Positions 1-37,720 of a DNA stretch of 37,720 bases are shown piece after piece. The first letter of the stretch is position 1, and each line of letters starts with the position of its first letter. The notes under the pieces were generated by a model. It saw only the letters and a list, made by a program, of their open reading frames with translations. It ran no database searches and was not told the origin of the DNA. The stretch covers positions 1 through 37,720 of the IMG/VR virus record IMGVR_UViG_3300034374_000293; one strand, given 5' to 3'. The position numbers and the translations under genes were made by a program. This stretch comes from a virus.

Positions 1-190
1 CCAACTAAACTGAAACTCCCCTCCTTCGAAGTCCTGATTCAGAACCAGATTGAACGTCAGCTTGCGCATCGGATCACCGGGCAGCATATCTATATGCCAT
101 CCGTACTTCTGACCGGGACCATACTTCGACAGCTGTAGGTTCTCGATCCCAGAGATGTCGAAGTTCCAGTCCTTGTTCGCTACCCGCATC
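1..190. repeat. Terminal redundancy, left copy
   Basis: Bases 1-190 match 37531-37720 at 188 of 190 positions by direct reading; the differences are at 100 (T versus C at 37630) and 151 (A versus C at 37681). The reading frame of the oxygenase gene continues exactly through the join. This is either the end overlap of a circularly closed assembly or a true direct terminal repeat. Lying inside a coding frame, with two silent differences, favours overlap of a circular or circularly permuted genome. Confidence 0.9.
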
Positions 191-381
191 ATATAGAGAA
201 CGGCCTCTTTGAACTCAGGGTCATCCACAGCGAAGACAGCGTTGTTGCGGATACTGTGGTCCTCCCCTCCGAGGACCTTCCCCTGTTGTTCGTCCAAGTT
301 GTCGCACAATGAGATTATCGCTGTGCAAAACTCAGGGACAAAGTGTTGCCCCTCTGACGACCTCCAGACGTTACCGTACAT
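1..381 (-). CDS. 2OG-Fe(II) oxygenase, N-terminal part (continues at 37720)
   Basis: N-terminal 127 residues of a 2-oxoglutarate and Fe(II) dependent dioxygenase of the prolyl-4-hydroxylase-like type. The frame runs off position 1 and continues in the copy ending at 37363, giving a joined protein of 182 residues. Seen here: the H-x-D iron-binding pair at about H96 and D98. The second His and the 2OG-binding Arg lie in the other part. ATG at 381 is the first standard start in frame; a strong AGGAGG lies at 409-414, 27 nt upstream, which is unusually far. Such oxygenases are common in marine phages, where substrates are mostly unknown; modification of a protein or nucleic acid is possible. It follows the MazG gene in the leftward operon. 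Confidence 0.85.
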   Translation of the reverse strand, partial: MYGNVWRSSEGQHFVPEFCTAIISLCDNLDEQQGKVLGGEDHSIRNNAVFAVDDPEFKEAVLYMMRVANKDWNFDISGIENLQLSKYGPGQKYGWHIDMLPGDPMRKLTFNLVLNQDFEGGEFQFSW

Positions 382-412
382 TACGCCAGACCTGTGTAAA
401 CAAAATAACCTC

Positions 413-739
413 CTAGCGATTGTCGCCGCTACCGTTCACCGCGTTGCGGCCGCTGCGGTCTTGCAGCTTTTTCAGATTTGCTTCTGCAACAGTATCGAGA
501 CCCACTCCAAGATCAGTACAAAGAGCAGCGCAATACCAAAGAACATCGCCGATTTCAGCGCAGACTTCTTTGACGGCATCTTCATCTATAACCCCATCTC
601 GGTCTCTATAGATTTTCTTCACCTTGTTAGCAACTTCGCCCGCTTCGCCAGCTAGGCCCATGGTCGGGTAGATCACCTTGTACCTTTCAGGGTACACGGC
701 TGTCTCCGTTGCCTGCTTCTGATAGTCTTCGAAGTTCAT
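413..739 (-). CDS. mazG: MazG-like nucleotide pyrophosphohydrolase
   Basis: 108-residue all-alpha NTP pyrophosphohydrolase of the MazG/dUTPase superfamily. The metal-binding pattern is visible as E32-x-x-E35 (GEAGE) and E62-x-x-D65 (EIGD). Family members hydrolyse (d)NTPs to monophosphates; phage versions have been proposed to act on (p)ppGpp or to clean nucleotide pools, but activity cannot be read from sequence. An in-frame ATG at 787 exists inside the RNR gene; ATG at 739 is preferred because GGAG lies 7-8 nt upstream and the RNR stop codon ends at 741, which fits the compact spacing of this operon. It sits with RNR and ThyX, consistent with nucleotide metabolism. Confidence 0.85.
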   Translation of the reverse strand: MNFEDYQKQATETAVYPERYKVIYPTMGLAGEAGEVANKVKKIYRDRDGVIDEDAVKEVCAEIGDVLWYCAALCTDLGVGLDTVAEANLKKLQDRSGRNAVNGSGDNR

Positions 740-740
740 A

Positions 741-2423
741 TCAAACTCCGCAGCTGCCGCCGTGACCGGTGATGTCGCAGATGTCATGGGTCTCTACGCC
801 CTCCTCGAACTCTTCACCCAGCTTGTCTACAGCCTCTTTGTAAGGCACACTGCTAAGAGGCTGTCCCCCTCTGCATCCGTCAGGGTACACGGTGAAACCT
901 CGCAGCCTATGAGCATAGCTGGCAAGAGCATCGGCAAAGTCTTCAACCGTATCCTCGTTGTTAAGCTTGCTACCCCATTCCGGAATGTTGATCGTGCTGC
1001 TGATAGACATATCCACATAGTCTTGGACATCCGCTTGGAATTTCATCCGCCTCTTATAATCTTCCGCTAGGTCCAAGGCCGACTCGATCTTGTCGGGGTT
1101 TATGCCGTATAGATCGATGATCTCTTGGGCCGCACTGTCAACCACGTACTGATAATGCCAGCGGTTCTGGCCCTTCAGATACCGGCGCTTGTAGGCCACA
1201 GCGAATATAGGCTCAACGCCAGTAGAAGTACCAGCAAGAATACCAATGCTACCAGTAGGGGCGATAGCCCGATTAGCCACAGGCCGACTGATCCCAAAGC
1301 TATCAGCACTCTTCCTACTAGCTTCATCACTGACACCTTTGTAAACTGCCAGCCATTTATGAAGCTCTTCGGTAACTTCATACTTGTATCCTTTCTTGAT
1401 CAGCCACTCGTGCATCCCCATCAGGCCAAGGCCGAGTCTACGGTTCTTCTCGCGCGTCTCATAGACACGATCATACGGCAGCTTTGCCTTCATCGTGCCG
1501 CAAATCAGAAACTTGGTAGCCAACTCTACGATCTTGGAGAACTCTTTAAGGTCATCGATCCGACCAAGGTTAATAGACCCGAGATTACACACGTCGCTAT
1601 CATCAGCTGAGGTAACTTCGGTACATGCGTTGCGCAGCGTCTCGTTCTCTTTGTCGAAAAAGTTAAAGCTGAACCCCGGCTCAGCTGTCTTCAAAGCTTG
1701 GCGCACATTGGTCCGAAAGACATTTCCAACATCTCCGGTCTTCCAGTAATCCAGAAGCCACTTTGTATCATAATTGACACTGATGTTCGTCATATCCAGC
1801 GGCGCAGCAAAGTTGAAGTCCTGCTCCTTCACCTGACCAATCGAGAATCCAGTTGAGCCAACGGGCATATCATACCAGTTCTTGCTCGTTAGGAATGTCT
1901 CTACGTCTCGATGCTGCCAGTTCAGGCTCGCGTAGATAGCCGACCTGCGACTGCCGCCCTGCATCACTCGGCGACCGATCTCGTTGATCATCTGCATCTT
2001 CGGAATAGGACCGCTCGCCAGACCACCTGTCTTACTGAGACCAGACCCTTCCGGACGGTAGACAGAATAGTCGATACCGATGCCGCCGCCCGTCATCAGA
2101 CAGGACTCCGACTTCCAGCTGAGGTTCGCCCAATCCTCCCTACTGTCCTCTTCTGCTCTCAGAAGGTAGCAGTTGTTAAAGAACTTGTTAGGACGACCAG
2201 CATAATACAGGTACCGACCACCGGGAATAAACTTCAGTTCCCGAATAGCCTCTGTAAGTTCTCCGATCTCGTCGTCTTTCAGCAGTTTATCGCAGACATC
2301 TTCGACCAAAGTCTTGGCTAGGTCTGACCAAGTATAGCACCCTTGGTGCGCATATTTATGCTTGAAGATGTCTTCGCTGAACTTCGAGCGAAACATCGGG
2401 TTCTCGTTGCTTTTAAAAGTCAT
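741..2423 (-). CDS. nrdJ: Class II (adenosylcobalamin-dependent) ribonucleotide reductase
   Basis: 560-residue ribonucleotide reductase catalytic subunit that converts ribonucleotides to deoxyribonucleotides. Seen: first redox Cys in NNCYLL (C85), the active-site triad pattern N265-A-C267-T-E269, second redox Cys C279 in VCNLGSINL, the conserved PTGSIGILAG loop (389-398), and a C-terminal cysteine pair (C549, C558) suited to re-reducing the active site. No NrdB-like radical subunit is encoded, so the thiyl radical is probably generated with coenzyme B12, as in class II enzymes of marine podoviruses (cobaviruses, SIO1). It would depend on host cobalamin. ATG at 2423 overlaps the preceding small gene by 11 nt. 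The ribosome site is weak, suggesting translational coupling. Confidence 0.9.
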   Translation of the reverse strand: MTFKSNENPMFRSKFSEDIFKHKYAHQGCYTWSDLAKTLVEDVCDKLLKDDEIGELTEAIRELKFIPGGRYLYYAGRPNKFFNNCYLLRAEEDSREDWANLSWKSESCLMTGGGIGIDYSVYRPEGSGLSKTGGLASGPIPKMQMINEIGRRVMQGGSRRSAIYASLNWQHRDVETFLTSKNWYDMPVGSTGFSIGQVKEQDFNFAAPLDMTNISVNYDTKWLLDYWKTGDVGNVFRTNVRQALKTAEPGFSFNFFDKENETLRNACTEVTSADDSDVCNLGSINLGRIDDLKEFSKIVELATKFLICGTMKAKLPYDRVYETREKNRRLGLGLMGMHEWLIKKGYKYEVTEELHKWLAVYKGVSDEASRKSADSFGISRPVANRAIAPTGSIGILAGTSTGVEPIFAVAYKRRYLKGQNRWHYQYVVDSAAQEIIDLYGINPDKIESALDLAEDYKRRMKFQADVQDYVDMSISSTINIPEWGSKLNNEDTVEDFADALASYAHRLRGFTVYPDGCRGGQPLSSVPYKEAVDKLGEEFEEGVETHDICDITGHGGSCGV

Positions 2424-2586
2424 TGCAGTCCACCGGCCTCAGATTGAATTTATGGATATTTTCTTCCAGCTTATCACGAAGAAGGTCGAGAAGCTCAAGC
2501 GCGTCTAGCTCAAGAATCTCGACCAGTTCTTCTATTGTATACGCCTCAGCTAGGTCTGTCAACTGTTCATCAGAAAGTTGGGGCAT
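2413..2586 (-). CDS. Small acidic helical protein, unknown
   Basis: 57-residue protein, rich in Glu, Asp and Leu, predicted mostly helical (repeated E/D-L-L-E patterns), with no Cys motif or membrane segment. Small acidic proteins of this look are common next to replication genes in marine podoviruses; I cannot assign a function. A TTG at 2598 is in frame, but ATG at 2586 is chosen since GGAG sits six bases upstream of it. Its start lies inside the end of the nuclease gene and its end overlaps the RNR start by 11 nt, so it is likely co-translated with both. Confidence 0.7.
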   Translation of the reverse strand: MPQLSDEQLTDLAEAYTIEELVEILELDALELLDLLRDKLEENIHKFNLRPVDCNDF

Positions 2587-3391
2587 CTTCTTCTCCAACG
2601 AAAAAGATCGGACGACCGGAGCGGAACTTGGTATGAATCCCCTCCGAGGCCCAGCAGGTCATCTTGTGAGAACAGTAAGAACAGTTGACCCCCAGCTTCT
2701 CCTTACCGGTGGTGCGGTCCTTCTCAGTTTCAAAGTGGCGCTTCGGTGGCTCAGGAAGTTCGACATCCTTCTTGATCTGCGCGATCTTCATCTCGGTGTT
2801 CTCAAGCTGAGAGTGGGTATACGTAGCCAACTCTCCACTGGACTTGTCGAAGGCGAGAAAGGTCCCTCGGCTCTTGCCAAAGGCATTGCCATAGCCACTG
2901 ATCTGGCTGATATACCCGAAGGGATCATCGTCAGGCAGCGTACCATTCTTGAACTTGCGCATACTATACGACGATGCGGACTTGATATCGACCAACTCGT
3001 CGTCTATAAAGCAGTCGATATGCCCCTTGATCCCATCGACCTCGATCTCTGCTTGCTGGTTCGAGACATGATGGCCAGCTTCCTTGGCAAGATAGATCAA
3101 CAGTGCTTCAACGATGTCTCCGATCATAAACTTCAGGCGCGTCTGAGGGCTGAAGGTCTCGGCTTGCTCGTCGCCATTAATATCGTACCAGAGAGACCGA
3201 GAGCACGGCTTGCCGATGTTAGACATCCGAAGACGGGGTGCGCTCTCCGACGTTCCCATCCACAGCTGCCGACGCACAGCGTCCATCACTGTGCTCCCGA
3301 GAGAGAACAACGCCTCTTGGTCTGGCTTCTTGGTCCCTTGGTCTACTAGCTGATAGATGTCTTCTACTAACGTGTCAATTGTCTTGGTCAT
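2570..3391 (-). CDS. Cas4/RecB-like PD-(D/E)XK exonuclease with probable Fe-S cluster
   Basis: 273-residue nuclease of the RecB/Cas4 group. Seen: an E in GDIVEAL (E96), GHID (D126), D135-I-K137 forming the PD-(D/E)XK core, and the RecB-family Q163-x-x-x-Y167 (QISGY). One N-terminal Cys (C63, in KPCSR) and three C-terminal Cys (C237-x2-C240-x5-C246) match the four-cysteine 4Fe-4S arrangement of Cas4 and AddB. Role inferred: host DNA degradation or end resection during phage replication and recombination, taking the place of T7 gp6. There is no cas1/cas2 or CRISPR array here, so it is not adaptation Cas4. ATG at 3391 has AGGTGG close upstream and overlaps the GIY-YIG gene by 17 nt. Confidence 0.85.
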   Translation of the reverse strand: MTKTIDTLVEDIYQLVDQGTKKPDQEALFSLGSTVMDAVRRQLWMGTSESAPRLRMSNIGKPCSRSLWYDINGDEQAETFSPQTRLKFMIGDIVEALLIYLAKEAGHHVSNQQAEIEVDGIKGHIDCFIDDELVDIKSASSYSMRKFKNGTLPDDDPFGYISQISGYGNAFGKSRGTFLAFDKSSGELATYTHSQLENTEMKIAQIKKDVELPEPPKRHFETEKDRTTGKEKLGVNCSYCSHKMTCWASEGIHTKFRSGRPIFFVGEEDAPTF

Positions 3392-3992
3392 ATTCCACCT
3401 TTATGATGTTCTTGTGCCGCTTCATCTTTCCATTGGATACTTTGCAGAGAGCAGATTGATCGTAGCCGTGTACCTCAGCGAACTCCCTAAGAGACAAGTC
3501 ATCGATTCTGTGCTGGACCTTGTTCTGATAGGTGACTGTGAAAGTTCCACGGTACTTGTGATTGTTGACCCCTCTGATCTTGTCTCTGAACTCTTCTCCG
3601 TAGCTTCTGACCGGACGAAAGAACCTCCTGCCCCCGATGTTCAAGTTGTAGAACATATCGCTTTCCAGAACATTCAGGTCAACCTGTAATCGCATCTCGT
3701 TATAATACAGGTCTCGCTTATTCTGGCAAAGCATCAGGATGACAAAGGTGAATGCTTTCTTGCCCAGTTCTTGGATATGTGGTTTCAACTCCTTTGAACT
3801 AGAACAGTAAGTTTTCCAATCACTTTCTGTCGTGCGCTTTGTCTTTTTATACCGGAACAGATGCTTGCATCCGATATAACTTTTCCCGGACTCGATATGG
3901 GTAATCTGGTAGACGAATCCAAAATGGTCTCCCGGATTGAACTCGCCTACCAGACCCGTGTCCCAATGCCCGTACTTAGAACGGGACGTCAT
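3375..3992 (-). CDS. GIY-YIG free-standing (homing-type) endonuclease
   Basis: 205 residues. The N-terminal GIY-YIG nuclease signature is visible as GFVY (25-28) and SYIG (38-41), followed by an Arg/Lys-rich middle. The C-terminal part (about 165-195, S-L-REFA-x-x-HGYDQSAL) looks like the helix-turn-helix DNA-binding module (NUMOD type) of Seg/I-TevI-like enzymes. Such genes act as mobile elements that cut cognate sites in related phages. It is wedged between SSB and nuclease genes with 17-nt overlaps at both ends, so its start codon lies within the acidic tail codons of SSB. No strong ribosome site is seen; coupling to SSB translation is likely. Confidence 0.88.
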   Translation of the reverse strand: MTSRSKYGHWDTGLVGEFNPGDHFGFVYQITHIESGKSYIGCKHLFRYKKTKRTTESDWKTYCSSSKELKPHIQELGKKAFTFVILMLCQNKRDLYYNEMRLQVDLNVLESDMFYNLNIGGRRFFRPVRSYGEEFRDKIRGVNNHKYRGTFTVTYQNKVQHRIDDLSLREFAEVHGYDQSALCKVSNGKMKRHKNIIKVEYDQDN

Positions 3993-4404
3993 CGTTCAGA
4001 GCATCGAAGGCTTTCTCAGATTTAGCGCCTTCAGGTACGTACTCGATGGGGTCAGTGATCTTGACCGCATTCATATACGTGGTAATACCCTTCCCGAACT
4101 TGTTATCGTAAGGCTTCTGAGAGATGCGAACCTGCGCCCTCGATCCGTTCTGTAGCATCGTGGGACCATCGTACTCTTTGCCATCCGCACCGAAGAGCGT
4201 CGGTTTGTAGTTGCTCTTCAGCTGGACATACGGCATTCCGTCCATCTTGTCGTCGTCCTGCTTTACCGCCAGTCCGAGGTTCTTTGCGTGCTTGACCTGA
4301 TCACCTTCAAGCCCCAGCGCAACCGAGTACCGGTCGAACTTGTCGGTAGCTTCGAAGATAAAGGGGAAAAACATAACGCCTTCGATGTATGAGTTGTTAG
4401 CCAT
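3976..4404 (-). CDS. Single-stranded DNA-binding protein (gp2.5-like)
   Basis: 142-residue protein, beta-rich (VMFFPFIFEATDKF, YVQLKSNYKP, RAQVRISQKPY segments), with an acidic C-terminal tip ending in Phe (LNDDVPF), the hallmark by which phage SSBs such as T7 gp2.5 contact polymerase and helicase. It lies directly behind the DNA polymerase: its ATG at 4404 shares one base with the polymerase stop (TAATG), and GGAG lies about 12 nt upstream. A longer frame to 4458 would overlap polymerase by 55 nt and is not preferred. Function is inferred from the tail, size and position rather than clear sequence identity. Confidence 0.72.
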   Translation of the reverse strand: MANNSYIEGVMFFPFIFEATDKFDRYSVALGLEGDQVKHAKNLGLAVKQDDDKMDGMPYVQLKSNYKPTLFGADGKEYDGPTMLQNGSRAQVRISQKPYDNKFGKGITTYMNAVKITDPIEYVPEGAKSEKAFDALNDDVPF

Positions 4405-6050
4405 TAGTGTATCTCGCTCCAATTGTTTCCAACTTGCACGCCGCAGTCTAATTCGCACCTGAGATTGTAGGCTTTGTTGACCTGACGTATAGATAGTATA
4501 ACACAGTCTTTCGCATGATCAACATCTTTCTCAGAACTTTCTAAAACTAATTCATCGTGGACCATCGCTACTATGCTGGCATCTAGCTTCCTCCTTCTCA
4601 GATGATGATCAACATACATAAACCACTTCTTCATCAGGACAGCCGAGGACCCTTGGATCAGAGTATTCAGGCTGGCGTGGGCAGAACGGACTCGAAGAAT
4701 CCGGCCGTCCAGTGCCTTGAGTTTCCCCACTGACTCTCCTTTGCGGATCACCGCCTCGCTCAGCCGTTTGTAGGCTGGCATATTCGCCATGAACCTAGCT
4801 CTCAGCTGCGCCCCGTCTGATGCAGAACCGTTTACCACCGCACCAATCTTCGCATCCCCTGCGCCATAGAGGAGCGCATAGATGAAAGTCTTAGCTTGGT
4901 CTCTAGTTTCCAGACCAGCCATCTGCTGATTAGCAGTATGTACGTCACCTTCAAGTATCTCACGTGTGAACCTCTCGTCATCCATATAATGTGCCAGTAC
5001 CCGTAGCTCTAGGCCAGCTGCGTCGGTGTCTAACAGAAGCTTCCCCGGCTCAGCGCCCCAGACCTCACGGCATTCCTTTCCGTACTCTACGCGAACCGCC
5101 GGAATCTGTTGTAGGTTAGGCTCGACGCAACTCATGCGGTTAGTGATAGCACCAAGAGTACGGTAACGACAATGAACCCTAGAGTCCGAAGAGCACAACT
5201 TGAGCCAAGACTTGATCTGACTCGTTCGCTTCTGGAGAAGAAAGTACTTAGCCAGCTTCTTAGCCACGTCGAGGTCGCATTCGCCCAGCGTTCTTTCATC
5301 TACCTTCGCCTGTCCTGTTTCTGTGAATACCCTAGGCTCCCACCCAAGCTCCATCAATCTCTCAGCTATCTGTTGGCGACTCGACGGATTGAACTCTGTG
5401 ACCTTATCCTTGAGCCGCTTTCCGGTCTTCTCCGAGTACCTCTCCTCAATCTTCGGCGGAAACAACGAGGCGCACTCGACGGCGATCTGGTCTTGTTCCT
5501 GCATCAATCGGTTATAGAGTGCCGTTGTCTTCTCTCGGTCCAATCGGAACCCGGTGCGGCTAACCCGATCAGCTACGATCTTCATCCTGTGCTCGTCTCT
5601 GATCGACTGTTCGCTGAAGTCCTGCATCGCATCGACCAGATGCGTATACAGCTTCGCTGCTACGCGAACATCTTGGACACAGTAGGCGATCATCTCGTCA
5701 CTCAGCTGGTCGAAGCCTCCTTCGTATTCAGTTTTGTGCAAGGCCAGACGCTGACCCCATGCCTTCAGGCTATGCCCCTTGTCTATCGCAGGGTTAAACA
5801 GCATCGACATCACATAGGTATCAACGATCTGGTCGAAGTTAAGGTGCAACCCCCATATCCTAGCGAGCACAGGGAAGTCGAACCCGATGCCATTGTGAGC
5901 TACCACTGTGTCGAACTTCTTGATATAATCCACGGCCGCACTGTCGAAGAAAGTCTTCTCCTCTCCGGTGTCGAGGTCCAAGCTGCACAGGCAGTGGATC
6001 AAAGTTGCATCGATGGCGTCGGTCTCGATGTCGATGACGACAGTGGTCAC
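4404..6050 (-). CDS. Family A (T7-like) DNA polymerase with 3'-5' exonuclease
   Basis: 548-residue replicative polymerase. Exonuclease motifs: ExoI D7-x-E9, ExoII with N53 and D58 (HNGIGFD), ExoIII Y123-x3-D127. Polymerase motifs: A (D343-AAGLE348-LR), B (R383-x3-K387-x3-Y391-x3-YG), C (H498-D499-E500). The residue matching E. coli Pol I 762 is Tyr391, as in T7. It is shorter than T7 polymerase (704 aa). GTG at 6050 is chosen: it overlaps the ThyX stop (GTGA) and has GGAG six bases upstream; an in-frame TTG at 6086 would extend 36 nt into thyX. Works with the primase-helicase and SSB encoded next to it. Confidence 0.95.
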   Translation of the reverse strand: MTTVVIDIETDAIDATLIHCLCSLDLDTGEEKTFFDSAAVDYIKKFDTVVAHNGIGFDFPVLARIWGLHLNFDQIVDTYVMSMLFNPAIDKGHSLKAWGQRLALHKTEYEGGFDQLSDEMIAYCVQDVRVAAKLYTHLVDAMQDFSEQSIRDEHRMKIVADRVSRTGFRLDREKTTALYNRLMQEQDQIAVECASLFPPKIEERYSEKTGKRLKDKVTEFNPSSRQQIAERLMELGWEPRVFTETGQAKVDERTLGECDLDVAKKLAKYFLLQKRTSQIKSWLKLCSSDSRVHCRYRTLGAITNRMSCVEPNLQQIPAVRVEYGKECREVWGAEPGKLLLDTDAAGLELRVLAHYMDDERFTREILEGDVHTANQQMAGLETRDQAKTFIYALLYGAGDAKIGAVVNGSASDGAQLRARFMANMPAYKRLSEAVIRKGESVGKLKALDGRILRVRSAHASLNTLIQGSSAVLMKKWFMYVDHHLRRRKLDASIVAMVHDELVLESSEKDVDHAKDCVILSIRQVNKAYNLRCELDCGVQVGNNWSEIH

Positions 6051-6670
6051 AGGTATCTCCAGCTGATTGGAAACTCTTCGTTGCAACGGTCTGCGATCTG
6101 CTTGGCTATCACTCGGGTCTCGAACTGTGCATCCTCAGCGAGCCGAAGCTTACAGACCCGACTGAAGGCATACAGGGAGCCGGTCCAGTACCATTCAGTA
6201 TATGCGGACAACGGCAGGACAGCCCTCGCTTGCTCCGGACAAACGCCCAGATCGATCATCCTCTTGTATGCGTCAAGGGCATGGCGCGTGGCGTCTCGAT
6301 ACATATGAGATACCACGCCATTGCTCTTGACCTCGGTCATCTTCGAGCCTTGCTTCTTGTCTTCCGCCGCCTCTCTCCACGAATCCGGGTCCCATATGTC
6401 AGGGTCTTCGCTCACATACCTGCGGCTCACTTCGTTCCAGACCAGCCCCACCTGATGCTTCGCCAGCTGTCGGGCTACGAAAATCGGCGCCCTGATATGA
6501 AACTGTAGACTGGTGTGGGCAAAGGGGGACCAGTGTTGGTGCTCCGCTAGGTACTTGATCAGCTTCTCGTCGTTCTCCTCGAAATAGATATGAACCTTGC
6601 TGAAGCTCACGCGAGCAGCGTTGACCACAGTCAAGTCGGAACCCATGCTATCGATCAGTGCAACTGACAT
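6047..6670 (-). CDS. thyX: Flavin-dependent thymidylate synthase
   Basis: 207 residues. ThyX makes dTMP from dUMP using methylene-tetrahydrofolate, FAD and NADPH. Seen: RQ (67-68), a divergent signature K71-H72-Q73 where the family usually has RHR, then NE (79-80), S82 and RRY (83-85), and a C-terminal LPLSAYTEWYWTGSLYAF segment matching the substrate-binding part. One extra residue lies between the KHQ and NE elements relative to bacterial ThyX. This variant appears in marine phage and alphaproteobacterial ThyX as I know them. ATG at 6670 follows AGAGGA/AAGG and shares its first base with the stop of the upstream small gene (TGATG). Confidence 0.92.
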   Translation of the reverse strand: MSVALIDSMGSDLTVVNAARVSFSKVHIYFEENDEKLIKYLAEHQHWSPFAHTSLQFHIRAPIFVARQLAKHQVGLVWNEVSRRYVSEDPDIWDPDSWREAAEDKKQGSKMTEVKSNGVVSHMYRDATRHALDAYKRMIDLGVCPEQARAVLPLSAYTEWYWTGSLYAFSRVCKLRLAEDAQFETRVIAKQIADRCNEEFPISWRYL

Positions 6671-6813
6671 CAGCCTTGTCCTCTGTTTTTCTTTTTCATC
6701 CCGGCAAACGGCGAGCGTTTCGATATGCTCTTCGCATGATTAAATGGTCTCGGCTTTCGACGGCGCTTGGCCTTTGTCCTTGGCTCGAATACCTGTTCCT
6801 TCTTGCGTGCCAT
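6670..6813 (-). CDS. Small highly basic protein, unknown
   Basis: 47-residue Lys/Arg-rich protein (starts MARKKEQVFEP, ends KKKNRGQG), with basic runs around KAKRRRKPR. No domain is recognised; nucleic-acid binding is plausible from charge only. Good evidence that it is a gene: GGAGGAG sits five bases before the ATG at 6813, the ATG overlaps the primase-helicase stop (TAATG), and its TGA overlaps the thyX ATG. It fills what would otherwise be a 142-base gap in a compact operon. Confidence 0.75.
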   Translation of the reverse strand: MARKKEQVFEPRTKAKRRRKPRPFNHAKSISKRSPFAGMKKKNRGQG

Positions 6814-8420
6814 TAAAACTCCTCCTCCAGTACACTCAGTCGTCCAGTTGACTTATCGTAGAACAGCCGATCAGCGATGCCAACGTCTCCGGTATAGCGA
6901 CACTTGAGAACCCGGAGCGTCGTTGTATTGCACTCAATCGGATCGTCGCTCTGCGTGTTCCGCTCCATGCTGACCACGGTGTCGCTGATCTGGGCGATAC
7001 CATGTGATCCACGAAGATGCCCGAGGTTGACCTCGACGCCCTCCTCGTGAGAACGGTCGCTACCAAGGCGTCGCAGATGAGTGACAAGATGGATAGCACA
7101 GCCGGTCTCTTCAGTTAATTGTCGCAGCAGTGTCATCGTCCTGTCAATAGCTTTTCGCTCGTCGCTGACATCCAGACCACTAACCAGAATACTCAGGTGA
7201 TCTATGAAGATCGTGCTGCACTCCAGACCAAGGACCATATACCGCACTCGATCCAGTAGGTCGTCCATCTCAAGGCTACCAAAATGGTCATAGATATAGA
7301 CCCGTCCGGTGGCCAGAGTATTGTCAAAGTATTCCTGAATCTGTTCTTTCGAATACTTACTGAATACTTCGTTAAGATGCAGTCGATCATTTGCCTCGAC
7401 AGCTAGGATACCGCGACGAGTCCTATCGACAGACTCTTCGAGGGCAATGATCCCGATGTTCTGGTCCGTTGTCTTCAGGTAATAATGCTGCAACTCTCTG
7501 AGAAGGCTAGACTTTCCGACGCCAGTGCCAGCTGCCCACGTTACGATCTCCCGGCTGCGAGTGCCGAGTGTCTTGGACTGAAGGCCAGCGAACGGGAAGT
7601 CCATGCTCGCGAGGTTCTGCTCGGACCAGAGACCCTCGAAGTCAGAGGCTGCGTTCTTGATCCCCGATGGAGTATAGCACGTTGCGTTCTTTAAGCACGC
7701 CCGGAACATACTATCACGGCGAGCCGCTGTGTACTCGCACGCATCCTTCAGGTCCAGACTGACGATGAACGCCTTGCCGGGCTTCAGTAGCTTGGCGCAG
7801 CGCACAGCTGAGTCTTGTGCCTGTGGCTCGTTGTCGAAGCAGATATAAATCTTGTCGAATGTCTCCAGCAATTCGAGATTGTTCTTGAAGTCCCGCTCTG
7901 CGCTCGCCTGTCCGCTCTTGATCGACAGAGCGTAGACCACAGGGGCAGGACGATTAGCGATGCTCTCGGCCTCGTGAGAGATTGCGTTCGCCATCTGAAA
8001 CGCAGCGAGCGCGTCCGCTTCCCCCTCAGTTACGATCAGAGTCGAGGACTTCTCCCCGATTGTCTTGCTCAGTGTATGCGTCCCAAATAGCGTACAATTT
8101 TTGAAGTCTCCGTTGGTGCTGAATACCTTACCGGCTGAACGAACCTTGGCAGCTTGCCGCAGACCGTCGCTGTCGTAGTACGGAAAGCTGACAGCGGAGT
8201 CGCTGACGATAACGTCATAGAACCTAGTGACCGCCTTGCTGATCCCCCGGTCAGACCAATCCTTATCGTCTGGTCGGTAGTTGTCGATATGTTCCACGGT
8301 GTTTTCCATATTGTATGCGTGACAACTAAAGCAGTAGGTATGTCCGTCGTCGTACTCACTCAGAGCATCGCTGGACCCGCAATCGGGACAGGGCTGGTGT
8401 ATTCTGATTGGTTCGCTCAA
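6813..8420 (-). CDS. Bifunctional primase-helicase (T7 gp4-like)
   Basis: 535 residues. N-terminal zinc ribbon C11-P-D-C14 and C30-F-S-C33; TOPRIM primase core with E132-G-E134-A-D136 and FDNE (195-198); C-terminal RecA-type helicase with Walker A AAGTGVGKSS (296-305), Walker B FIDHLS (D407, H408) and a THLRR motif (447-451). Makes RNA primers and unwinds DNA as a ring at the fork. The start is a TTG at 8420 that overlaps the upstream stop (TTGA) and has AGGAGG about 9 nt before it; no ATG precedes the zinc ribbon. Completes a minimal replisome with polymerase and SSB. Confidence 0.95.
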   Translation of the reverse strand: MSEPIRIHQPCPDCGSSDALSEYDDGHTYCFSCHAYNMENTVEHIDNYRPDDKDWSDRGISKAVTRFYDVIVSDSAVSFPYYDSDGLRQAAKVRSAGKVFSTNGDFKNCTLFGTHTLSKTIGEKSSTLIVTEGEADALAAFQMANAISHEAESIANRPAPVVYALSIKSGQASAERDFKNNLELLETFDKIYICFDNEPQAQDSAVRCAKLLKPGKAFIVSLDLKDACEYTAARRDSMFRACLKNATCYTPSGIKNAASDFEGLWSEQNLASMDFPFAGLQSKTLGTRSREIVTWAAGTGVGKSSLLRELQHYYLKTTDQNIGIIALEESVDRTRRGILAVEANDRLHLNEVFSKYSKEQIQEYFDNTLATGRVYIYDHFGSLEMDDLLDRVRYMVLGLECSTIFIDHLSILVSGLDVSDERKAIDRTMTLLRQLTEETGCAIHLVTHLRRLGSDRSHEEGVEVNLGHLRGSHGIAQISDTVVSMERNTQSDDPIECNTTTLRVLKCRYTGDVGIADRLFYDKSTGRLSVLEEEF

Positions 8421-8632
8421 TGTATCGGTGCCTCCTCTTCATCTTCCAACTCGACCAGAAAGCTGGGGTCCTGATCCAGCCCGATGCGAAACTCCTGCAT
8501 CGCAGCGATTAAAAAGTAGGTGAAGGTGCGTTGATTGATCTTGGCCATCTCCCTGAACCATGCGATGGTATCCTCTCCGACACCCTCCTCTATGAGACAC
8601 TCGACGTATGCGTCTTCGATCCACTGTTCCAT
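8417..8632 (-). CDS. Small acidic protein, unknown
   Basis: 71 residues, with an acidic C-terminus (LEDEEEAP) and no recognised domain; a central stretch (FTYFLIAAMQ) is hydrophobic but short. Two adjacent ATGs (8635, 8632) follow a GGAG; 8632 is preferred because spacing is six bases and because the stop of the upstream 29-residue membrane peptide overlaps it (TGATG). Its own stop overlaps the TTG start of the primase-helicase, so it may serve coupling as well as a protein role. Confidence 0.65.
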   Translation of the reverse strand: MEQWIEDAYVECLIEEGVGEDTIAWFREMAKINQRTFTYFLIAAMQEFRIGLDQDPSFLVELEDEEEAPIH

Positions 8633-8721
8633 CATTGTCTCCAAATGTTAATGACAAGGAGCAGTGCCATCGCACCATACGACAGCACTGCGATCTCCTC
8701 CCAGCTACCTAGGCCGGTCAT
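8632..8721 (-). CDS. 29-residue single-span membrane microprotein (candidate)
   Basis: A short frame starting at ATG 8721 inside the end of the DUF6378-like gene and ending with TGA shared with the next ATG. The peptide has a polar N-terminus (MTGLGSWEE) followed by one hydrophobic span (IAVLSYGAMALLLVINIW) and ends RQ, the shape of a small inner-membrane protein. It exactly fills the gap between two genes and keeps the stop/start overlap habit of this operon. The ribosome site is weak. Function unknown; effects on the host envelope or superinfection are possible but unproven. Confidence 0.5.
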   Translation of the reverse strand: MTGLGSWEEIAVLSYGAMALLLVINIWRQ

Positions 8722-8989
8722 TCTGAGACATCTCTGCCGCTAGGGCAGCGTAGCCACAGATGTCAACGTAGCTATCATCCTTGTGCTCGTGCATAACTCT
8801 CGCGATCTTGAGCATCATCATCATAACAGCCACGTCGGTCGGGGTCAATTCCCGGATCGCGAACCCGGACAGGTACGTATTCCAGAAGTCTGCGATCCGT
8901 TGATGGTTTAAGTAGGCGTCTCCGTAGTCGCTCTTGCGATCTCCGTTGATTAACTGCTGCGCCTGTTCTAAGCATTGGTCTCTATTCAC
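8705..8989 (-). CDS. DUF6378-like protein
   Basis: 94 residues. The core GDRKSDYGD...NHQRIADFW...LTPTDVAVMMMMLKIAR...HKDDSYVDICGYAALAAEM fits the DUF6378 family found in many phages, of unknown function. The acidic/His pattern (DYGD, H, HKDDSYVD) resembles metal-binding helical nucleotide hydrolases such as MazG relatives, but this is only an impression. GTG at 8989 is chosen: it overlaps the stop of the beta-helix gene and has GGAGG nearby; a longer frame to 9112 reads antisense-like low-complexity translation of the repeat region and is rejected. Confidence 0.72.
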   Translation of the reverse strand: MNRDQCLEQAQQLINGDRKSDYGDAYLNHQRIADFWNTYLSGFAIRELTPTDVAVMMMMLKIARVMHEHKDDSYVDICGYAALAAEMSQNDRPR

Positions 8990-9452
8990 CTTTCTGTTCC
9001 TCCCTAGCATTCTCGGCCCTGATCTCGTCTGCAAGAGCATCGCCATAGACCCGAGCGGTGCCAGAGACCCGGCCAGAGACCCGAGCATTGCCAGAGACCT
9101 GAGCATTGCCACAGACTAGAGCATTGTCAGAGACCCTAGCATTGTCAAAGACCCTAGCATTGTCAAAGACCCAAGCCTCGCCAGAGACCCGAGCATTGTC
9201 AAAGACCCGAGCCTTATCAGAGACCAGAGAATTGCCAAAGACCCAAGCATTGTCATAGACCTGAGCTTTGCCAGAGACTTCAGCTTTGCCATAGACCTGA
9301 GCATTGTCATAGACCAGAGCATTGCCAAGGACCCGAGAATCAGGGCCAACATAAGCTGTATCTGCTACCTTAGCAGTATCAGCAACCCAGCCACCACCGT
9401 TAGAGTGCTTGTGGGCAGGGACAGGCCCGTAACCAAAATCAAAAGTAGTCAT
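8982..9452 (-). CDS. Hexapeptide-repeat left-handed beta-helix protein
   Basis: 156 residues. After a short N-terminus (HSNGGGWVADTAKV) the chain is a run of about 16 six-residue units of the form A-x-V-(S/Y/F)-(D/G)-N, e.g. NAQVYG, NARVSG. Val with Ala four residues on repeats as in left-handed parallel beta-helices of hexapeptide acyltransferases, but no acyltransferase catalytic His is evident. Similar repeat proteins occur in phages and prophages without a known role; a structural, trimeric or surface-modifying function is possible. GGAGG five bases before ATG 9452 fixes the start. The underlying DNA is an 18-nt tandem array. Confidence 0.78.
   Translation of the reverse strand: MTTFDFGYGPVPAHKHSNGGGWVADTAKVADTAYVGPDSRVLGNALVYDNAQVYGKAEVSGKAQVYDNAWVFGNSLVSDKARVFDNARVSGEAWVFDNARVFDNARVSDNALVCGNAQVSGNARVSGRVSGTARVYGDALADEIRAENAREEQKGE
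9055..9347. repeat. 18-nt degenerate tandem repeat array within coding sequence
   Basis: About 16 degenerate copies of an 18-base unit, for example gcattgtcaaagacccga on the plus strand, encode the hexapeptide repeats of the overlapping minus-strand gene. Copies differ at several positions, mostly in the variable residue and codon third positions. The array could expand or contract by recombination or slippage without shifting frame. Confidence 0.85.
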
Positions 9453-9507
9453 AGTGTCCTCCGGCGGCAGCTGTTACGGCCGCTACGACTGCTATGGTCT
9501 TAATCAC
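9439..9507 (-). CDS. 22-residue hydrophobic microprotein (candidate)
   Basis: A short frame from GTG 9507, overlapping the upstream stop as GTGA and preceded by GGAGAAAAGG, encodes VIKTIAVVAAVTAAA followed by GGHYDYF. It contains the ribosome site and start of the beta-helix gene. It might be a true tiny membrane peptide or only a leader whose translation couples the two genes. Composition is the only support beyond spacing. Confidence 0.35.
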   Translation of the reverse strand: MIKTIAVVAAVTAAAGGHYDYF

Positions 9508-9701
9508 CCCTTTTCTCCTATCTCGTTGAGTAAATTGTGAAGGCGGTTTGCTGCTTCGGAGAGCTTCGAGAAGTCAGACATAAACATATCGCCCTCCATC
9601 TCCCACAGATTATTGACTGGTCCCTTGATCATGGGTGTTATGCGTCTGATAAACTCCTCTAAAGTTACGTTCTCTTGGTAGTCCCATCGGTAGGTATTCA
9701 T
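9504..9701 (-). CDS. Small protein, unknown
   Basis: 65 residues, soluble and mixed charge, with helical segments (LEEFIRRITPMIK, KLSEAANRLHNLLNEIGEK). No recognised family. ATG 9701 overlaps the stop of the upstream gene (ATGA), consistent with coupled translation in the leftward operon. Nothing further can be said from the sequence. Confidence 0.65.
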   Translation of the reverse strand: MNTYRWDYQENVTLEEFIRRITPMIKGPVNNLWEMEGDMFMSDFSKLSEAANRLHNLLNEIGEKG

Positions 9702-10216
9702 GCTGCTTCCCTTTCCTCAGCTGCGAGGCCAATCTTGTACCAAAGTGGTGCATCGGTGTTCTTCCATCGTGCCATATACGATTTCTCCCTGATGTAGTAG
9801 TTCCTATAGCCTACCACAGCGTCGTCTGCTTTGCAATGGTCAGGCATACATTGCGGAGGGTCTGTGAACCCGTTTACTGGTATGTTTTGCGGATAAAACC
9901 GCAGTTTCCACCAGAGACCACTAGACTGGACCTTGTGTACTTTCTTGTAGCGGGACTGGTAGTGATCCAGCAGGTGTTCCAGAATTTTGTGCAGCTTCAC
10001 GTAGTGCGCCCAAGACTCTCGGACCCAGACAGCGCTGGGATGATTCTTGTGGGTGGCCTTGTAAAAGCCTTGGCTGTCAGCGTTCTGGTCGCCATCTAGG
10101 ACACGGTGAGCAGTGCTTAGCAGCTGCGCATACTCCAAGATCATCTTGACCACGTGTTTGTCGCAGTGCATCTCGGCGCATCGCTTGGGGTCTCTGTCGA
10201 GGTAGAAGATGTTCAT
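9698..10216 (-). CDS. Conserved phage protein of the MNIFYLDRDP type, function unknown
   Basis: 172 residues. The layout MNIFYLDRDP..CAEMHCDKHVVKMILEYAQLLSTAHR, then THKNHPSAVWVRES and RYKKVHK, then PPQCMPDHCK and YRNYY, is familiar from many marine phages and some bacteria. The family seems to lack an experimentally established function as far as I know. Many conserved His, Cys, Asp and Trp suggest an enzyme or a metal/nucleic-acid binder. AAGG lies about seven bases before ATG 10216, which overlaps the stop of the upstream microprotein. Not a T4 DenV homologue by eye. Confidence 0.75.
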   Translation of the reverse strand: MNIFYLDRDPKRCAEMHCDKHVVKMILEYAQLLSTAHRVLDGDQNADSQGFYKATHKNHPSAVWVRESWAHYVKLHKILEHLLDHYQSRYKKVHKVQSSGLWWKLRFYPQNIPVNGFTDPPQCMPDHCKADDAVVGYRNYYIREKSYMARWKNTDAPLWYKIGLAAEEREAA

Positions 10217-10293
10217 TTCCTGCCTTTCAGTTGCTGCTCTATCAGTATAGCACGGCCGAGGAATAATGCCAGCAATTGTGCGAATATGCTCAT
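10213..10293 (-). CDS. 26-residue amphipathic/membrane microprotein (candidate)
   Basis: ATG 10293 is overlapped by the upstream stop (ATGA), has GGAG five bases upstream, and the frame ends in a TGA that overlaps the next ATG at 10216. The peptide is MSIFAQLLALFLGRAILIEQ plus a basic tail (QLKGRK): a hydrophobic stretch broken by one Arg, then positive charges. Ribosome site and both overlaps argue it is translated. Function unknown; could insert in the inner membrane. Confidence 0.55.
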   Translation of the reverse strand: MSIFAQLLALFLGRAILIEQQLKGRK

Positions 10294-10439
10294 ATTTTCT
10301 CCAGTTCTTCGATGGTCACAATGTCCTCCGGGTCATAATTAGAAAAGACCCGGCGGACCTCTTGGCGACAGACACCGCAGAGGTCTTCACTCAGCGGCTG
10401 CGTAGGTGGCAATAGTGCGTCGCAAATGGCACAGTGCAT
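10290..10439 (-). CDS. Small zinc-ribbon protein
   Basis: 49 residues with two CxxC knuckles, C3-A-I-C6 and C21-G-V-C24, 14 residues apart, typical of a minimal zinc ribbon; the C-terminal half is acidic (DPEDIVTIEELEK). Such proteins can bind nucleic acid or host RNA polymerase, but no partner is evident. ATG 10439 shares its first base with the upstream stop (TGATG), and its own TGA overlaps the ATG of the following microprotein. Confidence 0.68.
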   Translation of the reverse strand: MHCAICDALLPPTQPLSEDLCGVCRQEVRRVFSNYDPEDIVTIEELEKI

Positions 10440-10633
10440 CAATCTTCCTTCACGTAGACCGGGCGGTCGCCCAGTTGGTTAAGACGGGCAATCATGTTCG
10501 AGTGGTCGATCAGTAGGTGCCTCAATTGTTCTCGTCTGATCTGAACCTGCTTCCCTCTGCCCTTATCTGCGAACAGGTGGGCATCGTGGAACTCGTCGTC
10601 AGTTGTGTACAATTTGAATGTTCCGGGCTTCAA
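10439..10633 (-). CDS. Small protein, unknown; first gene after the structured leader
   Basis: 64 residues, basic middle (KGRGKQVQIRREQLRHLL), with no recognised domain; DNA- or RNA-binding is possible from charge. A TTG start at 10633 has GGAGG six bases upstream, and no ATG fits in frame. It follows the CCCTTAG-rich hairpin leader and a candidate promoter, so it probably heads a separate leftward transcription unit. Confidence 0.62.
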   Translation of the reverse strand: MKPGTFKLYTTDDEFHDAHLFADKGRGKQVQIRREQLRHLLIDHSNMIARLNQLGDRPVYVKED

Positions 10634-10640
10634 TATTGTC

Positions 10641-10737
10641 CTCCCTTAGTTTACCCTTAGGTAACCCTTAGTCCTACATAGAGTATATATCCTCTATTGA
10701 GGGACTAAGGGTTACCCTTAGGATACAAAGTGTATCC
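10641..10737. promoter_or_regulatory. CCCTTAG-rich leader with nested inverted repeats
   Basis: Five copies of CCCTTAG or its complement (10643-10649, 10654-10660, 10665-10671, 10705-10711, 10715-10721). A perfect 15-bp inverted repeat, GGTAACCCTTAGTCC at 10660-10674 with its complement at 10702-10716, encloses an inner ATAGAG/CTCTAT repeat. A 17-bp palindrome spans 10705-10721 and a GGATACA/TGTATCC hairpin 10721-10737. Overlapping arms allow alternative pairings in RNA. On the minus strand it forms the 5' leader of the 64-residue gene. Confidence 0.75.
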
Positions 10738-10746
10738 TCTATAGTA

Positions 10747-10776
10747 TATATATGGTGATGAATTTTCAGATTTCAA
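10747..10776 (-). promoter_or_regulatory. Candidate leftward sigma-70 promoter
   Basis: On the minus strand, TTGAAA (10776-10771) is separated by 18 bases from TATATA (10752-10747) in an AT-rich stretch. The -35 overlaps the stop codon of the preceding gene. Transcription would start just upstream of the CCCTTAG hairpin leader. Moderately good match; not proven. Confidence 0.5.
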
Positions 10777-10946
10777 GGGGTCTCCAGATATTTTTTTTCG
10801 TATTCCTCGGCGCACCGTTGGGCCATGGTCTGAATAATCCGCTGGCGCTTGTAGTTTGCCAGCAGGTTCTCAGGCGAGCCAATGGGGTGCAGTTGTAGTT
10901 GTTTCTTGATGTGCAACAGGGCGCACGTTAGCTGATGGTCTGTCAT
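10773..10946 (-). CDS. Small protein, unknown
   Basis: 57 residues, helical and rich in Gln, Lys and Arg (LHIKKQLQLHP, YKRQRIIQTMAQRCAEEYEKKYLE). No family recognised. ATG 10946 is chosen over a longer frame because AAGGAG lies eight bases upstream and the ATG overlaps the upstream stop (ATGA). The gene ends at the candidate promoter and hairpin leader, so it likely closes the first leftward transcription block. Confidence 0.62.
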   Translation of the reverse strand: MTDHQLTCALLHIKKQLQLHPIGSPENLLANYKRQRIIQTMAQRCAEEYEKKYLETP

Positions 10947-11110
10947 TCGTCTAGCTCCTTCGGTATGCATCCCCAGCCGTCGCACAATTGGCACGTCCGG
11001 ATTGATTGTCTAGGGCCATATGGGGTCTGTTTGTCATAGTCTACTACCCCGTCGCCTTGGCATTCGGGGCATTCGTGCCAAGCGATATTCTCTGATTTGT
11101 ATTTTTGCAT
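10943..11110 (-). CDS. DnaJ-type zinc-finger small protein
   Basis: 55 residues with two CxxCxGxG-like elements, C14-P-E-C17-Q-G-D-G and C40-Q-L-C43-D-G-W-G, the repeat of the cysteine-rich domain of DnaJ; two repeats make one zinc site. No J domain is present. In phages, stand-alone CR-type fingers are found as adaptors or zinc-binding small proteins with unknown targets. ATG 11110 follows the upstream stop by four bases; no clear ribosome site. A longer frame to 11296 overlaps the GP88-like gene and is rejected. Confidence 0.68.
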   Translation of the reverse strand: MQKYKSENIAWHECPECQGDGVVDYDKQTPYGPRQSIRTCQLCDGWGCIPKELDE

Positions 11111-11114
11111 GGGT

Positions 11115-11744
11115 CTAGTGCTTCGGATAGCTGACAAACGGAACCGCCGGATTCCAACATGCGCGACAATCGCCGCAATTGTTGCCCTGCGATCTGGCAG
11201 GACAGGCGTAGCCCTTAGGTGCGGCCGTGTACACTTGCGAGCCATTGATCCCTTGGGGCTTGTCGCCGTCGAGCTTGGACGCTGATACGCGAACATTAAG
11301 ATTGTCCGGCAACGTGTTGCCCATGGCGAGCCAATCGGCGACCATTCGGCGTTCTTGTGTCGGCAACCAATATCTGATTTTCGGCGTCAATCGTGCGACT
11401 TCAGCGATAGCGTCGAGCATTTCGATTGATTGCAAGTCGCCGCTATCGAACCAACGGTGATATCCGTCGACGTTATATCGCTCAATCTGGAATACCATGC
11501 TGGCAACCCATTGATCGCGCGGCGTGGCATTCCAGCGCGATAGATTGTCTTTCCAGCCTTGATCTACACTCGGCCGAAGCTTTTGAAGCTTGCGAGCGTA
11601 ACAGCTGGCACATGGCGTTCCGGCAATCTTGGCCAATTTGGAACCGGTTATGCAAGCGAATGCGTCGATTGCGAAAGTAGTTCCCGGCATTTTCGTGTTG
11701 CCAGTCGAGACTTTGCCAGCTAGCTTTGCTTCTTTGACTTTCAT
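11115..11744 (-). CDS. GP88-like cysteine-rich phage protein
   Basis: 209 residues resembling the phage GP88 family (Pfam gene product 88). Seen: an N-terminal Cys group C31, C45, C48 (CITG, CASCYARK), a central YHRWFDSGDLQSIEMLDAI and IRYWLPTQERR, and a C-terminal four-Cys cluster C181-x8-C190-x2-C193-x2-C196. Seven ordered cysteines suggest an Fe-S cluster or zinc site and possibly redox or radical chemistry; no CxxxCxxC radical-SAM motif is present. The true function of the family is unknown. ATG 11744 overlaps the upstream stop (ATGA); an ATG at 11756 is the alternative. Confidence 0.7.
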   Translation of the reverse strand: MKVKEAKLAGKVSTGNTKMPGTTFAIDAFACITGSKLAKIAGTPCASCYARKLQKLRPSVDQGWKDNLSRWNATPRDQWVASMVFQIERYNVDGYHRWFDSGDLQSIEMLDAIAEVARLTPKIRYWLPTQERRMVADWLAMGNTLPDNLNVRVSASKLDGDKPQGINGSQVYTAAPKGYACPARSQGNNCGDCRACWNPAVPFVSYPKH

Positions 11745-11899
11745 GATAGGATCCATTCTTTGAATGTTTTCGGGAATTGTTTATCTGCTACGCATTGTAC
11801 ATAGATTGTGTACTCTTGCCAAGCCTTGGGCGGAGCGTCAGGGTGCGCATGCTTTTGCAGCGCGATAAACCGCCGAATTGACGCAGTGGTTTTGAACAT
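11741..11899 (-). CDS. Small basic protein, unknown
   Basis: 52 residues, aromatic and basic (FKTTASIRRFIALQKHAHP, AWQEYTIY, KTFKEWILS). No recognised domain. AAGGAAAG lies a few bases before ATG 11899. The gene follows the 56-bp nested inverted repeat and precedes the GP88-like gene with an ATGA overlap. A longer frame to 11974 runs through the inverted repeat and is not preferred. Confidence 0.62.
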   Translation of the reverse strand: MFKTTASIRRFIALQKHAHPDAPPKAWQEYTIYVQCVADKQFPKTFKEWILS

Positions 11900-11913
11900 T
11901 GTCTTTCCTTTCA

Positions 11914-11969
11914 GGTTAACACGCTGGAACGGGCGACCATTGCTGGCCGCCCGCTCGGACGTGTTAACC
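11914..11969. repeat. 56-bp nested inverted repeat between two leftward genes
   Basis: Outer arms GGTTAACACG (11914-11923) and CGTGTTAACC (11960-11969) are perfect inverted copies. Inside them a GC-rich stem CGGGCGACCA / TGGCCGCCCG (nine of ten paired) has loop ttgc. The stop codon of the 64-residue gene falls within one outer arm. No long T-run follows on the minus strand, so it is more likely an attenuator, RNA processing or stability element, or a protein site than a simple terminator. Confidence 0.75.
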
Positions 11970-12158
11970 CGCAAAATTCCACAACATTTTTGCGGGCGAT
12001 TTCCGTTCGATATAAACCGAACGCAACCCGGCGTGTACCGCGAAGAATGTCTTTCCGGTTTTCATCCCGTATCGTTTCTTCGCGGCCCGTTTCCGGATTA
12101 GTCCCCACGAAAAGCGGTAACCGGTGGTTCCGTCAGTTAGCTTTGTACGTTTAAACAT
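11964..12158 (-). CDS. First leftward gene: small basic protein, unknown
   Basis: 64 residues, very basic and aromatic (MFKRTKLTDGTTGYRFSWGLIRKRAAKKRY, then KTGKTFF, IERKSPAKMLWNFAG). As the first gene after the divergent control region it is probably expressed first and may act on the host or on the control region itself; this is inference from position. AAGGA lies about eight bases before ATG 12158, and the TATAAT-type leftward promoter is about 35 bases upstream. No domain recognised. Confidence 0.68.
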   Translation of the reverse strand: MFKRTKLTDGTTGYRFSWGLIRKRAAKKRYGMKTGKTFFAVHAGLRSVYIERKSPAKMLWNFAG

Positions 12159-12192
12159 GGCATTCCTTTCCTATTGCCGTTGAAACACTCCC

Positions 12193-12228
12193 ATTATACC
12201 CGGAATTGTGGCAACATTGTGACAATGT
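12193..12228 (-). promoter_or_regulatory. Leftward promoter with overlapping palindromic operator
   Basis: On the minus strand a perfect TATAAT (12198-12193) has a weak -35 (CACAAT at 17-base spacing). The -35 area is covered by the palindrome ACATTGT-g-ACAATGT (12214-12228), a likely operator. The half-site shares CATTG with the iterons near 12,640, so one protein may bind both. Confidence 0.6.
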
Positions 12229-12634
12229 GCATCCAATTTTGCATATCTGCTATGCGCTTGTGTCTATTGACACGGCAAATCTGCATAGCTCAGGGGTCCA
12301 GCTATGCGCTCAGTACATGGCCTAGGGTCGCCCGTGAGTGCCCTTGTCGCATGTCCCGGCTAGGTACATACCTGAAAACATAGATCGCGCTCTATGGCGC
12401 TCTATGGCCGTTTTAGAGGCATATGCGCTTTTTGCATGGCTACGTTGGCTACTCAATAGTTGGCAACAAAATAGTTACGAAACCGGAACAATTGCATGGA
12501 CCAATTGTTTACATATCAACAATTTGATATCTAACTAACGCACTCACACGCACTTTAGAATTTTTCTAAACTGTCACACCATTGCCACGATCGAATACGT
12601 CAGCAACATTGACCCAATATTGGCGTTCCCAGGG

Positions 12635-12693
12635 CAACATTGGGACAACATTGCTGACCTATTGGCCCAACATTGGGACAACATTGCTGACCT
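12635..12693. repeat. Two 26-bp direct repeats (33-bp period), CAACATTG iterons
   Basis: Identical 26-base copies at 12635-12660 and 12668-12693 are separated by seven bases; each contains CAACATTG and ACAACATTG. A further GCAACATTG occurs at 12603-12611. Near them, GTCAGCAA (12600-12607) is the inverse of TTGCTGAC within each copy. Iteron-like spacing fits a protein-binding array for replication or transcription. Confidence 0.8.
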
Positions 12694-12832
12694 TGTTGGA
12701 TGTTCGCGCTTTGTTCCAACTTTGTTCTCGTCTGGAATAAAACAGGAACAAAAGAGGTACAGACCCCCCACGGTGTTATCATCATTATCATGTTCTCTGT
12801 GTCCATTCTGGGGGTAATTTTGAAAATCACCA

Positions 12833-12861
12833 TTGACACACCATTGTTTTTCCTATATACT
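12833..12861 (+). promoter_or_regulatory. Rightward sigma-70 promoter for the structural arm
   Basis: TTGACA (12833-12838), exactly 17 bases, then TATACT (12856-12861): a near-consensus host promoter. A short leader leads to AGGAGG (12880-12885) and the terminase ATG at 12893. CCATTG occurs twice around the -35. Confidence 0.85.
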
Positions 12862-12892
12862 AGCTGTAAGAATAACCCTAGGAGGGGACTCT

Positions 12893-13345
12893 ATGAAAAC
12901 TAAGAAGTATGCGTCTTACGAAGAGCCAAAGACGTTAGACAAAGGGCTAACTGACAAGGAACACGAGTTCATCGTGAACCTCGTGGACAACCACCTTGAA
13001 CCAGAAGAGGCGTTCTTCAAAGCTGGGTACACGGCTGAGCGGTCGAACTCCAAGAATCGAGCAAAGCGTCTCCAGCGCCACCTTTGGCTCCACATTGAAA
13101 AGCGGATCAAAGAGCGAGTCGGAGAGACAGCTACTCTGGCTCTGACGGTCCTAGAGCGACTGATGCGCGAAGCGGAATCCGAGAACGTCCGATTGAACGC
13201 TGCGCGAGACATCTTGAGCCGTGCGGGTTACGATGCAACGCACAAGCAGGAGACTGTGATTCGAGAAGTCTCCGAGTTGTCTGACAAGGAGCTTGACGAA
13301 CAGATCGAGCGGTTGTCTAAAAACGTGGTAAAGCTACGTGGATAA
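12893..13345 (+). CDS. terS: Terminase small subunit
   Basis: 150 residues. TerS recognises phage DNA and feeds the packaging motor. Seen: an N-terminal helical part (LTDKEHEFIVNLVDN, EEAFFKAGYTAE) suited to helix-turn-helix binding, and the typical NVRLNAARDILSRAGYD segment shared by many small terminases, then a charged coiled C-terminus. ATG 12893 has AGGAGG at ideal spacing after a strong promoter. It overlaps TerL by 8 nt. Confidence 0.85.
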   Translation: MKTKKYASYEEPKTLDKGLTDKEHEFIVNLVDNHLEPEEAFFKAGYTAERSNSKNRAKRLQRHLWLHIEKRIKERVGETATLALTVLERLMREAESENVRLNAARDILSRAGYDATHKQETVIREVSELSDKELDEQIERLSKNVVKLRG

Positions 13346-14771
13346 AGTTGAGGTACTGAAGCTTCTACAGGAAAAACAGCGCAGAATAGAAACAACCCGG
13401 ATTCTGCAATACGAGCCTTATGGCTACCAGACGAAGTTTCACACCGAGGGTCAAGATTGCGCACAGCGCATCCTGATGGCCGCTAACCGAGTAGGAAAAA
13501 CCTATTGTGGTGCAGCTGAAACAGCGTACCACCTGACAGGCGACTACCCGGAATGGTGGAAGGGAAGAAGGTTTAATCGCCCGGTCAGAGTCTGGGCAGC
13601 TGGCGAGTCTAACGATACGACCAGAGACATCATCCAAAAAGAACTCTTTGGCAACCCACAGGACCCAACGCGCAGAGGCACCGGAGCAGTACCGCTAAAG
13701 AACATCATCGAGACCATTCGTAAACCCGGTGTCCCCAATGCCTACTCAGCTGCGCTCGTAAAGCACAAAGCTGGAGGAAACTCCCAGATCAGCTTCAAGG
13801 CATACGAGCAGGGATTCGAGAAGTTCATGGGTGAGTCAGTAGATGTCATCTGGCTCGACGAGGAACCGAAGCAGGAGATTTTCTCTCAGTGCATCACGAG
13901 AACCGCAGATACAGGTGGAATAGTCTATATGACTTTTACGCCGGAGCGTGGCATGACCTCTGTGGTCTCGGCGTTTATGAACGAACTGAAACCCGGACAA
14001 AGCCTGACGACAGCCACTTGGGACGACGTAGATCACCTAGACGAGAAGACGAAGGAACAGCTGTTAGCCGTATATAGCCCAGCTGAGCGCGATATGCGCT
14101 CTCGTGGTATTCCGGTATTCGGCTCTGGTCTGGTGTTTCCGGTAACAGAGGAGGACATCACCTGCGAGGATTTCGATCTTCCAGAGCACTTTCCCAGACT
14201 TGCTGCTGTGGACTTTGGCTACGACCACCCTACGGCAATCAGCTGGGTAGCATTTGATCCGGACGACGATGTCATCTACGTCTACGACGAGTATCGCAGA
14301 AGCAAAGAAACACCATTGACACACGCAGCTGTGATCAATGCCAGAACACCCGGTATCCCTGTAGCATTCCCCCATGATGGACTACAGCATGATAAGGGAT
14401 CAGGCATTCAGCTGGCCCAACAGTATCGAGACCTAGGCGTCTATATGCTTCCTGAGCATTTTAGCAATCCACCAGCGGAAGGCAAATTGAATGGTAATAA
14501 CTCGATTGAAGCAGGGCTTAGCGAAATGCTACAACGCTTCGAAACAGGTCGTCTGCAAATCTTTTCAAGTTGTGTTGAAACTTTGGAAGAAATGCGTCTC
14601 TACCATCGCAAAAATGGTAAGGTGGTTGCGATCAAAGACGATCTGATTTCAGCGATGCGCTACGCTGTTCTCTCTGTAGAACGCTTCGGCGAAAAGCTGA
14701 AAAACAAGACTCATTACCGCAAGTACGGTTTTGAACAGGAAATCAAATACTCTAGCTCAGGGATAGTCTGA
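13338..14771 (+). CDS. terL: Terminase large subunit
   Basis: 477 residues; packaging ATPase and nuclease. Walker A AANRVGKT (48-55), Walker B VIWLDEE (170-176), coupling motif TFTP (199-202), and a C-terminal RNase H-like nuclease with D292 (AAVDFGY), D347 (FPHDG) and D434/D435 (KDDLISAM). GTG at 13338 overlaps TerS. The family would help predict the genome-end type, but the ends here are unresolved. The stop overlaps the ATG of the following small gene. Confidence 0.93.
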   Translation: MDKVEVLKLLQEKQRRIETTRILQYEPYGYQTKFHTEGQDCAQRILMAANRVGKTYCGAAETAYHLTGDYPEWWKGRRFNRPVRVWAAGESNDTTRDIIQKELFGNPQDPTRRGTGAVPLKNIIETIRKPGVPNAYSAALVKHKAGGNSQISFKAYEQGFEKFMGESVDVIWLDEEPKQEIFSQCITRTADTGGIVYMTFTPERGMTSVVSAFMNELKPGQSLTTATWDDVDHLDEKTKEQLLAVYSPAERDMRSRGIPVFGSGLVFPVTEEDITCEDFDLPEHFPRLAAVDFGYDHPTAISWVAFDPDDDVIYVYDEYRRSKETPLTHAAVINARTPGIPVAFPHDGLQHDKGSGIQLAQQYRDLGVYMLPEHFSNPPAEGKLNGNNSIEAGLSEMLQRFETGRLQIFSSCVETLEEMRLYHRKNGKVVAIKDDLISAMRYAVLSVERFGEKLKNKTHYRKYGFEQEIKYSSSGIV

Positions 14772-14902
14772 TGCCAATCCGCAAAGTCAAAGGTGGCTAC
14801 AAGTGGGGCAGTAAGGGCAAGGTCTACAAGACCAAAGCTGGAGCAGCTAGGCAAGCACAGGCAGCTTACGCAAGCGGGTATAAGGAGAAGAAACGTGGCT
14901 AA
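14771..14902 (+). CDS. Small basic virion-region protein (MPIRKVKGGYKWG type)
   Basis: 43 residues, Lys/Gly-rich N-terminus (MPIRKVKGGYKWGSKGKVYK) then an Ala/Gln helix and basic tail. This short gene type recurs beside head genes of marine phages, function unknown; it might be a virion or DNA-binding protein. Its ATG shares a base with the TerL stop (TGATG), and its tail encodes the AAGGAG ribosome site of the next gene. Confidence 0.75.
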   Translation: MPIRKVKGGYKWGSKGKVYKTKAGAARQAQAAYASGYKEKKRG

Positions 14903-15035
14903 ACAAGGACTCTATGCGAACATCAATGCTCGCAAAAAGAAGGGCATCTCGCGTCCTAAGAGCAAGAGCACCGTCTCCGACAAAGCTTACGCAGCGATGA
15001 AAGCCGGGTTTCCCAAGAAGAAGAAGAAATCCTGA
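14895..15035 (+). CDS. Small basic protein (GLYANINARKKK type, DUF6321-like)
   Basis: 46 residues starting at GTG 14895, with AAGGAG nine bases upstream. GLYANINARKKKGISRPKS followed by a serine-rich middle and a terminal lysine run resembles the small DUF6321-like proteins of phage head clusters. Function unknown. The longer frame from 14793 is in the wrong frame for the previous gene and is rejected. The stop overlaps the portal ATG. Confidence 0.7.
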   Translation: MAKQGLYANINARKKKGISRPKSKSTVSDKAYAAMKAGFPKKKKKS

Positions 15036-17053
15036 TGGCTCATAATATGACAGACGACGAAATCATTGGTCTCGTAGAAAGCGAGATCAACGGGTCCAGT
15101 GACTACATGGACTCTGAGATCAGCCAGCAGCGCGAGAAGGCCATCGAGTATTTCTACGGCGAACCCTTCGGCAACGAAGAGGATGGCCGCAGTCAGGTCG
15201 TAGTCACTGATGTCCAAGATACCCTGATGTGGATGATGCCCAGCTTGATGCGCATCTTCACAGCTGGAGATCGTGTTGTCAAATTTGTCCCCGAAGGTCC
15301 GGAAGACGAGGACATCGCAGAACAGGCGACCAAGTACGTGAATCACGTGTTCTACAAGCAGAATAACGGATTCATGGTGCTGTATAATCTCTTCCTCGAT
15401 GCCCTGATGCAGAAGGTCGGCGTCGTAAAACACTACTGGGAAGAGATCGAAAAGACCACGACTGAGACCTACGAAAACCTGACGGAGCAGGAATTTTCGA
15501 TTCTGATGCAGGATGACGAGCTAGAGCTTGTCTCCAACGAAGAGATCACCGAGATCACTGAGCAGCCGGACCCGTTCACCGGAGATATGATTCAGATCGA
15601 AGAGGTTTACCACAACGCGACCTTCGCCAGAACGACGATGAGCGGCAAGGTCACGATTGAAAACGTGCCGCCGGAAGAGTTTCTGATCAATCGTGGTGCC
15701 AAGACTCTAGAGGACGCTCGGTTCATCTGCCATCGCTCGCACAAGAGCAAGAGCGACCTGATCAAGATGGGCTACGATCCGGAGATTGTCGATAGCCTTC
15801 CGGGTTACGTAGGTGGAGCGGACGACATCACCACGAGCCAAGAGTATATGGCTCGCCACGCTTACGACTCGACAGATGTCTATCCTAATCAGGCAGCTGC
15901 CGACTCAGAGATGGTGGTCCAAGTCTACGAGTCCTACCTGAAGTTTGATATGGACGGCAGTGGAATTAGTGTACTGCACAAAGTCCTCCACGCTGGTTCA
16001 GAATTGCTCGACGTAGAGCCTATTGATTATATTCCGTTCAGCACCGTCTGTCCTATTCCGATTCCGCACAAGTTCTATGGATTGAGCGTAGCAGAGACTA
16101 TTCAGGATGTTCAGCTGATTCGTTCGACGCTGACTCGAAACCTCCTTGACAATATGTACCTCTCGAACAACGGTAGGTTCCAAGTTGTTGAAGGTCAGGT
16201 GAACATCGATGACCTTCTGACGAATCGTCCCGGTGGCATCGTCAGAACCAGAAGCCCGAATGCTCTACAGCCTATTCAGACTCCTGCTCTCCAGAGCTAC
16301 AGTTTTGAGATGCTAAAATACTGGGAGGAGTTGAAGACAGGTCGCACAGGTGTCAACCCGCAGACGCAGGGTCTTTCGGCTGACGTACTGAAGACCCATG
16401 TAACTAGCGGAGCTATTACAGCTGCTCTTACAAATGCCCAAGGACGCCTTGAACTGATCGCTCGTGTCTTTGCTGACACTGGTGTCCGGAATATGTTCAA
16501 GCAGATATACAACCTGATTCAGCGTTACGAGGATCGCAAACGGATCGTCCGACTGAATAACACCTACTTTCAGATTGATCCCAGCAGCTGGCGAGAAGAC
16601 CTTGATGTTGACATCGAAGTCGGCATCGGTTACGGGGATCAGGATATTCGACTTCAGAACCTCAGCAATTACGCAGCCCTCGTTGAGAAGGTTGGGCAAC
16701 AGACTCAGGGGATCATTCAGCCTGATAACATCTATAATCTTATGCGCGAGATTGCAGACGAAATGGGCATCAAGAATGTAGACAAGTTCATCTCAACGCC
16801 TCCTACCGAGCCTCCGCCGCCGAGTGCTCAGGAGCAGCTGGCGCAGGCTCAGGCGCAAGCGATGATGACGCAAGCTCAGGCTACGCAGCTTGAAGCACAG
16901 GTCAAAGCGAAAGAACTTGAAATCAAGGCCGCTAAGCTCGAACTTGAGCGAGTCGAAATTGAACACGATATGGCAGTAAAACGGGAAGAGCTAAAGCTCA
17001 AAGGCATCGAGCTAGGCTTCGAAATGAACTCTGACAAAAACATAAAGGCATAA
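15035..17053 (+). CDS. Portal protein
   Basis: 672 residues; twelve copies would form the DNA entry ring at one capsid vertex. The N-terminal part (DSEISQQREKAIEYFYGEPFG, SQVVVTDVQDTLMWMMPSLMRIF, KYVNHVFYKQNNGF, KVGVVKHYWEE) is the usual podovirus (P22-like) portal start. The C-terminus from about 597 is a Gln/Ala-rich then Lys/Glu-rich coiled coil, fitting the barrel that reaches into the head. Position directly after terminase supports the call. The ribosome site at ATG 15035 is poor; a second ATG at 15047 is possible. Confidence 0.9.
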   Translation: MAHNMTDDEIIGLVESEINGSSDYMDSEISQQREKAIEYFYGEPFGNEEDGRSQVVVTDVQDTLMWMMPSLMRIFTAGDRVVKFVPEGPEDEDIAEQATKYVNHVFYKQNNGFMVLYNLFLDALMQKVGVVKHYWEEIEKTTTETYENLTEQEFSILMQDDELELVSNEEITEITEQPDPFTGDMIQIEEVYHNATFARTTMSGKVTIENVPPEEFLINRGAKTLEDARFICHRSHKSKSDLIKMGYDPEIVDSLPGYVGGADDITTSQEYMARHAYDSTDVYPNQAAADSEMVVQVYESYLKFDMDGSGISVLHKVLHAGSELLDVEPIDYIPFSTVCPIPIPHKFYGLSVAETIQDVQLIRSTLTRNLLDNMYLSNNGRFQVVEGQVNIDDLLTNRPGGIVRTRSPNALQPIQTPALQSYSFEMLKYWEELKTGRTGVNPQTQGLSADVLKTHVTSGAITAALTNAQGRLELIARVFADTGVRNMFKQIYNLIQRYEDRKRIVRLNNTYFQIDPSSWREDLDVDIEVGIGYGDQDIRLQNLSNYAALVEKVGQQTQGIIQPDNIYNLMREIADEMGIKNVDKFISTPPTEPPPPSAQEQLAQAQAQAMMTQAQATQLEAQVKAKELEIKAAKLELERVEIEHDMAVKREELKLKGIELGFEMNSDKNIKA

Positions 17054-17055
17054 TC

Positions 17056-17358
17056 ATGGCTCACCAGAACAGCATCGCTTCGCGCATTATCAGCAGCGAA
17101 AACATCACCAGCACAGGCACCAGCGCCCAGAGTGGACGTGCTCCCTTTGGCTGCACCATTGCTCGCATCGCAACCACTGCGAACGTCAACATCGCTATTG
17201 GCGCTAATCCCACGGCCACCGCTGCGAGCACTTTGGTAGAGCCCGCTGCTCCCGGCTACTTTGTTATCATGGGTGACACGAGCAGCGGAGCGACGGACGG
17301 CGAAAAGATCGCGAGCATCGGCACGGCCACAGTCAACATCACGTGGCTGGAGGGCTAA
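17056..17358 (+). CDS. Tandem paralogue 1, small beta-rich protein
   Basis: 100 residues, rich in Ser, Thr, Ala and Gly, with no membrane span. Shares with the next gene the frame MA(H/R)QN...S-G-T-S...PFGC..ARIA...GTNP/GANP-TA...DG(E/D)KIA and the ending WLEG. Probably a virion decoration, neck or fibre-attachment protein, from position between portal and fibre. AAAGG lies upstream of ATG 17056. The codons for its last residues carry the ribosome site of its paralogue. Confidence 0.7.
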   Translation: MAHQNSIASRIISSENITSTGTSAQSGRAPFGCTIARIATTANVNIAIGANPTATAASTLVEPAAPGYFVIMGDTSSGATDGEKIASIGTATVNITWLEG

Positions 17359-17691
17359 ATGGCCCGCCAGAACGTCTACGCCTATCGTATCAATTCTAAC
17401 GAACAGATCACTTCTTCTGGAACCTCTGTTGCATCTGGTCCTACTCCGTTTGGCTGCAACGTGGCAAGAATCGCGTGTCACGGAGCTTCCGGGTCTCCGC
17501 TGACTTTCTTTGAAGTTGGTACAAATCCGACTGCTCTAACAGACGGAACGTCCACGTTTATTCACGATGGCGACGAAAATTATATCACAGTCAGGCCGTC
17601 AACGACTCCCGGAGGAACTGACGGTGACAAAATAGCGGTAATTGTTACAAACGGAAGCGCAAACGTATTTATTAGCTGGTTGGAGGGTTAA
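17359..17691 (+). CDS. Tandem paralogue 2, small beta-rich protein
   Basis: 110 residues, clearly related to the preceding protein (same PFGC-x-x-ARIA core, same SWLEG end) but with extra residues in the middle and before the end. The duplication is old, since the DNA has diverged widely. GGAGGG at the end of the first copy serves as its ribosome site, and its own end provides the same for the fibre gene. Virion role inferred only from context. Confidence 0.7.
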   Translation: MARQNVYAYRINSNEQITSSGTSVASGPTPFGCNVARIACHGASGSPLTFFEVGTNPTALTDGTSTFIHDGDENYITVRPSTTPGGTDGDKIAVIVTNGSANVFISWLEG

Positions 17692-18681
17692 GTGGCTACT
17701 AACAAGAAAATCACAGAACTGACAGAACTGGCAGAGGTTGATCTGTCGGATGATGACGTTCTTCCAATCGTAGACGTAAGCGCCGGGACAACGAACAAGG
17801 TTCGTAAATCCACTTTGGCCTCTGCGCTCGCTGGTGTCGCCAGCCTAGCCGGAACGTCTCCGATCAGCGTAGACACTCCCACCGGAGCAGTCACCGTCAG
17901 CTTGGACACAGTGCCTATCAACAAAGGCGGTACTGGTGAAACCACTGCCAACGCTGCTCTAGCGGCTCTGGGCGGTATCTCCGATCCGACCAGCGTTCGC
18001 GGCGACTTGATCGTGCGCGGCGCTTCTGCTCTAGGCAAACTGGGCATTGGCGCATCGACCTATGTTCTCAAGTCTGACGGCACCGATCCGGCGTGGGGGC
18101 AGGTGGCTGCTTCGGAGATCACCGGCACTCTTCCGCTGGCCAACGGCGGCACCAATGCCACCAACGCCGCAGACGCTCGAACCAGTCTTGGCGCAGCGGC
18201 CAGCGGTGCTAACACCGATATCACTTCGCTCGGCGGGCTGACGACCGATATCGCTGTAGCAGATGGCGGCACGGGTGCCAGTGATGCAGCAACTGCTCGC
18301 ACGAACCTCGGCGTGGCTATCGGCTCTGACGTTCAGGCATACGACGCTGACAACGCTGTCACCGATGCGGCGCAGACGTTCACTGTTTCCCAGCGTGGTA
18401 CGATTACCACAGACAATGATCTTAGTTTTGACCTGAACGCCACGAACAACTTCAAGTGTACCCCCACCGGCTCCGGCACGCTGACGTTCACGAACCACAC
18501 GGCGGGTCAATCCGGTAACATCCTCCTGATTAACACCGGCGGTCACGCCATCTCGCTCGCTGCGACGACGAAGGGCGATGCTAACCTCGCGACGACGATC
18601 AGCACCGCTGGCACCTATTGGCTCTCGTACTACGACGACGGCACCAATGCTTATGTAGTCACCTCAACGGCTTTTGCATAA
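17692..18681 (+). CDS. Tail fibre protein with GGTG...ARTNLG repeats
   Basis: 329 residues. Three repeats of the phage-fibre type occur: GGTGETTANAALAALG (79-94), GGTNATNAADARTSLG (152-167) and GGTGASDAATARTNLG (192-207). Conserved N-terminal KITELTELAEVDLSDDDVLPIVDVS is the usual virion-attachment start of marine phage fibres. The C-terminus is beta-rich and may trimerise. GTG start at 17692 has GGAGGG upstream. Likely binds to the tail and carries the lectin-like protein encoded next. Confidence 0.85.
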   Translation: MATNKKITELTELAEVDLSDDDVLPIVDVSAGTTNKVRKSTLASALAGVASLAGTSPISVDTPTGAVTVSLDTVPINKGGTGETTANAALAALGGISDPTSVRGDLIVRGASALGKLGIGASTYVLKSDGTDPAWGQVAASEITGTLPLANGGTNATNAADARTSLGAAASGANTDITSLGGLTTDIAVADGGTGASDAATARTNLGVAIGSDVQAYDADNAVTDAAQTFTVSQRGTITTDNDLSFDLNATNNFKCTPTGSGTLTFTNHTAGQSGNILLINTGGHAISLAATTKGDANLATTISTAGTYWLSYYDDGTNAYVVTSTAFA

Positions 18682-20979
18682 ATGAGCATCATCCAAGGCA
18701 CATCTAAGGCAGCGGGCGGTTATGCCATCGACCAGTCGATTCGGTTTAACGACAATGATTCGCCATATCTGTATCGCACACCGGCCAGTGCTGGTAATCG
18801 CACTACAATGACTTGGAGTTTTTGGGTAAAACCAGCAGTCGCTAATACCGCTAGTTCAAGCGTTTTATTTTCAGCGGCAGGTGGAACTTACGGACACACT
18901 ATTTTCTTTAACCAAACAGGAGATTATAATTTTATTTTTGGAGATGGAACACAAAACTTTTATCAGTCTGATCAAGTTTTTCGTGATCCTTCAGCATGGT
19001 ACCATTGTGTTTTTGTAATTGATACAGATAATGCTACGGAAGCCAATAGAATTATTTTGTATGTAAATGGTGAAAGAGCAGCAGAAAGGGCAGGATATAC
19101 TATATCTTCTGGTGCTACATATAATTTTAATAATACTGTAGAACACAGAATAGGAAGTTGGTACCCTAGTGGTGGTGCTACTGGAAGGCACTTAGATGGT
19201 TATATATCCGAGCTTAATTTCATCGACGGCACCGCACTAGATGCCACCAGCTTTGGCGAAGTCAACAGCGATACTGGACAATGGGTGCCGATTGCCTACA
19301 CCGGCAGCTATGGCACCAACGGCTTCTACATCACCGGCGCAGACAGCGCCGATCTAGGTGCAGACTACAGCGGCAATTCCAATGATTTCACCAGCAGCGG
19401 CTTGACCAGTGCGGATCAGATGCTGGATACGCCTACTGATAATTTCTGCACGTTTTCCCCTATAAATACTCAACCGTCTAACGTCACATTATCAGATGGC
19501 AACCTTGTTCTTTCTTACTCAGGCACGGCGGATACTCCATATACCCCCGGTACTATCAGCGTTTCTTCCGGCAAATGGTACTGGGAAATCAACAGCTATC
19601 AGGGTGCTGGCGCAGGACCAGCCGTTAGTTACGTCTATACCGAAAATGACACATCTTATTCCAATAATACCTTTGGTTATCATTATACTGGAAACTTTTA
19701 TGACAATGGATCATCTTCTGCTTATGGAGATAGCTTTATAAATACCGATACAATCGGCGTTGCTTTGGATATGGACAATGGAGCGATATGGTTCAGCAAA
19801 AATGGAACATGGCAGAATAGCGCAACTGCCGCAGAGATAGCCGCTGGAACGACAACGAATGCAGCGAAGACCGGGATTAGCGGGGATTATGTACCAATTG
19901 TACAAAGAAACAATGGAACAACTTCAGTAACCGCTAACTTTGGTCAGACTGGCGGCTTCACCTATACACCACCCACCGGCTTCAACGCACTATCCACCGC
20001 CAACCTACCCGACCCGACCATCGCGCTGCCTAGCGATTATTTCCAGACTGTGCTGGACACTGGCGCAAACATCAAGACAACGGCAGAGGCGCTATATACT
20101 GATCAGTTCGAATGGATCAAGGATCGCGACAACAGCAACAACCACCAGCTAATCGACAGTGTGCGAGGCACTTCTGCCGTACTTCAGTCGAATAGCACAG
20201 GAGCGGAGACTACCTATTCTGCGCCAAGCGGTAATAGCGTAGCGTGGGTTTGGAAAGCCAACGGCACCGGCAGCACCAACACCGATGGAAGCGTAACGTC
20301 AAATGTGTCTGAAAATCAGGCGGCCGGTTTTAGCATCGCTACGTTCCAAAAACCACCGGCAGATACAAACGAAACTGTCGGTCACGGATTAGGCACGACC
20401 CCCGCAATGACCATTCTTCGATGGAGGTCTGGAACTGGTGGACCACCTTCATGGTATGTTTGGCACCAATCATTTAGCAGCGTTGGCTTTTTAAGGCTAC
20501 AGGGTACTGATGCTTTTACAGCAGACACAACAGTGTTTAGTTCTGCTCCAAGTTCAACTGTTGTCAACACAGGCACTGCGGTTGACTCAGACACTAATAC
20601 TACAGAGTTCGTAATGTATAATTTTGCAGAAGTAGAAGGCTTCAGCAAATTCGGCAGCTACACGGGTAATGGCTCGTCTGATGGTCCTTTTGTCTACTGC
20701 GGTTTCCGGCCTGCAATGATTATTTGCAAAAAAAGTTCAGCAGCAGGAAATGACTGGGTGATTTTTGATAATCAGAGAGATACTTACAACGTAGGTAATC
20801 ACCAACTCAAACCTAATACTTCTGACGCAGAATTTAGCGGCGGAACTGCTCATCAGTGGGATTTTGTATCAAACGGTTTCAAATTTAAAAGTACCGGTAG
20901 CGATATCAATACCTCTGGCGCGACGTATGTATTCATGGCCTTTGCCCAATCCCCGTTCAAAACTGCTAACGCCCGATAG
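18682..20979 (+). CDS. LamG/SPRY-containing host-recognition protein
   Basis: 765 residues. N-terminal concanavalin/LamG-like fold (about 20-190: TMTWSFWVKP, WYHCVFVIDT, ILYVNGERAA, LDGYISELNFIDG). Middle SPRY-like domain (about 270-430: GKWYWEI, IGVALDMDNGAIWFSKNG). C-terminal DUF7483-like part (about 525-765: TDGSVTSNVSENQAAGFSIATF, VGHGLGTTPAM, FVYCGFRPAMIICK, YVFMAFAQSPFKT). These modules bind sugars or proteins and are shuffled among marine phages, so this is the main receptor-binding candidate. Local base composition changes at domain borders, suggesting domain exchange. ATG directly follows the fibre stop. Confidence 0.85.
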   Translation: MSIIQGTSKAAGGYAIDQSIRFNDNDSPYLYRTPASAGNRTTMTWSFWVKPAVANTASSSVLFSAAGGTYGHTIFFNQTGDYNFIFGDGTQNFYQSDQVFRDPSAWYHCVFVIDTDNATEANRIILYVNGERAAERAGYTISSGATYNFNNTVEHRIGSWYPSGGATGRHLDGYISELNFIDGTALDATSFGEVNSDTGQWVPIAYTGSYGTNGFYITGADSADLGADYSGNSNDFTSSGLTSADQMLDTPTDNFCTFSPINTQPSNVTLSDGNLVLSYSGTADTPYTPGTISVSSGKWYWEINSYQGAGAGPAVSYVYTENDTSYSNNTFGYHYTGNFYDNGSSSAYGDSFINTDTIGVALDMDNGAIWFSKNGTWQNSATAAEIAAGTTTNAAKTGISGDYVPIVQRNNGTTSVTANFGQTGGFTYTPPTGFNALSTANLPDPTIALPSDYFQTVLDTGANIKTTAEALYTDQFEWIKDRDNSNNHQLIDSVRGTSAVLQSNSTGAETTYSAPSGNSVAWVWKANGTGSTNTDGSVTSNVSENQAAGFSIATFQKPPADTNETVGHGLGTTPAMTILRWRSGTGGPPSWYVWHQSFSSVGFLRLQGTDAFTADTTVFSSAPSSTVVNTGTAVDSDTNTTEFVMYNFAEVEGFSKFGSYTGNGSSDGPFVYCGFRPAMIICKKSSAAGNDWVIFDNQRDTYNVGNHQLKPNTSDAEFSGGTAHQWDFVSNGFKFKSTGSDINTSGATYVFMAFAQSPFKTANAR

Positions 20980-20988
20980 GAGGCACAC

Positions 20989-21576
20989 ATGACGACCATC
21001 TACAAATGCTGCCACGGGCGCACCATTCGACCGGGCAAATCGTGGACCGACGAGAACGGCGTCACGCACCCTGCGTCGTGGCACACCTACAGCGCCGCGC
21101 AGAAAGCCGCGCTCGGCATCACCGAGATCGTGCAGCAGCCGCATCCAGACAGCCGGTTGTACACTTGGTCTTACAACGAGGACGGCAGCGTCAGCAGCAC
21201 GGCGAAGCCGTTGAACGACACGCCGATGGTGGACGAGGCTGGCATCCCGGTCATCGACCCGATCACGCTGAAGCAGCTTTCGACGCCGGGCGTCAAGTCA
21301 ACGTTGATCGCGGAGGTCAAGGCACAGCAGGGGGCGCTTCTCGCGCAGAGCGACTGGGCAATCGTGCGGAAGGCCGACACCGGGACAGATGTTCCCGCAA
21401 ACATCTCTACGTGGCGTGCAGCGATCCGCACAAAGGCCACCGAAATGGAAACTGCTATCTCCGATGCAGCTGACACCAATGCCATCGCTGCTCTCTTTGT
21501 CCGCTATACGCAGGATGACGTTGGGTCTATCATCAAGTCTGGTATCCTGTATGACTGGCCTGAGCTAGATGAATAA
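20989..21576 (+). CDS. Tail-fibre accessory protein, DUF4376-like C-terminus
   Basis: 195 residues. N-terminal half has KCCHGRTIRPGKSWTDENGVTHPASWH; the C-terminal half (LLAQSDWAIVRKADTGTDVPANISTWRAAIRTKATEMETAI) resembles the DUF4376 / fibre-assembly end seen after fibre genes in many phages. Role as fibre chaperone or fibre tip is inferred. GGAGG six bases before ATG 20989 gives a strong start. DNA is GC-rich compared with the preceding gene. Confidence 0.72.
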   Translation: MTTIYKCCHGRTIRPGKSWTDENGVTHPASWHTYSAAQKAALGITEIVQQPHPDSRLYTWSYNEDGSVSSTAKPLNDTPMVDEAGIPVIDPITLKQLSTPGVKSTLIAEVKAQQGALLAQSDWAIVRKADTGTDVPANISTWRAAIRTKATEMETAISDAADTNAIAALFVRYTQDDVGSIIKSGILYDWPELDE

Positions 21577-21877
21577 GCTCCTGACAGCTCTGTTGTTATT
21601 AGTTCCGACTAGCGCATTAGGAGCTAATATCACATGCTATGATATAGATGTGGTCAAAGAAACACTCACAGAGAAGATAGGTGCTAAGGTTCAAGGCTAC
21701 GGTATAGATATCAACGGTGGATTGGTAACATTATTCAAAGCACCGAATGGAACTTTTATGATAGCCGTAACTCCAATGGAGTATTCTGACAAAATCTGTC
21801 CTATCATCGAAGGCACCAACTGGACTAACGTATTGACAACCCTGTTTAATAATGCTACAATAGGCAAAAGGAACTAA
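21569..21877 (+). CDS. Secreted/periplasmic small phage protein with signal peptide
   Basis: 102 residues. N-terminus MNKLLTALLLLVPTSALGAN is a textbook Sec signal peptide (basic n-region, Leu-rich core, small residues before a cleavage site near ALG or LGA). The mature part is about 80 residues with two Cys (ITCYD and DKICPI), which could form one disulfide in the periplasm. No family recognised. It overlaps the preceding gene by 8 nt and lies inside the fibre cluster, so it may protect the receptor or block superinfection; that is speculation from location and export. Confidence 0.75.
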   Translation: MNKLLTALLLLVPTSALGANITCYDIDVVKETLTEKIGAKVQGYGIDINGGLVTLFKAPNGTFMIAVTPMEYSDKICPIIEGTNWTNVLTTLFNNATIGKRN

Positions 21878-21880
21878 GAG

Positions 21881-22369
21881 ATGACTGTTGAATCCGCAAC
21901 ATATATTAGCCAGCTGAACTCAGCGCAGCCGACTGCGAGCGACAACATCTCAGAAGGCGATGATCATCTCCGACTGATCAAGAGTGTTCTCAAGGCGCAG
22001 TTTCCCAATCTGGCGACCACAGCTGTAAATCCCACCTCTGCACAGCTGAACAAACTTGGATTTGAAACGGGCGCTGTTATGATGTATGCGTCTAATACGA
22101 TTCCAACGACGCAGACGATCAGCGGCATCAACGACTGGCTCCTTTGTGACGGCTCTGATTATTCCACAGTTACCTACTCTGCTCTCTATAACATCATCGG
22201 AACCACCTTTGGAACATCCGGTTCTAACTTCAAGGTTCCGGATTATCGCACCTACTTTCCTGTAGGTGTCGGTTCAGGGTTTGTTCTAGGCACAGCTGGC
22301 ACAGCGAGTGCAGCCACTGGCACCGATGTCCTGAAGTATCAGCCCATTAACTTTATCATAAAGACATGA
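21881..22369 (+). CDS. Tail collar-domain protein
   Basis: 162 residues. The region 64-130 (GAVMMYASNTIP...WLLCDGSDYSTVTYSALYNIIGTTFGTSG..FKVPDYRTYFPVGVG) is the phage tail-collar domain found at fibre tips and in short tail fibres. The N-terminus (YISQLNSAQPTASDNISEGDDHLRLIKSVLKAQFPN) is the common capsid-proximal start in marine phages. AAGGA upstream of ATG 21881. Part of the adhesion apparatus. Confidence 0.88.
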   Translation: MTVESATYISQLNSAQPTASDNISEGDDHLRLIKSVLKAQFPNLATTAVNPTSAQLNKLGFETGAVMMYASNTIPTTQTISGINDWLLCDGSDYSTVTYSALYNIIGTTFGTSGSNFKVPDYRTYFPVGVGSGFVLGTAGTASAATGTDVLKYQPINFIIKT

Positions 22370-22617
22370 CGATAAACTATAGAGGCGAGCGGTTCTCAGG
22401 GTATAACAAACCGAAGAGGACCCCCGGTAAATCTAAGAAGTTTGCAGTTCTAGCGAAACAGGGTGACAAAGTACGTCTTATTAGGTTTGGCGATCCTAAT
22501 ATGTCTATTAAAAAAGACCAGCCGAGTCGTCGCAAGAGCTTTCGAGCAAGGCACAAATGCGACACCAATCCCCCCGGAAAACTAACAGCAAGATATTGGT
22601 CTTGCAAAAAATGGTAA
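22366..22617 (+). CDS. Conserved basic phage protein (RGERFSGYNKPKRTP type)
   Basis: 83 residues, strongly basic, with YRGERFSGYNKPKRTP, KFAVLAKQGDKVRLIRFGDP, RRKSFRARHKCD and KLTARYWSCKKW. This pattern is frequent in marine myo- and podoviruses near head genes; its function is unknown, though the two Cys and basic charge suggest binding nucleic acid or zinc. ATG overlaps the collar-gene stop (ATGA). Confidence 0.78.
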   Translation: MTINYRGERFSGYNKPKRTPGKSKKFAVLAKQGDKVRLIRFGDPNMSIKKDQPSRRKSFRARHKCDTNPPGKLTARYWSCKKW

Positions 22618-22627
22618 GGAGATAACG

Positions 22628-22744
22628 ATGGTTGCTAAATACAGCGGCAAGATGTCGGGCAAGATGGGTAATCGCAAGGTTCCCGGTCCCGGCGGAAACA
22701 AGATGCACAAAAAGGGTGCTGGTAATCGTTTCGGTAAGAAATGA
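22628..22744 (+). CDS. 38-residue glycine/lysine-rich protein
   Basis: MVAKYSGKMSGKMGNRKV followed by PGPGGNKMHKKGAGNRFGKK: short, basic, Gly-rich and probably disordered. GGAG six bases before ATG 22628 and an ATGA overlap with the next gene support translation. Similar tiny basic proteins occur in head modules of marine phages, with no known function; a virion-internal or DNA-condensing role is possible. Confidence 0.7.
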   Translation: MVAKYSGKMSGKMGNRKVPGPGGNKMHKKGAGNRFGKK

Positions 22745-22956
22745 ACCATAAAGAAAAAGCAAATCAAGCAGCGATAATCTTAGAGAACCCAGTTTTCAAA
22801 GAAACGCTTGAACGAATCAGCAATGACTTGATCTCTCAATGGGGCATAGCTGAGACTACAGAAGAGAGAGAACTTTGTTGGATGAAACTTAACGCCCTGC
22901 GTTCCATTAAGGAAGACCTAGAGGCAACCATCCATAACGCTAAAATAGAAGGGTAA
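22741..22956 (+). CDS. Small helical protein upstream of scaffold
   Basis: 71 residues, mainly amphipathic helix (ENPVFKETLERISNDLISQW, TTEERELCWMKLNALRSIKEDLEATIHNA). The pattern resembles small proteins that precede scaffold genes in marine podoviruses; function unknown, perhaps assembly. ATGA overlap at the start; four bases separate it from the scaffold ATG. Confidence 0.7.
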   Translation: MNHKEKANQAAIILENPVFKETLERISNDLISQWGIAETTEERELCWMKLNALRSIKEDLEATIHNAKIEG

Positions 22957-22960
22957 ACCA

Positions 22961-23923
22961 ATGAGTGAGGCACCGACCAATCCCGAAGGGGAAGTCACTG
23001 AGCCGAAGCTTTCAATGTTCGATGTCATGTTTGGAAGTGAGGAGACCACTAATCCAGAACAAGCAGTCGAAGAACCTGTCAATTCCGACGAGGAATATGA
23101 AGCCCAAGATTATGACGAGGCGGAAGAGGCAGAAGAAGTAGAGGTATACGACGACGAAGTTGAGACAGAAACCTCTCCGGCCTACACTGTCAAAGTTGAC
23201 GGTGAAGAGTTTGAGGTTACTCTTGATGAACTGAGGAGCGGATACCAGCGGCAAGCAGACTATACTCGTAAGTCGCAGTCACTAGCGGAGCAGAGGAAAG
23301 CCTACGAGGCTAACCTTCAAGCTGTTCAGCAGGAGCGTAATCAGTACGCTCAGCTTCTTGAGAATATGTCGATGAACCAGAACGCTGAACTCCAGCGTTT
23401 TGAAAAAATCGACTGGAAAGAACTCAAAGACACTGATCCTATGGAATACATGGAGAAGCGTCTTGAGTATCAGGAAGCGAAGGAGAAAGTAACTGAGTTG
23501 CAGAACGAGCGTTGGCGAGTTCAGCAGCAGAACGAAGCAGAAATGGCCAGTGTGCTACAGGAGAAAATCCAGAAAGAAGCGGAACTCCTCGCACAGAATT
23601 TGCCTGAGTATGCTGACCCCGGTTCAAACTTGAAAACTCGTTTGCGGGATTATAGTTTGAGTCTAGGGTTTTCTCCTCAAGACATTGACGGGATAACCGA
23701 TCACCGTGTCGTAATGGTTCTGTACAAAGCTATGATGCAGGATCAGGGCACCACGGCTCCTGTCAAGAAAGCTAAACCAGCTGCTCCTAAAGTTGTGAAG
23801 GCCGGAACGCCAGCTTCTAAAGCACAACGCTCGAAGCGAGACGCTCAGGCTAAGCGTGAAAGACTTGCAAAAACGGGTAACCCTCGTGACGCCGCAAGTG
23901 TTTTTCTGGACTTAATCTCTTAA
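22961..23923 (+). CDS. Capsid scaffolding protein
   Basis: 320 residues, very acidic N-terminus (to about 70: long Glu/Asp runs), then KVDGEEFEVTLDELRSGYQRQADYTRKSQ and a long charged coiled coil (about 105-220), and a basic C-terminus (KKAKPAAPKVVKAGTP...KRDAQAKRERLAK) typical of coat-binding ends. Length, coiled coil and location directly before the major capsid protein identify it as the internal scaffold that shapes the prohead and then leaves. Confidence 0.88.
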   Translation: MSEAPTNPEGEVTEPKLSMFDVMFGSEETTNPEQAVEEPVNSDEEYEAQDYDEAEEAEEVEVYDDEVETETSPAYTVKVDGEEFEVTLDELRSGYQRQADYTRKSQSLAEQRKAYEANLQAVQQERNQYAQLLENMSMNQNAELQRFEKIDWKELKDTDPMEYMEKRLEYQEAKEKVTELQNERWRVQQQNEAEMASVLQEKIQKEAELLAQNLPEYADPGSNLKTRLRDYSLSLGFSPQDIDGITDHRVVMVLYKAMMQDQGTTAPVKKAKPAAPKVVKAGTPASKAQRSKRDAQAKRERLAKTGNPRDAASVFLDLIS

Positions 23924-23937
23924 AATAGGAGCTAAAC

Positions 23938-24891
23938 ATGGCACAGCCTACTGGTGTGTATGTCACGTACTCCGCTGCTGGTCTTCGCGAAGACCTTGAG
24001 AACGTGATCTACGACATTTCCCCGACTGATACGCCGTTCATGTCTATGGGCGGTCGTATGGACGCGATTGCGGTAAACCACGAGTGGCAGACGGATGCCC
24101 TCGCTGCCGCTGTCGGTACGAACTACAACGAAGAAGGCGCGACGCTCACGGCGGCTGAACCGGCTGCTACGACTCGCGAAGGCAACATCTGCCAGATCAG
24201 CCTCAAGACGACTCTCGTTTCCGGCACGCTTGACGCGGTGTCGAAGGCGGGCCGTCGCGAAGAACTGGCCTATCAGATGTCCAAGCGTGCGAAGGAACTG
24301 AAGCGCGACATGGAGACGACGCTGGTTGGTACGAACCAGACGAAGACTCCGATGTCAGCGGATAGCACCGTTCGTAAGCTTGGCTCGCTTCCGGCGTGGG
24401 TCGAGACCAACATCTCGGAAGGCGGGAGTGCGTCTACGCCTGGTAATGGTACGGCTCGTACCGATGGTACTCAGCGTACCTTCACCGAGACCCTTCTCAA
24501 AGCCTCGATTCTGTCGGCTTATGATTCGGGCGCTGACATCAAATACCTGATGATGGCTCCGTCGAAGAAGCAGACGTTCTCCAGCTTTGTTGGTGTCGGT
24601 GGCTCGGCGGGTGTGTCGAACTTCAACGATGTATCCGACCAGCGCATCATTGGCGGCATGGATGTGTACGTCAGTGACTTTGGTGAGATGGCCGTTGTCC
24701 CGAACCGCTTCCAGCGTGCTCGTGACGTTTGGCTGCTCGATCCGGAGTACTATGGTATCGCGTACCTGCGTCCCTTCTTCCAGAAGGAAGTGGCGTCCAC
24801 GTCTGACGGTGAGCAGCGTGCGATCATCACCGAGTACACCCTTGTCGTTAAAAACGAGAAGGCGCTCGGTGCGGTCTACGACCTTACCTAA
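23938..24891 (+). CDS. Major capsid protein (SU10/DUF5309 type, HK97 fold)
   Basis: 317 residues. YSAAGLREDLENVIYDISPTDTPF at the N-terminus, then GRREELAYQMSKRAKELKRDMETTLVG, LPAWVETNIS, YLMMAPSKKQTFSSF, and RDVWLLDPEYYGIAYLRPFFQKEV is the layout of the SU10-like major capsid family. Ribosome site GGAG before ATG 23938 is strong, and codon use looks markedly biased, as expected for the most abundant virion protein. A hairpin terminator follows, which would set its dosage above the downstream genes. Confidence 0.92.
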   Translation: MAQPTGVYVTYSAAGLREDLENVIYDISPTDTPFMSMGGRMDAIAVNHEWQTDALAAAVGTNYNEEGATLTAAEPAATTREGNICQISLKTTLVSGTLDAVSKAGRREELAYQMSKRAKELKRDMETTLVGTNQTKTPMSADSTVRKLGSLPAWVETNISEGGSASTPGNGTARTDGTQRTFTETLLKASILSAYDSGADIKYLMMAPSKKQTFSSFVGVGGSAGVSNFNDVSDQRIIGGMDVYVSDFGEMAVVPNRFQRARDVWLLDPEYYGIAYLRPFFQKEVASTSDGEQRAIITEYTLVVKNEKALGAVYDLT

Positions 24892-24898
24892 GCCTAAA

Positions 24899-24923
24899 GG
24901 GGAGGGGCCTAGTGCCTCTCCCC
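24899..24923 (+). terminator. Hairpin after the major capsid gene
   Basis: A 10-bp GC-rich stem (24899-24908 with 24914-24923, one G-U pair) has loop ctagt eight bases past the capsid stop. There is no U-run after it, so it is probably a partial terminator or an mRNA-stabilising hairpin at the 3' end of capsid message. Confidence 0.6.
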
Positions 24924-24944
24924 ACCACTTTGTAAGAGATAGTT

Positions 24945-25250
24945 ATGAGTGATCCAGTCAAGACAAAATTTAATTACGACCACGAGACAGATAACGTCAT
25001 TCTCCACAGTACCCAAGATGTTCAGCCGCTGCTCGAACTGAATAAAAAAGAACTTAATAATGACTCGATGTACGGTGGCGTGGCTACTTCAGGGATGCGC
25101 AAGGTTGCCAGCATTCCGTTGATCGTCATTGAAAAGTGGAAACGTGAACTCGGAATTGATATCTATAATAAAAACGACTGGCCCAAGATCAAGCAGCTGT
25201 TGAATGACCCCGAGAACAGGTTTCTCAGAACACATGAGAGCAAACTCTAA
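24945..25250 (+). CDS. Small head protein, unknown
   Basis: 101 residues: KTKFNYDHETDNVILHSTQDVQPLLELNKKELNN and VASIPLIVIEKWKRELGIDIYNKNDWPKIKQLLNDPENRFLRT. The latter half resembles small proteins placed between capsid and adaptor genes in marine podoviruses. Possibly head completion; function not established. TAATG overlap with the adaptor gene at its end. Confidence 0.7.
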   Translation: MSDPVKTKFNYDHETDNVILHSTQDVQPLLELNKKELNNDSMYGGVATSGMRKVASIPLIVIEKWKRELGIDIYNKNDWPKIKQLLNDPENRFLRTHESKL

Positions 25251-25900
25251 TGAGCCTTTCAACGTACTCAGAACTGAAGACCAGCGTAGCAAACTACCTG
25301 AACAGGAGTGACCTCACTGATGTCATTCCTGATTTCATTACGCTAACTGAAAACCGTCTGAACCGTGAGCTTCGCGTCAGGGCGAACATGGTCCGGGCGA
25401 CGACGACAACGACTTCTGGTACGGCTTTTTATGATCTTCCCAGCGATCTGATTGAGCTACGGAACATCACCTACGACACTTCGTCTTCCAGCTATGCTCT
25501 TACTTATCTGTCTCCTGAGTCGTCAAGTCGAGAGTATGGCTCTACGAGCAACGGATTTCCGAGGGCGTATACAAATCTTGGAAAGAACATAAAGCTCGCT
25601 CCGACTCCGGATGGAGCCTATACGATCAGTATCAATTACTTTCAGAAGCTGAACTCGTTGTCGGACAGTGTTACGTCCAACGATGTTCTCACTGAGTTTC
25701 CCGACCTGTACCTCTTTGGCTCCTGCATGGAAGGAGCTATCTACCTGAACGATACAGAGCAGACTCAAAGGTTTGCCTCTATCTTTCAAGCTACGCTCGA
25801 CGAGGTCAAGCGGTCGGAAGAAGCTGCGCGATACAGCGGTACGGTTATGACGATGACTGTTCAAGGTGATCCCGGTTCTCTGGTTCGTAGGGGTGCCTGA
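25250..25900 (+). CDS. Head-tail adaptor protein
   Basis: 216 residues. YSELKTSVANYLNRSDLTDVIPDFITLTENRLNRELRVR is the typical N-terminus of phage adaptor proteins (SU10/P22 gp4-like), followed by a beta part (YDLPSDLIELRNITYD) and ITINYFQKL-like strands and a C-terminal helix (YLFGSCMEGAIYLNDTEQTQRFASIFQATLDEVKRSEEAAR). It would sit below the portal ring and connect it to the tail. Its ATG shares a base with the preceding stop. Confidence 0.82.
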   Translation: MSLSTYSELKTSVANYLNRSDLTDVIPDFITLTENRLNRELRVRANMVRATTTTTSGTAFYDLPSDLIELRNITYDTSSSSYALTYLSPESSSREYGSTSNGFPRAYTNLGKNIKLAPTPDGAYTISINYFQKLNSLSDSVTSNDVLTEFPDLYLFGSCMEGAIYLNDTEQTQRFASIFQATLDEVKRSEEAARYSGTVMTMTVQGDPGSLVRRGA

Positions 25901-26043
25901 TGCCTACCAATTGGGTACAAGACGAGTTTGATCTGATACAGGAAAGTGGCGGGAATATCCTGTACGAAGATGCAGACTATATAGCTCTTCAAGAGTGGAA
26001 CTCAACTGTCTGGACAGAGGACACGACGACGGGCAATGGCTAA
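25900..26043 (+). CDS. 47-residue acidic protein
   Basis: Starts at ATG 25900 overlapping the adaptor stop (TGATG) and overlaps the next gene by 8 nt. Acidic and Trp-containing: NWVQDEFDLIQESGGNILYEDADYIALQEW, then Thr-rich end. No family recognised. Its precise fit between two virion genes and overlaps make it a likely gene, perhaps a minor virion protein. Confidence 0.65.
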   Translation: MPTNWVQDEFDLIQESGGNILYEDADYIALQEWNSTVWTEDTTTGNG

Positions 26044-27607
26044 GCAACTCTTCGATGTCGCATCTTCAGCGCAGGGCAGGTTCTCTCTGAACAGAGACCT
26101 GTCGCCTTATGACATGCCGCCATCTTTGTTCAATGATGTCCAGAATGTCAGGTTCATCGATGGCAAGGCTGGTAAGATACTTGGGCATACGTCGGTCCTA
26201 GGTACTCCTACAGCTGCCCCCTACTGGGCTATCAGCTGGCTACAGGGTAGCACGAACCTCTGGATTTACGGTGGTCTTACTGATCTTTATAAGATCGATG
26301 GGACAACGCATAGCTCTGTGACGCGATCCTCTGGGTCTTATACGACTCTGAGCGGTACGACGAACAACTGGCAGGGTGGTGTTCTAGGTGGCGTGCTGGT
26401 CTGCACCAATGGCCTCGATGTTCCCCAGAGCTTTACCCAAGCTGGCTCACAGTTCACCGACTTGTCCGATTGGCCAGCTACGCTGAAGTGCAAGACGATT
26501 GTTCCGTTCAGAAACCATCTGGTCGCTCTGAACCTGACGGACAGTGGTACGGCTAAGCCGTTTACGATCCGCTGGAGTGACGCTATTCCTGCTGGCGCAT
26601 CTACCAATGGTGCCGACACTTGGAACACTGCGAGCACAGCGTCCGAATCAGCAGAGACCTCGCTCACTGGTACTAAGGGTCATGTGCTCAATGCGCTTCA
26701 GCTTGGTAATGAACTTGTCGTCTATAAAGAAGATAGTGTCTACGCACTGAACTATGTTGGCGGCGCGTTCACCTTCAATGTCCGAGAGAAGTTCAAGGAT
26801 ACTGGTCTATTTGCCAGAGACGCTGTGATCGATCTCGGTGACGGCCGTCATGTGATGATGTCTACCAACGATGTTGTGATCCACAATGGCAACACTCTGA
26901 AGAGCATCATCGATGATAAGGTCAAGACATTCCTGTTCTCTGAGATCGACTCGACGTACTACTATAAGACCTTCTTGGCTCATAACAAGATTCGAAACGA
27001 GGTCTGGATTTGCTTCCCCTCGACGGGTGCTACCAACGGGTTTCCGGACACAGCACTGATCTGGAACTATCGAGATGAAACGTGGTCTTCTCGTGACCTT
27101 CCGAATATCAACTTTGCTGCTAAAGGTCTCGTGAACCCTGCACTGACTAACACTTGGACCGCAGCGACCGGACAGTGGCAGACCAATGCTCTGGTCTGGG
27201 GTCAGCAGGAGTATAACCCGGCGATTGATTCACTTCTGATGTGCGGCACCAATGATACCAAGATGTACCTAGCTGACTCCGGTACGACCTTTGACGGCAC
27301 GTCGTTCAATACAATTCTGGAGCGAGTTGGTCTGCACGCTGGTCGAACGGATGCGGTCAAATCGATTACCCGTGTCTATCCGAGGATCGAGGGAACCGGA
27401 ACAGTCAACATCAGCATCGGCGCTGAGCTAGAGCCGTATGCCGGTGTCTCTTATAATGATCCCGTTGCTTTTACCATCGGCACCGACTCGAAGGTAGACT
27501 GTCGAGTTCGTGGTCGTTATATGGCGATCAAGATCGAGAGCGCGTCGGATACACAATTCAGGCTCTCCGGGTACTCTGTTGAATCAGAGGTTGTGTCTGA
27601 TCGATGA
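26036..27607 (+). CDS. Tail stabilisation / tubular protein (P22 gp10-like)
   Basis: 523 residues, beta-rich throughout, with blade-like repeats (WAISWLQGSTNLWIYGG, GVLGGVLVCTNGLDVPQSF, HLVALNLTD, GNELVVYKEDSVYAL, GDGRHVMMSTNDVVIHNG, NEVWICFPST, TALIWNYRDETWSSRDLP), fitting the beta-propeller tail-needle/stabiliser proteins that follow the adaptor in podoviruses. Plugs or extends the tail below the adaptor. Start ATG 26036 overlaps the small gene before it. Confidence 0.82.
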   Translation: MAKQLFDVASSAQGRFSLNRDLSPYDMPPSLFNDVQNVRFIDGKAGKILGHTSVLGTPTAAPYWAISWLQGSTNLWIYGGLTDLYKIDGTTHSSVTRSSGSYTTLSGTTNNWQGGVLGGVLVCTNGLDVPQSFTQAGSQFTDLSDWPATLKCKTIVPFRNHLVALNLTDSGTAKPFTIRWSDAIPAGASTNGADTWNTASTASESAETSLTGTKGHVLNALQLGNELVVYKEDSVYALNYVGGAFTFNVREKFKDTGLFARDAVIDLGDGRHVMMSTNDVVIHNGNTLKSIIDDKVKTFLFSEIDSTYYYKTFLAHNKIRNEVWICFPSTGATNGFPDTALIWNYRDETWSSRDLPNINFAAKGLVNPALTNTWTAATGQWQTNALVWGQQEYNPAIDSLLMCGTNDTKMYLADSGTTFDGTSFNTILERVGLHAGRTDAVKSITRVYPRIEGTGTVNISIGAELEPYAGVSYNDPVAFTIGTDSKVDCRVRGRYMAIKIESASDTQFRLSGYSVESEVVSDR

Positions 27608-27864
27608 GCCGGGAGTTTCTCAGATTTGATCCATCGTTGTGTCCTACGACCATCGAGGATATCCCTAGGTTCGTAGACCAGATGTTCCTAGAGATCAGAA
27701 CAGTTCTGGACTTGGTGCGCGACGGACACTTGGATGTTGTCTACGCTGCGCCGGACAAGCCACAGCAAGGAGATATACGGTATGCCGATGGCTCTAGTTG
27801 GGACCCCGGATCGGGAGAGGGAATATATTTTTACAACTCCGGTGGAAGCTGGGTTAAGCTATAA
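27604..27864 (+). CDS. Small virion-region protein
   Basis: 86 residues: a helical N-terminus (TTIEDIPRFVDQMFLEIRTVLDLVRD) and a C-terminal beta motif (KPQQGDIRYADGSSWDPGSGEGIYFYNSGGSWVKL) that is very common in marine phage tail proteins. Could trimerise through the helix and present the small beta module. ATGA overlap with the preceding gene; its 3' end contains the start of the next gene in another frame. Confidence 0.78.
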   Translation: MSREFLRFDPSLCPTTIEDIPRFVDQMFLEIRTVLDLVRDGHLDVVYAAPDKPQQGDIRYADGSSWDPGSGEGIYFYNSGGSWVKL

Positions 27865-28270
27865 GCTCGTCAGCCTCAATGATCCGCTGCTTCGCAACAA
27901 GGTGGCTCAGTGCTATCCGTTCTTCGAGAAGTCGATACTAAGGAGTAAGTCCGAAGACATCTATAACGCTGCTGATCTGTACCACCGTGTTCTCTCTGGA
28001 ACCAGCGACCTCTGGGTATCAACGGATGAGAACAATGTGATTCAAGGTTGCTTTGTCATTGGCTTCGGAGAGTACCCGCAAAGCCGTGGCATCTGCGCAG
28101 AGGCCATCAGCGGCGTGTTCGACTTTACAGTAGTGACTCCGGTTGTGGAAGAATACTATAAGAAACTAGGGTATGAGTTTTTCGAGATGACTGGTCGCAA
28201 GGGCTGGGAAAAGGTGATGGAGCCGATGGGCTACGAGTTCAAAAACATAACGATACGAAAGAGGCTATAA
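27782..28270 (+). CDS. GNAT-like small virion protein (internal virion protein A type)
   Basis: 162 residues. YKLVSLNDPLLRNKVAQCYPFFEKS...LWVSTDENNVIQGCFVIGF... and the C-terminal FFEMTGRKGWEKVMEPMGYEFKNITIRKRL resemble the acetyltransferase-like small proteins near T7 gp13 in marine podoviruses. An acetyl-CoA loop (Q/RxxGxG/A) is not obvious, so enzymatic activity is doubtful. Start is uncertain: ATG 27782 has AAGGAG nine bases upstream but lies 83 nt inside the preceding gene; GTG 27842 is the alternative. Confidence 0.72.
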   Translation: MPMALVGTPDREREYIFTTPVEAGLSYKLVSLNDPLLRNKVAQCYPFFEKSILRSKSEDIYNAADLYHRVLSGTSDLWVSTDENNVIQGCFVIGFGEYPQSRGICAEAISGVFDFTVVTPVVEEYYKKLGYEFFEMTGRKGWEKVMEPMGYEFKNITIRKRL

Positions 28271-28271
28271 A

Positions 28272-29342
28272 ATGGGTAGTATCTTTAAGTCCCCTCCTCC
28301 GGTGGTTGTCCAAGCTCCGCAGCAGATGACATCTTCCGGATCAACTGAGATCAAGCCGTATGCTCCTGTGGTTCCGTATATCGGGAATGTTCTGCCGCAG
28401 ATCGAGCAAGTCTTCGGTGAGGCTCCTGCGCTCTATACTGGCTCACTGGTGCCACAGGAGTCGGCGCAGACGCTGGCAGCTAGAGACATCTATGGTCAGG
28501 TAGGGCAGACGGCAGCTGGTCTAGCACCGACCTACCAAAATTTGTTCGCAGCTGATCTAGCACGGGCCACAGCTGATCCTACGATGGACCCGATCTATCA
28601 GGCGCAGCTGGGGACGATTGCTCAGCGTGCTCGCGAGATGACCGAAGCGGACAAGGCGACGGCGCAGCAACAGGCGATTCAAGCTGGTCAGTTTGGTCTT
28701 GGGTCTACTGCTCTCGGCGAGCTACAGTTGATGCAGCAACAGAAGCGGGAAGAGCTTGCGCAGCGTCAGATGTCAGCTGCCCTACAGGAAGCAGAGGCTC
28801 GCAGGATCGCTGCGCAGGGCCGTACTCCTCAGTTGGCTCAGGCCATGCTACAGGCACAGATGACCCCTGCGTCTCTCCAAGAGGCAATCGGCCAGCAGGT
28901 CGAAGCTCGACAGGCGGCTGAATTTACTGATGCTGCTCGCTTGGCACAGCAGGAGCAGGAAGCTCGCAGGGCGCAGCTTATTACGATGGCGAACCTCTAT
29001 GGTGGCCTTGCTGGTCTCGGCAGCAGCACTCAGATGCAGCAGACGAGCCAAGGCTATACCAGTGCTGTTACTCCCGGTGGGCCAAGTCCGTTCAGTCAGC
29101 TGGTCAGCGCCGCTGCCACTGGTGCTAAGATATACGCGATGTCTGATAAGAGGCTCAAGACCAAGATCAAGTTTGTCCGGCAGAGTGACAATGGTATTCG
29201 CTGGTACACTTGGGAGTGGAAAGACAAGGATATCAAGCAGCCTAGCTACGGCGTGATTGCCCAAGAAGTCCAGAAGATCAAACCAGAAGCAGTCATCACT
29301 GGACCTGATGGATTCCTGATGGTCAATTATGGAGAACTGTGA
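28272..29342 (+). CDS. Internal-virion-like protein with C-terminal S74 chaperone domain
   Basis: 356 residues. Most is Ala/Gln-rich helix (about 90-250: AREMTEADKATAQQQAIQAG, QLMQQQKREELAQRQMSAALQEAEARR), as in ejection proteins. The last 66 residues begin S291-D-K-R-L-K296 and continue WYTWEWKDK..SYGVIAQEVQKIKPEAVI...VNYGEL, matching the peptidase S74 / intramolecular chaperone domain, whose Ser and Lys five residues apart cut the domain off after folding. Normally this domain ends fibres, so the setting is unusual. Confidence 0.78.
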   Translation: MGSIFKSPPPVVVQAPQQMTSSGSTEIKPYAPVVPYIGNVLPQIEQVFGEAPALYTGSLVPQESAQTLAARDIYGQVGQTAAGLAPTYQNLFAADLARATADPTMDPIYQAQLGTIAQRAREMTEADKATAQQQAIQAGQFGLGSTALGELQLMQQQKREELAQRQMSAALQEAEARRIAAQGRTPQLAQAMLQAQMTPASLQEAIGQQVEARQAAEFTDAARLAQQEQEARRAQLITMANLYGGLAGLGSSTQMQQTSQGYTSAVTPGGPSPFSQLVSAAATGAKIYAMSDKRLKTKIKFVRQSDNGIRWYTWEWKDKDIKQPSYGVIAQEVQKIKPEAVITGPDGFLMVNYGEL

Positions 29343-29851
29343 TGGCGTCGAGTTTTCTGGACAACCTACTAGGCGGCACAATGGGGGACTGGTACGAGGG
29401 AAAGGGGTCTCTATCAAATTATCGGTCTGAGCTTGATCCAAGTACCGGAAAAATACGTATCTTTGAAACAGCGGATGACGAGAGCGACGTTAAAGAAATC
29501 GAGCCGGGGACAGACCTTTACAATACACTCAGAAATAAATTTACAGCTGAGGACGATTTTGACGAAGGTGGAACCTCTACTGGGTTAGATTTTGATAAAC
29601 TCGGTTCTGTTCTTGGGAATCTAGCCGGGTCCGGAGATGGGGAAGCATTTAAGCCTATTCAGGGAAGAATGCAGAGTATCCCTAGGGTCCAATCTGGTAA
29701 CGTCAGCTATAGGCCAACTCCTCCATCTGATCTTTACAAAACTCCAAGCTATCTGGCGAGTTCTCAAATGTACTACGACCAGCTTGGAAAAATGTTGGGC
29801 GGTTTGCTGTCTAGCAATATCCGTCGAAACCCAATTAAACTTCTGGTGTGA
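29342..29851 (+). CDS. Unknown protein in the ejection cluster
   Basis: 169 residues from ATG 29342, which overlaps the preceding stop (TGATG) and has GGAG eight bases upstream. Acidic N-terminal half (ETADDESDVKEIEPGTD, TAEDDFDEG), then SVLGNLAGSGD, Pro-rich SYRPTPPSDLYKTPSYL and a hydrophobic helix near the end (LGKMLGGLLSSNI). No family recognised. Position between probable internal proteins suggests a minor virion protein. Confidence 0.65.
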   Translation: MASSFLDNLLGGTMGDWYEGKGSLSNYRSELDPSTGKIRIFETADDESDVKEIEPGTDLYNTLRNKFTAEDDFDEGGTSTGLDFDKLGSVLGNLAGSGDGEAFKPIQGRMQSIPRVQSGNVSYRPTPPSDLYKTPSYLASSQMYYDQLGKMLGGLLSSNIRRNPIKLLV

Positions 29852-29859
29852 GATAAGAT

Positions 29860-31161
29860 ATGGCTGATTACAACGAACGCTCTGCCATCGCACGGGCAAG
29901 GATGGCTGATATACGAGATAAACTGTCTCAGGCGCAGAAGACAGGGGGCCTTCTTCAAGTCATTGGAGAGGCTGGAGAGGGCGCATATGAACTCGGTAGG
30001 GGTCTTCTGGCAGAGGGCAAGAACATTTTAGGAAATGTCCTCTTTGGGGAAAAGTATACGCCAGTTCCTCCCCCGACTGCTGAGAACAGTGAGATAGCTC
30101 GTAGAATTATGAGTGACTGGGGTATAGAAAGTTTTCCGACTAGGTTTGTTAAGGGCAATAGAGTAGGGGCCAGTAGTGTGTCTATTCCCTTGGATCGTCC
30201 CTACTCTCCTCCCCCACCATTTGATCCTAGGTCTGTTAAGCAGAGGGTAGCGGATGCTGACAGGGCTAGGAGAGACCTGACTACCGACTATGCAAATCCT
30301 ATGTCCCCTATTCCAGTCAGCCGTAATACTCTTGGGGAAACTGGTGCGCAAGAATATATGCGAGAAGCCAGAAAGGCTGTGGAAGTAGAGCAAGCACGTC
30401 AAAATTCTAGGAGCAGAGACCCAAGCATTGTTACGAACCAAGCTCTTAAAACCGGCGCAGAGCAGTCGGAATATACCTCAGAGCGTTCAATGCTGGACAG
30501 AATGTATCAGTCCGGTCTGCTTGACACGCTCATAGGAATGTCTCGGGCAGAACGTAAATATGGTGTAGGACCTGTTGCAGCATTTTCAGAGGCGTTCCAA
30601 GATGTCCAGACCACTCGGGCAGCTACCGAAGCTGCGCAAGCTAAGGCAAAGCTTGAATTGCAGAAGGAACAGATTAAAAAGTCTGGTCCCCAAGAGTTCA
30701 AAGCTCCGCTTATTAAAAGTATTAACACAGCTAGCAGCCTAAAATCAAGCCTAGATAGCATAAATGAATATATGCAGGTGCTTTCCAATGCACGGATTGG
30801 CGGTTTAGCAGGAAAAACAGAAGAGGCTTACAAAGCTATTGGGGCGCTTTTCGGTTACGGGGGCGAGAGTGCCGCTGGCAAAGCTAGGTCTCTCAGGGCT
30901 TCTATTATGAATACTTTCGAGTCGGCTTATACTAAGGGGCAGATAACTAAACAAAACTATGAAAACTTGAGTAAGATTCTGCAAGAAGGCGGCTGGTTCG
31001 TTTCCAATCCAGAAGTCATGGGCCAGCTTGAACGTCTCAAATCTAAACTATCCGAACAACTAATAGTGAACTCTAAAATACTACGAGCTCAGGGGGTAGA
31101 TCCGGGACAGTTCTCACCATATAATTCTGGCCTAGTTTCTGCAAGACGCCCAGCGCAATAA
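29860..31161 (+). CDS. Probable internal virion (ejection) protein
   Basis: 433 residues, mostly helical and low in Cys: an N-terminal charged helix (SAIARARMADIRDKLSQAQK), a Pro-rich spacer (TPVPPPTAEN; YSPPPPFDP) and a long helical C-terminal half (TRAATEAAQAKAKLELQKEQIKK, LIKSINTASSLKSSLDSINEYMQVL). Such proteins are ejected with DNA and line the channel through the envelope in podoviruses. Weak ribosome site at ATG 29860. Assignment rests on composition and position. Confidence 0.65.
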   Translation: MADYNERSAIARARMADIRDKLSQAQKTGGLLQVIGEAGEGAYELGRGLLAEGKNILGNVLFGEKYTPVPPPTAENSEIARRIMSDWGIESFPTRFVKGNRVGASSVSIPLDRPYSPPPPFDPRSVKQRVADADRARRDLTTDYANPMSPIPVSRNTLGETGAQEYMREARKAVEVEQARQNSRSRDPSIVTNQALKTGAEQSEYTSERSMLDRMYQSGLLDTLIGMSRAERKYGVGPVAAFSEAFQDVQTTRAATEAAQAKAKLELQKEQIKKSGPQEFKAPLIKSINTASSLKSSLDSINEYMQVLSNARIGGLAGKTEEAYKAIGALFGYGGESAAGKARSLRASIMNTFESAYTKGQITKQNYENLSKILQEGGWFVSNPEVMGQLERLKSKLSEQLIVNSKILRAQGVDPGQFSPYNSGLVSARRPAQ

Positions 31162-31173
31162 AGGAATACAACA

Positions 31174-34100
31174 TTGGCAGAACGTGAAATTTATACGCTC
31201 TACAACGGTATGGAAGTCCAGCTTCCTGCTGGATTGTCTGATGCCGAAGCAGAAAATCTGATTGCCAAGGCTCTCCCGTCCGTAGCATTTGGCAAGGGCG
31301 TAGCCTATGATGTTTCAGAAGAATACGACATGAAATCAAGCGTAGACCATGCCGGTCTTCGTTTTGATCTTGCTTTGGCCAAGGGTAACCCAAAAGAGGC
31401 CAAGGCTGTTCTGGACGCTCGTCTGGGCAAAGACGGCTGGGGGCTGAGCGACTTTGGCGAGTTCTACGCCAATCCTATTGGTCTTCGTCGGCTTGGTATA
31501 GAACCCAAAGACAATCGAAAAGTGCTCATAGACGGTATAGAAAATAACGTCTATGACATTGTAGACATTGTGCCAGAGATTGCCACAGGCGTTGGCGCAT
31601 TAGCCGCCGAACTACTTGTCCCTCTTCCCGGAACAGGTGCAGCTGGTGCCGCCGCAGTTGGGGGCTTCTTGGCCAGTCTTGGAACTCGGCAGCTAGTAGC
31701 ACGATCTCTGGCGGCGGGTGCTGGGGATGTGACAGCTAACCTCGGACTAGAGGCCATTCAAACGTACCGTGGAAACCAGTACGAGGACCTAGGAGAGATA
31801 CTGAGCAGTGCTGGAACGCAGGGAGCAGTTGTTGCAGCAGCTACGCTTGGACTTGGCCTTCCCCTTGCTGCCATCGGGCCGCTCGCTGGCAAAATGAAAA
31901 ATGTTGCAAAAGAGAATATAGACAACGTAACGGCTAACCAAGGAATAGCGGTTACCGCTGAGTCTGCAAAACAAGCAAGGCGGGATGCCGTTGCTTTCCT
32001 CAGAGCGCAAGGCGTTCCCGAAAAAGAAATAGAAGAAATTGTCCCACTGATCACATTGAAACACCAGCTTGGCGACTCTGGCAACCTGTTTGCCAAGTTT
32101 GCTATTGTTTCTGAAGGCGCTGGTGCAAAAAACCTAGCTGATAGTCTTCCAGCAAAGGGTCTGGAGTTTCTGGACAAAATGGATAGTTTCTTTAGGCAAG
32201 GGCAGGCTGCTGGTAGAAACCCTGCTGACATCGCACGGCAGCTTAGGGAAACTCTGACCAAAGCAGAACTAGAAACTGCTCAGAAAATACAGAATCAGAT
32301 TGACACTGCGTATAAGCAGATGTCTAGAACATCCGTTCAGAGGGATAGGGCGGAAATAGGAGATTTGATAGAGCTTCAGGCCAACAACCAGTTGCGCTAT
32401 ATGATGAAGAATTTTGACGAGTCGGCAGAACTCTACGCCAGCCCCGACCTTAACATTGATGGATTATACCAGACAATAGTGGATAATGATCTGGTAGCGG
32501 ACTTGATTAACAAATTGTCCGGGGAGTATTCTAGGAGTGCTGAGGACGTAATAGCTATTCTCAATAAGACCTCTAATGGTTTAGGAAATCGTCTTCAGAA
32601 AGTTATAGACATCGAGGACGGATTTGCCGTTGCGAAAAAGGCAGACGAAGCTATTAGTGAACTGGACGACCTGATAACAGAGATTGGTCTGGGGAAAGGT
32701 TTTGCAGCCGATCTAGCGGCCTATACTAATAGGTCCTCTAAGGAAGCCAAAGAAGAGATCGCGTCTGTGACTGCCAGAGACCTATACGAGCTTGATCGAG
32801 CTATCCGGCAGAATATCTACAAAGGTAGGCTGGACCGTAACGGTATGAGAGAGGGCGTCATAGCTTCCAAAGAAATCTTGGACACTATGGACGGAATAGT
32901 CAGCCCCAACTTCTCTACTAAATTCCGGGAAGTCAACGCTGAATACAAAAAGGCGATCACGCCGTTTGCCAAGGGTCTAGGAAAGTTTGAAAATAGCACC
33001 GCTCAGACTATTCCAGACTATGTCAGAGACCTTGTCACCGGGCGGAAGACCGAGGTTTTCGCGGAACTCGTTGAAACTCTCGATGATATGCTCACCGGCA
33101 TCCAGAAGGCTGGCGGTAAGGCTGCGAATGTTATGAACGCAGACGAGGTCCTTGGAGAGATCGCCACCCAATATATGCGTTATCACAGAGACCAGTTTAA
33201 CCTCACTAGAACAGCATTGGATACTGGCGATATTCCAACTCTGCGTCAAAATGCCAGAGAGGCATTGGCTCAGATTGACAATCTGAAAAACAGGGAGACA
33301 ACTGCACGGGCCAGAAAGGCGTTCGACAGGCTGTTTAACAATTCGGCATTCGAGCAGTATAGAAAGGCGCTGCAAGATTTGTCGAAGGGTAATGTCAGGG
33401 CTGTCGAGAAACTGAAGATGCAGCTTAGCTACGAAGAGGCTGGGCAGTTCGTAGACAATGTTGCGAAGATTGGTCGAAACCTGCGAGATGCGGACCTAGA
33501 CGCAGCTGTTCAGCAGTATAGGGCCATTGGAGCAATTGAGCCGAGGGGGACAGACTTTTATAACCTGATGCTCTACTCTGAGATTTTTGATCGCGTTAAG
33601 AAGATAGCGGGACAGAACCCCCAGACGAGAAACCAAGCTCTTAAAGCATGGGCCGACGATATCGTTGCCGCTAATAACGTGTCTCCGGCTGCGCTGAAAG
33701 AGCTTCTGGGCAGCGGCAAGGAGGGGACCAAAGACCTGTACAAGCCGCTTATGCAGATGGCCAATGTGATACAGGGTGGCTTCAACCTTGATCCCACGGC
33801 TGGTGCTATCAGTGCAGCGGGACAGCCGCTGATGGGCATACGTGGTCTGTTAAACTTCTCGGCTGGAGCAGCATTGAAACCAGTTGTGTTCATGGGGATG
33901 CTCAAGTCGTATGCGCCCGGTGGACCATCTTGGAGGGCTGTTAATGCTGCGATCAATGGTGGAGAGAGCATAGAGCAGGTGGCTAAAAACTCTAAGCTGA
34001 ATAAGAATGCTCAAATTGCCTTGAAAGCTGCGAACCAAGGTGCGGCCAAGATATTGGCGGGGAGAGATGGTCTATTCGCAGCGTCAGTAGCGGCGTATAT

Positions 34101-34344
34101 GAACGAAGCTGACGAAAGGCTACCGAACGAGAACACTCCGATGGTCCCTGTCAGGCAGCGAACTGGAGCAGAGGCTGAGGCAGAAAGACAGGCTGAACAA
34201 CAGAAGCAGCAAGCGGCCTTGTCTCCAGACACCGGAATCGCTGCAATACAGCAGATCGCCAGTATGCTTCAGCCACAATCGATACAGGGAGTTGGTACGT
34301 CTGCCCTTGAAGAAGGTGCAGCCATAGCTAGGAGTGCAGCCTGA
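31174..34344 (+). CDS. Large internal virion / DNA ejection protein
   Basis: 1056 residues, the longest gene. The N-terminal REIYTLYNGMEVQLPAGLSDAEAENLIAKAL is a module shared by many phage ejection proteins. Two hydrophobic Gly/Ala-rich stretches follow (about 128-170 and 210-240), able to form membrane hairpins, then roughly 700 residues of charged helices (EKIQNQIDTAYKQM, LEKVIDIED-like segments) and a Gln-rich end. Comparable in role to T7 gp16 or P22 gp16/gp20, though no transglycosylase motif is evident. TTG start at 31174 has AAGGA about eight bases upstream. Confidence 0.75.
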   Translation: MAEREIYTLYNGMEVQLPAGLSDAEAENLIAKALPSVAFGKGVAYDVSEEYDMKSSVDHAGLRFDLALAKGNPKEAKAVLDARLGKDGWGLSDFGEFYANPIGLRRLGIEPKDNRKVLIDGIENNVYDIVDIVPEIATGVGALAAELLVPLPGTGAAGAAAVGGFLASLGTRQLVARSLAAGAGDVTANLGLEAIQTYRGNQYEDLGEILSSAGTQGAVVAAATLGLGLPLAAIGPLAGKMKNVAKENIDNVTANQGIAVTAESAKQARRDAVAFLRAQGVPEKEIEEIVPLITLKHQLGDSGNLFAKFAIVSEGAGAKNLADSLPAKGLEFLDKMDSFFRQGQAAGRNPADIARQLRETLTKAELETAQKIQNQIDTAYKQMSRTSVQRDRAEIGDLIELQANNQLRYMMKNFDESAELYASPDLNIDGLYQTIVDNDLVADLINKLSGEYSRSAEDVIAILNKTSNGLGNRLQKVIDIEDGFAVAKKADEAISELDDLITEIGLGKGFAADLAAYTNRSSKEAKEEIASVTARDLYELDRAIRQNIYKGRLDRNGMREGVIASKEILDTMDGIVSPNFSTKFREVNAEYKKAITPFAKGLGKFENSTAQTIPDYVRDLVTGRKTEVFAELVETLDDMLTGIQKAGGKAANVMNADEVLGEIATQYMRYHRDQFNLTRTALDTGDIPTLRQNAREALAQIDNLKNRETTARARKAFDRLFNNSAFEQYRKALQDLSKGNVRAVEKLKMQLSYEEAGQFVDNVAKIGRNLRDADLDAAVQQYRAIGAIEPRGTDFYNLMLYSEIFDRVKKIAGQNPQTRNQALKAWADDIVAANNVSPAALKELLGSGKEGTKDLYKPLMQMANVIQGGFNLDPTAGAISAAGQPLMGIRGLLNFSAGAALKPVVFMGMLKSYAPGGPSWRAVNAAINGGESIEQVAKNSKLNKNAQIALKAANQGAAKILAGRDGLFAASVAAYMNEADERLPNENTPMVPVRQRTGAEAEAERQAEQQKQQAALSPDTGIAAIQQIASMLQPQSIQGVGTSALEEGAAIARSAA

Positions 34345-34928
34345 TGGCGGACTATTTCAAACAGATGAGTCAAGCGGCAGAGCGTGCTGGTGCTGGGCCA
34401 GCACTGGATTACGCCAAGGAACAGGCGATGAAAGGGGCCGCTGGCTTGGCTGGCGCAGGGATAGCTGAGTCACTTGGCTACTCTCCTGAAGTCGCTATGG
34501 AGCGGATTAGGCAGGAGAGCAGGGCAATCGATGAGGGCTATATCGAGCCTGTGAAGGAAGCAATTGCTCCTTATTTGCCACCCGGCGTCTCCGTTGACAT
34601 GGACCCAAGATTGAACCTCAGTGAATCAACGGTGACCCCTCGCTTTGATTTGTCGGTCCTAGACCCCAATCTACAGGGACAAGCGTATGGACAATTTGGA
34701 CAAGGTGGTCTCCAAGATTACGGTGTCAACGCCTCCTACCAAGTTGCTCCGGGTCTTCTGGCCCAAGGAAGCTATCAGGCAGGAGGGGTGCCGAGGGTAG
34801 GGATGTCTTATGAGCAGCCGATGCTGGGTGGTCTACTTCAGGCTAATGTTGGCACTGAGCTTACTAACGATGTCCGGGATACTATCCGTGGCATCCAAGC
34901 CAGTCTCCGATTTACCGGGAGGTTCTAA
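34344..34928 (+). CDS. Ejection-cluster protein with beta-barrel-like C-terminus
   Basis: 194 residues. N-terminal half is helical and Ala/Gly-rich (AMKGAAGLAGAGIAESLG), then a Pro-containing linker. The C-terminal 85 residues show alternating-residue beta strands (DYGVNASYQVAPGLLAQGSYQAGGVPRVGMSYEQ, GLLQANVGTEL, GIQASLRFTGRF) and end with Phe, as outer-membrane barrels do. Hence it may insert in the host outer membrane during DNA entry. The ATG overlaps the preceding stop. Function inferred; no family recognised. Confidence 0.65.
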   Translation: MADYFKQMSQAAERAGAGPALDYAKEQAMKGAAGLAGAGIAESLGYSPEVAMERIRQESRAIDEGYIEPVKEAIAPYLPPGVSVDMDPRLNLSESTVTPRFDLSVLDPNLQGQAYGQFGQGGLQDYGVNASYQVAPGLLAQGSYQAGGVPRVGMSYEQPMLGGLLQANVGTELTNDVRDTIRGIQASLRFTGRF

Positions 34929-34929
34929 G

Positions 34930-35601
34930 ATGCCGGGGCTTTTAGACCAGAGTTATATCCAACAGGAATTACTGCCGCAGCTTAGACAAGAGATAGCCGC
35001 CCGCAAGGGCCTTCTGGATGTCCCGTATCCGAAAGAGAAGCCTCCTGTTCCCTCAGATGTTCCTACTCCGTCCAAAAATATAGTGATGGACTATTTTAAT
35101 ACATATGTTGGACCAGAAGAACTAAGCGCCAAAGATAGGCTTAAATATTACGACAGCCGCAGAGATGCCTATAAGGTCTACAAACTTAAAGGAGAGTCTA
35201 GACCTACAGTCGGTATGGGTGTTTTTCTAAACAACGATGCTCTTAAAACTCTTGGCCTCAAGAAAGTTCCAAAAGTTGGAGAGTACTTGCCAGCAAGGGA
35301 TGTTGATAGTATTTCTCAAAGCAGGTGGGTTGATGCTTACCAGCGAGCTACAAAGGAGTTAGCAGGAACAAAAGGGGGATCGTCTATTGGTCCCTTGGCT
35401 GAGATGATATTTCAGATGGGAGCAGGGGTGGTAAATCCTAAGGATAAGAAGTATTTTAAGAATACTTTAAGCCTCCTTAAACAAGGCAAGGTCCGAGAAG
35501 CGCAAAAAGAAGCTAAAATATCGAAAGGGTGGTATCAGGTCCCTGCGTTAAAACGTAGGGCCTCGGGTGTAATAAGCAGATTTGGCCGGGGTCAGTTATA
35601 A
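34930..35601 (+). CDS. T4-lysozyme-like (GH24) protein, endolysin or virion lysozyme
   Basis: 223 residues. Residues about 155-218 (PLAEMIFQMGAGVV..NTLSLLKQGKVREAQKEAKISKGWYQVPALKRRASGVISRF) match the C-terminal lobe of T4 lysozyme (MVFQMG..NSLRMLQQ..WYNQTPNRAKRVI). RLKYYD (70-75) and RPTVGMG (91-97) resemble RLKIYKD and YTIGIG, but where T4 has Glu11 this has Ala67; E63/E64 are near. It has a 45-residue N-terminal extension. GGGAGG before ATG 34930. It lies between ejection proteins and the holin-like genes, so either role is possible. Confidence 0.75.
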   Translation: MPGLLDQSYIQQELLPQLRQEIAARKGLLDVPYPKEKPPVPSDVPTPSKNIVMDYFNTYVGPEELSAKDRLKYYDSRRDAYKVYKLKGESRPTVGMGVFLNNDALKTLGLKKVPKVGEYLPARDVDSISQSRWVDAYQRATKELAGTKGGSSIGPLAEMIFQMGAGVVNPKDKKYFKNTLSLLKQGKVREAQKEAKISKGWYQVPALKRRASGVISRFGRGQL

Positions 35602-35762
35602 TGGACACCAAAACCCCCCTCGATGTCACAGCTGGGTTCATAGCTGTCGGCACGGTTGTCGAACTCCTACCGGCGATAGCTAGTGTCTTGACGATTATCT
35701 GGATGGTGATCCGCATCATCGAAACTGATACGGTTCAGAAACTGTTGGGACGAAAGAAGTGA
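35601..35762 (+). CDS. Small holin-like membrane protein
   Basis: 53 residues with one strong hydrophobic span (about 13-40: FIAVGTVVELLPAIASVLTIIWMVIRII) and a basic C-terminus (LLGRKK). Resembles the short holins of marine podoviruses, which form the hole that releases endolysin. ATG 35601 shares a base with the lysozyme stop (TAATG), and its end overlaps the next gene (GTGA). First of three consecutive membrane proteins in the lysis region. Confidence 0.75.
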   Translation: MDTKTPLDVTAGFIAVGTVVELLPAIASVLTIIWMVIRIIETDTVQKLLGRKK

Positions 35763-36022
35763 AACTGAATATCCAATCTGTTCTAACAGCATTGGCCCCG
35801 ATCTTGTTTGCCGCAGTCGGTTATTTGATCACAGCGTTGAACGAGACAGAGAGCCGACTTCAAAAAGCAGAAGGGTATTTAATGTTGCTTGTGACGCCTC
35901 AAGGCGAGATCATCGCTAGTCCCACCAACAGTATAGCGAGACAGAAGATGCGAGAGGAGTTTATGCACATTATACACGATCTACAAGTTCGCATTAAGCT
36001 ATTAGAGGCGGATAAAAAATGA
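35759..36022 (+). CDS. Membrane-anchored coiled-coil protein, i-spanin-like
   Basis: 87 residues: one N-terminal membrane span (about 7-27: SVLTALAPILFAAVGYLITAL) followed by helical, coiled-coil-prone periplasmic part (NETESRLQKAEGYL; RQKMREEFMHIIHDLQVRIKLLEADKK). This is the layout of Rz-type inner-membrane spanins, which disrupt the outer membrane at lysis. No overlapping o-spanin lipoprotein is seen, so the call is tentative. GTG start at 35759. Confidence 0.6.
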   Translation: MKLNIQSVLTALAPILFAAVGYLITALNETESRLQKAEGYLMLLVTPQGEIIASPTNSIARQKMREEFMHIIHDLQVRIKLLEADKK

Positions 36023-36462
36023 TGGGCATACCTCTAGAACTCGTAACGATGCTAGGCTCTGGTCTCCTCTCCGGAGTGATGACACTATGGGGGCAAAGCC
36101 AGAAAGCGAAGCAGGATGCTTTTAATCGAGCAATCGAGGGGCTGGCGGCGCAGTCTCAGGCAACCGACCTAGCTCGCCGGTATGAGAACAAAGGCTTTCA
36201 GATAACTCGCAGGATCATCGCCTTGGCCGCTGTCGGTGCTGTGATCGTATGGCCCAAGGTGATCGCTGTGTTCTGGCCCGAGATACCGGTGACAGTCGGG
36301 TACACAGAATGGAAACCCGGCTTCCTATTCCTGACGGAAGGTGTCGAGCAGGTAAAATGGCAAGCTCTGAAGGGGCTGGTCCTGACACCATTGGATACAC
36401 ATTTGCTCAGTGCAATCGTTGGTCTGTACTTCGGTGCGTCAATGGTGAAAAACGCGAGGTAG
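36019..36462 (+). CDS. Three-span holin-like protein (GTA holin 3TM type)
   Basis: 147 residues with three hydrophobic spans: about 6-24, 66-88 (IIALAAVGAVIVWPKVIAVFW) and 127-142 (HLLSAIVGLYFGASM). AIEGLAAQSQATDLARRYEN lies between spans 1 and 2. This matches the three-span holin family known from gene transfer agents of Rhodobacteraceae, hinting at an alphaproteobacterial host. Could be a second holin, antiholin or virion membrane protein. ATG overlaps the preceding stop. Confidence 0.7.
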   Translation: MMGIPLELVTMLGSGLLSGVMTLWGQSQKAKQDAFNRAIEGLAAQSQATDLARRYENKGFQITRRIIALAAVGAVIVWPKVIAVFWPEIPVTVGYTEWKPGFLFLTEGVEQVKWQALKGLVLTPLDTHLLSAIVGLYFGASMVKNAR

Positions 36463-36464
36463 TT

Positions 36465-36842
36465 ATGGCGACTGTAGCACAGATGATCTCTCCGCAATAC
36501 GGTCTTTTGAATCAGCAGCCTATGATAGACCCAAGGGTCCTCTATGGTCTCTTGGCTGAGCAGCAGCCTGAGCAAGTTCAGATGGCGCAGCAGCCTGTAA
36601 CAGCTATTAACATGGGGCAGACAGAGGTAGACCCATTTTATACGACGATGCAGGAGGCAATGACACCACTGTTTAGGCAGAGCCCACTTATGCAACTGCT
36701 AGATTTAGCTTTCAGGAGTGATCCAAACTACACAAAAGCCATTCCTATAGATAGGACGCAGCCGATTCCGGATTTTGTACCGGAAGGTTACCGACGCAAT
36801 GTTATGCAAGCGTACCAGAAGTACGAAAAAGAGGGGGCTTAA
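36465..36842 (+). CDS. Last rightward gene, unknown Gln-rich protein
   Basis: 125 residues from ATG 36465, two bases after the preceding stop. Gln/Met-rich (MISPQYGLLNQQPMIDPRVLYGLLAEQQPEQVQMAQQ), then PFYTTMQEAMTPLFRQSPLMQLLDLAF and KAIPIDRTQPIPDFVPEGYRRNVMQAYQKYEK. No family recognised. A longer frame from 36249 overlaps the holin-like gene out of frame and is rejected. The stop codon is inside the terminator loop. Confidence 0.72.
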   Translation: MATVAQMISPQYGLLNQQPMIDPRVLYGLLAEQQPEQVQMAQQPVTAINMGQTEVDPFYTTMQEAMTPLFRQSPLMQLLDLAFRSDPNYTKAIPIDRTQPIPDFVPEGYRRNVMQAYQKYEKEGA

Positions 36843-36852
36843 TTGCCCCCTC
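36831..36852. terminator. Bidirectional intrinsic terminator at arm convergence
   Basis: Perfect 8-bp stem gaGGGGGC (36831-36838) and GCCCCCtc (36845-36852) with a six-base loop. It is followed on the plus strand by agttttgt and on the minus strand by a T-run (complement of the A-run at 36826-36830). It separates the converging ends of the rightward and leftward arms. Confidence 0.9.
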
Positions 36853-36860
36853 AGTTTTGT

Positions 36861-37283
36861 CTAGCTAAGTTCAATCTGCTTAGCTTTCTTTTCTTCCGGA
36901 ATATCCCGCCTGAGCCGAATGCTTAAAATGCCGTCTTCGAGCTTTGCTTCGACAACATTAACATGCTCGCCCAGAAGAAACATTTTCTTGAACGGGCGAA
37001 ACGCTATGCCAGCGTAGATCACATTGGCAATATTGTCGTCCTTTTTAACACCGTTAGAGACGACAGACAGAACGTCCTCCTTCACCTCAACGGCGATGTC
37101 CTCTTTGCCAAACCCAGCGACAGCCATCTTAATTTCGAAGCTGTCTTCCCCCAGCTTGATCAAACTATGCGGAGGAAAGTTCTGGTTGGCAGACATCACT
37201 TCTGCCACTTTTTGCATATTGTCAAAAAGGCGCTCGAATCCAAGGGCGGAATCGGACAGAGTAGGAAACATCGAAAGAGTCAT
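36861..37283 (-). CDS. hsp20: Small heat-shock protein, Hsp20/IbpA type
   Basis: 140 residues. N-terminus MTLSMFPTLSDSALGFERLFDNM is the bacterial IbpA-like start; the alpha-crystallin domain (SFEIKMAVAGFGKEDIAVEVKEDVLSVVSNG..., YAGIAFRPFKKMFLLGEHV..VEAKLEDGILSIRLRR) is complete; the C-terminal tail has an IEL in place of the I-x-I/V anchor. Holds unfolding proteins, perhaps assisting virion assembly. GGGGAG before ATG 37283 is preferred to a longer frame. Last gene of the leftward arm, 79 bases after the oxygenase. Confidence 0.9.
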   Translation of the reverse strand: MTLSMFPTLSDSALGFERLFDNMQKVAEVMSANQNFPPHSLIKLGEDSFEIKMAVAGFGKEDIAVEVKEDVLSVVSNGVKKDDNIANVIYAGIAFRPFKKMFLLGEHVNVVEAKLEDGILSIRLRRDIPEEKKAKQIELS

Positions 37284-37362
37284 GGTTCTCCCCTTTGGGC
37301 AAGAAGTTATGAGGCCCGACATGGCACCTCAAAATAAGTTTACCACATAACTACGCTACTGT

Positions 37363-37720
37363 CTAGCGGAAAGGAGGACCGACTGCCCAACCGGTGAGGC
37401 TATACCGGGTCCCGCTAGTAACCTCCGTAACTCGGTGGTAGTAGTACGAAGGAAACACAATGAAGCAACCGGGTGTCTCGAAGGCAGTTTCCTTGATCAC
37501 CCGCTTGCGATAAGGGGCCGAGGGGCTGCCCCAACTAAACTGAAACTCCCCTCCTTCGAAGTCCTGATTCAGAACCAGATTGAACGTCAGCTTGCGCATC
37601 GGATCACCGGGCAGCATATCTATATGCCACCCGTACTTCTGACCGGGACCATACTTCGACAGCTGTAGGTTCTCGATCCCCGAGATGTCGAAGTTCCAGT
37701 CCTTGTTCGCTACCCGCATC
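37363..37720 (-). CDS. 2OG-Fe(II) oxygenase, C-terminal part (starts at 381 across the join)
   Basis: Reads leftward from the window end; joined to the part at 1-381 it makes a 182-residue enzyme. Counted in the joined protein: H96-x-D98 (WHIDM), the distal His H159 (YYYHRVTEV) and R169 (SGTRYSLTGW) that binds 2-oxoglutarate, so all iron and cosubstrate ligands are present. This is a compact single-domain prolyl-4-hydroxylase-like fold. Bases 37531-37720 repeat the first 190 bases. Confidence 0.88.
   Translation of the reverse strand, partial: MRVANKDWNFDISGIENLQLSKYGPGQKYGWHIDMLPGDPMRKLTFNLVLNQDFEGGEFQFSWGSPSAPYRKRVIKETAFETPGCFIVFPSYYYHRVTEVTSGTRYSLTGWAVGPPFR
37531..37720. repeat. Terminal redundancy, right copy
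   Basis: Second copy of bases 1-190, differing at 37630 (C) and 37681 (C). Read in the oxygenase frame, the differences are GGG versus GGA (Gly) and TCG versus TCT (Ser), both silent. That pattern fits natural variants in a phage population joined in one assembly more than sequencing error. Confidence 0.9.

Follow-up and report, generated by a model that had tools for sequence, protein, structure and literature searches.

A candidate DNA operator array with changing repeat words at an internal promoter of replication genes in a cobavirus-like marine phage

Why should a phage crowd five copies of a seven-base word, in both orientations, between an internal promoter and the first gene of a replication unit, and does this DNA act as RNA once transcribed or as double-stranded DNA? 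Considering the folding of the leader, the position of its repeats, and the corresponding sites in related phages, we favor a double-stranded DNA operator array that acts in cis at the internal promoter of a replication-gene unit in what appears to be a virulent-type, cobavirus-like podovirus, a reading drawn from sequence comparison to which we assign a probability of roughly 55%. The feature itself is real, its layout is conserved, and it is a known kind of element with an unusual turnover of words.

The window, meaning the whole stretch of 37,720 bp analyzed here, ends in direct terminal repeats of 190 bp (positions 1 to 190 and 37531 to 37720) that are 99% identical, so the 37.7-kb record is probably a complete phage genome. 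Its source is a marine virus that infects bacteria. Replication genes on the minus strand encode a primase/helicase, a PolA-type polymerase, a Gp2.5-like single-strand binding protein, and a Cas4-type exonuclease, with MazG encoded among them. The same strand carries a B12-type ribonucleotide reductase that shares 77 to 78% identity with its counterparts in Roseobacter phages CRP-3 and CRP-212, and terminase and portal are encoded on the plus strand. Gp88 shares 49% identity with Gp88 of cobavirus CRP-4. Cobaviruses have two gene arms running in opposite directions (Bischoff et al. 2019, PMC6775973), and the window has in common with them these opposed arms, the B12-type ribonucleotide reductase, ThyX, primase/helicase, and PolA. 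The portal, however, is closer to those of podoviruses outside the cobaviruses; combined with the cobavirus-like replication arm, these similarities mark the genome as a mosaic. Elsewhere in the genome, 18-bp tandem repeats at 9036 to 9395 encode a hexapeptide-repeat protein, and a small cysteine-rich open reading frame at 10943 to 11112 on the minus strand, containing CPECQGDG and CQLCDGWG, resembles by eye a DnaJ zinc finger.

The repeats and their promoter occupy positions 10641 to 10776. CCCTTAG starts at 10643, 10654, 10665, and 10715 on the plus strand and at 10705 on the minus strand, confirming the five copies in 79 bp counted in an earlier sequence-only reading of this locus, where 3.4 would be expected in the entire window. 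The heptamers are spaced by 11, 11, and 10 bp, about one helical turn, and the first three form a direct repeat of CTAAGGG on the minus strand (10643 to 10671) with 11-bp spacing. The larger elements described in that reading are also present: the 15-bp inverted repeat is exact (arms at 10660 to 10674 and 10702 to 10716, loop of 27 nt), the 17-bp palindrome at 10705 to 10721 consists of two heptamers around one base, giving 8-bp arms, and the further hairpin at 10720 to 10738 is an 8-bp inverted repeat, AGGATACA/TGTATCCT, with a 3-nt spacer, just past the predicted start and kept in the related locus L014. An inner inverted repeat, ATAGAG-N8-CTCTAT (10678 to 10697), has 9-bp arms in L014. As also described, the last CTAAGGG runs into a ribosome-binding site, the minus-strand GGGAGG at 10646 to 10641, which shares its GGG with the heptamer and lies 6 nt upstream of the TTG codon that opens a gene for a 64-amino-acid protein. 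The array contains 17 repeated and 32 inverted 7-mers, versus 1.9 and 6.4 in shuffled sequences, and a genome scan ranks it first for both inverted 7-mers and GC-corrected folding energy. Heptamers, inverted repeat, palindrome, and hairpin together are far beyond chance. The genome holds no second cluster of the array words, and no tRNA or terminator features were found at this position. The second strongest foldable region after GC correction, at 11841 to 12040 on the minus strand, spans two short early open reading frames.

Upstream of these repeats, on the minus strand, lies the internal promoter proposed in the sequence-only reading, and comparison with relatives upholds it. The -35 element TTGAAA (10771 to 10776) sits within CCCCTTGAAA, of which CCCCTTGAAAT is kept in relatives with differing neighboring sequence, and the -10 region TATATATA (10745 to 10752), which includes TATATA, aligns with TATATA or TATAAT in those relatives. 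From the -10 spacing, transcription is predicted to start at about 10739 to 10741. The pattern occurs once in the window. In the window's own group the promoter reads CCCCTTGAAAT followed by TATATA, and L018, L120, L127, L128, and CRP-4 have a plain sigma70-type promoter; host RNA polymerase likely uses the promoter throughout the relatives. In L004 and L005, a hairpin with a run of T's, resembling an intrinsic terminator, lies directly upstream, so the promoter there would start a separate unit.

Alphaproteobacterial heat shock (RpoH) promoters have the form CTTG-N17-CYTATNT, and the promoters of L014 and L115 also fit this form. The TTG of RpoH promoters is conserved (PMC3441632), but the final T of the -10 box is often missing from sigma70 promoters in alphaproteobacteria (PMC8407463), so sequence does not reveal which sigma factor is used: the L014 and L115 promoters match the RpoH form and a sigma70 form lacking the T at -7 equally well. 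The exact promoter pattern was found in 41 stretches of viral contigs, some of them in other phage groups and ahead of other genes, and in 29 scattered places in 257 billion bases of genomes, about the number expected by chance. The first open reading frames downstream of those 29 genome matches, listed mechanically and judged by eye, included no evident heat shock gene. Loci L171, L172, L178, L180, L187, L194, L198, L199, L203, and L205, from other phages, carry CCCCTTGAAAT...CCTATATATA before other genes, and by a rough comparison of collection sizes the pattern appears more frequent per base in viral contigs than in genomes of bacteria. Possibly, CCCCTTGAAAT...CCTATATATA is a heat shock-type promoter used by phages. 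Of interest beside such a promoter, the window encodes an Hsp20-type small heat shock protein at 36861 to 37322 on the minus strand.

In the sequence-only reading, the leader was proposed to switch ribosome access through mutually exclusive hairpins. The minus-strand transcript contains four CTAAGGG heptamers, one of them overlapping the ribosome site, and a single CCCTTAG, so only one CTAAGGG can be paired at a time. Forcing the single CCCUUAG onto the first, second, third, or fourth CUAAGGG gave equilibrium energies of -36.2, -52.3, -35.7, and -39.4 kcal/mol. Each copy can indeed pair, as proposed, but the alternatives are 13 to 16 kcal/mol worse, and the 15-bp stem strongly dominates. In the ensemble, the bases of the GGGAGG are largely free of pairing (0.5 to 0.99 unpaired per base); given this open site and the forced-pairing energies, a switch would have no near-equal second state. 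The heptamer overlapping the ribosome site is degenerate (CTAAGGA) in the nearest relative, L014. The search for covariation suggested in the same reading, carried out as nine pairwise comparisons of close relatives, returned 0 compensatory changes, 3 one-sided changes, and 26 broken pairs. Homologous loci lacking compensatory changes and an upstream start had been named as evidence against the leader; the relatives lack the former, but they retain the promoter. On the folding energies and the lack of covariation, we reject the ribosome-access switch as very improbable. A short-lived cotranscriptional hairpin is possible.

Searches with neighboring proteins brought together about 150 loci. One layout recurs in about 20 related leaders, which fall into 12 sequence groups and include that of the isolate CRP-4: a host-type promoter comes first, the repeats begin at or close to the start site, and replication-arm genes follow, usually with a gene for a zinc-ribbon-like protein. 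Cobavirus CRP-4 thus itself has a leader analogous to that of the window; a search of the main text of PMC6775973 gave no mention of promoters, hairpins, or palindromes. The repeat sequences, in contrast to the layout, are almost wholly different between relatives. Loci L001 to L003 carry sequence identical to the window's (L001 only in part), and L013 and L014 are 87% identical across the leader. In L018, L004, L005, L102 to L106, L162, L110, L111, and L115 to L117, a homologue of the 64-amino-acid protein (54 to 73% identity) and a promoter in the same place accompany unrelated repeats. The first gene differs in the more distant L120, L127, L128, and L140 and in CRP-4 with L153 and L156; L138, L163, and L170 belong to the set less clearly. 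No confident alignment between the groups is possible. Most leaders have far more inverted 7-mers than shuffled sequences, and many also have direct 7-mers in excess; L163 has inverted repeats and no direct repeats.

Many of these leaders contain palindromes that are perfect and have no loop, for example CAATTGTGATCACAATTG, GATACAATATTGTATC, and TACTCTATAGAGTA. A palindrome of at least 8 bp centered 3 to 9 bp past the -10 box occurs in 8 of the 12 groups, the window's group being counted through L014, versus 0.59 expected. None of 20,000 simulations reached this number, a result that overstates certainty, as the interval was set once the sequences had been viewed and the groups lack full independence; the excess is nonetheless large. 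The window's own start-site palindrome is only 6 bp (CTATAG), and CRP-4, L163, L138, and L170 have none. In most groups with a start-site palindrome, a second copy or near-copy lies at 52 to 69 bp; in L110, L111, L120, L128, L004, and L005 it follows 50 to 65 bp downstream of the first. This recurrence suggests paired operators, between which a DNA loop is only a possibility.

These palindromes bear directly on another use of the leader as RNA, in which stable 5' hairpins protect the replication mRNA, undergo RNase III cutting, or bind a protein in antitermination or translational control. Such a leader would be expected to fold strongly, as several groups do (z of -5.2 to -7), and in many relatives a long nested hairpin lies close to the predicted 5' end; very long perfect stems occur in L103 and in L140, where the stem reaches 22 bp. 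However, L153, L116, L120, and L138 fold weakly, and sense and antisense strands fold equally well overall. In the window, the minus-strand leader has a minimum free energy of -52.3 kcal/mol (z of -5.2) and the plus strand folds as well (z of -4.95), so folding by itself is not evidence for RNA. A palindrome without a loop cannot form a local RNA hairpin, and one centered 3 to 9 bp past the -10 box lies about half upstream of the predicted start, so the start-site palindromes would be only half transcribed. The imperfect stems, instead of an excess of G·U, have 16 A·C and 8 G·U mismatches (counts from overlapping stems), opposite to the bias expected from an RNA helix. Between CRP-4 and L153, three direct copies of TACTTAAAG persist and the inverted repeat is lost. 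Rfam gave no match to the array leader at the gathering score, only weak chance hits. Palindromes, their position at the start site, the absence of compensation, and the A·C excess favor double-stranded DNA, and we consider a structured mRNA leader conceivable but doubtful.

Double-stranded DNA could also serve here as a replication origin. Promoter-type origins are known for T7-like phages, and a promoter, AT-rich DNA, and iteron-like repeats would allow host transcription to prime the polymerase or an initiator to bind. The locus is AT rich, it occurs once per genome, and its repeats have helical spacing directly before replication genes. Against an origin, no initiator gene was recognized, GC skew has no turn here separable from gene direction, and the repeats overlie the start site in the manner of operators. 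Another array with 11-bp phasing, at 12604 to 12686, is a competing candidate, and overall an origin at the promoter seems unlikely. In that second array, CAAYATTG words start at 12604, 12615, 12635, 12646, 12668, and 12679, in steps of 11 bp or multiples within a divergent intergenic region; words of this type also occur at 12212 and 10631, CAAYRTTG occurs 12 times in the genome versus 2.2 expected, and relatives L250 and L251 have a CAAYATTG pair 11 bp apart. The CAAYATTG array is a possible early operator or origin.

We therefore return to the DNA operator, which the sequence-only reading had offered as an alternative and which the repeat layout, the start-site palindromes, and the absence of covariation now support better than the ribosome switch. 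No cognate protein was identified, so its mechanism is one that we infer. A dimeric or oligomeric DNA-binding protein, made by the phage or the host, would occupy the repeated half-sites at and after the start, probably cooperatively, and would either block transcription of the replication genes or set its timing; hairpin potential would be a by-product of inverted operator copies. The window's heptamers lie mostly 30 to 100 bp past the start and would act as a downstream roadblock or as auxiliary sites.

The genes behind the promoter offer limited help in naming such a protein. The first (10439 to 10633, minus strand) encodes the 64-amino-acid protein, whose homologues in relatives are 53 to 81% identical; it matched nothing in Pfam or PHROGs, and as a candidate regulator its predicted structure was of too low confidence to use (pLDDT of 52). 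The second (10290 to 10442, minus strand) encodes the 50-amino-acid zinc-ribbon-like protein (CxxC...CxxC), with weak matches to zinc ribbons, including a double zinc ribbon, and no structural relative. Its gene lies within 900 bp downstream in almost every leader whose downstream sequence is long enough and was not found downstream in L163 and L170. As the source of specificity it is an unlikely candidate, being almost the same in L111 and L115 despite the partly different repeats of these two loci. Pfam and PHROG searches of the window's proteins revealed no repressor or helix-turn-helix protein, and several small uncharacterized proteins remain. Several observations weigh against an operator: the first gene behind the promoter varies, the zinc-ribbon protein changes too little to account for changing repeats, the perfect stem of L140 exceeds normal half-sites, and with its short start-site palindrome the window's assignment leans on its relatives.

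Known systems resemble parts of this arrangement. As in the OR and OL arrays of lambda, repeated palindromic sites cover the start region of an early or replication promoter in many of the related leaders, and site sequence varies among related phages while the layout stays; unlike lambda, the window has no recognized repressor, integrase, or lysogeny module, and sites of its type lie mainly over and after the start, with binding predicted. The ribbon-helix-helix repressors omega of pSM19035 and Arc of P22 use arrays of heptads or half-sites. Heptads of such repressors are also described in PMC9499535. Like these arrays, the window has words of 7 to 8 bp, direct and inverted, near a promoter, but omega heptads are contiguous and of other sequence, and no ribbon-helix-helix protein was recognized in this phage. 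HK022 put, a conserved RNA sequence that acts on RNA polymerase, likewise places a pair of hairpins immediately behind an early phage promoter; the array, in contrast, conserves neither sequence nor pairing. An inverted repeat after a CTTGAAA...CYTATAT promoter also recalls CIRCE/HrcA combined with alphaproteobacterial RpoH promoters, but the CIRCE element (TTAGCACTC-N9-GAGTGCTAA) has no match in the window with up to 3 mismatches, and this identity was rejected. Hairpin promoters for an N4-type virion RNA polymerase were also set aside: the N4 polymerase is a giant enzyme, and the longest open reading frame listed, 1,056 amino acids, is far too short.

If the operator reading is true, cobavirus-like phages, which are marine and globally distributed, would control their replication genes at a point that a text search of the main cobavirus paper (PMC6775973) did not reveal. 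Words differ wholesale between phages whose neighboring proteins are 65 to 90% identical. One idea, speculative and on balance improbable, is that operator words replaced wholesale within a fixed layout reflect rapid evolution of an operator or immunity-like specificity system among virulent-type marine podoviruses, one that has a coevolving small regulator and may exclude or tolerate related phages. Comparing relatives offers a simple means of distinguishing DNA operators from RNA leaders. Operators that change while their layout stays would provide a natural series for following the coevolution of regulator and site, and they would raise the question of why a phage without recognizable lysogeny genes needs changing operators.
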